Assembly: GCF_014127285.1 (NCBI RefSeq)
Contig: NZ_CP059901.1
Coordinates: 1,364,001 to 1,428,000 of the forward strand
Length of the DNA stretch: 64,000 nucleotides
Direction: 5' to 3'
Origin: Mumia sp. ZJ1417
GTDB lineage: Bacteria > Actinomycetota > Actinomycetes > Propionibacteriales > Nocardioidaceae
This document shows, in pieces, positions 1 to 64,000 of the stretch. Under the pieces are notes generated by a model, which worked only from the letters and a program-made list of their open reading frames with translations, was not told where the DNA came from and did not search any database. The position numbers and the translations under genes were made by a program. How positions within the stretch are numbered: position 1 is the stretch's first letter; each line of letters begins with the position of its first letter.

Positions 1-2
1 CG

Positions 3-59
3 CTCAAGTGGCGCACCGTGCTCGCGATGACGCTGCGCGGACGCCCGCCCGTCGTCTGA
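3..59 (+). CDS. C-terminal end of a gene entering from the left
   Basis: The reading frame open from base 3 encodes 18 residues (LKWRTVLAMTLRGRPPVV) and ends at a TGA at 57-59. The basic, hydrophobic tail would suit the end of a glycosyltransferase or membrane protein, which would fit the wall-polymer locus that follows, but nothing diagnostic is visible. The other plus frames also stop early, so this is only the most plausible frame. Confidence 0.3.
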   Translation, partial: LKWRTVLAMTLRGRPPVV

Positions 60-61
60 CC

Positions 62-124
62 CGCGGGTCACTGTGCCGAGTTCGCGGGTCACTCTCTGGC
101 GTTCGTGGGTCACTGTCCGCCGCG
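62..124. repeat. Three degenerate 21-bp tandem repeats
   Basis: The core CGCGGGTCACT (third copy CGTGGGTCACT) occurs at 62, 83 and 104, exactly 21 bp apart, or two helical turns. The core is well kept while the rest of each unit varies. The array lies in the roughly 170-bp gap between the gene end at 59 and the end of the minus-strand exporter ATPase at 230. No regulator for it can be named from this window. Confidence 0.6.
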
Positions 125-229
125 AACGAGGGCAGTTGGTGGCGTAGCGTCCAGGCCTGTCGGGTCCGTGGACGCCAGCCCACCGACGACGCTCAGCCCG
201 CGGCGGCCCGTTTACGGAGGCCGTGCGGG

Positions 230-1084
230 TCAGACGACCGTACGGAGCCCGTCCTCGTCGCCTTCGTCATCCTCGTCGGAGTCGTCTCCGAGGAGCCCGC
301 GCTGGCGCATGCGACGCATCCGACGCTCGTGGCGGCGACGCAGTGCAGCCTCGTTGCCGGACTCGCTGAAGTACTTCTCGACGACCTCACCGATCGGGCC
401 GTCGTGGACGAGCTGGCCCTCGCGCAGATAGAGGCCGCGGCTGCAGAAGCGGGTGAGGTTCGCCTCGCTGTGCGACACCATGAACAGCGTCCGGCCCTCG
501 CTCAGCATCTCGTCGATCCGCTCGAAGCACTTCTCGCGGAAGGCGCGGTCGCCGACCGCCAGCACCTCGTCGACGAGCATGATCGGCTCGTCGAGGCGCG
601 AGACCACACTGAACGCCACCCGGACCTTCATCCCGGAGGAGAGGTGCTTGTAGGGAGTGTCGACGAAGTCCTCGATCTCGGCGAACTCGACGATCTCGTC
701 GAACGACGCCGCGATCTGCTTCTTGCTCGTGCCGTGCAGACCGGCGGCGAGGAAGATGTTGTCGCGCACCGTCAGGTCTCCGACGAAGCCGCCGGTGATC
801 TCGATCAGCGGGGCCACACCGCCGTTGACGACGGCGCGCCCTTCGTCGGGGATGAGAACGCCGGCGATCGTCTTGAGAAGCGTCGACTTGCCCTGACCGT
901 TGCGACCGACGACGCCGATCGCCTCACCGGGCTGCACGTCGAACGAGATGTTGCGCAACCCCCAGAACTCGCCGGCGCGCACTCCGGACTGGCCCTTGAA
1001 GACGAGGTCGCGGATGCTGCGGTGGCGCCGTGACCGGTGGAACCGGACCGAGACGTCCTGGACCGAGATGATGGGTTCGGTCAT
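230..1084 (-). CDS. ABC transporter ATPase, polysaccharide/teichoic acid export (Wzt/TagH type)
   Basis: This 284-residue protein is the nucleotide-binding subunit of an exporter for undecaprenyl-linked wall polymer. It has a Walker A (GRNGQGKST), an ABC signature (LSSGMKVRVA) and a Walker B with the catalytic Glu (IMLVDE) followed by the usual D-loop. The C-terminus is a short tail rich in Arg, then Asp/Glu; there is no large carbohydrate-binding domain, so it is closer to the short TagH/RfbE form than to long Wzt. Its ATG lies 3 bp after the stop of the permease gene, so the two form an operon. It is probably TagH-like, although O-antigen-type export cannot be excluded by sequence alone. 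Confidence 0.9.
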   Translation of the reverse strand: MTEPIISVQDVSVRFHRSRRHRSIRDLVFKGQSGVRAGEFWGLRNISFDVQPGEAIGVVGRNGQGKSTLLKTIAGVLIPDEGRAVVNGGVAPLIEITGGFVGDLTVRDNIFLAAGLHGTSKKQIAASFDEIVEFAEIEDFVDTPYKHLSSGMKVRVAFSVVSRLDEPIMLVDEVLAVGDRAFREKCFERIDEMLSEGRTLFMVSHSEANLTRFCSRGLYLREGQLVHDGPIGEVVEKYFSESGNEAALRRRHERRMRRMRQRGLLGDDSDEDDEGDEDGLRTVV

Positions 1085-1087
1085 GAC

Positions 1088-1900
1088 TCAGAGCTCCTTG
1101 AGGACCGTGCGCTCGAGGCGGGCGAAGATCCACCAGCCGAACGCGAGAATCGCGACGGAGACGGCCGCCGCATATCCGACGTGGAGCCAGTTGAGGTAGT
1201 GCGGGAAGATCCCGGACCGGAAGAGCTGGAGGATGTCGGCGACAGGGTTGGCCACGTACACCCAGCGGATGTCCTCGGGCAGCCGTGTCGTCGTATAGAG
1301 CACCGGTGACGCGTAGAAGAACAGACGAAGGAAGATCTGGACCACACGGTTGAGGTCGGGCACCAGGACGGTGAGGACGCTCAAGGCGAACCCGATGCCG
1401 CACAGCAAGGTGGCCATCAGCAGCATCGCCAGCGGCAGCGTGATCAGCATGTTCCAGTGGAGCGGCACCTGGAAGGCGATCAGGAAACCGGCGAGCACCG
1501 GCAGCGCGAAGACGTACTCGACCGCGTTGGACGCGACGACACGCAGCACCCAGATCTCGCGAGGCAGGTTGGTTGATCGGATCAACCGAGACGAGCTACG
1601 CAGCGCCTTGGAGCTCTGTGAGACGGTCGAGTTGAACCACTGCCACGGCAGCATGCCCGCGAGCAGGAAGACGATGTACGGCTCGTCGCCCGGGACGTCA
1701 CGTGCGAACAGCATGGAGAAGATCGCCCAGTAGACGAGGCTCATCAGGAGCGGGTCGAGGACCGTCCACACGTATCCGAGGACGGAATTCGCGTAGCGCA
1801 CCTTCAGGTCACGGCGGACCAGGAGGAGGAAGATCTTCCGTACGCCCCAGATTGCGCGGACCCGCGCCCAGGGCGATCGGGTATAGCTCGAGTCGACCAT
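1088..1900 (-). CDS. ABC transporter permease, polysaccharide/teichoic acid export (Wzm/TagG type)
   Basis: This 270-residue ABC-2 type membrane protein has about six hydrophobic segments and the family-typical stretch YRYRDL-like 'VRRDLKVRYANSVLGYVW' followed by 'LDPLLMSLVYW'. It forms the membrane channel that pairs with the downstream ATPase to flip lipid-linked polymer. The ATG at 1898-1900 has a GAGAGG ribosome site a few bases upstream. It is transcribed divergently from the cytidylyltransferase-reductase gene across a 134-bp gap, which must hold both promoters. Confidence 0.9.
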   Translation of the reverse strand: MVDSSYTRSPWARVRAIWGVRKIFLLLVRRDLKVRYANSVLGYVWTVLDPLLMSLVYWAIFSMLFARDVPGDEPYIVFLLAGMLPWQWFNSTVSQSSKALRSSSRLIRSTNLPREIWVLRVVASNAVEYVFALPVLAGFLIAFQVPLHWNMLITLPLAMLLMATLLCGIGFALSVLTVLVPDLNRVVQIFLRLFFYASPVLYTTTRLPEDIRWVYVANPVADILQLFRSGIFPHYLNWLHVGYAAAVSVAILAFGWWIFARLERTVLKEL

Positions 1901-2034
1901 CGATCCCTCTCGTCAGGTGTCGCGTCCCATTCGGGGACGGCCCCGGCATAGCAGGCCCACTCTACGTGTGAGGGTCCTGGAACCCACGCATACCCTCCGG
2001 CTCCGGGTTCGTGCCACAAGTTACTCTCTAGGTC

Positions 2035-3441
2035 GTGACTACGATGCGAAACGTGGCCGTGGTGCTGGCCGGCGGCACCGGCACCCGGGTCGGCCTGTCG
2101 ATCCCGAAACAGTTGATCAAGATCGCGGGCAAGCCGATCATCGAGCACACGATCGCGGTCATGCAGGCATCCCCTCTGATCGACGAGATCGTGGTGCTGA
2201 TGACGCCGGGCCACCTGGACCCGGTGCGGAGCATCGTCCGCAACGGCGGGTACGACAAGGTGACCCAGATCTTGGAGGGCGCCGACACCCGCAACGCCAC
2301 GACCCAGCGCGCGCTGGACGCCCTCGGTGACGAGGAGTGCAACGTCCTCCTCCACGACGCCGTGCGCCCGCTGGTGTCGCAGACGATCATCGAGGACGTC
2401 GTCGCCGCGCTCGGCGAGTACGAGGCTGTCGACACCGTCATCCCGTCGGCCGACACGATCGTCGCGGTCCACGAGGACTCCGACACCATCGCCGACGTGC
2501 TCCCGCGCCACCTCCTGCGGCGCGGGCAGACCCCGCAAGCGTTCCGTCTCTCGGTGATCCGTGCCGCCTATGCGAAGGCGACGCAAGACCCCGACTTCGT
2601 CGCGACCGACGACTGCACCGTCGTCCTGCGCTACACGCCCGATGTCCCGATCACGGTCGTCGACGGTCACGAGCGCAACATGAAGGTCACCGAGCCGATC
2701 GACGTCTACATCGCCGACAAGCTGTTCCAACTGGCGTCCGCCGAGCGTCCGGAGGCCCTCACCGACGTCCAACAGGCCGCCGCGCTCGAGGGCAAGACTG
2801 TCGTCGTCTTCGGCGGCTCGTACGGCATCGGTGGCGACATCGCCGCCCTCGCGGAGCGCGCAGGCGCGACCGTCTTCACGTTCGCGCGCTCGAGCACCGA
2901 CACCCACGTCGAGCGACGCGCCGACGTCCGCGCCGCTGCCGAGACCGTCCTCGCCAAGACCGGACGGGTCGACTACGTCGTCAACACCGCGGGCGTCCTC
3001 CCGATCGCACCGCTGGCGGAGACGAGCGAGGAGACGATCTACAACGCGACCGAGGTGAACTACCTCGGTCCGATTTTCATCGCCCAGGAGTTCTACCCCC
3101 ACCTCGCGGCATCGTCGGGCTCGCTGCTTCTCTTCACCTCCTCCTCGTACACCCGTGGCCGCTCGGGCTACTCGCTGTACTCCTCGGCGAAGGCAGCCGT
3201 GGTGAACCTCACCCAGGCGCTGGCCGACGAGTGGGCCGGCGACGTGCGCGTGAACTGCGTGAACCCCGAGCGCACGGGCACCCCGATGCGCACGAAGGCG
3301 TTCGGCGAGGAGCCCGCGGGCACGCTGCTGTCCTCGGAGGAGGTCGCGCGCCAGTCGCTCGACGTGCTCCTCTCGTCGCAGACGGGCCACGTCATCGACA
3401 TCCGCCGCGAGAATGGCCCGGCTGCGATCACGAATGGCTGA
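2035..3441 (+). CDS. Bifunctional cytidylyltransferase / SDR oxidoreductase (TarI-TarJ-like fusion)
   Basis: This 468-residue protein has two domains. Residues 1-235 are an IspD/TarI-type cytidylyltransferase with the CTP-binding signature GGTGTRVG and PKQ near residues 11-25. Residues 255-468 are a short-chain dehydrogenase with GGSYGIG (260-266) and the catalytic YxxxK (Y382, K386). Fusions of this type make CDP-ribitol, or a related CDP-polyol, from a keto-pentose phosphate for teichoic acid or capsule. The reductase here is a classical SDR rather than the medium-chain TarJ of Bacillus. The substrate (ribitol versus another polyol) cannot be read from sequence. GTG start; MTTMR gives a second possible start at the internal ATG three codons on. 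Confidence 0.88.
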   Translation: MTTMRNVAVVLAGGTGTRVGLSIPKQLIKIAGKPIIEHTIAVMQASPLIDEIVVLMTPGHLDPVRSIVRNGGYDKVTQILEGADTRNATTQRALDALGDEECNVLLHDAVRPLVSQTIIEDVVAALGEYEAVDTVIPSADTIVAVHEDSDTIADVLPRHLLRRGQTPQAFRLSVIRAAYAKATQDPDFVATDDCTVVLRYTPDVPITVVDGHERNMKVTEPIDVYIADKLFQLASAERPEALTDVQQAAALEGKTVVVFGGSYGIGGDIAALAERAGATVFTFARSSTDTHVERRADVRAAAETVLAKTGRVDYVVNTAGVLPIAPLAETSEETIYNATEVNYLGPIFIAQEFYPHLAASSGSLLLFTSSSYTRGRSGYSLYSSAKAAVVNLTQALADEWAGDVRVNCVNPERTGTPMRTKAFGEEPAGTLLSSEEVARQSLDVLLSSQTGHVIDIRRENGPAAITNG

Positions 3442-6400
3442 CCCAGGTCTGGCGCCCCCCGAGGCCGCACGCGTCATGGCGGCCCGCGCGGGCGACGCTG
3501 CCACCGAGCTCACCACCGCCGCGGCGGTCGTCCTGGCGGCGGCTGCCGCGCTGGCCGGCGTCGTCGAACCCGTCGTCGTCACGGTCCTCCTTGTCGTGAT
3601 CGCCGCGCTGGCGTACGACGGCTGGCGCTTCGTGCACCGCGACGACCTCTCACCCAACGTCGAGCGAGTCCTGCTCGGCCACGGCGGCGCGCTGCGCGGC
3701 ATGGTGGGCGCGGCGGTCACCGTGTGCTTCGTGGCGTGGAGCGACGCCTCGGCGTGGGTCGCTGCGCTCGCGGCCATGATGAGCATCGGCGTCGTCGTGC
3801 TGGAGCCGGTGCTGGGCCAAGCACGCCAGTACCGCGTCACCTTCGTCTCGAACGTTCCCGGTCTGACACCGGCGCCGAAGCAGATCGACCTCGAGTCCGC
3901 GGCGACCGGCGCTCACCTGGGCGCGCTCGCGTTCGGCGCGGTCACCGCCGGGATCGGGCTTTCTCCGTGGTGGTGGGCCGCGGTGACGCTGGTCGCTGCC
4001 GGCCCCGACATCGTCATGGGACTCAACGCCGTCGTCCGTATGCGCGCGGGACGACGGATCGAGGCCGATCTCGCGGGCGCGCTGACCGCGTACGCGCCCG
4101 ACGCGGTCGTCTACACGGCGTGGCCGGAGGACGGCTCGCACCAGGTGACGATGTGGCTGCCCTACCTGCGACGCACCGGGCGCAAGTTCCTCATCGTGAC
4201 GCGTCACAACTACCCGGCCGAGCTGCTCGCCGAGCACACCGACCTGCCGATCGTGATGCGGCACGGCTCACGCGACCTCGACGACGTGGTCACCCCGTCG
4301 TTGACGACCGCGTTCTATGTCAACGCCTCCTCGGGCAACAGCATCTTCGTCCGGCACCACCGGCTGACCCATGTGTTCCTCGGCCACGGCGACTCGGACA
4401 AGCCGTCGTCCTACAACCCGACGCACGCGATGTACGACCGGATCTTCGCCGCGGGTGAGGCGGCGGTGCGTCGCTACGCCGCCCACGGGGTGTCGATCCC
4501 TCGCGACACGTTCGACGTCGTCGGCCGTCCGCAGGTCGAAGGCGTCACGCGTGTGGACGGGCCGGTTCCGGCGCAGCCGACCGTCCTCTATGCGCCGACC
4601 TGGCGCGGGCACGTGGACGAGACGGCCTACCACTCGCTGCCGATCGGCACCGCCATCGTCGGCGCCCTGCTGGAGCGGGGCGCGACGGTGATCTTCCGGC
4701 CGCACCCGTTCAGCTACCGGTTCGAGACCGACACGGACACCATCCGTACGATCCATCAGATGCTCCGCGAGGACGCCGAACGCACCGGACGCGCGCACGT
4801 CTTCGGTGAGCGTGCCGAGCGCACGATGTCGATCTTCGACTGCATCAATGCCGCCGACGCGATGGTCTCTGACGTGTCGAGCGTGGTCGTCGACTGGCTC
4901 TTCTCCGGCAAGCCGTTCGCGATGACAGCGATGACGGAGCACGGTCGCGACTTCGTCGGCCACTACCCGATCGCCGCGGCCTCGTACGTGATCGAGGGGG
5001 ACGCGTCCAACGTCTCGTCCGCGCTCGACTCGATGCTCGGCAGCGACCCGCTCGCTCTGGAGCGGCGGGCGGTCCGCAACGACTACCTCGGCGACTTCCC
5101 GGCCGAGGGTTATGCCGACGTGTTCGTCGACCGCGCCCGCGACGTCATCGACCACCGCCGTACGGGCACCCTGGTCGAGGACACGGCGGTAGGCGAGACC
5201 GACGACGCCGGAGTCAAGCTCACCCTCGGTGCCGTACGCCGCCAGCTAGCCGTCGCTGCACGCGACGTCACGACCGGCGGCCTCGCCCTGCTCACCTTCG
5301 TCGCCGCGCTGCTCGGCGCGCCTCGGGGGCTGTCGCTCGGCGGCGCGCTGGTGACGATGGCGCTGTTCGTGGTCCTGCACCGGCGCGCACGCCCCGGCAA
5401 CCGAAAATTTCAGCAGATCGCCGGGACTCTCCAGATGTCCCGCCTGCTGCTTGTCCTGGCGCTGGTGGTGGCGTGGTTCGACTGGCACGGCAGCTCGTGG
5501 ATGGTTGCGGTCTCGCTCGCGGTGCTGGCCGCCTCGACGTCCGTGGAGACGACCGTCTTCGACAGCTGGGAGCGGGTCGGGCTGGAGGCGCGCAACCTGC
5601 CTTCGTTGAACGTCGATGTCCGCGAGGTGGTGCCGCGCGGCGTCGTCGGCGTCGTCGGCGCGGCAGCCGTCGTCGTCGCATGGCTCGCCGCGGCGGCGGG
5701 CCTGACGACGGTCCTCGTGCTGGTCGCGGCTGCGTGCCTCGTCGCGGTGGTGCTCGCACTCGCCAGCGGCCTGCGGAGGGTGCACCGGTGCGTCGACGCG
5801 GAGGACCGCCTGTACGCGACGCTCGAGGAGCAGGCGCCCGAGTTCACCGTCTACTTCGGCTCGAACGTCGGGGCGCGCTACCAGGTCGGCATGTGGATCC
5901 CGTACTTCGAACGACTCGGTCGCCCGTTCGTCGTGGTGACGCGCAACCTCACGATGTTCCGGGCCTTGGAAGGCCTCACGTCCGCGCCGGTGATCCACCG
6001 CCCGTCGATCCGCAGCCTTCAAGAGGTGATCGTCCCGAGCATGCGGGCGGCCTTCTACGTGAACAACGCCCCCAACAACACGCACTTCATCGAGCGTCGC
6101 CAGATGGTCCACGTCTGGCTCAACCACGGTGACTCCGAGAAGCCTGCCTGCTACAACCCCGTGCACGCGATCTACGACCGGATCTTTGCCGCGGGCCAGG
6201 CGGGCATCGACCGCTATGCGCGTCACGGTGTCGAGATCCCGCGGGAGAAGTTCGAGATCGTCGGGCGTCCGCAGGTGGAGGACATCAGGCCGGCACGCGG
6301 ACCGATCGGTGACCTGACCGACCGTACGGTCCTGTACGCCCCGACGTGGCGTGGTCCGTACGCCGACTCCGAGGTCTACTCGTTGCCTCGGGGCGAGGAG

Positions 6401-6928
6401 ATCGTACGGGCGCTGCTCAAGCGCGGCGTCCGGGTGATCTTCCGGTCGCACCCGTTCAACTACCGCTTCCCGGACGCGACGCGGACGATCGCCAAGATCG
6501 GTGCGCTGCTCGACGCGGACCGCGCCCGTACCGGGCGTCAGCACGTCTGGGGAGATGCAGCCGAGCTGCACATGTCGGTGGTCGACTGCTTCAACGCCTC
6601 GGATGCGATGGTCTCCGACGTCTCGGCCGTTGTCTCCGACTACCTCCAGTCGCAGAAGCCGTTCGCGATGATCGCCGTCGGCCGCTCGTCGGAGGTGCTC
6701 CGAGAGGAGGCCCCCGCGGCACGTGCGGCCTACGTCGTCGACGGTGCGATCTCCGATCTCGAGCCCGCGCTCGACGCGATGCTCGGTGAGGACCCGCTGG
6801 TCGAGGTGCGCGAGCAAACGCGCGTCTACTACCTGGGTGACTTCCCTGCCGGCACCTATGCCGACGGGTTCCTGACTGCCGGACGTCGCCTGATCGACGC
6901 CGGTCCGCTCGATGAAGGGCTGCGCTGA
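3434..6928 (+). CDS. Duplicated CDP-glycerol/ribitol glycerophosphotransferase (TagF family), 1164 aa
   Basis: This membrane-linked polymerase-type protein is made of two similar units of about 580 residues. Each unit has a hydrophobic N-terminal segment followed by a Glyphos_transf (TagF-like) domain. Matching landmarks are LGHGDSDK (about 315) and LNHGDSEK (about 895), YAPTWRG (about 384 and 966), R(P/S)HPF.YRF, and SDVS(S/A)VV near each domain end. It would transfer polyol phosphate from the CDP-polyol made by the preceding enzyme. I chose the ATG at 3434, which overlaps the previous stop by 8 bases; an in-frame ATG at 3413 would add 7 residues. Two active domains could build repeating units or act on different acceptors; this is inference. 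Confidence 0.85.
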   Translation: MADPGLAPPEAARVMAARAGDAATELTTAAAVVLAAAAALAGVVEPVVVTVLLVVIAALAYDGWRFVHRDDLSPNVERVLLGHGGALRGMVGAAVTVCFVAWSDASAWVAALAAMMSIGVVVLEPVLGQARQYRVTFVSNVPGLTPAPKQIDLESAATGAHLGALAFGAVTAGIGLSPWWWAAVTLVAAGPDIVMGLNAVVRMRAGRRIEADLAGALTAYAPDAVVYTAWPEDGSHQVTMWLPYLRRTGRKFLIVTRHNYPAELLAEHTDLPIVMRHGSRDLDDVVTPSLTTAFYVNASSGNSIFVRHHRLTHVFLGHGDSDKPSSYNPTHAMYDRIFAAGEAAVRRYAAHGVSIPRDTFDVVGRPQVEGVTRVDGPVPAQPTVLYAPTWRGHVDETAYHSLPIGTAIVGALLERGATVIFRPHPFSYRFETDTDTIRTIHQMLREDAERTGRAHVFGERAERTMSIFDCINAADAMVSDVSSVVVDWLFSGKPFAMTAMTEHGRDFVGHYPIAAASYVIEGDASNVSSALDSMLGSDPLALERRAVRNDYLGDFPAEGYADVFVDRARDVIDHRRTGTLVEDTAVGETDDAGVKLTLGAVRRQLAVAARDVTTGGLALLTFVAALLGAPRGLSLGGALVTMALFVVLHRRARPGNRKFQQIAGTLQMSRLLLVLALVVAWFDWHGSSWMVAVSLAVLAASTSVETTVFDSWERVGLEARNLPSLNVDVREVVPRGVVGVVGAAAVVVAWLAAAAGLTTVLVLVAAACLVAVVLALASGLRRVHRCVDAEDRLYATLEEQAPEFTVYFGSNVGARYQVGMWIPYFERLGRPFVVVTRNLTMFRALEGLTSAPVIHRPSIRSLQEVIVPSMRAAFYVNNAPNNTHFIERRQMVHVWLNHGDSEKPACYNPVHAIYDRIFAAGQAGIDRYARHGVEIPREKFEIVGRPQVEDIRPARGPIGDLTDRTVLYAPTWRGPYADSEVYSLPRGEEIVRALLKRGVRVIFRSHPFNYRFPDATRTIAKIGALLDADRARTGRQHVWGDAAELHMSVVDCFNASDAMVSDVSAVVSDYLQSQKPFAMIAVGRSSEVLREEAPAARAAYVVDGAISDLEPALDAMLGEDPLVEVREQTRVYYLGDFPAGTYADGFLTAGRRLIDAGPLDEGLR

Positions 6929-7938
6929 TGAGCACTGCGCCGATGAGTGACGAGGCCATGGTGCCGGCGTCGGTCATGCCGCCCGTATCGGTCTTCATGA
7001 CCGTGCGCAACGAGGAGCGTGACCTCGCCGAGTGTGTCGAGCGCATCCTCCTCCAGGACTATGCCGGCGAGCTGGAGGTCGTCGTCGCGGTGGGGCCGTC
7101 CGCGGACCGCACGCGCGAGATCGCCGACGCGCTCGCCGCGGAGCATCCCTCGGTCACGATCGTGGACAACCCGACCGGGCTCACGCCGCAAGGGCTCAAC
7201 GCCGCGATCGGTGCCGCGCGTCACGACTACCTGGTCCGTGCCGACGGGCACGCGCTCTTCCCGTCCGACTACCTGACGCGGGTGGTCACGGCGTTGAGGG
7301 ACACCGGTGCCGCGAACGTGGGTGGCCGCATGGCGCCGCGCGGGACGACGGCTTTCGGGCGAGCCGTCGCGCGGACGATGTCATCGCGCTTCGGCATCGG
7401 CGGCGCGGCCTTCCACACCGGCGGTGCCCCAGGACCGCAGCTGACGGTCTATCTCGGGGCGTTCCGCCGCAGTGCGCTCGAGAAGGTCGGCGGGTACGAC
7501 GAGCACTTCGTCCGGGCCCAGGACTGGGAGCTGAACCACCGCCTCCGCGAGTCGGGGGAGACGGTGTGGTTCCTGCCGGACCTTGCGGTCACCTACCACC
7601 CGCGCGAGACGTGGAAGTCGTTCGCCCAGCAGCAGTACCGTACCGGCGGCTGGCGTCGACGGGTCATCAAAGAGCACCCCGACACCGCGTCGGTGCGCTA
7701 CCTGGCTCCGCCCGCGGTCGTCGTCATGTCCGTCCTCGGGCTCGCGCTCGGCCTCGCGGGGATCTTCACGACGCCGTGGCTGCTGCTCGGTTTCGCGGCA
7801 CCTGGTGTCTACCTGGCGGGTGTGACGGCCGCGTCGTTGTGGGAGGGCCGTGACCTCGACGCCGCGGCCCGAGTCCGTCTGCCGGTCGCCATGGTCACGA
7901 TGCACGGGGCCTGGGGGCTAGGCTTCCTCGTGAGTTAG
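6928..7938 (+). CDS. Family 2 glycosyltransferase (ExoA-like)
   Basis: This 336-residue protein has a GT-A fold N-terminal domain: VSVFMTVRNEERDL, a metal/nucleotide site around RADGHA (near residue 104), and the acceptor-region motif QDWELNHRLRE (about residue 195). Two to three hydrophobic segments at the C-terminus (about 255-336) anchor it in the membrane, as in succinoglycan ExoA-type enzymes. Its ATG overlaps the preceding TGA (TGATG), so translation is coupled to the duplicated transferase. It probably adds a sugar to the lipid-linked wall polymer. Donor and acceptor are unknown. A second ATG five codons in is an alternative start. Confidence 0.88.
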   Translation: MSTAPMSDEAMVPASVMPPVSVFMTVRNEERDLAECVERILLQDYAGELEVVVAVGPSADRTREIADALAAEHPSVTIVDNPTGLTPQGLNAAIGAARHDYLVRADGHALFPSDYLTRVVTALRDTGAANVGGRMAPRGTTAFGRAVARTMSSRFGIGGAAFHTGGAPGPQLTVYLGAFRRSALEKVGGYDEHFVRAQDWELNHRLRESGETVWFLPDLAVTYHPRETWKSFAQQQYRTGGWRRRVIKEHPDTASVRYLAPPAVVVMSVLGLALGLAGIFTTPWLLLGFAAPGVYLAGVTAASLWEGRDLDAAARVRLPVAMVTMHGAWGLGFLVS

Positions 7939-7960
7939 TAGATCACTTTAGGAGACTTTT

Positions 7961-9220
7961 GTGACCCAGGTGCTTCTGCGGGCCCACCGCAACCCGTTCA
8001 CGACGCCGGCGGCGGACCGGGTCCTCGCGCGCAACCTCGTCGGCGACAACGTCGGCAACCTGTTGTTCAGCTATGCCGTCCAGCGGACGCTGTCCACATC
8101 AGAGGCGACGATCCAGATCGCTCGCCTCAACCACGCCCGGACGCTAGGCCCTGAGGAGATCGACGAGCGGTTCGACCACGTCGTCATCCCGCTCGCCAAC
8201 GCCTTCCGCAAGCGGTTCCTCCCCAACCTCGACGCGATCACCGAGACGATCGAGAAGCTCTCGATCCCCGTCACCGTGGTCGGCGTCGGAGTGCAGTCTG
8301 CTGTGGGCGAGGGCGTACGCGCGCCGCGCCAGGTCGGCGACGCCGTGACGCGCTTCATGCGCGCCGTGCTCGACCACTCTCCCTCGATCGGGGTCCGGGG
8401 CGAGTGGACCGCCGAATACCTCGCGGGGCTCGGCTTCGGCGGCGACCACGTCGACGTGATCGGCTGCCCGTCGATGTTCCTCCACGGCGACACGCTTCCG
8501 CTCCGCGACCCCGGGCGCCACCTCGATCCCGCAGGCCCGATCGCCTTCAACCTGTCGCCGTACCTCAAGCAGATGGCCCCGGTGGTCGAGGACCAGGTCG
8601 CGCGCTATCCCGGCCTGGTCTACTTCGCCCAGGACATCCGGACGCTCGCGCTCCTGCTCGAGGGCCAGGTCGACCGTCCCGGCGCCGATCTCCGGCTTCC
8701 CGTCCACCCCGACCACCCGCTGATCGCCGAGGGGCGCACGCGATTCCCTCTCGACTCGACGACGTGGATGGAGGCGCTCGCCCGCTTCCCGTTCTCCTAC
8801 GGCACCCGCATCCACGGCAACATCGCCGCGCTGCTCGCCGGGACCCCGGCGTACGTCCTGACCCACGACGCGCGCACGCTCGAGCTCGCCCGCTACCACG
8901 AGATCCCGCACCGGCGCATCGATGTCGACGTGAACGGGGTGGACGCGGTCGCCCTGCACGCCGAGGCGGACTGGCAGCCGCTGGTCGATGGGCACGCGGA
9001 GCGGTTCGGGCGCTACTCGGACTTCCTGCACCGACACGGGCTGCGCCACGTGTTCGACCCGGGTGAGTCGGCTGACGACTTCGACCGGCGCATCGCCCGC
9101 AAGTCGTTCCCGCCGGTGGTCGGCGAGCCGTCGGTCTCCTCGGTCCGGGGCCGGATTCTCAGTCCTCGTCTGCGGGGCCGGCTGCGGAGGTTGGTCCGAC
9201 CGGTACGGATGCGAGCCTGA
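7961..9220 (+). CDS. Polysaccharide pyruvyl transferase family protein
   Basis: This 419-residue protein carries the features of the pyruvyl transferase (PF04230) family: an N-terminal GDNVGNLLFSYA segment, a central GVGVQSA and SIGVRGEWTAEYL region, and the C-terminal FSYGTRIHGNIAALLAGTPAYV motif with the conserved His. Members add ketal-pyruvate from PEP to sugars of exopolysaccharide or secondary wall polymer. The GTG start is fixed by AGGAG at 7950-7954. It follows the glycosyltransferase by 22 bp in the same direction. Its last 62 bp overlap the end of the convergent glycerophosphotransferase gene. Some family members have other substrates, so the donor is inferred. Confidence 0.85.
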   Translation: MTQVLLRAHRNPFTTPAADRVLARNLVGDNVGNLLFSYAVQRTLSTSEATIQIARLNHARTLGPEEIDERFDHVVIPLANAFRKRFLPNLDAITETIEKLSIPVTVVGVGVQSAVGEGVRAPRQVGDAVTRFMRAVLDHSPSIGVRGEWTAEYLAGLGFGGDHVDVIGCPSMFLHGDTLPLRDPGRHLDPAGPIAFNLSPYLKQMAPVVEDQVARYPGLVYFAQDIRTLALLLEGQVDRPGADLRLPVHPDHPLIAEGRTRFPLDSTTWMEALARFPFSYGTRIHGNIAALLAGTPAYVLTHDARTLELARYHEIPHRRIDVDVNGVDAVALHAEADWQPLVDGHAERFGRYSDFLHRHGLRHVFDPGESADDFDRRIARKSFPPVVGEPSVSSVRGRILSPRLRGRLRRLVRPVRMRA

Positions 9221-10370
9221 TCGCCTCGTCGAGCGCCGCCACGAAACGGGCGGTGCTCGCCCCCGGCGCGGTGTCGCCGAAGTAGGCCTCCGACAGCTCG
9301 CGCATCCGCTCGCGCGGCCACGGCCGGTCGAGGATCGCGGCCGCGTGCGGCGCGTCCGCCGCCTCCAGTCGCGGCACCTCGTCGAGGAAGAGCGAGGGCG
9401 GCAGCGTGGTGCGAGCCTCGGTCGGGACGGTCACGAGCATCGGCTTGCCCGTCGCCAGCCAGTCGTAGGCGACCGAGGAGAGATCGGTGACGCACACGTC
9501 CGCGAAGGCCCATTGCCACCCGTACGGGCCCGTGTCGACGAGGTGGTCAGAACCTCGCTCTGCGAGCAGGGCGCGGATGCGGCGGTCGGCAGCCGCGTAC
9601 GAGGGGTCCTGGACGCCCGTACGGGGGTGCGGCCGGTAGATCACGCGATAGCGCGGGTCGTCCACCAGGGAGCGGACGAGGGCGACGCCGTGCGACGCCA
9701 CCGAACCGTACGCCATGCTGGCCCGGTCGCCCTCCCACGTCGGTGCGTAGAGCACCCTCGTGCGGCCGTCGTCGGGCCAGCCCGGCGCGCCGGGATAGTC
9801 AAGATCGAGCTGCGGCCGCCCGACCTCGCGGACGTGCGCGGCGGCGTCGAACTCCCGAAGGGCGCCGGCGATCCGCGCACGGGCGGCCGCGCCGGCGACG
9901 AGCACCCGGTCGTACGCCTTGTTCTGGTTGGTGACGCTGGAGTCCTTGTCGCTCTCACCGTGGCCCAGGTGTACGTGGACGGGGCTCGCGAAGCGCAGCA
10001 TGCGGAAGTTGAGGGGGAGGTGGTTGACGTAGGCGACGACCTGCAGCCTTCCGCGGGCGACGAGGGCCTCGAGGTACGACGAGCCCGGCGCGAAGAACAC
10101 GGGCAGCGAGGTCTCGTCCAGGACGCGACGCCCAGTGTCAGGGCGCGCCGCGATCACGACCACGGGCCAGGGAAGCGCGGCGAGGACACGGTCCCACTGG
10201 TGGAGCTGGTAGAGGTTCTCGGGGCCGTCGGCGAAGTAGAGCGCGACCGGTGCGTCCAGGGCCGCCGGGTCGTCGTTGCAGCGTGCGGCGAACGACCGGC
10301 GGTCGAGCCGGTTGCGGAGAAGCGCACCCCCTCGGCGCGCGACCTGGCCAAGGCGACGGATCCGGTGCAC
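9159..10370 (-). CDS. CDP-glycerol glycerophosphotransferase family protein (single domain)
   Basis: This 403-residue protein is related to the two halves of the 1164-residue protein. It has VHVHLGHGESDKDS, YDRVLVAG, VGRPQLD, LYAPTWEGD, IYRPHPRTG and the C-terminal VTDLSSVAYDWLATGKP block, all typical of TagF/TarL-like enzymes that use CDP-glycerol or CDP-ribitol. It lacks the membrane segments seen in the duplicated protein. No in-frame ATG exists near the N-terminus; GTG at 10368-10370 leaves 56 bp after the upstream gene. The open frame extends further upstream, so the true start is uncertain. It likely primes or extends the same wall polymer. Confidence 0.83.
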   Translation of the reverse strand: MHRIRRLGQVARRGGALLRNRLDRRSFAARCNDDPAALDAPVALYFADGPENLYQLHQWDRVLAALPWPVVVIAARPDTGRRVLDETSLPVFFAPGSSYLEALVARGRLQVVAYVNHLPLNFRMLRFASPVHVHLGHGESDKDSSVTNQNKAYDRVLVAGAAARARIAGALREFDAAAHVREVGRPQLDLDYPGAPGWPDDGRTRVLYAPTWEGDRASMAYGSVASHGVALVRSLVDDPRYRVIYRPHPRTGVQDPSYAAADRRIRALLAERGSDHLVDTGPYGWQWAFADVCVTDLSSVAYDWLATGKPMLVTVPTEARTTLPPSLFLDEVPRLEAADAPHAAAILDRPWPRERMRELSEAYFGDTAPGASTARFVAALDEAIRLASVPVGPTSAAGPADED

Positions 10371-10426
10371 GCCGGACAGCCTACCGTCGTGGCAGGTGCC
10401 GTCTCCGCACTCCTCAGGGAGTCGGC

Positions 10427-11260
10427 TCAGGGTGTCGGCGCTCGAAGCCGTGACGACGCCATGATGGCCACGAAGTGCCCCACCACGGCGAGCAGGGCCA
10501 GCGGCAGCAGCACGACGACCAGGGTGCGTGTCCCCGCGAGACCTCCCCATGCGTCGCCGGCGAGGAGGTCGACGACGGCAGCGGCGAGAGCGAACAACGT
10601 GAGCTCGACCGAGTGGTAGAGCCGGTGGAACGGCACGAAGCGTGCCCACCGACGCAGCGTGGCGACGAGTCCGGGGCGCGGGGCGGCGGCCTCGGCGCTG
10701 TCGGCGACCCGGGGGAGCCCGGAGAAGGCGCGCGAGACGTGGACGAAGTCGTTGAGGGACTTGTTGAGCAGGATGACGACCGCCAGGAGTGCGCCGAGCG
10801 TCGTCCAGCCGTAGTGGTCGGACATGTCCGGCAGCCCGCCGGCCGCCCGTACGCCGAGCGCGATCGGGATCAGCGACTCGGTGGTGTAGTGGCCGATCTT
10901 GTCCAGGAACGTGCCGGCGGGGGAGAGGGTGCCGCGCCATCGCGCGACCTCACCGTCCGCGCAGTCGAGGAGCATCTGGAGCTGGCCGAAGAACACGGCC
11001 AGGACGACCCCGACGAGGCCGGGCACGAGCAGCGATCCGGCAGCGAGCCAGCCGCTGAGGATCATCAGGCCCGTCACCGCGTTCGCGCTGAGCCCGAGCC
11101 TGACCAGCGGTCGGCTCACGTACGGCGAGATGTCGCGGAGATAGAGGTCGGCGACCCAGTGCTCCGCGCTGCGCCGCGCCCGGACCTCGGGCGGCTGGGC
11201 GATCGCCCGGTACTCCGCGAGGGTCGGGTGGCGAGGACGTGGGGCAGCGGAGTCGGGCAC
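10427..11260 (-). CDS. CDP-alcohol phosphatidyltransferase family protein with an altered active-site motif
   Basis: This 277-residue polytopic membrane protein has the CDP-alcohol phosphotransferase signature DCADGEVARW...G...D, but where the family has the fourth Asp (DxxDGxxAR...GxxxDxxxD) it has His, in LDKIGHYTTE. The family joins a CDP-activated alcohol to an acceptor alcohol. The neighbours suggest a polyol-phosphate or lipid carrier step in wall polymer synthesis rather than bulk phospholipid synthesis. GTG at 11258-11260 is chosen because the homologous part begins just after it. The open frame reaches 11929 but runs through the PAS gene, so the longer form is not credible. Confidence 0.78.
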   Translation of the reverse strand: MPDSAAPRPRHPTLAEYRAIAQPPEVRARRSAEHWVADLYLRDISPYVSRPLVRLGLSANAVTGLMILSGWLAAGSLLVPGLVGVVLAVFFGQLQMLLDCADGEVARWRGTLSPAGTFLDKIGHYTTESLIPIALGVRAAGGLPDMSDHYGWTTLGALLAVVILLNKSLNDFVHVSRAFSGLPRVADSAEAAAPRPGLVATLRRWARFVPFHRLYHSVELTLFALAAAVVDLLAGDAWGGLAGTRTLVVVLLPLALLAVVGHFVAIMASSRLRAPTP

Positions 11261-11265
11261 GGCGG

Positions 11266-11853
11266 CTACCGTAGCAGCCGGACCCCTGTGCTTTTGGCGG
11301 TGAGCAGCGCCGGGTCGGGCGCCGTCCAGCGCAGGACCTCCGGGCAGAACGGCTCGTGCCACTCCCGTACGACGGTGCCGTCGTCGCTCGCGGTCACCTC
11401 GGCCCACCACTTCGGGCAGTGCGGGCACTGCGTGATCACGAGATCGACCGGGTCGAACTCGACGGAGACCATCGGCGTGCTGCGCTGCGGGTGGCCGCCG
11501 GCCTGGCTGAGGTCCACCATGAACCCCTCCGTGATCGGGTCGTGCCCGTCCGGATCCTCGCGGTCGCTGCCGACCACCACGACCTCGTGGACGAAGCCAC
11601 AGGAGTCGACGATCCGGTGCTGGTAGCTGAAACCGGTCTCGTCGCCGAGCCCCCGCGTCGCGATCAGCGCACGAGTGCGTGCGACGTCGTCGGGATGCTG
11701 GTGGTCTAGGACGACCTCGGAGGTGATCTGCATCGACGGCGCGAAGCCGAAGATCGCGCAGAGCTCCTCGGAGAAGACCCAGGTGTCCGTACGTGGCCAG
11801 TACGTGAAGTGGCCCAAGGCGGGCGATGGCCCCCACGGCATGTCGTGCTTCAT
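11266..11853 (-). CDS. PAS-fold domain protein of unknown role
   Basis: This 195-residue soluble protein starts with a PAS_3-like fold (about residues 12-105: GHFTYWPRTDTWVFSEELCAIFGF, then the HPDD and FSYQHRIV strands). The C-terminal 80 residues contain a CPHCPKWW cysteine pair and further hydrophilic sequence, which could bind a metal. No kinase, cyclase or HTH domain is attached, so it is a stand-alone sensor or adaptor. Its stop lies only 5 bp before the start of the phosphotransferase gene, so the two may share a transcript. Function is not recognised. Confidence 0.65.
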   Translation of the reverse strand: MKHDMPWGPSPALGHFTYWPRTDTWVFSEELCAIFGFAPSMQITSEVVLDHQHPDDVARTRALIATRGLGDETGFSYQHRIVDSCGFVHEVVVVGSDREDPDGHDPITEGFMVDLSQAGGHPQRSTPMVSVEFDPVDLVITQCPHCPKWWAEVTASDDGTVVREWHEPFCPEVLRWTAPDPALLTAKSTGVRLLR

Positions 11854-11966
11854 ACGCGCTCCCCCGCGTCACGGCCGCCCCCCAGCGGCCTGAGACACGA
11901 CCGTAGGCGCGCCAGGGTGGCTGTGACAAGGGTTGCGAGCACGTTGCAGACCGTGAGCGGGCTGCG

Positions 11967-12989
11967 TCAGACCGCCAGGGTGCCCGCCGCTAGGGACGCG
12001 GGCGGCGTGCCGTCGCCGAACGGGCGGCCGCCGAGCTCCTCGCGTCCGTGCGCGGTGTGCCAGCCGGACAGGTCCGGGCCCTTCGGCACGATCTGCGTCG
12101 GGTTGATGTCGGCGTGGACGACGTAGTAGTGCGCCTTGATCTGGTCGAAGTCGATCGTGTCACCGAACCCGGCGGTCTGGAACAGGTCGCGGGCGTACGC
12201 CCACAGCACCGGCATCTCGGCCAGCTTCTGACGGTTGCACTTGAAGTGCCCGTGGTAGACGGCGTCGAAGCGCGCCAGTGTCGTGAACAGCCGCACGTCG
12301 GCCTCGGTGATCGTGTCACCCATCAGGTAGCGCCGGGTCGCGAGGCGGTCCTCGAGCCAGTCGAGCGCGGTCCACAACCGGTCGTACGCGGCGTCATAGG
12401 CATGTTGCGACCCTGCGAAGCCGCAGCGGTAGACCCCGTTGTTGACCTCGGTGAAGACCCGCTTCATCACGGGTTCCATCTCGTCGCGCAGGTCCTCGGG
12501 CCACAGGTCGGGCGCCCCCTCGCGGTGGAAGTCGGCCCACTCGAAGAAGAGGTCACGGGTGATCTGGTCGAAGTCGTTGGTCGCGACCGCCCTGGTGGGG
12601 ACGTCGACCATCGCCGGAACGGTGATGCCGAGCGGATAGTCAGGGTCGCGGGCGAAGTAGGCCTGCTGGAGCCGCTCGTACCCGAGCACGGGGTCGACGC
12701 CGCCAGGGTCGAGGTCGAAAGTCCAGCTGCGGGCGTCGTGGACGGGTCCGCACAGCCCCATCGAGATCGCGTCCTCGAGGCCGAGGAGCCGGCGGACGAT
12801 GACTGCTCGGTTTGCCCAGGGGCACGCGCGCGCCGCGACGAGCCGGTAGCGGCCGGGCTCGACCCGATAGCCGTCGCGGCCGTCTCGGGTGATGCGGGTG
12901 GTGAGGTAGCGCATGTCGCGGCTGTAGTCCTCACCGCTGTGCACGTAGGCGCCCTTGGTGGAGTGCGCGTCGTCGGTCGTCGAGGTCAC
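11967..12989 (-). CDS. Glutathionyl-hydroquinone reductase-type GST (Xi class, YqjG-like)
   Basis: This 340-residue protein has the Xi-class active-site sequence ACPWANRA with Cys56-Pro57-Trp58, then the all-alpha C-terminal domain (NNGVYRCGFAGSQHAYDAAYDRLWTALDWLEDRL, TEADVRLFTTLARFDAVYHGHFKCN). The family reductively removes glutathione from hydroquinones. Actinobacteria mostly lack glutathione, so mycothiol is the likelier thiol here (inference). The GTG start overlaps the stop of the MFS gene (GTGA), showing translational coupling with that transporter. Confidence 0.88.
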   Translation of the reverse strand: MTSTTDDAHSTKGAYVHSGEDYSRDMRYLTTRITRDGRDGYRVEPGRYRLVAARACPWANRAVIVRRLLGLEDAISMGLCGPVHDARSWTFDLDPGGVDPVLGYERLQQAYFARDPDYPLGITVPAMVDVPTRAVATNDFDQITRDLFFEWADFHREGAPDLWPEDLRDEMEPVMKRVFTEVNNGVYRCGFAGSQHAYDAAYDRLWTALDWLEDRLATRRYLMGDTITEADVRLFTTLARFDAVYHGHFKCNRQKLAEMPVLWAYARDLFQTAGFGDTIDFDQIKAHYYVVHADINPTQIVPKGPDLSGWHTAHGREELGGRPFGDGTPPASLAAGTLAV

Positions 12990-14257
12990 GGGACCAGTCT
13001 GCCGGGACGGGCCACGTGGTGCCGTCCTGCCCTCACCATCCGGATCGCAGGGACGGTGAGGAAGGCCGCGACGAGGTTGAGCGGTCCGAACCCCCACATG
13101 GCGATGATGACGCCGGCGAGAAGCCCGCCGAGCGCCCCGCCGAGGCTCATCACGAAGTCGGAGGCACCCTGCACGGGCGGCCGCATCTCGGTGGGAACCG
13201 CCTGGGCGATCAGCGAGGAGCCAGCGATCGTCGAGGCGGACCATCCCAGTCCGAGCAGCGTCAGTCCGACGATCATCCGTGTCTCGGACTCACCCGCGGT
13301 CCCGGCGACGAGGGTGGCAAGGAGCAGCAGCGCCTGGCCGAGCACGATCGTGCGTCCGCGTCCCCAGCGGTCGGCGAGGATGCCCATCACGGGCGAGAGC
13401 GCGAACATCCCCGCGATGTGGAGGCTGATCGTCAGGCCGATGATCGTGAGGCTGGATCCGTGGTCGGCCATGTGGACGGGCGTCATCGCCATCACCGCCA
13501 CCATGAGCGCATGTGCCCCGGAGACGGAGACGACGCCGGTCCGCGCGGCGGCGTTGACACGCAGGACGGGCCAGGCGTCGCGCATGCGCGGCCGCGTCGA
13601 GACCCCGTCGACCACCTCGGGCCGCAGGGACTTGGCGACGCGCAGGGGGTCGGGGACGAGCGCCAACCCGGTCAGGACCGCGGTGGCGGCGAACCCGACG
13701 GCCGCGATCGCGAACGGGCCCGCGAGGTCGGGGATGCCGAGCATGTCCGCGGTGCGTGCGCCGACCTCTGTGAGGTTGGGCCCGATGACGGAGCCGATCG
13801 TCGTCGCCCACACCACGAGCGACAGCGCCCGCCCGACGTGGAGGGGCTGGGCGAGGTCGGTGGCGGCGTAGCGCGACTGGAGGTTGGTGGCGGTGTTGGC
13901 GCCGACCACGAAGAGACCGGCGAGGATCAGCCACGTCGCGTCGAGCTGGGCGCCCGCGACCACGACCAGTGCGCCTGCGGCCGCGAGCAGCCAGCCGGTC
14001 GCAAGCGCCGGACGGCGGCCGCGGGCCGAGGCCAGCGCGGCGAGCGGCAACGCGAGCAGGGCAGAGCCGAGGGTGAGCATCGTCGTCGCAAGCCCCGCCC
14101 ATGCCGACGACCCCGACACGTCCCTGACGAGAAGCGCCCCGACCGACAGCGCGGCCCCTGCTCCCAGGCCACCGACGACCTGCGCGCCGGACAGCACGCC
14201 GACCGTACGGCGCTGGATGCTCGCGACCCGCTCGGGCGAGTGTGCGGGCGTGCTCAC
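12986..14257 (-). CDS. MFS transporter
   Basis: This 423-residue protein has about 12 hydrophobic segments and two MFS loop motifs, one after TM2 (ALASARGRRPAL) and one in the second half (GILADRWGRGR). It is likely a proton-coupled efflux or uptake carrier of the DHA1-like group; the substrate is not evident. The GTG start overlaps the stop of the M13 peptidase gene (GTGA), and its stop overlaps the GST start, giving a three-gene coupled operon. Coupling to a hydroquinone-reducing GST hints at export of a quinone or xenobiotic, which is inference only. Confidence 0.87.
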   Translation of the reverse strand: MSTPAHSPERVASIQRRTVGVLSGAQVVGGLGAGAALSVGALLVRDVSGSSAWAGLATTMLTLGSALLALPLAALASARGRRPALATGWLLAAAGALVVVAGAQLDATWLILAGLFVVGANTATNLQSRYAATDLAQPLHVGRALSLVVWATTIGSVIGPNLTEVGARTADMLGIPDLAGPFAIAAVGFAATAVLTGLALVPDPLRVAKSLRPEVVDGVSTRPRMRDAWPVLRVNAAARTGVVSVSGAHALMVAVMAMTPVHMADHGSSLTIIGLTISLHIAGMFALSPVMGILADRWGRGRTIVLGQALLLLATLVAGTAGESETRMIVGLTLLGLGWSASTIAGSSLIAQAVPTEMRPPVQGASDFVMSLGGALGGLLAGVIIAMWGFGPLNLVAAFLTVPAIRMVRAGRHHVARPGRLVP

Positions 14258-16224
14258 CAGATCGTCACGCGCTGATCGACGTCCAGCCACAGGGCGTCGT
14301 CATCGGTGAGCCCGAAGGCGTCGTAGAAGGCGTCGACGTTGCGGACGACCTGGTTGCACCGGAACTCCGGCGGCGCGTGCGGGTCGATCGTCAGGCGGCG
14401 CACGACCTCGGTCGGACGCACCTTGCCCCGCCAGACCTGCGCCCACGACACGAAGAACCGCTGCACGCCCGTGAGGCCGTCGAGGACCGGGGGCTCCTGT
14501 CCGCCGAGCGAAAGGTGGTACGCCTTCAGCGCGATGCCGAGGCCACCGAGGTCGCCGATGTTCTCGCCGATCGTGAGCGCGCCGTTGACGGTCTGGCCGT
14601 CGGCGCCGTCGGGCGAGAGCGCGTCGTACTGCGCGATCAGCGAGCCGGTGAGCTTGTCGAACGCGGCACGGTCGTCGTCGGTCCACCAGTTGCGCAGCGC
14701 GCCGGTGCCGTCGTACTGGGAGCCCTGGTCGTCGAACCCGTGCCCGATCTCATGGCCGATCACGCCGCCGATGCCGCCGTAGTTGACGGCGTCGTCGGCC
14801 TCGGCGTCGAAGAACGGAGGCTGGAGGATCGCGGCCGGGAAGACGATCTCGTTCATCGTGGGGTTGTAGTAGGCGTTGACCGTCTGTGGGGTCATCAGCC
14901 ACTCGTCGCGGTCGATCGGCTTCCCGATCTTGGCCAGCTCGCGGTCGGTGGCGACGTCGGAGGCGCGGCGGACGTTGCCGAGGAGGTCGTACGGGTCGGC
15001 GACGAGTGCGTCGTAGTCGCGCCACGTCTTGGGGAAGCCGACCTTCGGGGTGAACGACGCGAGCTTCTCGAGCGCGCGCTCCTTGGTCACGTCGCTCATC
15101 CACGACAGGTCGCGGATGCTCTGCTCGTACGCGGCCACGAGGTGGGCGACGAGCTCGTCCATGCGCGCGGCTGCGGTGGGCGGGAAGTGGCGCTCGACGT
15201 AGAGGCGGCCGACGCCCTCACCGATCGCACCCTCGACGAACGCGACGCCGCGCTTCCAGCGGGCGCGCAGCTCGTCGGTGCCCGAGAGCGTGCGGCCGTA
15301 GAAGTCGAAGTTCTCGTCGACGAACGCGCTCGACAGGTAGGGCGCAGCGGCGCTGACGAGGCGGAAGCGCAGCCAGTCCTTCCACGCCTCGACGTCCTCA
15401 CCGCGCAGAGTCTCGGACAGCGCCTCGAAGTACGAGGGCTGCGCGACGACGACCTCGGCCAGCACGGCCACGTCGAACCGCGCGGCCGCAGCCCAGGCAC
15501 GCCAGTCCAGAGCGGGGGTCAGCAGCTGGAGCTCGTCGAGCGCCGTGAGGTTGTACGTCTTGACGGCGTCACGGCTGGCGACGCGGTCCCAGTGGCCGGC
15601 GGCGAGCCGGGCCTCGAGCGCGTAGATGCGAGCGGCGCGGCCCTGGCCGTCGTCGAGCCCGGCGAGGGTGAGCATCGTCGCGAGGTGCCCCTTGTAAGCC
15701 TCGCGGATCGCCGCGAACTGCTCCTCGCGGTAGTACGCCTCGTCAGGAAGGCCGAGGCCGCCCTGGAGCATCGTGACGATGTAGCGGTCGGGGTTGCCGC
15801 TGTCGGGTCCGACGTACATGCCAAACACGCTCGACGCCGCCCGGCGCTCGAGGCGGCCGATCGCCTCGACCACGTCATGGAGGTCGCTGATCGTGTCGAC
15901 GCGGGCGAGGTCGTCGGCCAGCGGCGTCGCACCGAGCGCCTCGACCCGCTCGGTGTCCATGAAGCTGGTGAAGAGCGCACCGATCTTGGCCGCCTCGTCA
16001 TCGACGGTCGACCCAGCCGGGTTGCCGGGAGCCTGCTGGCACTCCTCGACGATCGCGCGGACGTCGGCCTCGGCCTCGTCGACGAGGGTGATGAACGATC
16101 CGGCGACCGCGCGATCGGCCGGGATCTCGGCGGTGGCGAGCCAGCTCCCGTTCACGTGTCGGAACAGGTCGTCCTGCACCCGGACGTCGTTGTCGATCCC
16201 GCTGCTGTCGATGCCTGATCTCAT
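14254..16224 (-). CDS. M13 family zinc metallopeptidase (PepO/neprilysin-like)
   Basis: This 656-residue protein has the gluzincin motif HEIGH at residues 491-495 and the third zinc ligand in GENIGD (Glu554), plus the VNAYYNP and C-terminal CNQVVRNVDAFYDAF motifs typical of M13. The length matches the family. No signal peptide or membrane anchor is visible at the N-terminus (MRSGIDSSGID...), so it should be a cytosolic oligopeptidase like PepO, unlike mammalian neprilysin. It is the first gene of the operon with the MFS carrier and GST. Confidence 0.95.
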   Translation of the reverse strand: MRSGIDSSGIDNDVRVQDDLFRHVNGSWLATAEIPADRAVAGSFITLVDEAEADVRAIVEECQQAPGNPAGSTVDDEAAKIGALFTSFMDTERVEALGATPLADDLARVDTISDLHDVVEAIGRLERRAASSVFGMYVGPDSGNPDRYIVTMLQGGLGLPDEAYYREEQFAAIREAYKGHLATMLTLAGLDDGQGRAARIYALEARLAAGHWDRVASRDAVKTYNLTALDELQLLTPALDWRAWAAAARFDVAVLAEVVVAQPSYFEALSETLRGEDVEAWKDWLRFRLVSAAAPYLSSAFVDENFDFYGRTLSGTDELRARWKRGVAFVEGAIGEGVGRLYVERHFPPTAAARMDELVAHLVAAYEQSIRDLSWMSDVTKERALEKLASFTPKVGFPKTWRDYDALVADPYDLLGNVRRASDVATDRELAKIGKPIDRDEWLMTPQTVNAYYNPTMNEIVFPAAILQPPFFDAEADDAVNYGGIGGVIGHEIGHGFDDQGSQYDGTGALRNWWTDDDRAAFDKLTGSLIAQYDALSPDGADGQTVNGALTIGENIGDLGGLGIALKAYHLSLGGQEPPVLDGLTGVQRFFVSWAQVWRGKVRPTEVVRRLTIDPHAPPEFRCNQVVRNVDAFYDAFGLTDDDALWLDVDQRVTIW

Positions 16225-16233
16225 CCGGTCAGT

Positions 16234-16797
16234 CTAGGGAGAGGAGGCCGTCTCACGCGATGGAGTTCGGGGCGGGGTGAGGATCACCAGGACCGCCTCG
16301 GCCTGGTCGTCGCCCACCACCTCGTACGCGTGGGGACGGTCGGCGACGAACCTCGCGTGCTCGCCGGTCGCCACATCCTGCAGTGCATCGTCGGGGCCTA
16401 GGCGCAGGCGCCCGCAGGTCACCACGAGGTGCTCGACGACGCCGTCGCCGTGCGCGGGGGAGCGCCGGATCGTGCCGGGCTCGAAACGCATCGCGTACGT
16501 CTCGACCGTCGCGCCGTCGCGCACCCGGACGTCGAGAAGGTGCGCGGTGAGCCCGTCGCCGGAGACCTCGGCACCGACGGCGTCGTCGAGCAGTGCCGCG
16601 AGCGGGACGTGGAGCGGGCCCGCGAGGGCGTACAGCGTGGCGATGGTCGGATTGCGCAGGCCTGCCTCGAGCTCCGAGAGCGAGCCCTTGCCGATCTGCG
16701 CCGCCCGAGAGAGCGCCGACTGGCTGAGCCCGCGCTGCACCCGTAGGTCGCGCACGCGCGCGCCGATCCGCGCGGCGGGATCGGGAGGACTGGACAT
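16234..16797 (-). CDS. XRE-family regulator with C-terminal cupin domain
   Basis: This 187-residue protein has an N-terminal HTH (about residues 10-65: RIGARVRDLRVQRGLSQSALSRAAQIGKGSLSELEAG) and a C-terminal cupin_2 barrel (about 110-180) that could sense a small ligand. It stops 9 bp before the M13 gene start. It is divergent from the BenE-type carrier, with two adjacent 16-bp palindromes at 16820-16851 between them. The obvious inference is that it controls the carrier, and itself, through those sites. The ATG at 16797 is chosen because the HTH starts directly after it. Confidence 0.88.
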   Translation of the reverse strand: MSSPPDPAARIGARVRDLRVQRGLSQSALSRAAQIGKGSLSELEAGLRNPTIATLYALAGPLHVPLAALLDDAVGAEVSGDGLTAHLLDVRVRDGATVETYAMRFEPGTIRRSPAHGDGVVEHLVVTCGRLRLGPDDALQDVATGEHARFVADRPHAYEVVGDDQAEAVLVILTPPRTPSRETASSP

Positions 16798-16819
16798 GGG
16801 GGCCACCCTAGCCCGTACA

Positions 16820-16851
16820 GTTCCGTATACAGAACGTTCCGTATGCAGAAC
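16820..16851. promoter_or_regulatory. Two abutting 16-bp palindromic operators between xre-cupin and benE
   Basis: Copies GTTCCGTATACAGAAC (16820-16835) and GTTCCGTATGCAGAAC (16836-16851) abut exactly and differ at one base. Each is an imperfect palindrome, GTTC-N8-GAAC. The site sits 22 bp before the regulator start and 16 bp before the carrier start, so occupancy would block both divergent promoters. It is a probable binding site for the cupin regulator. Confidence 0.7.
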
Positions 16852-16867
16852 GCGCGAGGAGACGGCG

Positions 16868-18076
16868 ATGACGAGGTCGGATGTGCCCGGACGGCAGCCG
16901 TACGTCGCGGGCGTGGTGGCGGCGCTCGTCGGGTTCACGAGCTCGTTCGCCGTCGTCCTCGCGGGGCTGCGCGCCGTCGGGGCGTCCGGGCCGGAAGCGG
17001 CGTCGGGCCTGCTGGTCCTGTGCGTCGCGCAAGCGGTCGGCATGATCGTGCTGTCGTGGCGCTATCGGATGCCGTTGACGCTGGCGTGGTCCACGCCGGG
17101 CGCGGCGATGCTCGCGGGGGCCGCCGCGACCGACGGGGGCTGGCCTGCCGCGGTCGGCGCGTTCGCGGTGACCGGGCTGCTGATCGTGGCCACGGCGGCA
17201 TGGCCCGCGCTCGGGGGGATCGTCGCACGCATCCCGGCCCCGGTCGCGCACGCGATGCTCGCCGGGGTGCTCCTCCCGCTGTGCCTCGAACCTGTCCGGG
17301 GCCTCGCGGCCAGCCCGTGGATGGTCGCGCCGATCGTGGTCACGTGGCTCGTGCTGCTGCGCCTCGCGCCGCGCTGGGCCGTGCCGGCGGCGTTCGCCGT
17401 GACGATGGCGGTCGTCGCGCTCTGGCTCGCGCAAAACGGCGACAGCCTCGACGGGCCGCTCCTGCCTCACCTCGTGTGGACGGCTCCGTCGCTGGAGTGG
17501 CAGGCCGTCGTCGGGATCGCGCTGCCGCTGTACGTCGTGACGATGGCCGCGCAGAACGTCCCCGGCGTCGCCGTGATGGCGTCGTACGGGTTCACCGTCC
17601 CGTGGCGCGCGACGATGGCGACGACCGGAGTCGGCACCCTCCTCGGGGCGTCCGCCGGAGGTCATGCGATCAACCTCGCCGCCATCACCGCGGCGCTGGC
17701 GGCGGGACCCGAGGCAGGGCCCGACCCGAGACGACGGTGGCTCGCCGCGCACACGGCCGGCTGGGCGTACCTCGTCATCGCGCTGCTCTCGACCGCGCTC
17801 GCCACAGTCGTCGCCGCAGCCCCGCGGGGAGTGGTCGAGGCCGCGGCCGGGCTCGCGCTCGTCGGCACGCTCGGGGCCTCGCTGCACGCCGCGATGTCGG
17901 CGACCGTACGCCGCGAGCCCGCCGTCATCACCTTCGTCGTGGCGGCCAGCGGCGTGACCGTCGCGGGGATCGGCGCGGCGTTCTGGGCGCTGGTCGCCGG
18001 CGTCGCCGCACACCTCGTCCTGCGGTCTCCCAGACCCGGACCGGCTACTTCACCGAGCCGGACACCAGCCCGTTGA
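16868..18076 (+). CDS. BenE family benzoate/proton symporter-like membrane protein
   Basis: This 402-residue polytopic protein resembles BenE throughout: the VAGVVAALVGFTSSFAVVLAGLRAVGAS start, LTLAWSTPGAAML (the family's central helix motif), ALPLYVVTMAAQNVPGVAVM and SAGGHAINLAAITAAL. The family carries benzoate or purine-like aromatic acids with protons. No benzoate catabolic genes are nearby, so the substrate is open. Start ATG 16868 is preceded by GAGGAGA at 16855-16861. The last 32 bp overlap the end of the convergent sugar permease gene. Confidence 0.88.
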   Translation: MTRSDVPGRQPYVAGVVAALVGFTSSFAVVLAGLRAVGASGPEAASGLLVLCVAQAVGMIVLSWRYRMPLTLAWSTPGAAMLAGAAATDGGWPAAVGAFAVTGLLIVATAAWPALGGIVARIPAPVAHAMLAGVLLPLCLEPVRGLAASPWMVAPIVVTWLVLLRLAPRWAVPAAFAVTMAVVALWLAQNGDSLDGPLLPHLVWTAPSLEWQAVVGIALPLYVVTMAAQNVPGVAVMASYGFTVPWRATMATTGVGTLLGASAGGHAINLAAITAALAAGPEAGPDPRRRWLAAHTAGWAYLVIALLSTALATVVAAAPRGVVEAAAGLALVGTLGASLHAAMSATVRREPAVITFVVAASGVTVAGIGAAFWALVAGVAAHLVLRSPRPGPATSPSRTPAR

Positions 18077-18926
18077 CGATGTAGCGCTGCAGGGCGAGGA
18101 AGACCACCATGACCGGGATCGCCGCGAGCACGGCGCCGGCGGCGAAGATCGTCCAGTTGGTCGACGTCTGCTCCGAGACGTAGCCGAAGAGCCCGACCGA
18201 GAGCGTCTGCTGGTCCGGGTCGGTCAGGAACACGCTCGCGATCACGAACTCGCTCGTCGCCGTGATGAACGCGAGCAGCCCGACGACCGCGAGGATCGGC
18301 GTCACAAGCCGCAGGATGATCCCGAAGAAGATCTGCGCGTGGCTCGCCCCGTCCAGCCTCGCGGCCTCGTCGATCGAGACGGGCACGGTGTTGAAGAAGC
18401 CGTACATGAGGTACGTGTTCACACCGAGCGCGCCGCCGAGGTAGACGAGGATCAGGCCGGCGTGTGTGCCGATCCCGAGCGAGGGGAAGACGTCACCGAT
18501 CGTCGACATGAGGATGAAGATCGCGACGACGGCGAGCATCTGCGGGAACATCTGGATCAGCATCAGCGACATCAGCCCGAAGCGGCGGCCGGTGAACCGC
18601 ATCCGTGAGAACGCGTACGCCGCGAGTGCGCCGAGGAAGACGGTGCCGATGGCCGTGATGCCGCCGACGACCAGGGTGTTGACGAACCACTTGCCGTACG
18701 GCCGGGACGGGTCGGTGAACAGCTCGCGGTAGTTGCTGAGGTCGATCGTGGCGAACAAACGGCTGCTGCCGGCCAGCGTGCCGGACGGGTCGAGCGAGGC
18801 CGACAGGACGTACAGCAGCGGGAACGCGGCGTACGCGGTGACGACGATGCCGATGACGTGTCGCCAGCCGAGCGTGGCGAACCACCGACGGAAGGTACGG
18901 CGGCGTGGTGCGGGGACGGTGCTCAT
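18045..18926 (-). CDS. Carbohydrate ABC transporter permease (MalG-like)
   Basis: This 293-residue protein has six hydrophobic segments and the cytoplasmic EAA loop (DEAARLDGASHAQIFFGIILRLVTP), which contacts the ATPase. The C-terminus IVNGLVSGSVK is characteristic of MalG. The ATG overlaps the MalF stop (TGATG). It imports maltose or a related alpha-glucoside with the MalF-like and binding proteins. No ATPase gene is in the cluster, so a shared MsiK-type ATPase encoded elsewhere is likely, as is usual in actinobacteria. Confidence 0.93.
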   Translation of the reverse strand: MSTVPAPRRRTFRRWFATLGWRHVIGIVVTAYAAFPLLYVLSASLDPSGTLAGSSRLFATIDLSNYRELFTDPSRPYGKWFVNTLVVGGITAIGTVFLGALAAYAFSRMRFTGRRFGLMSLMLIQMFPQMLAVVAIFILMSTIGDVFPSLGIGTHAGLILVYLGGALGVNTYLMYGFFNTVPVSIDEAARLDGASHAQIFFGIILRLVTPILAVVGLLAFITATSEFVIASVFLTDPDQQTLSVGLFGYVSEQTSTNWTIFAAGAVLAAIPVMVVFLALQRYIVNGLVSGSVK

Positions 18927-20560
18927 CAGTGGATGTCCTCCAGTGCCTTCGTACGGCGGAACAGCAGCGCGGAGATCACACCGATGACGACGAAGATGAT
19001 GATCGCCAGCGCGCTCGCGAGCCCGTAGTCGCGGCCCGTGCCCGTTCCGAACGCAACCTTGTAGACCATCGTGATCAGCAGGTCGGTCGCGCCGACGTCG
19101 TTGGCGGTGTCCTCGAAGCGAGGGCCGCCGCGGGTGAGCATGTAGATCACGTTGAAGTTGTTGAAGTTGTAGGCGAACGTCGTGATGAGCAGCGGTGCCA
19201 CCGACACGAGCAGGAGCGGCAGCTTGACCGCGCGGAACGCCTTCCAGGGGCTCGCGCCGTCCATGCGTGCCGCCTCGCTCATCTCGTCGGGGATCGACTG
19301 GAGCGCGCCGGTGCACACGAGGAACATGTAGGGGAAGCCCAGCCAGAGGTTCACGAAGAGCACGCTGAAGCGCGCGAGCCACGGGTCGGTGAGCCACTCG
19401 ATATCGGCGCCGCCGAGCAGCACCTGGTTGATGAAGCCGAACTCCGCGTTGAGCATCCCCGACCAGACGAGACCGGACAGGAACGCGGGGAACGCGTACG
19501 GGAGGATCAGCATCACCCGGTAGAACTTCTTGCCCCGCATCCGCGCGACGTTGAAGACGGTCGCGAGGAACAGTCCGAGGCCGAAGCAGAGCACCACCGA
19601 CAGCGTCGCGAAGACGAACGTCCACGCGATCACCGACACGAGCGAGTCGCGCAGCTGCGGGGTCTCGGCCGCCCGGCGGAAGTTGTCGAAGCCGACGTTG
19701 ATCTGCCATCCGGGCACCAGCTCGTCGCCGTCGGCGGAGACGAAGGCGCCGTCCCCCTCGTCGCGGTAGACGACCCCGGTCGTGGTGTCCGTGACGCTGT
19801 CGGTCGCGGCGTCGTAGCGGAGGTGGGAGCGGTACTCGTACGCGCTGCTGCCGTCGGCCGTACGGAGGCTGCCGTCGGCCGGGTCGTCGGAGACCGGGAC
19901 CGCCACCTCGAGGATCTCGTCCTGGCGCTGGAGCAGCTCCTCGAACGAGAGCGACGTGTAGCCGTCGAGGCCGACCGCCTTGCCCGAACCATCGGTCTCG
20001 GCGTCGTCGGTGGGCTCCTGCGGCTCGTCGGACGAACCGACCGTGACCGCTCCGTCGGGAGCCGTCAGGAGGAAGGCGAGCTCACCGCGGCGTTCGAGCA
20101 CGGAGAGCTGGTACTGGGGGGAGTCGGGAACCCGTTCCTGGCCCTTCGTCGAGATCGCTGCGACCGCGTCGTCCTTGCTCCCGAGGTGGCCGTCGCCGGC
20201 ATTCGTGAACGCGATGAAGCCGGTGTAGACCATCACGAACACCTGGAAGACCAGCAGGAGCACGATGCCGGGAGCGAGGTACTTCGCGGGGAGGCCGTCT
20301 CGGCGCAAGTAGACGACGTTGACCGCGACGGTGAGCACCACGCCGATCGCGAGGACGAGCCACTCGTCCTGCGCGGCGAGCAGGAACACCGCGTACAGCG
20401 CGAAGGCGTCGACGACCGCGAGCAGCACGATCTTGACGAGGATGCCGACGAGCCCGTCGGTCTCGCCCGGACGGCTCAACCACGCCCACGGGCCACGACG
20501 GCCCGGTCGCTGGTCCGGAGATCCCGAGCCCTCGGTGCGGGGTTCGTCGGTGAGCGTCAT
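18926..20560 (-). CDS. Carbohydrate ABC transporter permease (MalF-like, with large external loop)
   Basis: This 544-residue protein has three N-terminal hydrophobic segments (about 25-115), then a hydrophilic external domain (about 120-280) comparable in place to the P2 loop of E. coli MalF, then the permease core with the EAA loop (SEAARMDGASPWKAFRAVKLP). The loop normally touches the binding protein and is absent from most shorter actinobacterial sugar permeases. This points to a true maltose/maltodextrin-type importer. The gene lies 86 bp after the binding-protein stop, separated by a hairpin. Confidence 0.93.
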   Translation of the reverse strand: MTLTDEPRTEGSGSPDQRPGRRGPWAWLSRPGETDGLVGILVKIVLLAVVDAFALYAVFLLAAQDEWLVLAIGVVLTVAVNVVYLRRDGLPAKYLAPGIVLLLVFQVFVMVYTGFIAFTNAGDGHLGSKDDAVAAISTKGQERVPDSPQYQLSVLERRGELAFLLTAPDGAVTVGSSDEPQEPTDDAETDGSGKAVGLDGYTSLSFEELLQRQDEILEVAVPVSDDPADGSLRTADGSSAYEYRSHLRYDAATDSVTDTTTGVVYRDEGDGAFVSADGDELVPGWQINVGFDNFRRAAETPQLRDSLVSVIAWTFVFATLSVVLCFGLGLFLATVFNVARMRGKKFYRVMLILPYAFPAFLSGLVWSGMLNAEFGFINQVLLGGADIEWLTDPWLARFSVLFVNLWLGFPYMFLVCTGALQSIPDEMSEAARMDGASPWKAFRAVKLPLLLVSVAPLLITTFAYNFNNFNVIYMLTRGGPRFEDTANDVGATDLLITMVYKVAFGTGTGRDYGLASALAIIIFVVIGVISALLFRRTKALEDIH

Positions 20561-20603
20561 GAGGTGAGGCCCCTCCTGGGGAACGTACGGGGGAAGTCAG
20601 GGC

Positions 20604-20634
20604 GGCCGGGGAGCGGAGGACCCGCTCCCCGGCC
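20604..20634 (-). terminator. Intercistronic hairpin between the binding-protein and MalF-like genes
   Basis: A perfect 13-bp GC-rich stem (arms 20604-20616 and 20622-20634, 5-nt loop) lies in the 86-bp gap after the binding-protein stop. No T-tract follows. Such a structure usually lets most transcripts end, or protects the 3' end of the upstream message, so the binding protein is made in excess over the permeases. Confidence 0.7.
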
Positions 20635-20646
20635 GTCAGGACGAGG

Positions 20647-21900
20647 TCAGCCGGCGACCTTCGCCTGGACGCTGGTGACCATCTTCGGCCAGGCCTGCGC
20701 CGGGTTGGCCTTGCCCTTGATGATGTCGAGCTCGGTCGCGCCCCAGTCGGCCCAGACCGCGTCCATCTGCGCGATGGCGGGCATCGGAGCGCCGGTCTTG
20801 CCGATCTCGCCGAACGCCGCGACGATCGGGTCGGACGCCGCCTTCTCGAACGACGCCTTCAGGGCCGGCGGACGCCCGCCCTGGGCGAACAGCGCGTCCT
20901 GGGCGTCCTCGGTGCTGAGGTAGTTGAGCGCGAACTCGCTCGCCGCGAGCGCGTTCTTCGCCTTGGCGCTGATGAAGAAGCCGTTGACGCCGATGAACGG
21001 GGTGGCTGCCTCGGAGCCACCGGTCGGGATCGGGTCGATCGCGATCTCGATCCCGGCCTTCTGCATGTCCGGGATGTTCCACGGGCCGGTGAGGAAGTAC
21101 GGGGACTCGCCCTTGTTGAAGGCATCCTTGGCGATGTCGCCGGTGATGTTGGCGTTGAACGCGCCGGCCTTCGACCACGCGGCCAGGTCCTTGGCGAACT
21201 CGACGCCGCCGGGGTTGCCCAGACCGAGCTTGGTCGGGTCGTAGTCGCCCTCGGCGTTGCGCTCGAAGACGGGAGCGCCGTACGAGGTCTGGATGCCGTA
21301 GAGGTGGTAGGGATCGCCCTGCTTGGGGTCGAGCCCGACGAGGAACGGATACTTCGCCTTGCCGGAGTCGACGACCTTCTTGCCGGCCGCGACGACGTCG
21401 TCCATCGTCGCCGTCGGCTCGGGGAGCAGCGCGGTGTTGCGGACCAGGGCGACGTTCTCGATCGCATACGGCAGGCCGTAGGTCTTGCCCTCGAACGTCA
21501 TGGCCTGGACGGCCGCGTCCTCGAACTGCGAGGCCTTGTCGCCGAGCTCGAGCGGCGCGACGACGCCGTTCTGGACGAATTTGCCGACCCAGTCGTGCGG
21601 GCCGACGATCAGGTCCGGGCCCTTGCCGGCGGAGACCTGGGTGATGAAGTCGTCGCGAGCGGCCTGGAAGTCCTTGATGACGAGCTTGACCTCGACGCCC
21701 TTGTCCTCCTTGAAGGACGCGACGGCGTCCTTGAGGGCGGGCGCACGCTCGGCGTCGACCCACATGGACAGGGTCGAGGTGGCGCCGCTGTCGCCGTCCT
21801 TCTTGTCGTCTTCTGCCGAGCCGCCGCACGCGCTCAGCAGGAGGGCGGATGCCGCGGCGAGGACGCCTGCGGTGAGTGCGCCCCTCGAGTTCACCAGCAT
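20647..21900 (-). CDS. Maltose/maltodextrin-type sugar-binding lipoprotein
   Basis: This 417-residue protein has a lipoprotein signal peptide ending in the lipobox LLSAC (Cys25), then an acidic linker and an extracellular solute-binding domain (SBP family 1: LSMWVDAERAPALKDAVASFKEDKGVEVKLV, AGKGPDLIVGPHDWVGKFV, YGLPYAIENVALVRN, GPWNIPDM, PFIGVNGFFIS). The sequence order is that of MalE. The ATG is at 21898-21900 with AAGGGAG just upstream. It is first in the importer operon and has a LacI-type operator 19 bp before the start codon. The sugar is inferred from family and from the adjacent alpha-glucosidase. Confidence 0.93.
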   Translation of the reverse strand: MLVNSRGALTAGVLAAASALLLSACGGSAEDDKKDGDSGATSTLSMWVDAERAPALKDAVASFKEDKGVEVKLVIKDFQAARDDFITQVSAGKGPDLIVGPHDWVGKFVQNGVVAPLELGDKASQFEDAAVQAMTFEGKTYGLPYAIENVALVRNTALLPEPTATMDDVVAAGKKVVDSGKAKYPFLVGLDPKQGDPYHLYGIQTSYGAPVFERNAEGDYDPTKLGLGNPGGVEFAKDLAAWSKAGAFNANITGDIAKDAFNKGESPYFLTGPWNIPDMQKAGIEIAIDPIPTGGSEAATPFIGVNGFFISAKAKNALAASEFALNYLSTEDAQDALFAQGGRPPALKASFEKAASDPIVAAFGEIGKTGAPMPAIAQMDAVWADWGATELDIIKGKANPAQAWPKMVTSVQAKVAG

Positions 21901-21918
21901 GATGCTCCCTTCAAGGTG

Positions 21919-21932
21919 TGGAATCGCTTCCA
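21919..21932. promoter_or_regulatory. LacI-family operator upstream of the sugar importer operon
   Basis: TGGAATCGCTTCCA is a near-perfect palindrome centred on CG, the hallmark of LacI/MalR-type operators. It lies 19 bp upstream of the binding-protein start codon. The half-site TCGCTTCCA also occurs in the second operator at 22081-22096, so one regulator probably binds both. Confidence 0.7.
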
Positions 21933-22080
21933 TTTCTAGGTCAGATACGCCGTGCTCGGCAAGAGGCGCGGCGAAACATGCTCGCAACATTTCGATAACG
22001 GGCTGGTCAGTGCCCTGGTTTTTCAGGGGAGGGCGCCACCAGCTTCGGAGGCTCGTGCTGGAGAGCGTCGCGGAGATGTG

Positions 22081-22096
22081 TTGTAATCGCTTCCAA
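22081..22096. promoter_or_regulatory. LacI-family operator upstream of the alpha-glucosidase gene
   Basis: TTGTAATCGCTTCCAA matches the LacI-type pattern TTGnAAnCGnTTnCAA at every fixed position. It lies 33 bp before the glucosidase ATG. Together with the site at 21919 it would let the LacI protein at 23859 control both divergent transcripts. Confidence 0.75.
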
Positions 22097-22129
22097 TTCA
22101 GTGACGTTCGACACGACGGAGGAGAGAGC

Positions 22130-23854
22130 ATGGCGGTCGAGGTTGCGCCTCGGATCGACGGGCCGGCGGCCACGGAGGATCGTACGGAGCGGGGTGGATG
22201 GTGGCGTGATGCCGTCGTCTACCAGGTCTATCCGCGGTCGTTCGCCGACGGCGACGGCGATGGCACGGGTGACCTTCGCGGGATCACGCGACACCTCTCG
22301 TCGCTCGCCGAGCTCGGCGTCGACGCGGTCTGGCTCTCGCCCTTCTACCCCTCGCCGCAGCGTGACGGCGGGTACGACGTGAGCGACTACTGCGACGTCG
22401 ACCCGATGTTCGGCTCGCTCGACGACTTCGACCTGCTGGTGGGTGAGGCGCGCGCCCTCGGGCTGAGGGTGATCATCGACCTCGTCCCCAACCACGCCTC
22501 GAGCGACCACCCGCTGTTTGCCGCCGCGCTCGCCGCGGCACCGGGCAGCCGCGAGCGTGCCCGCTTCGTCTTCCGCGACGGCGCGGGAGAGTCCGGCGAG
22601 CTGCCTCCCAACGACTGGCGCTCGCACTTCGGCGGCCCGGCGTGGACGCGGGTGACGGAGGCGGACGGCCTCCCCGGCCAGTGGTACCTCCACCTGTTCG
22701 ACCCCACCCAGCCCGACTTCGACTGGGAGAACGACGAGGTCCTCGCGTTCTTCGACGACGTGCTCGACTTCTGGCTCGCGCGCAGTGTCGACGGCTTCCG
22801 GGTGGACGTGGCGCACGCGCTCGTGAAGGCGCCAGGACTTCCGAACTGGGGTGGCAGGGCCGATGGCGCGAGCAGCCCGGGCTTCCCGGGCGAGGACGCG
22901 CCGATGTTCGACCAGCCCGGCGTCCACCGGATCTACGAGCGCTGGCGTGCTCGCCTGGAGACGTGGGGCTCCGACCGCATCCTGTGCGCCGAGGCGAACG
23001 TCACACCGCTGACCCGGGCCGCAAAGTGGGTGCGCCCGCGCGAGATGCACCAGGCCTTCAACTTCGCCTACCTCCACACGCCGTGGGACGCCCGTGCGCT
23101 GCGTGCGGTCATCGACGAGTCGCTGGCGGCGTTCGGGGGAGTGGGAGCGCCGAGCACGTGGGTGCTCTCCAACCACGACGTCGTCCGGCACGCGACACGC
23201 TTCGCGCTGCCGGCCGGGTCGGTCGAGACGGGGCACGGCATCACGGAGGCCACCGGCCTCGACCCCGTACGAGGTGAGCGTCGTGCGCGCGCGGCCGCGC
23301 TCCTGATGCTCTCCCTGCCGGGCGCGGTGTACCTCTATCAGGGGGAAGAGCTCGGGCTGCCCGAGGTGCTCGACATCCCCGCCGCGCAGCGCCGCGACCC
23401 GTACTTCCTCCGCAGCGGCGGCGCGGTGACCGGCCGCGACGGCTGCCGTGTCCCCATCCCGTGGGAGGCCGACGCGCCGGCGTACGGGTTCAACGCGACC
23501 GGCGAGAGCTGGCTCCCGCAGCCGGCGCAGTGGGCCTCGTACGCCCGGGACGTGCAGCGACGTGACCCGGCCTCGACGCTGTCGCTCTACACGGCCGCGC
23601 TCGACCTGAGAAAGTCCCTCGGGCTCGGATCGGGTTCGCTAGCGTGGTCCCGCACCGATGACGCGGTGCTCGGACTCGTGAACGGGGAGGTGCTCGTGCT
23701 GGCAAACCTCTCCTCCGACCCGGTCCCGGTCGACGGTCACGAGGTCCTCCTCGCCAGCACCCCCGACGCCGTGGTCGACGGACACCTCACGTCCGACGCG
23801 ACCGTGTGGCTTCGTCTGCGTCCTGCGGGCGAGCCCACCCCTGAGGGGGCGTGA
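22130..23854 (+). CDS. Alpha-glucosidase, glycoside hydrolase family 13
   Basis: This 574-residue cytosolic enzyme hydrolyses alpha-glucosides such as maltose or isomaltose brought in by the neighbouring importer. The GH13 barrel shows WWRDAVVYQVYPRSFAD, DLVPNHAS, the nucleophile Asp226 (DGFRVDVAH), the acid/base Glu288 (LCAEAN) and the third carboxylate Asp350 (SNHDVVRH). The start ATG at 22130 has GGAGAGAG directly upstream; the open frame extends 645 bp further upstream but that part is not GH13-like. Substrate bond specificity (1,4 or 1,6) cannot be fixed by eye. Confidence 0.95.
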   Translation: MAVEVAPRIDGPAATEDRTERGGWWRDAVVYQVYPRSFADGDGDGTGDLRGITRHLSSLAELGVDAVWLSPFYPSPQRDGGYDVSDYCDVDPMFGSLDDFDLLVGEARALGLRVIIDLVPNHASSDHPLFAAALAAAPGSRERARFVFRDGAGESGELPPNDWRSHFGGPAWTRVTEADGLPGQWYLHLFDPTQPDFDWENDEVLAFFDDVLDFWLARSVDGFRVDVAHALVKAPGLPNWGGRADGASSPGFPGEDAPMFDQPGVHRIYERWRARLETWGSDRILCAEANVTPLTRAAKWVRPREMHQAFNFAYLHTPWDARALRAVIDESLAAFGGVGAPSTWVLSNHDVVRHATRFALPAGSVETGHGITEATGLDPVRGERRARAAALLMLSLPGAVYLYQGEELGLPEVLDIPAAQRRDPYFLRSGGAVTGRDGCRVPIPWEADAPAYGFNATGESWLPQPAQWASYARDVQRRDPASTLSLYTAALDLRKSLGLGSGSLAWSRTDDAVLGLVNGEVLVLANLSSDPVPVDGHEVLLASTPDAVVDGHLTSDATVWLRLRPAGEPTPEGA

Positions 23855-23858
23855 GGCG

Positions 23859-24899
23859 GTGTCGAGCAAGGCGGTGACGATCAAGGAGGTCGCCGAGCGG
23901 GCAGGCCTCTCGGTCGCTACCGTCTCTCGGGCCCTCAGCGGGCGCGGGCATGTCTCCGAGACCGCACGCACCCTCAGCGCGCAGGCCGCCCGCGAGCTCG
24001 GCTACGTCGCCTCGTACAACGCCGCCAGTCTCGCGTCCGGGCGCAGCAAGAACGTCGGCCTGGTCGTGCCCTGGGTCAACCGGTGGTTCTTCAGCACCGT
24101 CATCGAGACGGCGTCGACCGTGCTCGCCGCCGAGGGGTACGACCTCACGCTCTACTACCTCGGCGGCGGCAAGCGTGAGCGCGACCTGGTGTTCAGCGAC
24201 TTCCTGCTGCGCAAACGCGTCGACGGCCTCCTCGCGGTCTCGCTCGAGCTCGACGACGCCGAGCGTGCGGACCTGCTGCGGGTCGGCACGCCCGTCGTGT
24301 GCATCGGCGGCGTGATGCCCGGCGTCTCGACCGTGAGCATCGACGACTTCGCGTCCGCCCGGCTCGCGACCGAGCACCTGATCGCGCTCGGGCACGAACG
24401 GATCGCCCACCTCGGCTGGGAGGGGCCGGGCGACTTCGACCTCGCAACCACGCGGCAGGGCGGGTACGCGCACGCGTTGAGCGAGGCAGGGATCCCGCCT
24501 GCCCCGGAGCTGCTCGTCCTCGGTGACTTCACGATGGCCGAGGGGTACGCCGCCGCCAAACGGCTGCTGTGCGATCCCCGGCTGCGCCCCACGGCGATCT
24601 TTGCCGCCTCCGACGAGATGGCGATCGGCGCGATCACGGCGGCACGCGACCTCGGGCTCGACGTCCCGCGTGACGTGTCCGTCGTCGGCATCGACGGACA
24701 CGACCTCGGCCCGGTCTTCGGGCTGACGACCGTCGACCAGCACGTGCGCGCCCAGGCGACGCAGGCGGCGGGGCTGCTGCTCGGTCTTCTCGACGCCGAG
24801 CCCGGCGACCGCGAGCCGGTCCACTCCGAGCTCGAGGTCGACCTGGTGGTCCGGGCCAGCACGATGGTGCCGAACCCCGACAGACCTCCGAGCCGGTAG
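23859..24899 (+). CDS. LacI family transcriptional regulator of the alpha-glucoside module
   Basis: This 346-residue repressor has an N-terminal LacI HTH and hinge helix (VTIKEVAERAGLSVATVSRALSGRGHVSE) followed by a periplasmic-binding-protein-like effector domain (about 60-340). The GTG start lies 4 bp after the glucosidase stop, so the two are co-transcribed. The two CG-centred operators at 21919 and 22081 are its probable targets, which would make an autoregulated sugar-induced switch. The inducer is probably maltose or a derivative (inference). Confidence 0.93.
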   Translation: MSSKAVTIKEVAERAGLSVATVSRALSGRGHVSETARTLSAQAARELGYVASYNAASLASGRSKNVGLVVPWVNRWFFSTVIETASTVLAAEGYDLTLYYLGGGKRERDLVFSDFLLRKRVDGLLAVSLELDDAERADLLRVGTPVVCIGGVMPGVSTVSIDDFASARLATEHLIALGHERIAHLGWEGPGDFDLATTRQGGYAHALSEAGIPPAPELLVLGDFTMAEGYAAAKRLLCDPRLRPTAIFAASDEMAIGAITAARDLGLDVPRDVSVVGIDGHDLGPVFGLTTVDQHVRAQATQAAGLLLGLLDAEPGDREPVHSELEVDLVVRASTMVPNPDRPPSR

Positions 24900-24909
24900 C
24901 GTCTGGCAG

Positions 24910-26280
24910 GTGGCCCTCTCCTCACGGCGGTCGCGCTGGTCCAACATGGCGACGGCGCTGGCGCACCCCGTCCGCATCCTGCCGGTGACATTCGTCGCCG
25001 GCAGCATCGTGGGCACGCTGATCCTGATGCTGCCGGGCATGCGGACGGAGGGTCAGAGCGGCAACGGACTGCTCCAGGCCTCGTTCACGTCCGTCTCCGC
25101 CGTGACCGTGACCGGGCTGAGCACCGTCGACGTCTCGTCGTACTGGACGCCGCTCGGGCAGGTGGTCGTCCTCGTGCTCGTCCAGATCGGCGGTTTCGGG
25201 TTCGTCACGCTGGCGACGATCCTCGGTGTCGTCGTCGGGGGCCGGATCGGACTGCGCTCGCGGCTGGCCGCACAGGTCGACCTGCACCTCGTGAACCTCG
25301 GCGAGGTCATCCCGCTGGTCAAGCGGATCCTGTTCACGATGCTCGCCTTCGAGGCGGTGGTCGCGGTCGTCCTGACGGTGGGCTTCGAGTCGCGCCACGG
25401 CGAGGGGTGGGGAGAGGCCCTCTGGCACGGCATCTTCTACTCCGTGATGGCGTTCAACAACGCCGGGTTCGCGCTGGCACCCGACAGCCTCGTCGGCTAC
25501 GCCGGCGACGCCGCGCTGATCCTGCCGATCTCGGTGGCGGTCTTCGTCGGGGCGATGGGCTTCCCCGTGCTCGCCGAGCTCTCGAAGCGCTGGCGCCGCC
25601 CCGAGCGCTGGTCGATCCACACGCGCCTCACGGTCTGGGGCTCGTTTCTCCTGCTCGGCGTGGGCACGCTGCTGTTCGCGGCCGTCGAGTGGGCCAACCC
25701 GGCGACCATCGGCTCGATGCCGCTCGGGGAGAAGCTCGTGACGTCCTTCGAGGGTGGCGTCATGCCACGCTCGGGCGGCTTCAACTCGGTCGACTACTCC
25801 GACGCCCACCCGGAGACGACGCTCATCGCCACGATCATGATGTTCATCGGCGGCGGCTCGGCGAGCACCGCCGGCGGCATCAAGATCACGACCTTCTTCC
25901 TTCTCGGGTACGTCATCCTGGCCGAGGTCCGCGGCGACCCCGACGTGACCATCGGCTCGCGACGCATCGGCGCCAGCACCCTGCGTCAGGCGCTCACGGT
26001 CGCGCTGATCGCCGTGATGCTGGTGGTCGTGGGGACGTTGGCGCTGCTGGCGCTGGCCGACGTCAGCCTCGAGGAAGCCTTGTTCGAGGCGACGTCCGCC
26101 TTCGGCACTACCGGCCTCTCGATGGGGATCACCGGTACGCTTCCCGGCGGCGCACAGGTGGTGCTGATGGCCTTGATGCTGATCGGACGTGTCGGTACGG
26201 TCGCGACGGCATCCGCGCTCGCGCTGCGCGCCCGGCCACGTCGCTTCCACCTCCCCGAGGAGCGCCCCATCATCGGATGA
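24910..26280 (+). CDS. trkH: TrkH/KtrB family potassium uptake membrane protein
   Basis: This 456-residue polytopic protein has four pore-loop repeats with the family's filter-like turns (SVSAVTVTGLSTVD, SVMAFNNAGFALAPD, GGVMPRSGGFNSVD, FEATSAFGTTGLSMG) and the gating segment IGGGSASTAGGIKITTFF. It conducts K+ (with Na+ or H+) when assembled with the RCK protein encoded next. The GTG start at 24910 is 10 bp after the LacI stop; an in-frame ATG at 24946 is also possible. The length fits KtrB/TrkH. Confidence 0.93.
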   Translation: MALSSRRSRWSNMATALAHPVRILPVTFVAGSIVGTLILMLPGMRTEGQSGNGLLQASFTSVSAVTVTGLSTVDVSSYWTPLGQVVVLVLVQIGGFGFVTLATILGVVVGGRIGLRSRLAAQVDLHLVNLGEVIPLVKRILFTMLAFEAVVAVVLTVGFESRHGEGWGEALWHGIFYSVMAFNNAGFALAPDSLVGYAGDAALILPISVAVFVGAMGFPVLAELSKRWRRPERWSIHTRLTVWGSFLLLGVGTLLFAAVEWANPATIGSMPLGEKLVTSFEGGVMPRSGGFNSVDYSDAHPETTLIATIMMFIGGGSASTAGGIKITTFFLLGYVILAEVRGDPDVTIGSRRIGASTLRQALTVALIAVMLVVVGTLALLALADVSLEEALFEATSAFGTTGLSMGITGTLPGGAQVVLMALMLIGRVGTVATASALALRARPRRFHLPEERPIIG

Positions 26281-26342
26281 GCGGCGCAGGGTCGGACGAC
26301 CCGACGCACGGCACGGATTGACCTACGACGAGGAGACGAGCA

Positions 26343-27014
26343 GTGGCTAAGCAGGACGTCCCGGCGGATGCACCGGTCCTCGTGATCGGTCTCGGGCGCT
26401 TCGGCACGGCGGTCGCGTCGTCGCTGACCCGCCTCGGGCACGAGGTGCTGGGGATCGACGAGAGCATGGATCTCGTGCAGAAGTGGGCGACCGAGTTCAC
26501 GCACGTCGTCCAGGCGGACTCGACCGACGAGGAGGCCCTCCGGCAGATCGGCGCTGACCAGTTCGACCGCGCCGTCGTCGGTATCGGCACCGACATCGAG
26601 GCGAGCGTGCTGACCGTGCTCACCCTCAACGAGCTCGGGGTGCGCGAGGTCTGGGCGAAGGCCATCAACAAGAAGCACGGCAAGATCCTCGAGCGCGTCG
26701 GTGCGCGTCACGTCGTCTATCCGGAGTCAGCGATGGGCGAGCGCGTCGCGCACATGGTCACCGGCACGATGATCGACTTCATCGAGTTCGACGACGGGTT
26801 CGCGATCGCCCGTACGGCGGCACCTGCCGGAGCGGTCGGCCGGACGCTCGCGGAGTCGGCCCTGCGCAGCCAGTACGGCATCACGGTCGTCGGGGTGAAG
26901 CGGCCCGGCGCCGACTTCACGTACGCCCGACCGGAGACGTTCGTCGGCGAGTTCGACGAGCTCATCGTGTCCGGCGCGACGAAGAAGGTCGAGCGCTTCG
27001 CCGGCCTCTCCTGA
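26343..27014 (+). CDS. trkA: TrkA/KtrA family potassium channel regulatory subunit
   Basis: This 223-residue cytosolic protein has an N-terminal RCK nucleotide-binding fold (VLVIGLGRFGTAVASSL, QADSTDEEALRQIG) and a C-terminal TrkA_C domain (about 135-215). It gates the TrkH-type channel in response to nucleotides. The single-RCK length is that of KtrA rather than of the duplicated E. coli TrkA. The GTG start is preceded by GAGGAGACGAG. It follows trkH by 62 bp and ends 7 bp from the convergent galE. Confidence 0.94.
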   Translation: MAKQDVPADAPVLVIGLGRFGTAVASSLTRLGHEVLGIDESMDLVQKWATEFTHVVQADSTDEEALRQIGADQFDRAVVGIGTDIEASVLTVLTLNELGVREVWAKAINKKHGKILERVGARHVVYPESAMGERVAHMVTGTMIDFIEFDDGFAIARTAAPAGAVGRTLAESALRSQYGITVVGVKRPGADFTYARPETFVGEFDELIVSGATKKVERFAGLS

Positions 27015-27021
27015 CCGCGAG

Positions 27022-28005
27022 TCACTCCGGGAGGCTGCTCCGACCGACGACGTGCATCCAGGCGCCCCATGCCGAGCGGACCATGTCCGTGAGGTCGTGC
27101 CGCATCGCCCACTCCAGGTCGCGCGCAGCCAGCTCGCCCGACGCGACGATCCGCGCGGGGTCGCCCGGACGGCGCGGCCCGATGGTCGGAACGAAGTCGA
27201 TCCCCGTCACCGACGCGATCGTGTCCATGATCTGGCGTACGGAGACGCCCTCACCGCTCCCCAGGTTGTAGACGGGCTCGAGCGCCGCCTCGTTGGCCAG
27301 CGCCCGCGCCGCGACGACGTGGCTGTGCGCGAGGTCGGTGACAGAGACGTAGTCGCGGACGCACGTGCCGTCGGGCGTCGCGTAGTCGTCGCCGTTGATC
27401 ATCGGCACCCCGCCGTCTGTCAGCGTCTTGAACACCTTGGGGAAGAGGTTGTGCGGGCTCGCGTCGTACAGATCCTCATACCCCGACCCGACGACGTTGA
27501 AGTATCGGAGCGACGTCTGCCGCAGCCCGGTCGCGACCGCCTGCGCGCGCAGCACCCACTCGTCGACGAGCTTGCTCTCCCCGTACGGGGACTCTGGCGA
27601 CGTCGGCGTCGTCTCGGTGACGATCTCGGTGTCAGGCGTGCCGTACACGGCGGCTGACGACGAGAACACGATCGACTCGACACCCTCCTCGGCCATCGCC
27701 TCGAGCAGGTGGACAGTGCCCGTCACGTTCTGCTCGTACGTGTGCAGCGGCCTGTGCACCGAGACACCGGCGTACTTGTAGCCCGCCACGTGCACCACCC
27801 CGCGTACGGCGTGCCCGCGCAGCGTCGTACGGACGGTGTCGGTGTCGGTGACGTTGGCCTCGACGAAGGGGACGTCGCCCGGGACGAACTCGCGGAACCC
27901 CGTCTCCAGGGAGTCGAGCACGACGACCTCGATGTCGGCGTCGAGGAACGCGCGGACGACGTGCGAGCCGATGTATCCCGCGCCGCCGGTGACGAGCCAG
28001 GTCAT
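27022..28005 (-). CDS. galE: UDP-glucose 4-epimerase
   Basis: This 327-residue extended SDR has the NAD+ site TGGAGYIGSH at residues 6-15, the Ser region FSSSAAVYG and the catalytic YxxxK (YGESK). It interconverts UDP-glucose and UDP-galactose, supplying UDP-galactose for wall polysaccharide or feeding galactose into glycolysis. The ATG at 28005 places the Rossmann fold at the usual distance from the N-terminus; the longer open frame is not homologous. It starts 10 bp after the sugar dehydrogenase stop, so the two form an operon. Confidence 0.94.
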   Translation of the reverse strand: MTWLVTGGAGYIGSHVVRAFLDADIEVVVLDSLETGFREFVPGDVPFVEANVTDTDTVRTTLRGHAVRGVVHVAGYKYAGVSVHRPLHTYEQNVTGTVHLLEAMAEEGVESIVFSSSAAVYGTPDTEIVTETTPTSPESPYGESKLVDEWVLRAQAVATGLRQTSLRYFNVVGSGYEDLYDASPHNLFPKVFKTLTDGGVPMINGDDYATPDGTCVRDYVSVTDLAHSHVVAARALANEAALEPVYNLGSGEGVSVRQIMDTIASVTGIDFVPTIGPRRPGDPARIVASGELAARDLEWAMRHDLTDMVRSAWGAWMHVVGRSSLPE

Positions 28006-28015
28006 GCGATCGACC

Positions 28016-29152
28016 CTAACCGACGGTGACGCGCAGGATGCGGTCGTCGCCGGCCCGTGGGTCGCCACGGCCGTCGGTATTGCTGGTCGTCACCCAGAGC
28101 GACCCATCGGGGGCGGGGACGGCGTTGCGGATGCGGCCGAGGTCCTCGCCGGCGAGGCGCCGTCGCGGTCGTCCGGCATCGGTGCCCGACAACGGCACAG
28201 CCCAGACGCACTGTCCGCGCAGCGCGGCGACGTACGCCGTCCCGTACGCGATCCCGACTCCGGCGGGCGAGGCGTCGTCGGTGCTCCACCACGCCTTCGG
28301 GCCGGTGATGCCCTTGGCGTCGGTCGGACCCTCGGTCTGCGGCCAGCCGTAGTTGGCGCCGCGCTCGATCAGGTTGAGCTCGTCGGTCTCCTGGTCGCCG
28401 AACTCCGCCGCCCAGAGTCGGCCCGCGGAGTCGAACGCGAGCCCCTCGATGTTGCGGTGACCGTACGACCACACACGGTTGCCGAACGGGTTGCCTTCGG
28501 CGGCCTTGCCGTCGAGCGTCATGCGCAGGACCTTCCCGGCGGGCGAGTCGACGTCCTGGGAGCGCTCGCCCTGCCCGGCGTCGCCGGTGCTGGCGTACAG
28601 CGTGCCGTCGGGGCCGATCACGAGCCTGCCGCCGTTGTGGTTGAACGCGCGGGGGATGCCGTCGAGCAGCACCTTCGGCCGGCCCAGGCGTCGCCCGTCG
28701 TACGCCATGCGCACGATCCGGTTGTCGTCAGGCGAGGTGAAGGCCGCGATCACCGCGTCCTCGCCAGGGAGGACGACGATCCCCATGAGACCGCCCTCAC
28801 CGCTGTCGGTGTCGACGCCGGGCACCTCGCCGACGGTGGTCGTACGCCCGCCACCGACTCGGACGACACGCGCGGTGTCGCGCTCGGTGACCAGCGCGCT
28901 GCCGTCGCGGAGGAACGCCAGCCCCCACGGAACGGTGAGGTCCTCGGCGATCGCGCCGTCGACGCTCAGGCGCGTCGGGTCGCCCGGCGCAGCGGGTGCC
29001 GGAGACGCCGGAGCCGTCGACGGCGACGCAGGGGGAGCGGTCGTCGGCTCGGTGGCCGGAGCCGAGTCGGGGTCGTCGCCGGTGCAGCCGGTGGCGAGCC
29101 CGGCCCCAGCAGCAGCGAGTGCGACGAGGACCTCTCGGCGAGTCAGCGACAT
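28016..29152 (-). CDS. PQQ-type sugar dehydrogenase family lipoprotein
   Basis: This 378-residue secreted protein has a signal peptide with RR near the start (MSLTRREVLVALAAAGAGLATGC) and a lipobox Cys, then a Thr/Ala/Pro-rich linker, then a six-bladed propeller of the glucose/sorbosone dehydrogenase family (VPWGLAFLRDGSALVTERD, GGLMGIVVLPG, HNGGRLVIGPDGTLYASTGDAG, RNIEGLAFDSAGRLWAAEFG). It would oxidise aldose sugars outside the membrane if it binds PQQ. Many actinobacterial members have no proven activity, so the reaction is uncertain. Confidence 0.88.
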   Translation of the reverse strand: MSLTRREVLVALAAAGAGLATGCTGDDPDSAPATEPTTAPPASPSTAPASPAPAAPGDPTRLSVDGAIAEDLTVPWGLAFLRDGSALVTERDTARVVRVGGGRTTTVGEVPGVDTDSGEGGLMGIVVLPGEDAVIAAFTSPDDNRIVRMAYDGRRLGRPKVLLDGIPRAFNHNGGRLVIGPDGTLYASTGDAGQGERSQDVDSPAGKVLRMTLDGKAAEGNPFGNRVWSYGHRNIEGLAFDSAGRLWAAEFGDQETDELNLIERGANYGWPQTEGPTDAKGITGPKAWWSTDDASPAGVGIAYGTAYVAALRGQCVWAVPLSGTDAGRPRRRLAGEDLGRIRNAVPAPDGSLWVTTSNTDGRGDPRAGDDRILRVTVG

Positions 29153-29304
29153 AGGGACAGTCTTCCGTACGGCGCGTCGGTGGACACCCCTGCGCGCGCC
29201 GCGACGGCCCGTTCTTCTCGCGCTGCCGACCCGCCTGCTCAGGAGTAACGTGCCGAGCGGGGCCGGGCCCGGGCCCGACATCGACCGACGACGCAGGAGG
29301 GCGG

Positions 29305-31020
29305 ATGGACGGCACGGTGTGGCTGGCGGCAGACGACACGTTTCGTCTGGACACGGGGTTCTCCGACTACCTGATCATCGGGATCTACTTCATCTTCGTC
29401 CTCGGCATCGGCATCCTCGCCAAGCGCCAGGTCTCCAGCAGCATCGACTTCTTCCTCTCCGGACGGTCGCTTCCTGCCTGGGTGACCGGCCTCGCGTTCA
29501 TCTCGGCGAACCTCGGCGCGGTCGAGATCATGGGCATGTCGGCCAACGGTGCGCAGTACGGCCTGCCGACCATGCACTACTTCTGGATCGGCGCTGTCCC
29601 GGCGATGCTGTTCCTGGGCATCGTGATGATGCCCTTCTACTACGGCTCGAAGGTCCGCAGCGTCCCCGAGTTCATGCGCATGCGGTTCGGCACCGGCGCG
29701 CACCTGGTCAACGCGCTGAGCTTCGCGATCGCCCAGCTGCTGATCGCCGGCGTCAACCTCTACCTGCTCGCGACGATCGTCGAGGTCATCTTGGGCTGGC
29801 CGCTGTGGGTGTCGCTGATCGCGGCCGCGATCGTCGTCCTCACCTACACCACGCTCGGCGGCCTCTCCGCCGCGATCTACAACGAGGTGCTGCAGTTCTT
29901 CGTGATCGTGGCCGCGCTGCTGCCGCTCACGCTGGTCGCGCTGCACAAGGTCGGCGGGGTCAGCGGTCTGACCGACAAGATCTCGGCGACGCCTGGGGGC
30001 GACGAGGAGCTCTCGTCCTGGCCGGGCACCAACCTCACCGGCATCGAGGACCCGTTCTGGTCGGTGGTCGGGATCGTGTTCGGCCTGGGCTTCGTGCTGT
30101 CCTTCGGCTACTGGACGACGAACTTCGTCGAGGTCCAGCGCGCGATGGCGTCGAAGTCGATGTCGGCCGCGCGCAGCGCCCCGATCATCGGCACCTTCCC
30201 GAAGATGTTCGTGCCGTTCATCGTCGTCGTCCCCGGCATGATCTGCGCGGTCCTCATCCCGGAGATGATCGACCTCAAGGCCGGCGACGCAGAAGCGGGC
30301 GTGGACTACAACGACGCCATCTTGCTGCTCATGCGCGACCTGTTGCCCAACGGCATGCTGGGCCTGGCCATCGCCGGTCTGCTCGCGTCGTTCATGGCCG
30401 GCATGGCCGCCAACATCTCCGCGTTCAATACGGTCTTCAGCGTCGACCTCTGGCAGCAGTACGTCCACAAGGACCGGCCAGACGGCTACTACACCTCGGT
30501 CGGTCGCTGGGCCACCGTCGGCGCGACCGTGGTCGCGATCTTCACCGCACTGATCGCGTCGAACTACTCGAACCTGATGGACTACCTGCAGACGCTGTTC
30601 GGGTTCTTCAACGCCCCGCTGTTCGCGACGTTCATCCTCGGTATGTTCTGGAAACGGATGACGGCCACCGCAGGTTGGGTCGGGCTGGTCTCCGGTACCG
30701 CGGCGGCCGTGCTCGTCGCCTTCTTGAGCGAGGACGCGTTCGGCAGTGCGAGCATCGGCGTGCTGCCACTGTCCGGCCAGGGGGCGAGCTTCGTCGCGGC
30801 GAGCGCCGCGTTCGTGGTCGACATCGTCGTCAGCTATGTCGTCAGCCTGGCGACGCAGCCGAAGCCGGCCACCGAGCTGCGTGGCTTCGTCTACTCGCTG
30901 ACCCCGCGTGACCAGCTGCGCGACCCGCTCGCCCACCTGCTGCCGTGGTACCGGCGCCCGACCGTCCTCGCCGCGATCTCGCTGGTCATGGTGATCATCT
31001 TGAACATCATCTTCTGGTGA
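29305..31020 (+). CDS. Sodium:solute symporter (SSS family)
   Basis: This 571-residue protein has about 13-14 hydrophobic segments. It shows the SSS features FFLSGRSLPAWVTGLAFISANLGAVEIMG, PEFMRMRFG and TLGGLSAAIYNEVLQFFVI, closest in pattern to the SGLT-like branch. It would take up a sugar or related solute with Na+. The downstream 94-residue membrane protein overlaps its operon (11-bp gap) and may be an accessory subunit. It diverges from the sugar dehydrogenase gene, which makes a sugar substrate plausible but unproven. Confidence 0.9.
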   Translation: MDGTVWLAADDTFRLDTGFSDYLIIGIYFIFVLGIGILAKRQVSSSIDFFLSGRSLPAWVTGLAFISANLGAVEIMGMSANGAQYGLPTMHYFWIGAVPAMLFLGIVMMPFYYGSKVRSVPEFMRMRFGTGAHLVNALSFAIAQLLIAGVNLYLLATIVEVILGWPLWVSLIAAAIVVLTYTTLGGLSAAIYNEVLQFFVIVAALLPLTLVALHKVGGVSGLTDKISATPGGDEELSSWPGTNLTGIEDPFWSVVGIVFGLGFVLSFGYWTTNFVEVQRAMASKSMSAARSAPIIGTFPKMFVPFIVVVPGMICAVLIPEMIDLKAGDAEAGVDYNDAILLLMRDLLPNGMLGLAIAGLLASFMAGMAANISAFNTVFSVDLWQQYVHKDRPDGYYTSVGRWATVGATVVAIFTALIASNYSNLMDYLQTLFGFFNAPLFATFILGMFWKRMTATAGWVGLVSGTAAAVLVAFLSEDAFGSASIGVLPLSGQGASFVAASAAFVVDIVVSYVVSLATQPKPATELRGFVYSLTPRDQLRDPLAHLLPWYRRPTVLAAISLVMVIILNIIFW

Positions 31021-31031
31021 GAGGATCTCCC

Positions 31032-31316
31032 ATGGCTGAGCGCAAGAACCGCTTCAAGATCGCGTCGGCGTTCGACATCAGGACGATCATCGGCACCCTG
31101 CTGGGCATCTACGGCGTGATTCTCACCTTCCTCGGCATCTTCAACGCCTCCGACGCCGAGCTCGAGAAGGCCGACGGCTTCAACGTGAACCTCGTCAACG
31201 GGCTGATCCTGCTCGCGGTCGCCCTCATGTTCATCGTCTGGGTGATCGTGAAGCCGCTGGTCGTCGAAGAGGTGCCCCCGGAGGCGCTGGAGGACCAGAA
31301 GGCAGGCCCTGAGTAG
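31032..31316 (+). CDS. Small membrane protein downstream of the symporter
   Basis: This 94-residue protein has two hydrophobic helices (about 18-40 and 60-82) separated by a short polar loop, with a basic N-terminus (MAERKNRFKIASAFD) and an acidic tail. GAGGA at 31021 lies just before the ATG. It resembles the small accessory proteins encoded beside some sodium symporters. No function is recognised. The immediate 11-bp spacing suggests that it acts with the symporter. Confidence 0.8.
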   Translation: MAERKNRFKIASAFDIRTIIGTLLGIYGVILTFLGIFNASDAELEKADGFNVNLVNGLILLAVALMFIVWVIVKPLVVEEVPPEALEDQKAGPE

Positions 31317-31357
31317 GCGCGACCGGGTGGGACACGGCCCGCGCTAGCATGGGTGCC

Positions 31358-31390
31358 ATGTACGGCGAGCTCCTTGTCGAGCCGCGCTGA
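31358..31390 (+). CDS. Candidate leucine leader peptide upstream of leuS
   Basis: The 10-codon frame [10 protein letters not shown] has adjacent Leu codons (CTC CTT, 31370-31375) and begins 7 bp after a TAGCAT -10-like element (31345-31350), so the message would be nearly leaderless. It ends at a TGA that lies within the left arm of the first hairpin. Stalling at the Leu codons would change folding of the following hairpins. The architecture parallels the leuA leader at 61792 (both start MY). Confidence 0.6.
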
Positions 31391-31440
31391 CGCCACCCGG
31401 TCAGCGCGGCAGCCCCTCTGCTCGAGGGGCTGTTCTGTGT
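31381..31440 (+). promoter_or_regulatory. Attenuator-like hairpin pair before leuS
   Basis: Stem A is a perfect 11-bp pairing (31381-31391 with 31400-31410). Stem B is a 9-bp stem (31410-31418 with 31424-31432, loop TGCTC) followed by TTCTGTGT, a modest U-rich run that fits a rho-independent terminator. A ribosome halted at the Leu codons would cover the left arm of stem A. The alternative antiterminator pairing is not clear by eye. Classical attenuation before leuS has been predicted in some streptomycetes by comparative genomics. Confidence 0.6.
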
Positions 31441-31476
31441 ACGGAGCCGTACGAGAGACATTCGGAGGAGACCCAG

Positions 31477-33954
31477 GTGAGCACCCAGCACGCGGAAGCG
31501 GCGTCGTACGACGTCCGCGCGACCCAGGACAAGTGGCGCGCGGTGTGGGACGAGCTTCGCCCGTACGACGCGGACGGCAGCGACCCGAACCGCGAGCGGC
31601 GCTACGCGCTCACGATGTTCCCGTACCCGTCGGGCGACCTCCACATGGGGCACGGCGAGGTCTTCGCGCTGCATGACGTCCTCGCGCGCTACTGGCGGCT
31701 CAAGGGCTACGACGTCCTCAACCCGATCGGCTGGGACTCCTTCGGCCTGCCCGCCGAGAACGCCGCGATCAAGCGCAACGAGAACCCCGCCACGTTCACG
31801 TACGACAACATCGAGACGCAGGCCGAGTCGATCCGCCGCTACGGCGTGAGCTTCGACTGGACGCGCCGCCTCCACACCTCCGACCCGGAGTACTACCACT
31901 GGACCCAGTGGCTCTTCCTGCGCCTGTTCGAGCGTGGCCTGGCCTACCGCAAGGCCTCGTACGTCAACTGGTGCCCCAATGACCAGACGGTGCTCGCCAA
32001 CGAGCAGGTCGTCCAGGGATTCTGCGAGCGCTGCGGCGCGGTGGTCACCAAGCGCGAGCTGACTCAGTGGTACTTCAAGATCACCGACTATGCCCAGCGT
32101 CTCCTCGACGACATGGAGCAGCTCGAGGGCACCTGGCCGGAGCGCGTCCTGACGATGCAGCGCAACTGGATCGGCCGTTCCGAAGGGGCGTGGGTCGACT
32201 TCGCGGTCCCCGGACGAGACGAGCCCGTACGGGTCTTCACCACGCGGCCGGACACCCTGTACGGCGCGACGTTCATGGTCGTGGCGCCCGACGCCAAGCT
32301 GGCCGCCGAGCTCGTGAGCGACGAGCAGCGGCCTGCGTTCGAGGCGTACCTCGAGCGCACCAAGCAGGCCACCGAGATCGAGCGCCAGTCGACCGACCGT
32401 CCCAAGACCGGCGTGTTCCTCGGCGTCCACGCGATCAACCCGCTGACCGGTGCCCAGATGCCGGTGTGGGCGGCCGACTACGTGCTGGCCGACTACGGCT
32501 CCGGCGCGGTCATGGCGGTCCCGGCGCACGACCAGCGCGACCTCGACTTCGCCCGTACGTACGACCTGCCGGTCCGTCGCGTCGTCGACGTGCCGGGGGA
32601 GGACAACCCGGAGGAGACCGGCGTCGCGACGACCGGTGACGGCACGTACGTCAACTCGGCCGCGCTCGACGGTCTCACCGACAAGACCGAGGGCATCGCG
32701 GCGATCATCGACCGGCTCGCGGCCGACGGTGTCGGTGAGGGCACCATCAACTACCGCCTGCGTGACTGGCTGCTGAGCCGCCAGCGCTACTGGGGCTGCC
32801 CGATCCCGATCGTGCACTGCCCGGACTGCGGCGAGGTCGCGGTGCCGGACGACCAGCTGCCGGTCGAGCTGCCGTACCTGACCGGTGCCGACCTGGCGCC
32901 CAAGGGCACCTCGCCCCTGGCCGCGGCGACCGACTGGGTCAACACCACCTGCCCCCGCTGCGGTGGCGCCGCGACGCGCGACACCGACACGATGGACACG
33001 TTCGTCGACTCCTCCTGGTACTACCTGCGCTACTGCTCCCCGGGCGACGCCAACGCCCCGTTCGACCCCGAGGACGTCAAGCGCTGGATGCCGGTCGACA
33101 TGTACGTCGGCGGTGTCGAGCACGCGATCCTCCACCTGCTCTACAGCCGGTTCTTCACCAAGGCGCTGCACGACATGGGCCTGGTCGACTTCGTCGAGCC
33201 CTTCACCGCCCTGATGAACCAGGGCCAGGTGATCAACGAGGGCAAGGCCATGAGCAAGTCGCTCGGCAACGGTGTCGACCTCGGCCAGCAGATCGAGGAG
33301 TTCGGTGTCGACGCCGTGCGCCTGACGCTGGTGTTCGCCGGGCCGCCGGAGGACGACATCGACTGGGCCGACGTGTCACCGGCCGGCTCGTCGAAGTTCC
33401 TCCAGCGGGCGTGGCGCGTCGCGCACGAGATCGCGAGCGCGCCTGGCGCGGACCCCGCCAACGGTGACGTGGCGCTGCGCCGGGTCACGCACAAGGCTGT
33501 CGCGGAGTGCGAGCATCTCTACGAGTCGAAGCGCTTCAACGTCGTCGTCGCGCGCGTCATGGAGCTGGTCAACGCGACCCGCAAGACCATCGACTCCGGC
33601 GCTGGCCCGGCCGACCCAGCGGTCCGCGAGGCGGCCGAGGTGACGGCGATCCTGCTGAGCACGGTCGCGCCGTACGTCGCCGAGGAGATGTGGGCCGAGC
33701 TCGGTCACAGCCCGTCGGTCTCGCAGCAGGCGTGGCCGGCGGTCGATCCGGCGCTGCTGGTCGACGACACCGTGACCTGCGTCGTGCAGGTCAAGGGCAA
33801 GGTGCGCGGCAAGCTCGAGGTGCCGCCGTCGATCTCCGACGAGGAGCTCGAGGTGCTGGCGCTGGCCGAGCCGAACGTCGTCCGGCACCTGGAGGGCGCG
33901 GAGATCCGCAAGGTGATCATCCGCGCGCCCAAGCTGGTCAACATCGTCATCTGA
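31477..33954 (+). CDS. leuS: Leucyl-tRNA synthetase
   Basis: This 825-residue class I synthetase charges tRNA-Leu. It has the HIGH-type motif HMGH (in [14 protein letters not shown]), the CP1 editing domain (about residues 225-420, with the Thr-rich and [14 protein letters not shown] segments), the zinc-type Cys clusters CPDCG and CPRCGG, and the KMSKS motif [11 protein letters not shown]. The GTG start at 31477 is preceded by GGAGGAG. Expression is probably under leucine-dependent attenuation by the preceding leader. Confidence 0.97.
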
Positions 33955-34100
33955 GGTTTCGACAGGCTCAACCCGCGGACGGTTGGTTGAGCGTGTCGAA
34001 ACCCGCGCCTCGCCCGTTGGTTGAGCCTGTCGAAACCCGCGCCCCGCCCGTTGGTTGAGCCTGTCGAAACCCGCGCCCGTTGGTTGAGCCTGTCGAAACC
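33955..34100. repeat. Cluster of five REP-like 19-bp elements after leuS
   Basis: The element GGTTGAGCCTGTCGAAACC occurs as one inverted copy (33955-33973) then four direct copies (33985-34003 with one mismatch, 34019-34037, 34053-34071, 34082-34100). Spacers are 10-15 bp, most starting CCGCGCC. The first pair can form a long hairpin just after the leuS stop, which may protect or end the transcript. The same element recurs at 51782-51849. No protein-coding potential. Confidence 0.9.
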
Positions 34101-34101
34101 C

Positions 34102-34515
34102 TCACGCGCTCGCGCCGGTCACGACGAGGCTCACCCCCGTCGCCGCCAGGCCGAGCGCGAGCACGCCTGCGCCCGTCCAAACCAGCGCCATGAGGCGTCC
34201 CGGCCGCTGCGGGTCACGCCCGAGCACGGACAGGAAGAACCCGGCGGGCATCACGATCGCGGCGATCAGCACGCCGATCGGGCCTACGAGGCGCCAGGCG
34301 CCGTCGACGTCTGCGGCGTTGGTCAGAAGCAGCGTGACCAGCCCGAGGATGACGAGCACCCCGGCGTGTGCGTGACCGGCGCGGAAGAACGACTTCTGCA
34401 GCGCGTTGGCCGGCCGCTTGCCGCCGACGACCCGCAGCAGGAACATCCCACCAGTCTCGATGGTGATGACCGTCAGCACGACGATGCCGGCGACGAGCGT
34501 GGATGCGGCGTTCAT
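34102..34515 (-). CDS. Small integral membrane protein
   Basis: This 137-residue protein has four predicted hydrophobic helices (about 5-27, 47-64, 75-97 and 108-132). The region after helix 1 contains the polar GGKRPANALQKSFFRAGHAHAG segment. No catalytic motif is evident. It is divergent from a MerR regulator across a perfect 50-bp palindrome and is presumably its main target. The ATG at 34513-34515 follows GAGGAGGCTCCT. Function not recognised. Confidence 0.75.
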   Translation of the reverse strand: MNAASTLVAGIVVLTVITIETGGMFLLRVVGGKRPANALQKSFFRAGHAHAGVLVILGLVTLLLTNAADVDGAWRLVGPIGVLIAAIVMPAGFFLSVLGRDPQRPGRLMALVWTGAGVLALGLAATGVSLVVTGASA

Positions 34516-34530
34516 AGGAGCCTCCTCGAG

Positions 34531-34580
34531 GCATTGGAGAGTAGCACTATCTAATATTAGATAGTGCTACTCTCCAATGC
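34531..34580. promoter_or_regulatory. Perfect 50-bp palindrome with twin divergent promoters
   Basis: Arms 34531-34555 and 34556-34580 are exact reverse complements with no spacer. Each strand therefore carries the same promoter: a TTGGAG -35 (34534-34539 on plus) and a TAGATAGT -10 region (34558-34565), an 18-20 bp spacing like that of MerR-controlled promoters. The membrane-protein gene (minus) and the merR gene (plus) are driven by identical sequence, with starts 16 and 29 bp beyond the arms. Confidence 0.8.
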
Positions 34581-34608
34581 GTCAACCCCGTTCCGTCAGG
34601 AGCCGACC

Positions 34609-35223
34609 ATGCGGATCTCCGAGCTCGCCAACGCCGCCGGCGTCCCCGTCGCGACCGTCAAGTACTACCTGCGGGACGGCCTTCTTCCGCCTGGCCGGGC
34701 GACGAGCGCCACCCAGGCCTCGTACGACGACACCCACCTTCAGCGCCTGCGCCTCGTACGCTCGCTCGTCGAGGTCGGCGGCATGCCGCTGGCCAAGGTG
34801 CGCGCGGTCCTCGCCGTCGTCGACGACCCCGCCCCCGACCCGTACGACGCGGTGAGCGACGCCCTCGCCGCGCTTCCCCCGTACGTCGACCCGTCCCCGC
34901 CGTACGAGCGCGCGACCGCCGTGCTCGACGCGATCGGCCTCCCGTACGAGGAGACGGCCGCCGTGGCGCAGCTCGACGCGGCCCTCGCCGGTCTCGAAGC
35001 CGCCGGACGCCCCCTCAATGTCGCCGCCGTCGGTCGCTACGCCGAGCAGATCCGCGTGATCGCCGAACGGGAGGTCGCCTCCGTGGAGGCCGAGGGGCCG
35101 AGCGACCTCGCCACCGTCGTGCAGGACGTGGTCCTCGGCACGGTCCTCATCGAGCCGGTCCTGCTCGCGCTGCGCCGTCTGACCCACGCCGCGCTCTTTC
35201 GAGAGCGTCACCCGGCTCGGTAG
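34609..35223 (+). CDS. MerR family transcriptional regulator
   Basis: This 204-residue protein begins with a MerR winged helix (MRISELANAAGVPVATVKYYLRDGLLPPGR, then LQRLRLVRSLVEVGGMPLAKVRAVL). It has a C-terminal effector or dimer domain of about 120 residues with no cysteine metal site, so it is not a classic metal sensor. ATG 34609 is preceded by CAGGAG. The 50-bp palindrome lies directly upstream and is the likely binding site, coordinating this gene and the divergent membrane protein. Confidence 0.92.
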   Translation: MRISELANAAGVPVATVKYYLRDGLLPPGRATSATQASYDDTHLQRLRLVRSLVEVGGMPLAKVRAVLAVVDDPAPDPYDAVSDALAALPPYVDPSPPYERATAVLDAIGLPYEETAAVAQLDAALAGLEAAGRPLNVAAVGRYAEQIRVIAEREVASVEAEGPSDLATVVQDVVLGTVLIEPVLLALRRLTHAALFRERHPAR

Positions 35224-35233
35224 GGTCACGCGG

Positions 35234-36178
35234 GTGTCCACCTCGCGTGACCCTGAGCCGCTCGGCCCCGATTCCCTGACCTGGCGCTACTTCGGCGACT
35301 GGCGCGGGCTGCTGTGTGCGCTGTGGGCGGGCTCCATGCAGAACATGCATCCTGGCCTCGGTGCGGGGGTCGAGGAGCACTCCCACTTCTTCGAGGAGCG
35401 GTGGGAGCGGCTGTTCCGCTCCCTCTATCCGATCGGCGGGGTCGTGTACGACGGACCGCGCGCCGCCGAGACCGCGCGGGAGGTGCGGCGCTATCACGAC
35501 ACGATCAGCGGCGTCGACTCTGCGGGGCGGCCCTACCACGCGCTCGATCCCGACACCTTCTACTGGGCGCACGCGACGTTCTTCATGAACGCCGTGCTCA
35601 CGGCCGAGCACGTCGCCGGCGGGCTGTCGGAGGCTGACAAGCGCCGGATGTTCGACGAGCACGTCCAGTGGTATGCGATGTACGGCATGAGCATGCGGCC
35701 GGTGCCCGCGACCTGGGAGGACTTCCAGGCGTACTGGGACCGCACGTGCCGCGAGGTCCTCGAGGTCAACCTCGCCACCCGCCAGGTCCTCGACCTCACG
35801 GATCTCGCTCGGCCTTCAACCCTCCGGTGGATGCCCCGGGCGGTGTGGCGGGTCGCGCGGCTCCCGATCGGGCGCGGCTTCGCCTGGCTGACCACCGGCC
35901 TGTACGACCCCTCCGTGCGGCAGCTTCTCGGGCTGCGCTGGCGGCGCCGTGACCAGGTGCTGTTCGTTCTGGCGACCCGGACGATCTCGACGGCGTTCTG
36001 GCTCGTCCCCTTCGACCGCCGCTACCATCCGCGTGCCCGTGCGGGATGGCTGCGCGTGCGCGGCGAGTGGCCTGCCGACGTCCACGGACCGGCGTCCCCG
36101 GCGAGGTGGCGCGCGCGACACGCGGGCGCGTTCACCGAGGACGACGCGCAGCCGCGCGAGGGGGCCCCGGCCCGCTAG
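35234..36178 (+). CDS. MpaB-type (DUF2236) oxygenase family protein
   Basis: This 314-residue protein is of the family that includes the rubber oxygenase Lcp catalytic domain and fungal MpaB. It shows GLLCALWAGSMQNMHPGLGAGVEEHS near the start and the heme-ligand region DPDTFYWAHATFFMNAV (His in WAHATF). Members bind heme b and cleave isoprenoid or unsaturated chains, but most bacterial ones are uncharacterised. The GTG start is 11 bp after the MerR stop, so they may be co-transcribed. No signal peptide is apparent. Confidence 0.87.
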   Translation: MSTSRDPEPLGPDSLTWRYFGDWRGLLCALWAGSMQNMHPGLGAGVEEHSHFFEERWERLFRSLYPIGGVVYDGPRAAETAREVRRYHDTISGVDSAGRPYHALDPDTFYWAHATFFMNAVLTAEHVAGGLSEADKRRMFDEHVQWYAMYGMSMRPVPATWEDFQAYWDRTCREVLEVNLATRQVLDLTDLARPSTLRWMPRAVWRVARLPIGRGFAWLTTGLYDPSVRQLLGLRWRRRDQVLFVLATRTISTAFWLVPFDRRYHPRARAGWLRVRGEWPADVHGPASPARWRARHAGAFTEDDAQPREGAPAR

Positions 36179-36187
36179 TCTCGGCCC

Positions 36188-37045
36188 ATGACCCTCGCGA
36201 TCGTGACGGACTCCACAGCGTCGCTGCCCGGCGAGCTCTCGGAGTCACGCGCGATCAGCGTCGTTCCGCTCGAGGTCGTCGTCGACGCCCGCTCCTATAC
36301 CGAGGGCGTCGACGTCACCGCCGACGACCTCGCCCGCGCTCTGCGAGCCGGACGCTCGGTCAGCACCTCGCGTCCGGCGCCCGAGCGCTTCTCCCGCCTC
36401 TACGCAGACCTGGCCGACCAGGGAGCCGAGGCGATCGTCTCGATCCACCTCAGCTCTCGGGTCTCGGCGACCTACGAGTCGGCACAGCTGGCCGCGCAGG
36501 CGGCTCCGGTGCCCGTGCTCTGCGTAGACACGCTCCAGGTCGGGATGGCGACCGGCTATGCGGTCCTGTCCGCGGCGGAGCTCCGTGACGCGGGGGCCTC
36601 GGCCGAGGAGGCGGCCAAGGCGGCTCGTGACCGCGCGGAGCGGGCGACGACGCTCTTCTATGTCGCGACCCTCGAATACCTGCGCAAGGGCGGCCGGATC
36701 GGCACCGCTTCGGCGCTGCTCGGGTCGGCGTTGTCGGTGAAGCCGTTGCTGTCGGTCCAGGACGGGCGGGTCAGGCCGGTCGAGAAGGTACGCACGTCCG
36801 CCCGCGCGATCGCCCGCCTCGAGGAGCTGACGGCGCAGGCGTCGGAGCAGCACACCGACGGTGTCGAGGTGGCGGTTCAGCACCTCGACGCCGCGCACGC
36901 GGCCGAGGACCTGGCCGAACGGCTGAGGGAGACCCTCGGGCTCGGCGCGATCGACGTCGTCGAGGTGGGAGCCGTGATCGGTGCCCATGTGGGGCCGGGC
37001 CTGCTCGCGGTCACGGTCTCCGGCAAGCTCCCCCCGCTGGGCTGA
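36188..37045 (+). CDS. DegV family fatty-acid-binding protein
   Basis: This 285-residue protein matches DegV/FakB throughout: LAIVTDSTASLP at the start, the ligand-contact motif STSRPAPERF, IVSIHLSSRVSATYESA, VDTLQVGMATGY, and a long C-terminal alpha/beta domain (LEYLRKGGRIG...LSVKPLLSVQDGRVRPVEKVRT). FakB-type proteins carry a fatty acid for phosphorylation by FakA. No fakA is in this window. The ATG is 10 bp after the previous stop. Confidence 0.94.
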   Translation: MTLAIVTDSTASLPGELSESRAISVVPLEVVVDARSYTEGVDVTADDLARALRAGRSVSTSRPAPERFSRLYADLADQGAEAIVSIHLSSRVSATYESAQLAAQAAPVPVLCVDTLQVGMATGYAVLSAAELRDAGASAEEAAKAARDRAERATTLFYVATLEYLRKGGRIGTASALLGSALSVKPLLSVQDGRVRPVEKVRTSARAIARLEELTAQASEQHTDGVEVAVQHLDAAHAAEDLAERLRETLGLGAIDVVEVGAVIGAHVGPGLLAVTVSGKLPPLG

Positions 37046-37144
37046 GCAGAGCCGACGCCGCACAGGCGCTCGTACGAGGTAGTTGTCCACAGGCGGCCGC
37101 TCAGCGGCAGCGGCGGGAGTCGCCGTCGCCGTAGCGTTCCGCGG

Positions 37145-38113
37145 GTGGAGCGACGCGGGGACCGGACGAGCGAGGCGGCACGGCGACGTCTCGAGCAGCT
37201 CGCGCGCGAGCTGAGCCGGCTCGACGCTCGGCCCGGCGAGGCGGTCGACGATCCTCTCGAGGGGCCGTTCGACGATCCGCCCCCCATGCTCATCGAGGAT
37301 CTTGACGACGACCTTGGCGACGACCTCTTCGACGAGGTCGACATCGCCGCCCTCGAGCACCGCGACGGCCGCGTGGCGTCTCCGCCTGCCCGCCATCGTG
37401 CAGGGGCCGCTTCGCCGCCTGCCTGGTCGGCAGACGCGCGCGACAGGATCCCGCCGCGGCTGAGGTCGGCGCTCGGCCAGGGCACGACGACCACGCACGT
37501 GCTGGTGCTCCTGGTCGTCCTGGTGGTGGCAGCCGGCGGCGCGCTCTGGTGGGTTCAACGGGCTCAGCCCGAGACCGTGGGGGCCGAGCCGGTGGCGCTG
37601 GCCGCCCCCGGCGGCGCGGGAGAGGCGGTGGCCTCACCCGATCCTGCTGCGCCCACCGGTGCGGTCCCGGCCGAGGTGGTCGTCGACGTCGCCGGCAAGG
37701 TTCGGCGGCCCGGCATCGTCACCCTCCCGGCCGGCTCGCGCGTGGTGGACGCGCTCGAGGCGGCGGGGGGAGCCCGCCGCGGCACCGAGTTGACCGCCCT
37801 CAATCTGGCGCGGGTGCTCGTCGACGGGGAGCAGATCGTCGTCGGGCTGCCTTCGGTCGCCCCACCGCCGGGGAGCGGGACCTCGGGTGGCGCGCCGTCC
37901 TCACCGGGGTCGTCGACCGGTGCCGTCGTCAACCTCAACACCGCGACCCTCGAGCAGCTCGACACTCTGCCTCAGGTCGGCCCAGTGACGGCCCAGGCGA
38001 TCCTCGACTGGCGTACGGAGCACGGCCGGTTCAGCACCGTCGACGAGCTCCTCGAGGTGGACGGCATCGGCGAGGCGACCCTGGCCAAGCTTCGCGACTT
38101 GGTCACGCTCTGA
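37145..38113 (+). CDS. comEA: ComEA-type helix-hairpin-helix DNA-binding protein
   Basis: This 322-residue protein has a hydrophilic N-terminal part (1-115), one transmembrane helix (about 119-140), an SLBB domain (about 175-240: VVVDVAGKVRRPGIVTLPAGSRVVDALEAAGG) and a C-terminal helix-hairpin-helix pair (VVNLNTATLEQLDTLPQVGPVTAQAILDWR and DELLEVDGIGEATLAKLRDL). It is a membrane-anchored dsDNA receptor for uptake. It is followed directly by comEC. The long cytoplasmic N-terminus is typical of actinobacterial forms. GTG start. Confidence 0.93.
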   Translation: MERRGDRTSEAARRRLEQLARELSRLDARPGEAVDDPLEGPFDDPPPMLIEDLDDDLGDDLFDEVDIAALEHRDGRVASPPARHRAGAASPPAWSADARDRIPPRLRSALGQGTTTTHVLVLLVVLVVAAGGALWWVQRAQPETVGAEPVALAAPGGAGEAVASPDPAAPTGAVPAEVVVDVAGKVRRPGIVTLPAGSRVVDALEAAGGARRGTELTALNLARVLVDGEQIVVGLPSVAPPPGSGTSGGAPSSPGSSTGAVVNLNTATLEQLDTLPQVGPVTAQAILDWRTEHGRFSTVDELLEVDGIGEATLAKLRDLVTL

Positions 38114-38124
38114 CCTCGGCCACG

Positions 38125-40416
38125 GTGGTCACCGCGCCGGCGCGTCTTGGTGAGCGCGGCGGAGATGTCGACCTGCGCATGGTCGCCCCGGCGCTCGCCG
38201 CATGGGCGGGAGCCGTCGTCGCGGTCCGCGTCTCCGTGACGGCCGTGCTCGTCGTCTCGGTGTGCGCGGCGCTGGTCGCGGCCGTAGTGGTGCGTTGGTT
38301 CCCCTCCGCCCGGAGGCGCGCCGCGTGGGTGGGGCTCCTGCTGGTGCTCTTGATCGCCTCGCTCGCCCTCGGAGCGCTGCGCGCGTCCACCCACCGCTCG
38401 GGAGTCGTGCCCGACCTCGCGGCCGAGCGCGCGTCGGTCGCGATCGTCGCCGTGGTCGCGTCCGACCCGAAGGAGGTCCGCGGGACGTTCGGCACCTCGA
38501 CCGTGCTCCGGTTGACCGTCCTGCGGGTCGAGGCACGTGGCGCCACCTGGCGTCTGCGCAGCCCGGTCACGGCGTGGGTCCGCGGGGACGCGCCAGCCCT
38601 GCGGCTCGGCCAGCAGGTCGACGCGGCAGGCCGTCTCGACGCCGCCGACGACTCGGCGACCGCGGCCACGCTGTCGCTGACCAGGGTGTCCGTGCGTCCT
38701 GACGGTGACCCGGCCTGGTGGTGGGACGGCGCCCAACGGCTGCGTGACGCGATCACCGCCGCCGTCTCGGGACGGGGCACCGACGTGTCCGCCCTCGTGC
38801 CGGCACTGGTCCACGGCGACGACCACGCGCTGTCCGACGGATTACGCGAGGACTTCCGTACGAGCGGACTCACGCATCTCCTCGCGGTCTCGGGGACCAA
38901 CCTCACGCTGCTGATCGGGTTCCTCCTGGCGCTGGCGCGGCCTCTGGGCGCTGGTCCTCGTGCCCGCGTGGTGCTCGCCGTCGTGGCGACCGTCGGATAC
39001 GTGCTTCTCGCCAGGCCCGAGCCGTCGGTCGTGCGGGCGGCCGTGATGGGGCTGGTGGGGATCGCCGGGCTCAGCACGGGCGGGCGCAGGCGCGGTGCCC
39101 GCTGCCTCGCCTGGGCGGTGGTCGCCGTCGTCCTCCTCGATCCGTGGCTGGCCACGTCGGCAGGGTTCCTCCTGTCTGCGGTCGCGACCGGCGGCATCCT
39201 TCTGCTCGCCCCGGTGTGGCGTGACGCACTCGCCCGGTGGATGCCTCTGTGGTTCGCGGAGGCCATCGCAGTCCCGGCGGCCGCGCAGCTCGCCTGCACC
39301 GCGCCGGTCGCCGCGCTCTCGGGTGAGGTCTCGCTGGTGGCGGTCGTCGCCAACCTGGTCGTCGCACCCGCCGTCGGACCGGCGACGGTCCTTGGGTTGG
39401 CCGGGGGACTGGCCGGCCTTCTGTGGGCGCCGCTCGGCACGCTCGTCGGACTCCTGACCACCGTCCCGGCGGGCTGGATCGTCCTCGTCGGACGGCGCGC
39501 GGCCGATCTGCCCGGTGCCTCCGCAGCCGTCGGTGAGGGGCCGATCACGATCGCCCTCCTCGTGATCGTCAGTGGAGTCGTCGCCGTGACCGGGCACCTC
39601 CTCCTGAGGCGTCCGCTCCCGACCGTCGTGGCCGCCATGCTCATCGCCGTCGTCACGGTCGCTCCGCTCAGTCCCGGCTGGCCGCCCCGAGGCTGGGTGA
39701 TGGTCGCCTGCGACGTCGGCCAGGGTGACGCGACGGTCCTGCGTGCGGGCCCGTCGGCGGCGGTCGTCATCGACGCCGGTCCCGATCCAGGTGACGTCGG
39801 CCGCTGTCTGGACGACCTCGGCATACGGACGGTCCCGCTGGTCGTCCTCACCCACGCTCACGCCGACCACGTCGATGGCCTGTCCGGCGTCATCCGGGGA
39901 CGCGACGTCGGCTGGGTCGGCGTCGGGCTGAGCCGACCGTCGCTCAGCGGGGGCGACGTCCGTCGGCTCCGGGGCGGCGAGCGCTGGCGTGTCGGCGACC
40001 TCACCCTCACCGTCCTCGCACCTTTAGCTGCCGAGCAGCGCGCCGACGTCACCGAGGACGAGGCGAACGACGCGAGCGTGGTTCTCGTGGCCGAGACCCA
40101 GGGGGCGCGCATCCTGCTCACTGGGGACGTCGAGCCACCCGGCCAGGCCGTGCTGCGTCGGACGTATCCCGACCTTCGCGTCGACGTCCTGAAGGTCCCT
40201 CACCACGGCAGCGCGCACCAGGACGCCGCGTGGCTCACCGACCTCGGTGCGCGGTGGGCGACCGTCAGCGCAGGTCGCGACAACACGTACGGGCACCCCG
40301 CACCGGCGACGCTCACGACACTGAACGCGGCGGACGTGACGGTGCTGAGGACCGATGCCGGGGGAGACGTTGCCGTGGTCGTACGGAACGGTGAGATCAA
40401 CGGCGTGCGCCGGTGA
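38125..40416 (+). CDS. comEC: ComEC/Rec2 family DNA channel protein
   Basis: This protein of about 763 residues has N-terminal membrane segments, the Competence domain (VPALVHGDDHALSDGLREDFRTSGLTHLLAVSGTNLTLLIGF, then many helices) and a C-terminal metallo-beta-lactamase domain (CDVGQGDATVL, THAHADHVDG near residue 577, KVPHHGSAHQD). It is the inner-membrane pore for single-stranded DNA. The start is uncertain: GTG 38125 lies 12 bp after comEA, while ATG 38179 would give 745 residues; neither has a strong ribosome site. The beta-lactamase motif is intact. Confidence 0.9.
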   Translation: MVTAPARLGERGGDVDLRMVAPALAAWAGAVVAVRVSVTAVLVVSVCAALVAAVVVRWFPSARRRAAWVGLLLVLLIASLALGALRASTHRSGVVPDLAAERASVAIVAVVASDPKEVRGTFGTSTVLRLTVLRVEARGATWRLRSPVTAWVRGDAPALRLGQQVDAAGRLDAADDSATAATLSLTRVSVRPDGDPAWWWDGAQRLRDAITAAVSGRGTDVSALVPALVHGDDHALSDGLREDFRTSGLTHLLAVSGTNLTLLIGFLLALARPLGAGPRARVVLAVVATVGYVLLARPEPSVVRAAVMGLVGIAGLSTGGRRRGARCLAWAVVAVVLLDPWLATSAGFLLSAVATGGILLLAPVWRDALARWMPLWFAEAIAVPAAAQLACTAPVAALSGEVSLVAVVANLVVAPAVGPATVLGLAGGLAGLLWAPLGTLVGLLTTVPAGWIVLVGRRAADLPGASAAVGEGPITIALLVIVSGVVAVTGHLLLRRPLPTVVAAMLIAVVTVAPLSPGWPPRGWVMVACDVGQGDATVLRAGPSAAVVIDAGPDPGDVGRCLDDLGIRTVPLVVLTHAHADHVDGLSGVIRGRDVGWVGVGLSRPSLSGGDVRRLRGGERWRVGDLTLTVLAPLAAEQRADVTEDEANDASVVLVAETQGARILLTGDVEPPGQAVLRRTYPDLRVDVLKVPHHGSAHQDAAWLTDLGARWATVSAGRDNTYGHPAPATLTTLNAADVTVLRTDAGGDVAVVVRNGEINGVRR

Positions 40417-40461
40417 ACCGCCCGTACGCGACGTCAGTGCCGCGTGGCATGCTGACCTGCG

Positions 40462-41442
40462 ATGGCGTCCTTGTTCAGCACCCTCGTCCTGATCACCGGC
40501 GGAGTCGAGTTCCTCGCCGACCGCGCGATGCGACGTGCCCTGGCGCAGGTCCACGACGAGGATCCCGAGACGTCCGTCTCGGAGGTCGACGGCTCGTCGC
40601 TCGCCCCCGGCGAGCTCGCCGGGCTCACGAGTCCGTCGCTCTTCTCCGCGCACAGCGCCGTGGTCGTCCGCGGCATCGAGTCGCTCGATCCGTCCGTCGC
40701 CGACGAGCTGCTCGCGTACGCAGCCGCGCCCGCCCCCGACGTCGCCGTCGTGCTCACCCACGGGGGTGGCCAGAAGGGCAAGGGCGTCCTCGACAAGCTC
40801 CGCAAGCTCGGGGCCGTGCAGGAGATCGTGACGGCGGCCCCTAAGCCGTGGGAGGTGACCCGGTGGACCTCGACCGAGGTCCGCCAGCTGGGTGCGTCGA
40901 TCTCCGAGGACGCCGCCGACTACCTCGTCGCTGCGGTCGGCCACGACCTGCGCTCGCTCGCCGCGGCCGCCGACCAGCTCGTGGACGCCGCGACAGGCGC
41001 GGACGGCCGCCGCGACAAGATCTCGCTCGACCTCGTCCGTCAATATTTCGGCGGTCGCGCGGAGGTCAAGGGCTTCGACATCGCCGACGCGGCGATCGAC
41101 GGCGACGCGGCGCTCGCTCTCGAGCAGCTGCGGTGGGCGATCAACAACAACGTCGCGCCGGTCCTCATCACCTCGGCGTTCGCGACCGGCCTACGCTCGC
41201 TGGCTCGCTATGGCGTGGCCTCGAGCAAGGGGCTGCGCGAGGCCGAGCTCGCACGTGAGGTCGGAGCGCCGCCCTTCCGGCTCAAGCGGCTGCGCGCTCA
41301 GCTCAAGGGGTGGGACACCGTCGGCATCACGACCGCCATCGCCGCGGTCGCGCGCGCCGACCTCGACGTCAAGGGCGCCGCCGACCCGGAGTACGCGCTG
41401 GAGCGGATGGTGCTCGGCGTGGTTGCTGCGCGCGTCCGCTGA
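40462..41442 (+). CDS. holA: DNA polymerase III subunit delta
   Basis: This 326-residue clamp-loader subunit opens the beta clamp. It has an N-terminal fold with VLITGGVEFLADRAMRRAL (Walker-like but degenerate, as usual for delta), a central region LSPEXXXXY-type segment, and a C-terminal helical collar with KGFDIADAAIDGDAALALEQLRWAINNNVAPVLI. The length is normal. It follows comEC by 45 bp, a conserved arrangement in many bacteria, and converges on rpsT with a hairpin between them. Confidence 0.94.
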   Translation: MASLFSTLVLITGGVEFLADRAMRRALAQVHDEDPETSVSEVDGSSLAPGELAGLTSPSLFSAHSAVVVRGIESLDPSVADELLAYAAAPAPDVAVVLTHGGGQKGKGVLDKLRKLGAVQEIVTAAPKPWEVTRWTSTEVRQLGASISEDAADYLVAAVGHDLRSLAAAADQLVDAATGADGRRDKISLDLVRQYFGGRAEVKGFDIADAAIDGDAALALEQLRWAINNNVAPVLITSAFATGLRSLARYGVASSKGLREAELAREVGAPPFRLKRLRAQLKGWDTVGITTAIAAVARADLDVKGAADPEYALERMVLGVVAARVR

Positions 41443-41476
41443 CGCACGCACGTCCCCGCCTCGCCCCAGGACGCAC

Positions 41477-41508
41477 GAACGGCACCTCCCGTACGAGAGG
41501 TGCCGTTC
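41477..41508. terminator. Bidirectional hairpin terminator between holA and rpsT
   Basis: A perfect 12-bp stem (41477-41488 with 41497-41508, 8-nt loop) sits 34 bp after holA and 17 bp after the end of convergent rpsT. No T-run flanks it, as is common in actinobacteria. It serves both transcripts by position. Confidence 0.75.
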
Positions 41509-41525
41509 GGCGGAAGGTCAGGCGC

Positions 41526-41786
41526 TCAGAGAGCGGCGGCCTTCTTGGAGATCGACGATTTGCGGTTCGCCGCCTGGTTCTTGTGGATGACGCCCTTGGA
41601 CGCAGCCTTGTCCAGCTTGCGGTTCGCTGCCTTCGCGAACTCCTTGGCGTCGTCGGTGTTGCCGGCGTCGACGGCCTCGGTGAAGCGTCGGACGACGGTC
41701 TTCAGCTCCGAACGCACGGCCTTGTTGCGCTCACGCGCACGCTCGTTCTGCCGGTTGCGCTTGATCTGCGACTTGATGTTTGCCAC
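41526..41786 (-). CDS. rpsT: 30S ribosomal protein S20
   Basis: This 86-residue basic protein has the S20 sequence: [35 protein letters not shown], then [33 protein letters not shown]. It binds 16S rRNA in the small subunit. A good promoter (TTGGAC, 17 bp, TACAGT) lies about 67 bp upstream, giving a 5' leader of about 60 nt. The gene lies opposite holA, as in many actinobacteria. Confidence 0.97.
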
Positions 41787-41852
41787 GGGGCAAGCCTCGT
41801 TGTTCTGTCGAAGTGGATAGTTGCGCGCGCGGACACGGACACGCGACCACCC

Positions 41853-41881
41853 ACTGTATCAGTGGGTCCGGCACGGTCCAA
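41853..41881 (-). promoter_or_regulatory. Promoter of rpsT overlapping a small dyad
   Basis: On the minus strand TTGGAC (41881-41876) and TACAGT (41858-41853) are separated by 17 bp, a strong housekeeping-type match. The -10 lies inside the dyad CCCACTG-TAT-CAGTGGG at 41850-41866 (7-bp arms), which could be a protein site. Confidence 0.7.
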
Positions 41882-41908
41882 AACTGCTCCTCGATGCTGC
41901 TGTGTGCT

Positions 41909-42133
41909 CTACCGAGCCGGTGGATAGCCGCCGTCGCGACGCTCCTCGACCACGTGCGTGGACCTGGAACGCTGCTGGTTGACGATCAGCGAGACCACCA
42001 CGGCCACGATGCCTGCGCCGAGCAGGATCCAACCGAGGGTCCCCGTGTCCACCGCGCTGGTGTCGATGTTGATGACGTCGAGGGCGAAGATGAGGCCGAG
42101 AATGATGAGAACGATGCCGAGTCCGATGACCAC
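41909..42133 (-). CDS. DUF6458-type two-helix membrane protein
   Basis: This 74-residue protein has two hydrophobic helices (IGLGIVLIILGLIFALDVINI and LGWILLGAGIVAVVVSLIV) and a short Arg/Glu-rich tail. The family is small and actinobacterial, with no known function. GTG at 42131-42133 is chosen because AAGGAAGG lies 8 bp upstream; an ATG at 42164-42166 would add a basic 11-residue stretch. It precedes rpsT on the same strand but rpsT has its own promoter. Confidence 0.78.
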   Translation of the reverse strand: MVIGLGIVLIILGLIFALDVINIDTSAVDTGTLGWILLGAGIVAVVVSLIVNQQRSRSTHVVEERRDGGYPPAR

Positions 42134-42214
42134 GACAGTCCTTCCTTGTCGACGATGGGGGCTCACACCACGTACCCGTCGACCGTGCGACCCAAACCCT
42201 CCACGCCAGGGATG

Positions 42215-42592
42215 TCAGCGCTGCACGGGCACGATCCGGTAGCCCAGCGGCATCAGCGAGATCGGGATCATCTTGACGTTCGCGAGGCCCAGCGGGATCC
42301 CGATGATCGTGAGGCAGAGCGCGATTCCGCTGACCAGGTGGCCCAGCGCGAGCCACCACCCGGCGAGCAGGATCCAGATCACGTTGCCGATCATCGACGG
42401 CACGCCTGCGGTCGGATGAGGCTCGATCGTGCGTCCGAACGGCCACAGCGCGTACGAGGCGATGCGGAACGACGCGATCCCCCACGGGATGCCGATGATC
42501 GTGAGGCAGAGCAGGACGCCGGCGAGCGTGTAGCCGATCGCCAGCCAGATCCCGCTCAGCACGAGCCAGATGATGTTGAGGATCACGTTCAC
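42215..42592 (-). CDS. YccF domain membrane protein
   Basis: This 125-residue protein contains two copies of the YccF repeat ([42 protein letters not shown] and its match [38 protein letters not shown]), giving four membrane helices with IGIP turns. The function is unknown. The GTG start at 42590-42592 is divergent from lepA across 79 bp. The long open frame upstream overlaps lepA in antisense and is not used. Confidence 0.9.
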
Positions 42593-42671
42593 GCATCGAA
42601 GCCTAGGTCGTGTCGGTCGATGGCGTACGCGTTCGGGAACCCTGGCCCGACATGGGAGGATGGGAAGCACC

Positions 42672-44546
<1,875 letters not shown>

Positions 44547-44553
44547 GCACCTC

Positions 44554-44970
44554 ATGAGGCCGGCCGCGTGTGAAGACGTCGAGGCGATCCGAGAGATCGA
44601 GCGCGCCGCGGACGAGAGGTTCCGCGAGATCGGCCTCGGCTTCGTCGCTGACGGCGAGCCCACGTCGTACGAGGCTGTCTCGGCGTCGGTCGATCGCGGG
44701 ACGACGTGGGTCGAGGTGGGCGACGACGGTGTGCCGGTCGCGTTCGCGCTCGCCGACGTCGTGGACGGTCGCGCGCACCTCGAGCAGCTCTCAGTGCTCC
44801 CGTCACACGCGGGGCGGGGGATCGGCGCGGCGCTCGTCGACACCGTCGAGCGCTGGGCGCGCACGAACGAGCATGACGTCCTGACGCTGACGACGTTCGC
44901 TGACGTGCCCTGGAACGCGCCGTACTTCCACCCGCGGCCACGTGTCGTCATGGCGAAGTCGCTGCGCTGA
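44554..44970 (+). CDS. GNAT family N-acetyltransferase
   Basis: This 138-residue protein has an acetyl-CoA pyrophosphate loop (SVLPSHAGRGIGAALVDTVERWA) and flanking strands (VAFALADVVDGRAHLEQLSV) of the GNAT fold. The C-terminal strand before FHPRPRVVMAKSLR is complete, so the gene appears intact. Its substrate is unknown. It follows lepA by 7 bp and is probably translated from the same message. Confidence 0.85.
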   Translation: MRPAACEDVEAIREIERAADERFREIGLGFVADGEPTSYEAVSASVDRGTTWVEVGDDGVPVAFALADVVDGRAHLEQLSVLPSHAGRGIGAALVDTVERWARTNEHDVLTLTTFADVPWNAPYFHPRPRVVMAKSLR

Positions 44971-45026
44971 CGGCACCTACCGCACGTACGCCCTGGCATG
45001 GGACACCGCTGAGCTGCATCCTGGTC

Positions 45027-45438
45027 TTGACGTGTTCGCCATACCTGCCGAAGGACACCCGTGAGCGGTTGGTCTCGGCGGCGCTGCGACTGTTCCGCGA
45101 AGACGGGTACGAGGCGACCACGATGCGCCGGATCGCGAGCGATGCCGGGGTCTCGCTCGGCAACGCCTACCTACTTCTCCGGCAAGGACGCGCTGGCCCA
45201 CGAGCTCTACCTGAGCGTGCAGCGCGAGCACCGCGACCGCACGCTCCCGCTGCTGCGCGGCGGGGCTCCGCTGGTGTTCAGCTGGTTGCACGTGGACGAC
45301 GTTGCGCGCGCCGTGGACCACATCGCCGACCAACCCGAGATCAGCTGCCCGGTCAACGTGGCGTCGCCGAACACGGTGACCAACGCCGAGATCGCGTCGC
45401 GGACCCGAAGAGGACTGCTGCCGGTCGCGGTGGGCTGA
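45027..45438 (+). pseudogene. Composite remnant: TetR head joined to TIGR01777-type epimerase tail
   Basis: Up to about 45170 the frame encodes a TetR HTH (TRERLVSAALRLFREDGYEATTMRRIASDAGVSLGNAY). There the continuation (YFSGKDALAHELYLSVQREHRDRTLPLL) moves to the +1 frame; one extra C within CCTACCTAC at 45167-45174 would explain it. After about 45258 the same frame becomes FSWLHVDDVARAVDHIADQPEISCPVNVASPNTVTNAEIA, typical of the C-terminal half of YfcH/TIGR01777 epimerases, ending soon after. Neither protein is whole. The junction implies an internal deletion fusing two neighbours. Confidence 0.72.
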
Positions 45439-45460
45439 CGCTGTCGGTACGCTCGCCGCC

Positions 45461-46099
45461 GTGGGAGCGTACGTCGAGTCCGTCTGCACCGGACGCATCA
45501 AGCCCGTGCCGTGGGGATCGCTCAAGCGGTCCGCGATCGACAAGCGCCCGGTCTCCGGACCGGTGCGCGTCGGTCCGTACGGACTGGACGGCGACGAGAT
45601 CGCCGACCTCGAGCACCACGGGGGAGTCGACCAGGCGGTGTACGCCTACGCGGCGGAAGACCTCGAGGACTGGTCGGCACAGCTCGGCCGCCCGCTGCCG
45701 AACGGCACCACCTTCGGGGAGAACCTCACCACCCGCGGGATCGACGTCAACGAAGCGGTCGTCGGCGAGCGCTGGGGGATCGGGACGACGGTGCTGGAGG
45801 TGTGCGGGACCCGGATCCCGTGCGCGGTGTTCGCCGGCCACGTCGACCAGGAGCGGTGGGCTCGTCGGTTCGTCGAGGCGCGGGTCCCCGGGGCATACCT
45901 GCGGGTCGTCGAGCCAGGCGAGCTTGCATCCGGCAACGCGATCGAGGTCGTCGACCGGCCTGCGCACGGCGTGACGGTCCGGGTGGTGTTCCGAGCGCTC
46001 GCGACTGAGCGCGACCTTCTGCCGGCGCTTCTTGACGCCCAGGCGCTCGGTACGAAGGCGCGCCGCAAAGCGGAGGAGTACGTCGCGACGCAAGCGTGA
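45461..46099 (+). CDS. MOSC domain protein
   Basis: This 212-residue protein has the MOSC-type sequence VGPYGLDGDEIADLEHHGGVDQAVYAYAAEDLEDW, GTTFGENLTTRGIDVNEAVVGERWGIGTTVLEVCGTRIPCAVF (with the conserved Cys) and a short C-terminal extension. MOSC proteins handle molybdenum-cofactor sulfur or reduce N-hydroxylated compounds; the YiiM-like length suggests the latter group. The GTG start is 22 bp after the pseudogene. Confidence 0.9.
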   Translation: MGAYVESVCTGRIKPVPWGSLKRSAIDKRPVSGPVRVGPYGLDGDEIADLEHHGGVDQAVYAYAAEDLEDWSAQLGRPLPNGTTFGENLTTRGIDVNEAVVGERWGIGTTVLEVCGTRIPCAVFAGHVDQERWARRFVEARVPGAYLRVVEPGELASGNAIEVVDRPAHGVTVRVVFRALATERDLLPALLDAQALGTKARRKAEEYVATQA

Positions 46100-46233
46100 G
46101 CGGACACCCGCGGGTCGCGGAAAGGTCTCGATTGGGCCGGGACTGTGCCCGGAGTCACAGGGGTCGCGTACGATTCAGCCCATCCCGTGATCCCCATCAC
46201 TCCTACCACTCCCAGCGATGAGGTGCACTCCTG

Positions 46234-48069
46234 ATGGCCAACGCCCCGACACCCGAGCAGATGAAAGTCGTCGACTCGCGTGCAAAAAACGTCGGCGAGC
46301 TGTTCTACGCCCGTGTCCGTGAGACCCCGAACCGTGAGGCTTACCGCCACCCTGTCGGCGAGAACTGGAGGTCGCTGACCTGGGGTGAGACCGGTGAGAT
46401 CGTGTCGCGCATCGCGGCGGGCCTCATCTCGCTGGGCATCGAGCCGGAGCAGCGCGTGGCGATCGCGTCCGGCACGCGCTATGAGTGGATCCTGAGCGAT
46501 CTGGCGATCATGGCCGCAGGTGCGGCGACCACCACGGTCTACCCGACCACCGCTGCCGCCGACGTCGCCTACATCCTCGCGGACTCTGGCAGCCGCATCG
46601 TGTTCGCCGAGGATGCGACGCAGCTGGCCAAGCTCCAGGAGAAGCGCAGCGAGCTCCCCGACGTCATCAAGGTCGTGCTGTTCGACGGTGACGGTGACGG
46701 TGACTGGGTGCTGTCGCTCGGCGAGGTCGAGGAGCTCGGGGCCAAGCTCTTGGCCGAGCAGCCGACCGTCGTCGCTGACCGCGTTGCTGCCATCGACTCC
46801 GAGCACCTCGCCACCCTGATCTACACCTCCGGCACGACGGGTCGTCCGAAGGGCGTCCGGCTGACGCACGACTCGTGGACGTACGAGGGCGCAGCTGTTG
46901 CCGCGGGTGGATACCTGAACATCGACGACCTCCAGTACCTCTGGCTGCCGATGGCGCACTCCTTCGGCAAGGTCCTGCTCTCGACCCAGCTGCGCGTGGG
47001 CTTCGCGACCGCGATCGACGGACGCATCCCCAAGATCGTCGACAACCTGGCCGTCGTGAAGCCGACGTTCATGGGCGCGGCGCCGCGCATCTTCGAGAAG
47101 GCCTACGGCCGCATCGTCGGCATGATGGAGGAGGAGGGCGGCGTCAAGCTCAAGCTCTTCACCTGGGCCACCAAGGTCGCCGCGCAGGTCAAGCAGCTCG
47201 AGCGCGAGGGCAAGCCTGTCCCGGCGGGCCTCAACCTCCAGCACAAGATCGGCGACAAGCTCGTCCTCTCCAAGGTGCGCGAGCGCTTCGGCGGACGCAT
47301 CCGCTTCTTCATCTCCGGTGCCTCGGCGCTGTCCCAGGAGGTCGCGGAGTGGTTCGAGGCTGCCGGCATCCTCATCCTCGAGGGCTACGGGCTGACCGAG
47401 AGCGCCGCGGGTTCGTTCGTCAACCACCCAGACCATTACAAGCTCGGCACGGTCGGACTGCCGATGCCCGGCACCGAGGTCAAGATCGCCGACGACGGCG
47501 AGATCCTCATCAAGGGTCCGGGTGTCATGCAGGGCTACCACAACCTCGAGAGCGAGTCGGCGTCCGCGATCATCGACGGCGGCTGGTTGGCGACCGGTGA
47601 CATCGGTGAGATCGACGCCGACGGGTTCCTGAAGATCACCGATCGCAAGAAGGACCTCTTCAAGACGTCGGGCGGCAAGTACGTCGCACCGTCGTACGTC
47701 GAGGGCATCTTTAAGGGCGTCTGCCCGCTGGCGAGCCAGATGGTCGTCTACGGCAACAACCGCAACTTCGTCTCGGCGCTGATCACGATCGATCCCGACG
47801 CCGCGACGCTGTTCGCCGACAACCACGGGCTCGCGGGCAAGTCTTACGCGGAGGTCGTCTCGTCGCCGCAGATGCAGACGGCGATCGAGGGCTACGTCGA
47901 CCAGCTGAACTCCAAGCTCAACCGCTGGGAGACGGTGAAGAAGTGGGTCGTGCTCGACCACGACCTGACCGTCGAGGAGGGCGAGCTGACGCCGAGCCTC
48001 AAGCTCAAGCGCAAGTACGTCGAGGACAAGTTCAAGGACACCCTCGACGGCTTCTACGCCGACGCCTGA
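46234..48069 (+). CDS. Long-chain fatty-acid-CoA ligase (FadD15-like AMP-binding enzyme)
   Basis: This 611-residue ANL-family enzyme activates fatty acid with ATP and CoA. It shows the P-loop LIYTSGTTGRPKGVRLTH, the A5 region EGYGLTESAAGSF, and the A8 block DGGWLATGDIGEIDADGFLKITDRKKDLFKTSGGKYVAPSYVE. The length and the C-terminal TVEEGELTPSLKLKRKYVEDKF match the FadD15/ACSL branch. A TACGAT -10-like hexamer is at 46169. The stop is followed by a strong convergent hairpin. Confidence 0.93.
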   Translation: MANAPTPEQMKVVDSRAKNVGELFYARVRETPNREAYRHPVGENWRSLTWGETGEIVSRIAAGLISLGIEPEQRVAIASGTRYEWILSDLAIMAAGAATTTVYPTTAAADVAYILADSGSRIVFAEDATQLAKLQEKRSELPDVIKVVLFDGDGDGDWVLSLGEVEELGAKLLAEQPTVVADRVAAIDSEHLATLIYTSGTTGRPKGVRLTHDSWTYEGAAVAAGGYLNIDDLQYLWLPMAHSFGKVLLSTQLRVGFATAIDGRIPKIVDNLAVVKPTFMGAAPRIFEKAYGRIVGMMEEEGGVKLKLFTWATKVAAQVKQLEREGKPVPAGLNLQHKIGDKLVLSKVRERFGGRIRFFISGASALSQEVAEWFEAAGILILEGYGLTESAAGSFVNHPDHYKLGTVGLPMPGTEVKIADDGEILIKGPGVMQGYHNLESESASAIIDGGWLATGDIGEIDADGFLKITDRKKDLFKTSGGKYVAPSYVEGIFKGVCPLASQMVVYGNNRNFVSALITIDPDAATLFADNHGLAGKSYAEVVSSPQMQTAIEGYVDQLNSKLNRWETVKKWVVLDHDLTVEEGELTPSLKLKRKYVEDKFKDTLDGFYADA

Positions 48070-48082
48070 TCCGAGCGCGTCC

Positions 48083-48117
48083 GGAGGGGTCGTACCGCAA
48101 GGCGGTGCGGCCCTTCC
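48083..48117. terminator. Bidirectional hairpin terminator between the acyl-CoA ligase gene and hemW
   Basis: A 15-bp stem (48083-48097 with 48103-48117, loop CAAGG) contains three G-U pairs in the plus-strand RNA. It lies between convergent genes, so it probably ends both messages. Confidence 0.75.
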
Positions 48118-48123
48118 GTCGTT

Positions 48124-49356
48124 CTACGGCAGGAGGCGGCGTACGACGACGTCGGCGAGGAGGCGACCCTGCAGCGTCAGGACGAGCCGGCCGGCGTCCG
48201 CGAGCGGTGCGGCCTGGACGAGTTCCTCGGAGACCAGCGCCGGTACGGCCGCCCGCCCGGCGTCGTCCAACCTCTCGATCGGCATGCCGTCGCGCAGGCG
48301 TGACTCCAGCAGAACCTGCTCCACCCGTCGCGTCTCGGCATCGAGGATCTCGCGTCCGTGCCCGGGAGAGACGCCGTCAGCGAGCCGCTTCGCGTACGCC
48401 GCGGGGTGCTTGACGTTCCACCAGCGGGTGCCGGCGACGTGGCTGTGCGCCCCGGGACCGAAGCCCCACCAGTCTGCGCCCGTCCAGTAGAGCTCGTTGT
48501 GGCAGCATCGGGCCGCCTCGTCGCGCGCCCAGTTGGACAGCTCGTACCAGCCGAGCCCGGCGCAGCCGAGCCGCTGGTCGGCCGCCGCGTACATGTCGGC
48601 CATCAGGTCGTCGTCCGGCGCGGCGATCTCCCCGCGTGCCACTCGCCGAGCGAGCGCCGTGCCCTCCTCGACGATCAGCGCGTACGCACTCACGTGGTCC
48701 GGATCGAGCGCGAGCGCCGTGTCGAGCGAGCGCTCCCAGTCCGCGAGCGACTCGCCTGGCGTGCCGTAGATGAGGTCGACGCTGACCTGTGCGAACCCGG
48801 CCTCGCGGGCCCACCGGACGACGTCGGGCATCCGTGCCGGGTCGTGGGTGCGGTCGAGGGTGGCGAGGACGTGCGGGACCGCGGACTGCATCCCGTACGA
48901 GATCCGGGTGAAGCCGCGCGAGCGCAGCGTCGCGAGCGACTCCGGCGTCACGCTGTCTGGATTGGCCTCGGTCGTGGCCTCGTAGCCGTCGGCGAGCCCG
49001 AACGTCTTGTCGAGGCCCTCGAGGATGCGGCCCAGGTCGTCGGACGAGAGCAGTGTGGGCGTCCCGCCGCCGACGAACACCGTCTCCACCCGGGGGAGCG
49101 GGCGGTCGGCGCGCTCCAGGACCCGCGCCGCGAGGTCGATCTCGGCCAGCACGGTGTCGGCGTACGAGTCGTGTGAGGCGCCAGGCCCGAGCTCGGACGA
49201 CGTGTACGTGTTGAAGTCGCAGTAGCCGCAGCGGGTCACGCAGAACGGGACGTGCACGTACGCCGCGAACGGCGCCGCTCCGAGCGCCTGCAGCGAGGAG
49301 GAGGGGAGGGCGCCGTCGGTGGGGACAGCTTCACCCTCAGGCAACGTCGACGGCAT
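48124..49356 (-). CDS. hemW: Radical SAM HemW heme chaperone family
   Basis: This 410-residue protein has the radical-SAM cluster motif Cys39-x3-Cys43-x2-Cys46 (FCVTRCGYCDF), the GGGTPTLL SAM motif and the HemW C-terminal domain (YEISNWAR-type: YELSNWARDEAARCCHNELYWTGADWWGFGPGAHSH). HemW passes heme to acceptor proteins and is distinct from the true oxygen-independent coproporphyrinogen oxidase HemN, which has an extra Cys in the motif. It converges with the acyl-CoA ligase gene and diverges from the GntR gene. Confidence 0.95.
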   Translation of the reverse strand: MPSTLPEGEAVPTDGALPSSSLQALGAAPFAAYVHVPFCVTRCGYCDFNTYTSSELGPGASHDSYADTVLAEIDLAARVLERADRPLPRVETVFVGGGTPTLLSSDDLGRILEGLDKTFGLADGYEATTEANPDSVTPESLATLRSRGFTRISYGMQSAVPHVLATLDRTHDPARMPDVVRWAREAGFAQVSVDLIYGTPGESLADWERSLDTALALDPDHVSAYALIVEEGTALARRVARGEIAAPDDDLMADMYAAADQRLGCAGLGWYELSNWARDEAARCCHNELYWTGADWWGFGPGAHSHVAGTRWWNVKHPAAYAKRLADGVSPGHGREILDAETRRVEQVLLESRLRDGMPIERLDDAGRAAVPALVSEELVQAAPLADAGRLVLTLQGRLLADVVVRRLLP

Positions 49357-49412
49357 GCGTCCAGTGTCTCAGGGCGCCGCCAACGACCCTTGCGGCCGGA
49401 GCTGCTGCGGCC

Positions 49413-49434
49413 TATAGTGCTATTCAAGTAGCAC
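49413..49434 (+). promoter_or_regulatory. GntR-type operator/promoter for the ABC exporter operon
   Basis: A TATAGT -10-like element (49413-49418) is overlapped by the inverted repeat GTGCTA-N6-TAGCAC (49417-49434). AGGAG follows at 49438, 6 bp before the ATG. The position over the start site implies repression by the GntR protein encoded next. Confidence 0.72.
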
Positions 49435-49448
49435 ATTAGGAGTATCCG

Positions 49449-49841
49449 ATGATCGAGTTCCACCTGGACTCCCGCTCGGGGGTCTCGGCCTACCTTCAGC
49501 TCGTGCAGCAGGTGCGCCGCGCCCTGCGGCTCGGCCTGCTCGCCGAGGGCGACCAGCTCCCGACCGTGAAGGACGTCGCCCACCAGCTGGCGATCAACCC
49601 CAACACCGTCCTGAAGGCCTACCGTGACCTCGAGCGCGACGGCCTCGTCGCGCCGCGGCCCGGTGTCGGCACCTTCGTCACCCGGACCCTCACCGACAAC
49701 ACGCTCGCGGCACACGGACCCCTCCGTACGGACCTGCAGCGCTGGCTCGCCAAGGCCCGCCGTGCCGGCCTCGACGACGAGAGCATCGAGGCGCTGTTCA
49801 CGACCACCTTTCGCGCCGCCTCCGAGGAGGACATCGCATGA
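49449..49841 (+). CDS. GntR family regulator, YtrA subfamily
   Basis: This 130-residue protein is one winged HTH (ISAYLQLVQQVRRALRLGLLAEGDQLPTVKDVAHQLAINPNTVLKAYRDLERDGLVAPRPGVGTFV) plus a short C-terminal helix pair, the compact YtrA form. YtrA members typically repress a following ABC transporter. The stop overlaps the ATPase start (ATGA), which confirms the operon. The palindrome at 49417-49434 is its likely operator. Confidence 0.95.
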   Translation: MIEFHLDSRSGVSAYLQLVQQVRRALRLGLLAEGDQLPTVKDVAHQLAINPNTVLKAYRDLERDGLVAPRPGVGTFVTRTLTDNTLAAHGPLRTDLQRWLAKARRAGLDDESIEALFTTTFRAASEEDIA

Positions 49842-50737
49842 CCACCGCACTGAGGACGCATGAGCTCGGCAAGAGATACGGCCGAAATCGGCAATGGGCC
49901 CTGAAGGACTGCACCCTCGAGCTCCCGACCGGTCGCGTGGTCGGTCTGGTCGGCCCGAACGGTGCCGGCAAGAGCACGCTCCTCGGTCTGGCGGCCGGGA
50001 TGCTGGTGCCCACCGCAGGGCGGGTCGAGGTCCTGGGGGAGGACCCGTCGTCGGGTGCCGACCATCTCGCGCGCGTCGGCTACGTGAGTCAGGACACTCC
50101 GACCTACCGGGGGATGAGTATCGCCGATCACCTTCGCCTCGGCGCGAAGCTCAACCCGCGATGGGACCACGGGCTGGTCCACGAGCGGATCGCCCGGCTC
50201 GGTCTCGACGCCCGGCGCCGTACCGGCACGCTGTCGGGCGGCCAGCGTGCCCAGATCGCGCTCACGTTGGCGATCGGCAAGCGACCGGAGCTGCTGATCT
50301 TGGACGAGCCGGTCGCCGCTCTCGACCCGCTGGCCCGTCGCGAGTTCATGCAGGACCTCATGGAGGCGGTCGCCGAGCACGACCTCACGGTCGTGCTCTC
50401 GTCGCACCTCGTCTCCGACCTCGAACGTGCCTGCGACTTCCTGGTGGTGCTCGTGGACTCGGAGGTCCGGGTCGCCGGCGACCTCGACGACCTGCTCGCC
50501 TCGCACCGCCGCATGACCGGGGCTCGGCGCCCATCCGACGCGGCGCCTGCCGGACATCACGTGGTGACGGCGAGCCACACCGAGCGGCAGAGCACGTTCG
50601 TGGTCCGCACAGACGGGCCGCTGATCGACCCGTCATGGGACGCGACCCCGTTGGGGCTCGAAGATCTCGTTCTCGCCTATCTGCGCAATGACGCCTCGTA
50701 CAAGCGCCCGCGCCCGACCGTGGAGGTAGTCCGATGA
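49838..50737 (+). CDS. ABC transporter ATPase (YtrB-like exporter)
   Basis: This 299-residue protein has Walker A GPNGAGKST, the signature LSGGQRAQIA, and Walker B LLILDEPVAALDP, with a H-loop SSHL. After about residue 230 it has a non-canonical tail (LASHRRMTGARRPSD...). It is paired with the following membrane protein. The ATG overlaps the regulator stop. YtrA-controlled ABC pairs commonly respond to cell-wall-active peptides, but the substrate here is unknown. Confidence 0.95.
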   Translation: MTTALRTHELGKRYGRNRQWALKDCTLELPTGRVVGLVGPNGAGKSTLLGLAAGMLVPTAGRVEVLGEDPSSGADHLARVGYVSQDTPTYRGMSIADHLRLGAKLNPRWDHGLVHERIARLGLDARRRTGTLSGGQRAQIALTLAIGKRPELLILDEPVAALDPLARREFMQDLMEAVAEHDLTVVLSSHLVSDLERACDFLVVLVDSEVRVAGDLDDLLASHRRMTGARRPSDAAPAGHHVVTASHTERQSTFVVRTDGPLIDPSWDATPLGLEDLVLAYLRNDASYKRPRPTVEVVR

Positions 50738-51780
50738 TCTGGCTGACCTGGCGCCAGATGCGCCCCCAGGCCGTGCCGACGGCGCTCGGCGTCGCCCTGC
50801 TGCTCGCCGCGCTCGCGGCCACCGGCCCGAGTCTGGGCGACGCGGCCGAGAGCAGCTCGTTCCTGGACGGAGTGACCTCCGACGGACTCAAGGTCACGCT
50901 CTACTACGCAGGCATCGCGGCGGCGTACGCGCTGCCAGCCGTGGTCGGCGCCTTCTGGGGTGCGCCGATGGTCGCGCGCGAGCTCGAGACGCGGACCCAC
51001 CGGCTCGCGTGGAGCCAGTCGGTCACCCGTACGCGCTGGCTGGCCACGAAGCTCGGCCTCACCGCGCTAGTCACCGCTGCCGTCGCCGGTGTGCTCGCGT
51101 GGGGTGTGACCTGGTGGGCCGGTCCCATCGACCGCGCGGTCACCGCCGGAGATCGGACGGACGTGTTCGCCGTCGCCCGGATCGAGCCGGCGCTGTTCGG
51201 GGCGCGGGGGAGCGTACCGATCGGCTACGCGCTGCTGGCGCTCGCGATCGGTGTGCTCGCCGGCCTCGTGATCCGGCGGACCGTCCCGGCGATGGCGGTG
51301 ACCCTCGTGCTGATCGTCGCCGCCCAGGTGCTGGTCCCCGCGGTGCTGCGTGCCCACCTGGCCGAACCTGAGACCACTGCGACCTCCATCACCGACGAGA
51401 ACCTCGTCGGGCTGTTGGTCGGTGGGGCCGAGGGGCCTGGTGACGAGATCACCAGCGTGGAGGAGATCCAGGTCAGCACCGAAGGGACGGGTGAGTGGGA
51501 GCTCTCCAACGTCACGGTCGACGCCGACGGAACGACGCTGGCGACCCTGCCGAAGTGGGTCGTCGACTGCGGCGGGCCGCCGCCGGGTGAGAGCGCCAAG
51601 GCGGGCGCTCGGGAGGCGTGCTTCGAACGGCTCACGGCCGACGGCTACCAACAGCAGGTCACGTCGTACCCGTCCAGCGCCTTCTGGACGCTGCAGTGGC
51701 GCGAGACGGCGCTGCTCCTCGTGCTGGCGCTCGGCCTCGGTGGGTTGTGCTTCTGGCGGGTCCGAGGGGACGTGCCGTAG
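50734..51780 (+). CDS. ABC exporter membrane subunit
   Basis: This 348-residue protein has six or so hydrophobic segments, two at the start, then around 60-85, 110-130, 150-170 and 320-345, with a large external loop (about 190-310) rich in charged residues. The architecture is that of ABC-2 type permeases of the YtrC/YtrD sort. Its start overlaps the ATPase stop. The stop at 51780 is followed at once by four tandem 17-bp REP units. Confidence 0.88.
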   Translation: MIWLTWRQMRPQAVPTALGVALLLAALAATGPSLGDAAESSSFLDGVTSDGLKVTLYYAGIAAAYALPAVVGAFWGAPMVARELETRTHRLAWSQSVTRTRWLATKLGLTALVTAAVAGVLAWGVTWWAGPIDRAVTAGDRTDVFAVARIEPALFGARGSVPIGYALLALAIGVLAGLVIRRTVPAMAVTLVLIVAAQVLVPAVLRAHLAEPETTATSITDENLVGLLVGGAEGPGDEITSVEEIQVSTEGTGEWELSNVTVDADGTTLATLPKWVVDCGGPPPGESAKAGAREACFERLTADGYQQQVTSYPSSAFWTLQWRETALLLVLALGLGGLCFWRVRGDVP

Positions 51781-51781
51781 A

Positions 51782-51849
51782 GGTTTCGACAGGCTCAAGG
51801 TTTCGACAGGCTCAAGGTTTCGACAGGCTCAAGGTTTCGACAGGCTCAA
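51782..51849. repeat. Four exact 17-bp tandem copies of the REP-like element
   Basis: GGTTTCGACAGGCTCAA is repeated head-to-tail at 51782, 51799, 51816 and 51833 with no spacer. It is the reverse complement of the 19-bp element found after leuS at 33955-34100. The last unit overlaps the first codons of the convergent DUF3097 gene's stop region. Confidence 0.95.
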
Positions 51850-52703
51850 CCAGCGGTGGGTTGCGTGACGAAGTCGATGAGCTCCTCGACCCGACCGAGC
51901 AGCGCAGGCTCGAGGTCGGCGTAAGAGGAGACCGTACCGAGGATCCGCTTCCAGGCGTGCGCGATGTCGGCCTGGTTGCGGTGCGGCCAGCCCAGCGCCT
52001 GGCAGATGCCGTGCTTCCACGACATCGTCCGCGGGATCATCGGCCACTTCGCCAGCCCGAGGCGGTCCGGCTTCACGGACTGCCAGATGTCGACGTAGGG
52101 GTGGCCGACGACCAGCACGTGCTCCTTGTACGGGCCGCGCAGCACCGAGGCGGCGATCCGTGACTCCTTCGACCCGGGGACGAGGTGGTCCACGAGCACG
52201 CCGAGGCGGCGCCCGTGCCCCGGCTTGAACTGCGCGACCACCGACGGGAGGTCGTCGACGCCTTCGAGGTACTCGACGGCGACACCCTCGATCCGCAGGT
52301 CGTCCCCCCACACCTTCTCGACGAGCTCGGCGTCGTGTCGCCCCTCGACATAGATCCGGCTTGCCCGGGCGATCCGGGCCTTCGCGTCGTGGACGGCGAC
52401 GGACCCCGAGGCGGTGTGGGTGGGGCGGGCGGGGGCGGCGGCACGGACGGGCGCCTTGAGGATCACGGGCTTGCCCTCCAGCAGGAAGCCCGGGCCGAGA
52501 GGGAACGTACGGCGCTTGCCGCGGCGGTCCTCGAGCTCGACCGTGCCGAGGTCGCGGTCGGTACGGGTGACCGCGCCGCAGAAGTCGGTCTGGACCTCCT
52601 CGAGCACCATCCCGACCTCCGCCTCCCGCTCGGTGGAGCGTCCGCGCTTGGGGACGCGCCAGTCGCCGGAGAGGACGTCGGAGCCGTAGCGGTCGTGAGT
52701 CAC
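51846..52703 (-). CDS. DUF3097 family protein
   Basis: This protein of about 285 residues has an N-terminal RYGSDVLSGDWRVPKRG segment, typical of this actinobacterial family, followed by a Toprim-like stretch (RIYVEGRHDAELVEKVWGDDLRIEGVAVEYLEGVDDLPSVV). The function is unknown; a nucleic-acid role is suggested by the Toprim resemblance only. GTG at 52701-52703 is preferred because homologous sequence begins there; a GTG three codons earlier is also possible. It is divergent from hrcA. Confidence 0.88.
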   Translation of the reverse strand: MTHDRYGSDVLSGDWRVPKRGRSTEREAEVGMVLEEVQTDFCGAVTRTDRDLGTVELEDRRGKRRTFPLGPGFLLEGKPVILKAPVRAAAPARPTHTASGSVAVHDAKARIARASRIYVEGRHDAELVEKVWGDDLRIEGVAVEYLEGVDDLPSVVAQFKPGHGRRLGVLVDHLVPGSKESRIAASVLRGPYKEHVLVVGHPYVDIWQSVKPDRLGLAKWPMIPRTMSWKHGICQALGWPHRNQADIAHAWKRILGTVSSYADLEPALLGRVEELIDFVTQPTAG

Positions 52704-52784
52704 GAGGAGCACGGTAGTCGAGGCGGCGGGTCCACCAGGGCGGCACACGCCGCCGGGGCGCCACGCGCGGCTGGCCTTGCTGGC

Positions 52785-52815
52785 TAGACTGGCACTCACG
52801 GCACACGAGTGCCAG
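52785..52815. promoter_or_regulatory. CIRCE element with overlapping -10 before hrcA
   Basis: CTGGCACTC-N9-GAGTGCCAG (52789-52815) is a CIRCE-type dyad, with a symmetric change at the position where the consensus has A/T (GCACTC...GAGTGC is kept). TAGACT at 52785-52790 is a plausible -10. HrcA made from this operon would bind here and repress the hrcA-dnaJ operon. Confidence 0.85.
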
Positions 52816-52837
52816 ACGTGCGAGAAGGGACGAGGCG

Positions 52838-53866
52838 GTGGAGGTCGTGCTCGACGAACGCAAGCTCGCGGTCCTGCGCGCCATCGTCGAGGACTACGTG
52901 GCGACGCGGGAGCCTGTGGGCTCCAAGACGCTGGTCGACCGGCATCAGCTCGGGGTCTCGCCGGCGACCGTCCGCAACGACATGGCGGTGCTCGAGGAGC
53001 AGGGCTTCATCGCCCAGCCCCACACCAGCGCAGGTCGCATCCCGACCGACAAGGGCTATCGGCTCTTCGTGGACCGGCTCGCCTCCGTACGACGCCTGAG
53101 CATCCCTGAGCGGCGGGCGATCGAGTCCTTCCTCGACGGGGCCGTCGACGTGGACGACGTGGTGCAGCGCAGCGTGAGGCTCCTGTCGCAGCTCACCCAC
53201 CAGGTCGCTCTCGTGCAGTACCCGACGCTCACCCGCTCCACGGTGCGTCATGTCGAGCTCGTCCCGATGGACCGCGGCCGCATCCTCCTCGTGCTGATCA
53301 CGAGCTCGGGCCGCGTCGACCAGCGCATCATCGAGCTGCCCGAGGAGCCCGGCGAGCATCTGCTCGGCGAGCTGCGCGGCAAGCTCATCGCGGCCGCCGT
53401 CGGCCAGCGGCTGCCCGACGCGTCAGCGACCGTCGCCGACCTCATCACGGCCTTCCGACCCGAGGAGCGGCCGATCGTGACCGCTGTCGTCGCGACGATG
53501 ACGCGCGCCTTCTCCGACGAGCGCTCCGACGAGCGGGTCGCGGTCGGCGGTGCCGCCAACCTCGCGCGCTTCGGGGCCGACTTCGACACCTCGATCAAGC
53601 CGGTGCTCGAGGCGCTTGAGGAGCACGTGGTGCTGCTCAAGCTCCTCGGCGAGGCCACCTCTCCGAGCATGCTCACCGTACGGATCGGCGCCGAGGTGCC
53701 GTACGAGGAGCTGTCGGCGACCTCGGTCGTCGCGACGGCGTACGGCAGCACCGACGAGCCGCTGGCCACCCTCGGCGTCGTCGGACCCACCCGCATGGAC
53801 TATCCGGGCACGATGGCGGCCGTGCGTGCCGTCGCCCGGTACGTCGGCCAGACCCTCAGCGATTGA
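52838..53866 (+). CDS. hrcA: Heat-inducible transcription repressor HrcA
   Basis: This 342-residue protein has the winged HTH ([52 protein letters not shown]), a GAF-like domain with [16 protein letters not shown] and the C-terminal [15 protein letters not shown]. It binds CIRCE and represses heat-shock genes until GroE is titrated away. The GTG start lies 22 bp after CIRCE. dnaJ begins 16 bp after its stop. Confidence 0.97.
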
Positions 53867-53882
53867 GAACAGACAAGGACGC

Positions 53883-55031
53883 ATGAGCCAGGACTACTAC
53901 GGGACCCTCGGTGTGAATCGCGATGCGACACCCGAGGAGATCAAGAAGGCATACCGCAAGCTCGCACGCAGCCTGCACCCCGACGTCAACCCCGACCCGG
54001 AGGCACAGGAGCGGTTCAAGACGGTCACCGTCGCGTACGAGGTGCTGTCCGACCCCGAGAAGCGTGCCTTCTACGACCGCGGCGGCGACCCGCTCGGCAG
54101 CGCGGGTGGCGGCGGCGGCTTCGGCGCGGGGTTCTCGTTCAGCGACATCATGGACGCGTTCTTCGGCCAGCAGACCCAGCGCGGTCCGCGCGGCCGGACG
54201 CGTCGCGGCAACGACGCGCTGATCCGCATCGCGGTGCCGTTGGCCGACGCCGCCTTCGGCACCACCCGCGAGCTCAAGGTCGACACGGCCGTCGTGTGCG
54301 GCACGTGCCACGGCAACGGTTCGGCCGACGGCGCGGATCCGGTCACCTGCCAGACCTGTCAGGGCCACGGAGAGGTGCAGCACGTGCAGCGCTCCTTCCT
54401 CGGCGACATCCGTACGGCGCGCCCGTGCCCGACCTGCGGGGGCTTCGGCTCGGTCATCGTCAACCCGTGCGAGGAGTGCTCCGGCGACGGCCGGGTGCGC
54501 GCGCGCCGCACGCTCACCATCAAGGTGCCCCCGGGCGTCGACTCCGGGACGCGCATCCAGCTCACCGGCGAGGGCGAGGTCGGCCCGGGCGGTGGGCCCG
54601 CCGCCGACCTGTACGTCGAGATCGAGGTCGAGCCGCACCAGGTGTTCACCCGCTCCGACGACGACCTCTACTGCGACGTACGGGTGCCGATGACCGCGGC
54701 GGCGCTCGGCACGCAGATCGACCTGCCGACGCTCGAGGCTGACGCCGACGTCGAGGGCGCGGAGCCCACGATCGGCTTCGACATCGCGGCGGGCACCCAG
54801 TCCGGCGAAACGGTGACGATCCGGGGCCGCGGGGTTCCGCACCTACGCGGTGTCGGGCGTGGCGACCTCAAGGTCCGCATGGTCGTCGAGACGCCCACCA
54901 AGCTCGATGAGGCACAGCGAGACCTCCTCACGAAGCTAGCCGTCGAGCGTGGCGAGGAGCGGGTCGAGGCGGAGTTCGCTGCACCCCATCGCGGCAGTGT
55001 CTTCGGCCGGATCCGGGACGCGTTCCGCTGA
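53883..55031 (+). CDS. dnaJ: Chaperone protein DnaJ
   Basis: This 382-residue type I J-protein has a J domain with HPD at residues 32-34, a Gly-rich linker ([12 protein letters not shown]), four CxxCxGxG zinc repeats (CGTCHGNG at 139, [24 protein letters not shown]) and two C-terminal substrate domains. It stimulates DnaK and holds unfolded clients. The ATG at 53883 is 16 bp after hrcA, so CIRCE/HrcA probably controls it. This is the hrcA-linked DnaJ common in actinobacteria. Confidence 0.97.
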
Positions 55032-55128
55032 GGCCAGGAGGATTCGTGGTCGCACGGGGGCCGGTGGCCCGCATACCATGGTCGAGTCCCGACCGAGCGA
55101 AGGAGAACTGCCCCCGACGGGGGTGCCG

Positions 55129-57192
55129 ATGAGTACGCCTGAACCCTTGCAGCACACCGTCACGATCCCGGCGAGCATCCCGATGGTGGCGCTGCTCGGC
55201 CCCGCCGACGAGTTCCTCCGCCTGATCGAGTCCAGCTTCGACGCCGACGTCCACGTCCGTGGCAACCAGGTCTCCATCCGCGCAACGGCGGCCGAGTCCG
55301 CGCTGGTCGAGCGGTTGCTCGATGAGCTGGTGACGATGATCCGGACCGGTCAGGGCCTGACGACCGAGACGATCGAGCGCAGCATCGCGATCCTGCGGAC
55401 CGAGACTGAGGAGCGTCCCGCCGACGTCCTCAGCCTCAACATCCTGTCCAATCGCGGCCGGACGATCCGTCCCAAGACGCTCAACCAGAAGCGGTATGTC
55501 GACGCGATCGACAAGCAGACGATCGTCTTCGGCATCGGGCCCGCCGGCACCGGCAAGACGTACCTCGCGATGGCCAAGGCCGTGCAGGCGCTCCAGTCCA
55601 AGGACGTCACGCGGATCATCCTCACGCGCCCTGCGGTGGAGGCCGGCGAGAACCTCGGCTTCTTGCCGGGCACGCTCAGCGAGAAGATCGATCCCTACCT
55701 GCGCCCGCTGTACGACGCGCTGCACGACATGCTCGACCCCGAGACAATCCCCAAGCTGCTCGCGGCCGGGACGATCGAGGTCGCGCCGCTGGCCTACATG
55801 CGTGGAAGGGCTCAGCCGGTTGACCGCGCTGTGCTGACGCCGACGGGCTGGCAGCGAATCGGCAAGCTGCAGGTCGGCGATCTCGTTATCGGACGGGACG
55901 GTCGACCGACGCCCGTTCTCGGTGTCTACCCGCAGGGTGAGCGTGACGTCTATCGCGTCACCGCCCAGGACGGGGCGTCGACGCTGGCGTGCGGCGAGCA
56001 TCTGTGGACCGTCCGCACGGCGTCGGACCGTCGGCGAGGGCGCAGCCGCACGCTCCAGACACGCGAGATGATCGGCAAGGAGCGGGCGCTGCACGCTCGC
56101 CGATACGAGATTCCGATGGTCGACCCGGTCGAGATGGAGCCGAAGGACATCCCGATCGACCCGTACGCACTGGGGCTGCTGCTCGGCGACGGCTGCCTCA
56201 CGACCAAGACGACCCCGACGTTCACGACCGCCGATCCAGAGCTGGCCGACGCGCTCGAGGGACTGCTTCCCGCGATCCAGGTCGCCCGCCGTGGCTCCGA
56301 CTACGACTACGTGCTCCGACACACCGAAGGTGGACGCGGCGGCCTTCGCATCGCGAACCCCGTCACCGTGGCCGTCAGGGATCTCGCGCTCGTGCACAAG
56401 ACCTCACCCGCCACGTTCGTGCCTGTCGCGTACCTCTACAACTCGCGTGAGGTCCGGCTCGGTGTCCTGCAGGGCCTGCTCGACAGCGACGGCGGGACGG
56501 TCACACAGGACGGCCGGACCTGCCGGATCCAGTACACGACGACGTCGCCACGGCTTCGCGACGACGTGACCTTCCTCGTACGTTCGCTCGGCGGAGTCGT
56601 ATACGTGCATACGCGTCAGGCGAACGGTCGCAAGCCCGGGCTCGCGAGGGGACGTGAGGTTGCCTATCGGCACGACGCCTACACGCTCGACATCCGGCTT
56701 CCGGAGGGTGTCACGCCGTTCCGCCTCGCGCGCAAGGCAGACGCGTACGCGGCAACCGGTGGTGGTCGGCCGATGCGGTTCATCGACTCGATCGAGCCCG
56801 CCGGTCGTGCGGAGACCGTGTGCATCGCGGTCGGTGCTCAGGACTCGCTCTACGTGACGGACGATTTCTTGGTTACGCACAACACGTTGAACGATGCGTT
56901 CATCATCCTCGACGAGGCCCAGAACACCTCGCCCGAGCAGATGAAGATGTTCCTCACCCGGCTCGGCTTCGGCTCCAAGATGGTCGTCACCGGTGACATC
57001 ACCCAGATCGACCTGCCGGGTGGCACGCGCAGCGGCTTGCGGGTGGTGCGCGAGATCCTTGACGGCGTCCGGGACATCTCCTTCCAGATGCTGACCTCCG
57101 CGGACGTGGTCCGCCACAAGCTGGTCGGTCGCATCGTGGCCGCCTACGACGAGTATGAGGACGAAGGTCATGAACGTCGACGTACTCGATGA
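55129..57192 (+). CDS. phoH: PhoH family ATPase interrupted by an in-frame intein
   Basis: This 687-residue precursor would give a 329-residue PhoH after splicing. The N-extein (1-227) has an N-terminal KH-like part and the P-loop [10 protein letters not shown] (135-144). The C-extein resumes at Thr586 with [24 protein letters not shown] (Walker B) and [15 protein letters not shown]. The intact family reads AYMRGR-TLNDAF across the join, exactly where the intein sits. PhoH is an ATPase linked to RNA handling near ybeY. The ATG 55129 lacks a close ribosome site; see finding. Confidence 0.93.
55810..56883 (+). mobile_element. Class 3-type intein with LAGLIDADG homing endonuclease inside phoH
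   Basis: 358 codons. Intein residue 1 is Ala (not Cys/Ser/Thr). The catalytic trio of class 3 inteins is present: Trp66 (GEHLWTV), Cys338 (ETVCIAV, block F) and Thr356 in the end VTHN, with Asn358 at the C-terminus and Thr as the +1 residue. Two LAGLIDADG-type motifs (ALGLLLGDG at intein 120-128 and [11 protein letters not shown] at about 220-230) indicate an endonuclease that looks intact. It lies next to the Walker B of the host, a typical conserved-site insertion. Confidence 0.9.
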
Positions 57193-57649
57193 GTCCAGCT
57201 GGCGCGACGAGTCCGGCGAGCCGGTCGACGTCGAGCGCCTGACCCGCCTGTCGCGGTTCGTGATGACCGAGATGCGGCTGGCCCCGGCCACCGAGATGAC
57301 GATGATCGTCGTCGATCCGGGCACGATGGCCGAGTACAACGAGAAGTGGATGGACAAGAAGGGTCCGACCGACGTCCTGTCTTTCCCGATGGACGAGCTG
57401 CGACCCGGCTCCGACGACCTCGACGCCGAGGAGGGCTATCTCGGCGACATGCTGCTGTGCCCCGCGGTCGCCGCCAAGGATGCGGCCAGCGAAGGCCTGG
57501 ATCTCCGCGACCACCTCGAGCTGCTGACGGTCCACGGGATCTTGCACCTTCTGGGCTACGACCACGCCGAGCCCGAGGAGCACCGCGAGATGTTCGCCCT
57601 CCAGGACGTCGTCCTGGCCAAGTGGCGCGAGGCGGAGCCACCGCAATGA
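57170..57649 (+). CDS. ybeY: Endoribonuclease YbeY
   Basis: This 159-residue zinc RNase of 16S rRNA maturation has the motif HGILHLLGYDHxxxxEH (histidines H-x3-H-x5-H). The ATG at 57170 overlaps the end of phoH by 23 bp, and the first residues [10 protein letters not shown] fit the family N-terminus. The stop overlaps the next gene's start (ATGA), keeping phoH-ybeY-CNNM coupled. Typical position between phoH and era. Confidence 0.96.
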   Translation: MNVDVLDESSWRDESGEPVDVERLTRLSRFVMTEMRLAPATEMTMIVVDPGTMAEYNEKWMDKKGPTDVLSFPMDELRPGSDDLDAEEGYLGDMLLCPAVAAKDAASEGLDLRDHLELLTVHGILHLLGYDHAEPEEHREMFALQDVVLAKWREAEPPQ

Positions 57650-58953
57650 CGATCGACGTCTGGCTGGTCGTCCTCGCCGTCGCTCTGGTCGGGTTGGCGG
57701 GCCTGCTCGCCAGTGTCGACGCCGCGCTCTCCACCTTCTCCAAGGCTCGCGCCGACGAGCTGGTCGCCGAGGGGCGCTCCGGTGCCACGCGGGTCGCGCG
57801 CGTCGTCCGCGACCCCGCCCCGTACATCAACACGGCGCTGCTGCTGCGCATCGTGGCCGAGACCGGCGCCGTCGTCCTCGTGGCGGTCATGTTCGCCCGT
57901 GCCATCGACGGGCTCTGGCAGCAGCTGCTGCTCGCGACGCTGGTGATGTCGGTCGTCTCGTTCGTCGCGATCGGTGTCGGCCCTCGTACGCTCGGCCGCC
58001 AGAACTCCGAGCGCGTCGGCCTGCTGTCCGCCGGGCTGCTCATCGCGATCACCCGCATCCTGGGCCCCGTCCCGCGCGTCCTCATCGCGATCGGCAACGC
58101 CCTCACCCCGGGCAAGGGCTTTCGTGAAGGCCCGTTCTCGTCCGAGGCAGAGCTGCGTGAGCTGGTCGACCTGGCTGAGCAGAGCGCGCTGATCGAGTCC
58201 GGCGAGCGGCAGATGATCCACTCCGTCTTCGAGCTCGGCGACACCGTCGTGCGCGAGGTGATGGTGCCTCGTACGGACGTCGTGTTCATCGAACGCACCA
58301 AGAAGCTGCGCCAGGCGATGTCGCTCGCGCTGCGCAGCGGCTACTCCCGCATCCCGGTGACGGGCGACAGCCTCGACGACGTCGTCGGCATGGCCTATCT
58401 CAAGGACATCACCAAGCGCGTCTTCGACAACCGTGACGCCGAGACGACCGAGCGGGTCGAGTCGGTGATGCGGCCGTGCCTGTACGTCCCCGACTCCAAG
58501 CCGGCGGCCGAGCTCCTGCGCGAGATGCAGGCACAGCGCACCCACGTGGCGATCGTCGTCGACGAGTACGGCGGCACGGCGGGCATGGTCACGATCGAGG
58601 ACATCCTCGAGGAGATCGTCGGCGAGATCACCGACGAGTACGACGCGCCGCCGGAGGACATCGAGCACCTGTCGAACGGCTCCGTACGCATCAGCGCACG
58701 CTTCGACGTCGACGACCTCCAGGAGCTGTTCGGGGTCCCGATCGAGGACGACGACGTCGACTCGGTGGGCGGCCTCATGGCCAAGCACCTCGGCAAGGTC
58801 CCGATCGCGGGGAGCGAGGTGTCGCTCGACGGGCTGCGCTTCGTCGCCGAGGCCCCGCGCGGACGACGCAACCGGATCGGCACGGTCATCGTGAGCCGAG
58901 AGGCCTCCGGCGGTGATTCGGAGGAGTCGGTCGGCGCGAGCGCGTCGGGTTGA
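57646..58953 (+). CDS. CNNM/CBS-domain membrane protein (CorC/HlyC family)
   Basis: This 435-residue protein has a DUF21/CNNM membrane domain (about 1-130), two CBS domains (about 200-320: VREVMVPRTDVVFIERTKKLRQAM and VESVMRPCLYVPDSKPAAELL) and a C-terminal CorC_HlyC domain (about 345-425). It probably moves Mg2+ or another divalent ion, or regulates such movement; the older 'hemolysin' label is not supported. Its start overlaps ybeY's stop (ATGA). Confidence 0.93.
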   Translation: MTIDVWLVVLAVALVGLAGLLASVDAALSTFSKARADELVAEGRSGATRVARVVRDPAPYINTALLLRIVAETGAVVLVAVMFARAIDGLWQQLLLATLVMSVVSFVAIGVGPRTLGRQNSERVGLLSAGLLIAITRILGPVPRVLIAIGNALTPGKGFREGPFSSEAELRELVDLAEQSALIESGERQMIHSVFELGDTVVREVMVPRTDVVFIERTKKLRQAMSLALRSGYSRIPVTGDSLDDVVGMAYLKDITKRVFDNRDAETTERVESVMRPCLYVPDSKPAAELLREMQAQRTHVAIVVDEYGGTAGMVTIEDILEEIVGEITDEYDAPPEDIEHLSNGSVRISARFDVDDLQELFGVPIEDDDVDSVGGLMAKHLGKVPIAGSEVSLDGLRFVAEAPRGRRNRIGTVIVSREASGGDSEESVGASASG

Positions 58954-58977
58954 GGGTCCGCCGATACCCTGGACCTC

Positions 58978-59334
58978 ATGGTTTCCCCACCCCTCACTGT
59001 CGACGACCCTGAGGATCGCAAGATCCTCACCCTCGCCCGCGCGACGCGGGCGCGGACCCGCGCCGCCGAGGGGGCATCCGTGCGCGACCGCGACGGTCGA
59101 ACGTACGCGGCATCGACCGTCGAGCTGCCCTCGCTGAAGCTGACCGCACTCCGTCTCGCGGTCGCGATGGCCGTCTCGTCCGGAGCGACCGGCCTCGAGG
59201 CTGCGGCGCTGAGCACCGACGGTGACGGCGTGAGCGACGACGACATGGCGGCGGTCCGCGACCTCGCCGGCGCGGGTGTCCCGGTCCTGGTCGCCGACGT
59301 CCACGGCACGCCGCACTCTCGGGTGGACTCGTGA
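58978..59334 (+). CDS. Cytidine-deaminase-like protein without zinc ligands
   Basis: This 118-residue protein occupies the place of a small deaminase-fold gene commonly found before era in actinobacteria. Its strands/helices (RTYAASTVELPSLKLTALRLAVAMAVSSGATGLEAAAL) follow that fold, but the HxE/CxE and PCxxC zinc motifs are absent; there is no Cys or useful His in the region, so deamination is not expected. The stop overlaps era (GTGA). A structural or regulatory role is possible. Confidence 0.72.
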   Translation: MVSPPLTVDDPEDRKILTLARATRARTRAAEGASVRDRDGRTYAASTVELPSLKLTALRLAVAMAVSSGATGLEAAALSTDGDGVSDDDMAAVRDLAGAGVPVLVADVHGTPHSRVDS

Positions 59335-60248
59335 GCACGTTCCGGTCGGGCTTCGCATGCTTCGTCGGCCGTCCCAACGCCGGCAAGTCGACACTCACCA
59401 ACGCGCTCGTCGGCGAGAAGGTCGCGATCACGTCCTCGCGTCCGCAGACGACCCGCCACGCGATCCGAGGGCTGGTCCACCGCCCCGAGGGTCAGCTGAT
59501 CCTGATCGACACCCCGGGGCTCCACCGCCCGCGCACCCTGCTGGGGGAGCGGCTCAACGACCTCGTTCGCAGCACGTGGTCGGAGGTCGACGTGATCGGC
59601 GTGTGCCTGCCGGCCGACCAGCGGATCGGTCCTGGCGACCGTTACCTCATCGGCGAGCTCGCCAAGATCCGACGCAGGCCGATGCTGGCGCTCGCCACCA
59701 AGGCGGACAAGGTCGCGCCCGAGCGGCTCATCGAGCACCTCGCGGCGATCGCTGCGACCGGCGACGAGCTCGGCGTCGAGTGGAAGCACGTCGTCCCCGT
59801 CTCCGCGGTGTCCGGCTACCAGGTCGAGCATCTGCGTGACCTGCTGATCGCCGAGCTGCCCGAGGGGGTCCCGCTCTATCCCGACGGCCACCTCACCGAC
59901 GAGCCTGAGGAGACGCTGGTCGCCGAGGTGATCCGTGAGGCGTCGCTCGAGGGCGTGCGCGACGAGCTCCCGCACTCGATCGCGGTCGTCATCGAGGAGA
60001 TGGTGCCGCGCGAGGACCGACCCGAGGACAAGCCGCTGGTCGACGTGCGGGCCACGATCTTCGTCGAGCGTGACAGCCAGAAGGGCATCGTGATCGGCAA
60101 GGGCGGTTCGCGCCTGCGCCAGATCGGCACCGACTCGCGCGGACAGATCGAGCGGATCCTCGGCACCCCGGTGTTCCTGGACCTGCGGGTCAAGGTCGCC
60201 AAGGACTGGCAGCGCGATCCGAAGCAGCTGCGCCGCCTCGGCTTCTAG
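59331..60248 (+). CDS. era: Ribosome-assembly GTPase Era
   Basis: This 305-residue protein has G1 GRPNAGKST, G3 DTPG, G4 TKAD and a C-terminal KH domain (ATIFVERDSQKGIVIGKGGSRLRQIGTDSRGQIERILGTPVFLDLRVKV) that binds the 3' end of 16S rRNA. It couples GTP hydrolysis to 30S maturation. The GTG start overlaps the previous TGA (GTGA). It ends at a TAG that forms a 14-bp palindrome (60246-60259) with the stop of the convergent gene. Confidence 0.97.
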   Translation: MSTFRSGFACFVGRPNAGKSTLTNALVGEKVAITSSRPQTTRHAIRGLVHRPEGQLILIDTPGLHRPRTLLGERLNDLVRSTWSEVDVIGVCLPADQRIGPGDRYLIGELAKIRRRPMLALATKADKVAPERLIEHLAAIAATGDELGVEWKHVVPVSAVSGYQVEHLRDLLIAELPEGVPLYPDGHLTDEPEETLVAEVIREASLEGVRDELPHSIAVVIEEMVPREDRPEDKPLVDVRATIFVERDSQKGIVIGKGGSRLRQIGTDSRGQIERILGTPVFLDLRVKVAKDWQRDPKQLRRLGF

Positions 60249-60256
60249 CCCGCGGG

Positions 60257-61168
60257 CTACTTCTTGGTCTTGGCGAAGCAGACGCCCCACCGCTCGCCGC
60301 GCTGCCACGCGGTGCGGCTGGGGGAGATGTAGCCGTAGTCGAACGACCCGCGGGTGTCGAGATAGCGGCGCACGCCCGCGGGGCAGCGGTCGCGCATGGT
60401 CGCCTGGACCTTCTTGGTGCCGGGGTACCTCACCTTCGCGGCGCCGAGCCGGATGGTGTCCACCCCGCGCCACTGGTGACGGGTCGAGCAGGTCACTGTG
60501 CCGCTGGCGCTGCGGATGTCACCGCGCACGCACTGCATGAAGTCGCGGCCGCGCTTGCCCTTGAGCGCGTTCTTGGTCCGAGCGGGCAGCGCAGCCAGTC
60601 GTGCGCTGTTCGCCGACAGCACGAGGTCGCACCGCATCCAGTCGGCGCCCTCGGCGGTCTGCGCTGCGCTGGGGACACCGACGACGAAGCCGAACTGCGA
60701 CCGCTTCAGCGTCTTGGCGTCGGTGCCGAGCCAGCCGGCAGCGGCCCGCTCGCAGTACGGGCGGGCCGAGCGGAGGATGCGGGTGGTGTCGTACGCGGTG
60801 ACAGCGGCCTTCACGGAAGCGTTCATCGGGCGTACGAGAGAGGTGACCGAGGTCGCACCTGAGCACGTGATCGGGGCGGCATCGTCGTCGCTGACGCGCA
60901 GCGCGACGTCGACCGTGCTCGGCTTGCGGCACTCGCCAGCCTTCGGTGGAGCCGCGACAGGCTCTGCGGTCGGGGTCGGTGCGGGGGTCGTCCCTGTGGC
61001 AGGCGGCAGCGAGCGTACGGGCGGGGGCGGCGCGTCGTCCGCACCGGGCGCAGCGCCGCTGATGTCGCCGGCGGAGCCGCAGGCGGTGACGAGCACTAGC
61101 GCCGCAGCGCCGACCACACCCAGCAGCGAGTTGCGGGCGCGGGTGCGGGGGCGTCGGAGAGCCGACAC
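60257..61168 (-). CDS. Septum-formation-type lipoprotein
   Basis: This 303-residue protein starts with a basic, hydrophobic signal (SALRRPRTRARNSLLGVVGAAALVLVTAC, lipobox Cys30), a Pro/Thr-rich linker (about 45-75), then a Cys-rich extracellular domain (Cys-...-Cys-H patterns: ITCSGATSVTSL, MRCDLVLS, VTCSTRHQWRGV, RWGVCF) like the Septum_form domain. These proteins are linked to septation only by name. GTG 61168 is fixed by GGAGGACGTACC. Role in cell division is not shown by the sequence. Confidence 0.72.
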   Translation of the reverse strand: MSALRRPRTRARNSLLGVVGAAALVLVTACGSAGDISGAAPGADDAPPPPVRSLPPATGTTPAPTPTAEPVAAPPKAGECRKPSTVDVALRVSDDDAAPITCSGATSVTSLVRPMNASVKAAVTAYDTTRILRSARPYCERAAAGWLGTDAKTLKRSQFGFVVGVPSAAQTAEGADWMRCDLVLSANSARLAALPARTKNALKGKRGRDFMQCVRGDIRSASGTVTCSTRHQWRGVDTIRLGAAKVRYPGTKKVQATMRDRCPAGVRRYLDTRGSFDYGYISPSRTAWQRGERWGVCFAKTKK

Positions 61169-61254
61169 GGTACGTCCTCCCGGGGGGTTCGGCGGTACGA
61201 CGGCAGCCAGTGTACGGGCAGGAGGTGAGGGGACGATGGCGCCTTTGCACAGCC

Positions 61255-61749
61255 TTACGGGGTGAGCAGCGCCGCCAGCGTCGCACCGAGCTCGTAGGCC
61301 TGCTCCCGCTCGGGCGCACCGACGTTGCCGAGCACCTCGAGCACGGGCGCTGCCTGTGTCCATGGCAGCGCGCCCGCGATCGACTGCACCGCTCGTACGG
61401 CGCCGGTGGTGTCGTACCGGCCGTGCACCCAGAGCCCGTACGGCCTGGTCCTGCGGACTCCGTCCTTCGTGCCCGCTGCGGAGCCGTCCTCGCTCAGCGC
61501 ACCGCCGGCCTCGAGGAAGATCGTGTCGAAAAAGTGCTTGAGAGCTCCGCTCATATAGCCGAAGTTCGCGGTGGTGCCGAAGAGGTACCCGTCGGCCGCC
61601 AGCACGTCGCCGGCCCGGGCCTCCAGCGCCGGGAGGACGACCACCTCGACACCCTCGAGCGCAGGATCGTGCGCGCCTGCCACCGCGGCGTCCGTGAGCG
61701 ACTGGACGGTCGGTGTCGGCGAGTGGTGGACGATCAGCAGGGTGGACAT
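61255..61749 (-). CDS. Flavodoxin-fold NAD(P)H oxidoreductase
   Basis: This 164-residue protein has the flavodoxin/NAD(P)H-reductase fold: LLIVHHSPTPTVQSLTDAAVAGA (FMN phosphate loop), DGYLFGTTANFGYMSGALKHFFDTIF, and GLWVHGRYDTTGAVRAVQSIAGAL. It would bind FMN and reduce quinone or azo-type acceptors. The ATG at 61747-61749 is divergent from the leuA leader. It is a single-domain protein of normal length. Confidence 0.88.
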   Translation of the reverse strand: MSTLLIVHHSPTPTVQSLTDAAVAGAHDPALEGVEVVVLPALEARAGDVLAADGYLFGTTANFGYMSGALKHFFDTIFLEAGGALSEDGSAAGTKDGVRRTRPYGLWVHGRYDTTGAVRAVQSIAGALPWTQAAPVLEVLGNVGAPEREQAYELGATLAALLTP

Positions 61750-61791
61750 CTCGCGAGACTAGCGCCGTCGTGGGCTATGCTGACGCCAGCC

Positions 61792-61842
61792 ATGTACATC
61801 GCGCGCCTCCTCCTTCGGTGCCGCGGCGAGGGTTCGCACTAG
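61792..61842 (+). CDS. Leucine leader peptide of leuA
   Basis: The 16-codon frame MYIARLLLRCRGEGSH has three consecutive Leu codons (CTC CTC CTT, 61807-61815) and ends at TAG 61840-61842. A TATGCT -10 (61776-61781) lies 10 bp before the ATG, so the transcript is leaderless or almost so. It is the known form of the actinobacterial leuA leader. An in-frame ATG at 61777 would overlap the -10 and is unlikely. Confidence 0.8.
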   Translation: MYIARLLLRCRGEGSH

Positions 61843-63651
<1,809 letters not shown>

Positions 63652-63673
63652 CGCCGTTCCGCCGGCAGGTGCG

Positions 63674-64000
63674 CTAGGACCGCGCCGGCCGGCGGGTACG
63701 GGCGGGGGTACGCCCCGCGCCGCCACTGCGGCTCGACGTCGTGTCCGAGGGCAGCGCCAGCGTGGCCGCCAGGCCGCCCACGAGGATGAGGGCGGCGACC
63801 GCGGTGGTGACCTTGCTGGCGGTGATCAGCGACGCCTGTGCGACCTCGCCCACCTCGGCCGTCGCAGGGTCCTCGAGGAGCTCCGGGATCGCTGCCCCGA
63901 CGCTGTCGCGGACGAGCGAGACGGCCGCGTCCTGATCGGGCCCCGGCATGTCCGTCCGCGCGAGCTCGTCGGCCGTCTGCGCGGCGAGGGTCGAGATCAG
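63674..64000 (-). CDS. C-terminal end of an MFS transporter (5' part outside the window)
   Basis: The frame is open to the window edge. The last 109 codons read LISTLAAQTADELARTDMPGPDQDAAVSL..., a polar extracellular stretch, then one last helix (TASKVTTAVAALILVGGLAATLALPS) and a basic tail ending at TAG 63674. This is the usual end of DHA2-type drug efflux carriers. The ATG at 63949 is internal. The family is inferred from the tail alone. Confidence 0.6.
   Translation of the reverse strand: MISTLAAQTADELARTDMPGPDQDAAVSLVRDSVGAAIPELLEDPATAEVGEVAQASLITASKVTTAVAALILVGGLAATLALPSDTTSSRSGGAGRTPARTRRPARS

Follow-up and report, generated by a model that had tools for sequence, protein, structure and literature searches.

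Class 3 inteins are defined by a W-C-T triplet, comprising Trp at block B:12, Cys at block F:4 and Thr at block G:5, and the 2020 catalogue listed 1701 of them, 82.5 % with LAGLIDADG motifs (PMC7891396, in the sections available). PhoH is an established host, as class 3 PhoH inteins of M. fortuitum and M. xenopi (PhoHi) are included in a published alignment (PMC6195587, legend to Fig. 6a) and M. smegmatis has been reported with a PhoH intein (PMC7360933, in part); these mycobacterial inteins share the host protein of the intein described here, the class being printed for the first two. A PhoH intein was not found in the accessible portions of PMC5259590, PMC7156551 and PMC3853055, and no experimental work on one was found in the literature searched, which did not extend to subscription papers and does not prove absence. 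The DnaBi1 intein of M. smegmatis and the DnaB1 intein of M. chimaera (6bs8, 6rix, 6riy) share the W-C-T triplet and the HINT fold with the present intein (rmsd 1.5–1.8 Å), although their host and site are those of DnaB rather than PhoH. DnaBi1 resembles our intein in having Ala1, but differs in carrying Asp62 at block B:7 and in being without an endonuclease, according to the relevant part of PMC6195587.

Our study examined a window of 64,000 nucleotides of the Mumia sp. ZJ1417 chromosome, in which the phoH ORF (55129–57192, 687 codons, 687 residues) is split at AYMRGR/TLNDAF by an in-frame insert of 358 codons, the coordinates, frame, length and flanks all matching the original prediction (Table 1). 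The insert starts with AQP, ends with THN and is followed by Thr, and its removal from the 687-codon frame would leave a ligated PhoH of 329 aa. Pfam placed the PhoH domain (PF02562, E 2.7e-90) in two stretches flanking the insert, with a YbeZ-type PhoH intact across the exteins, and placed LAGLIDADG_3 within it (E 5e-11). As the insert lies approximately 10 residues ahead of DEAQ, which we take to be the Walker B motif of PhoH, the unspliced precursor should be without ATPase function. GC3 was 0.82 in the intein and 0.90 in the exteins, a difference of little weight given that the intein was compared with its own exteins rather than genome-wide.

Table 1. Features of the intein-bearing phoH gene, in window positions
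Feature	Position	Strand	Details
PhoH N-extein	55129..55809	+	227 codons from ATG 55129, ends ...PLAYMRGR
Class 3 PhoH intein	55810..56883	+	358 codons
N-terminal HINT splicing half, blocks A and B	55810..56094	+	residues 1-95; limits approximate
Block B Cys61-Gly-Glu-His64-Leu-Trp66 (CxxH.W)	55990..56007	+	
LAGLIDADG endonuclease domain	56152..56739	+	residues 115-310; limits approximate
First LAGLIDADG motif with Asp127	56164..56193	+	
Second LAGLIDADG motif with Asp225 and Asp227	56464..56496	+	
C-terminal HINT splicing half, blocks F and G	56758..56883	+	residues 317-358; limits approximate
Block F Cys338, presumed first nucleophile	56821..56823	+	Cys in 97/97 distinct PhoH inteins
Block G Thr356-His357-Asn358	56875..56883	+	kept in 97/97 distinct PhoH inteins
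PhoH C-extein, Thr+1 to stop, contains Walker B region	56884..57192	+	

The placement of phoH among heat-shock genes was borne out by Pfam matches of the neighbouring genes, which gave the order hrcA-dnaJ-phoH-ybeY-CNNM/CorC-era, the last encoding an Era-like GTPase with a KH domain. The gap between dnaJ and phoH is only about 100 bases (55031–55129), and rsmE, which often sits between these two genes in other bacteria, is absent from that spot.

The residues named in the original prediction (Ala1, Trp66, Cys338, Thr356 and Asn358) are all present and, with His357 and Thr+1, they support assignment of the insert as a predicted class 3 intein, in which Trp66, Cys338 and Thr356 supply the W-C-T triplet. 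A block A Cys, which would have spoken against this class, was sought and none was seen at or beside the junction, where residue 1 is Ala. Affinity to class 3 was also strong in phylogenetic inference. A splicing-domain tree of 138 columns separated 51 class 3 rows (the window intein and 50 others) from 14 class 1 controls, drawn from DnaB and ribonucleotide reductase, with support of 100/99, although the bootstrap is rough. Because the rows had been labelled by motif, the tree was repeated on the 133 columns left after removal of the signature positions (residue 1, block B:7 and the triplet W, C and T), and the split was retained at 99/99 and in 98 % of 200 bootstrap trees. All 14 controls have Cys1, and they have Asp at block F:4 where class 3 has Cys. 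Across 99 PhoH inteins (97 distinct, window included), His64, Trp66, Cys338, Thr356, His357 and Asn358 are invariant, and residue 1 is Ala in 79 and Ser in 18 of the distinct sequences. A search of the genome with the Pfam Intein_splicing profile (PF14890) returned no match, this intein included, and the profile is therefore a poor detector here. The 18 PhoH inteins with Ser1 (L024, L026, L028, L031, L032, L035, L038, L039, L042, L043, L046, L047, L050, L054, L059, L065, L069 and L115) also hold the full W-C-T triplet, so each has two possible first nucleophiles.

Comparison with related inteins indicated that the window intein is an ordinary, well-made member of a widespread family. Two loci of family f4, L119 and L120, which we take to be mycobacterial, bear inteins at the same phoH site with 63–64 % identity to the window intein, and differ from it in having Ser rather than Cys at block B:7. 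The actinobacterial class 3 inteins of L129, L130, L131 and L136, whose host is presumably RecG, share the W-C-T triplet and the AQP start, but their best tblastn identities to the window intein range from 31 % (L136) to 39 %, their block B reads DDEHLW and their insertion lies between HRLLQGEVGSGK and T, which we assume to be the Walker A motif of RecG (QGEVGSGK/T). RecG is listed as an intein host in the portion available of PMC5874633. Mycobacteriophage class 3 inteins (e.g. Phrappuccino and Pinkcreek) share the triplet with a whole-length similarity of 37–43 %, but are annotated in different hosts, namely a DarB-like antirestriction protein or terminase (Phrappuccino) and a DNA helicase (Pinkcreek). 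The intein was matched by 563 of 50,697 phage records, all at <60 % identity, and there was no PhoH-annotated phage host among the matches listed (15 of the 563). In two IMG/VR contigs (39–42 % identity) the intein follows MGLGK, which resembles a Walker A site and belongs to a different protein.

The original prediction had suggested a search for intein-free phoH in close relatives, and our study found the gene uninterrupted in all five other genus genomes examined (G001–G004, and G005, the last judged by one unbroken domain match spanning the junction). The insert is thus found in one of six genus genomes, that of the window, where a similarity search gave a single copy. The nearest relative, G003, has an uninterrupted phoH with 97.2 % identity over 216 extein residues and is sister to the window in the extein tree (96/95), which further places the window near Kribbella (90/83) in a wider group with Nocardioides. 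Within a family sample of 61 genomes, phoH is split at the same point in four (G000, G018, G039 and G057); G054 gave no main-type PhoH match, and in G053 the phoH locus has partly unread bases and an uninterrupted junction. A further 98 loci bear an intein at this phoH site, and the junction was the same in all of the 80 best-matching loci retained out of 140 relatives, a selection that favours close relatives and probably under-samples shortened forms. As these 80 loci share the junction and the genus-mates are without the insert, it is not a product of chance. In an even sample of the phylum (396 genomes), any match was obtained in 54 and one of E 1e-100 or better in 15, window included. The simplest reading is that the intein was gained once in the window lineage within the genus, and the presence of empty-site relatives inside one genus provides a clean example that is useful for studying a homing event.

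The closest intein was that of Geodermatophilus L009, at 74.0 % identity, the exteins of that locus being 83.2 % identical. The three other inteins of the window's own family, L121, L122 and L123, were 53.1, 53.6 and 58.4 % identical to the window intein, and their exteins 90.0, 89.5 and 86.5 % identical. The intein tree pairs the window with the Geodermatophilus intein (89/81), and a clade of window and L009, a pair chosen after the intein identities had been seen, was rejected by the exteins (p-AU 5e-5). The intein tree rejected neither family co-inheritance (p-AU 0.105), nor a grouping of window, L121 and L122 (p-AU 0.33), nor monophyly of the Geodermatophilaceae (p-AU 0.158). Horizontal transfer from the Geodermatophilaceae was considered, and may have occurred, but the intein tree does not fix the donor. 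The 14 bases that follow the insert (ACGTTGAACGATGC, 56884–56897) are found at the junction only in the window and in Blastococcus L030 among the 98 intein-bearing loci, and in none of 33 intein-free loci, a set that counts one genome more than once. This flank is a weak pointer to what may possibly be a short stretch co-converted from a donor.

These observations are very likely explained by a class 3 intein of full length that sits in the chromosomal phoH and encodes a LAGLIDADG homing endonuclease; it is probably mobile, was most simply gained once in the genus and would splice via Cys338, with an endonuclease that is probably functional. We infer splicing and cutting at this locus, and their order. 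Cys338 would attack the Arg(-1)–Ala1 bond to give a branched thioester at block F, the chain would be transferred from Cys338 to Thr+1, and cyclization of Asn358 would release the 329-residue PhoH; at the DNA level, intein-free phoH would be cleaved by the endonuclease at the AYMRGR/TLNDAF codons, with the intein then copied into the site. A different chemistry, in which residue 1 (class 1) or Thr+1 (class 2) initiates splicing and the W-C-T match is incidental, could draw upon Ser1 in the 18 distinct PhoH inteins, as Ser is a possible class 1 nucleophile, and upon structural comparison. The intein model gave an rmsd of 1.5 Å against a solved class 3 DnaB intein and matched PI-SceI across its entire length, predicting a full HINT and endonuclease fold, but the structures that it matches over the greatest length are endonuclease-bearing class 1 inteins. 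By sequence, the solved structure that matches best is likewise a class 1 scaffold, gp41-1 (6riz), though this is a variant engineered with W-C-T. Against this stand Ala at residue 1 of the window intein, the invariance of W, C and T throughout the 97 distinct PhoH inteins, the Asp at block F:4 of the controls and the separation of class 1 from class 3 in both trees, and we regard assignment to either class 1 or class 2 as extremely improbable. It has also to be asked whether splicing has been kept while the endonuclease no longer cuts, with vertical inheritance and repeated losses in the genus. Median dN/dS was 0.17 for the endonuclease, approximately twice that of the splicing domain (0.08), and 0.09 for the exteins, based upon 1028 pairs, not independent of one another, among other members of the intein family; this indicates purifying selection on their endonuclease, though less strict than on the splicing domain and exteins. 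None of these pairs includes the window intein, because its identity to any other does not exceed 74 %. Among the 99 PhoH inteins, three (289, 292 and 296 aa) are shortened and have altered motifs. L121 and L122 are shortened and L123, also of the window's family, has His in place of the first-motif Asp, suggesting that endonuclease function is often lost nearby, and family co-inheritance was not rejected. Both LAGLIDADG motifs of the window intein are nonetheless whole, as originally proposed, with their Asp residues present and a PI-SceI-like endonuclease fold in the model. The intein is missing from all five genus-mates, including the closest by exteins, and vertical descent would need several precise losses. 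An inactive endonuclease with vertical inheritance is therefore unlikely, at perhaps one chance in a few, and the mobile intein with a probably functional endonuclease is preferred.

The original prediction also proposed that splicing could govern stress control linked to the ribosome, and a redox- or stress-related regulatory switch for PhoH was considered. Support by analogy comes from the related DnaBi1 intein of M. smegmatis, in which a Cys pair mediates inhibition by oxidation (PMC6195587, in the part available), and from Cys61 at block B:7 (N3:7), three residues before the catalytic His64. Cys occupies this position in 87 of the 97 distinct PhoH inteins, and Ser and Thr in 5 each, and in the other cellular class 3 inteins examined it is Asp in 18 of 19 and Ser in one (L140, with an unrecovered C-terminus, is not among the 19 and likewise has Asp). 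Class 3 inteins are described as having no conserved residue at block B:7, with Gly and Asp functionally characterized earlier and Ser added by that paper, the relevant passage of which does not mention Cys (PMC7891396). In class 3 PhoH inteins the block B residue beside the N-junction may represent an additional thiol in the active site (CxxH in place of DxxH/TxxH), and Cys61 could pair with Cys338 in a reversible disulfide or a metal site, or join the acyl transfer. A Cys61–Cys338 redox lock is possible, and if the thiol reading were true then PhoH maturation would be redox- or metal-sensitive across many actinobacteria, but we hold this reading to be rather doubtful. As for the switch itself, a second, uninterrupted PhoH-domain gene is present in the same genome (G000:C1:943724-944335), and the sporadic occurrence of the intein (one of six in the genus) indicates that the genus can do without it. 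YbeZ of E. coli, which is PhoH-like, interacts with YbeY in a two-hybrid test (PMC5101352, in part), which makes a ribosome link for PhoH plausible and carries no information on regulated splicing. A regulatory switch is judged improbable, and the mobile class 3 intein remains the preferred reading.

Natural variation at block B:7 and residue 1 among PhoH inteins makes the roles of these positions in class 3 chemistry directly testable. Residue 63 covaries with residue 61, as Asp63 is found in 10 of 10 non-Cys rows and Glu63 in 83 of 87 Cys rows, counts that are uncorrected for kinship. Among five viral class 3 inteins, block B:7 is Asp twice, and Ala, Cys and Thr once each; the Cys is that of L163, a viral contig intein with block B CCEEHLW in a different host protein, and block B:7 Cys is therefore not confined to PhoH. 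L121, L122 and L135 combine a shortened, altered endonuclease with complete splicing residues and appear to be half-way steps toward mini-inteins. Two inteins per DnaB gene were seen in L152, L153, L154, L158, L161 and L162, and in L153, L154, L158 and L162 one of the two is class 3 and the other class 1.
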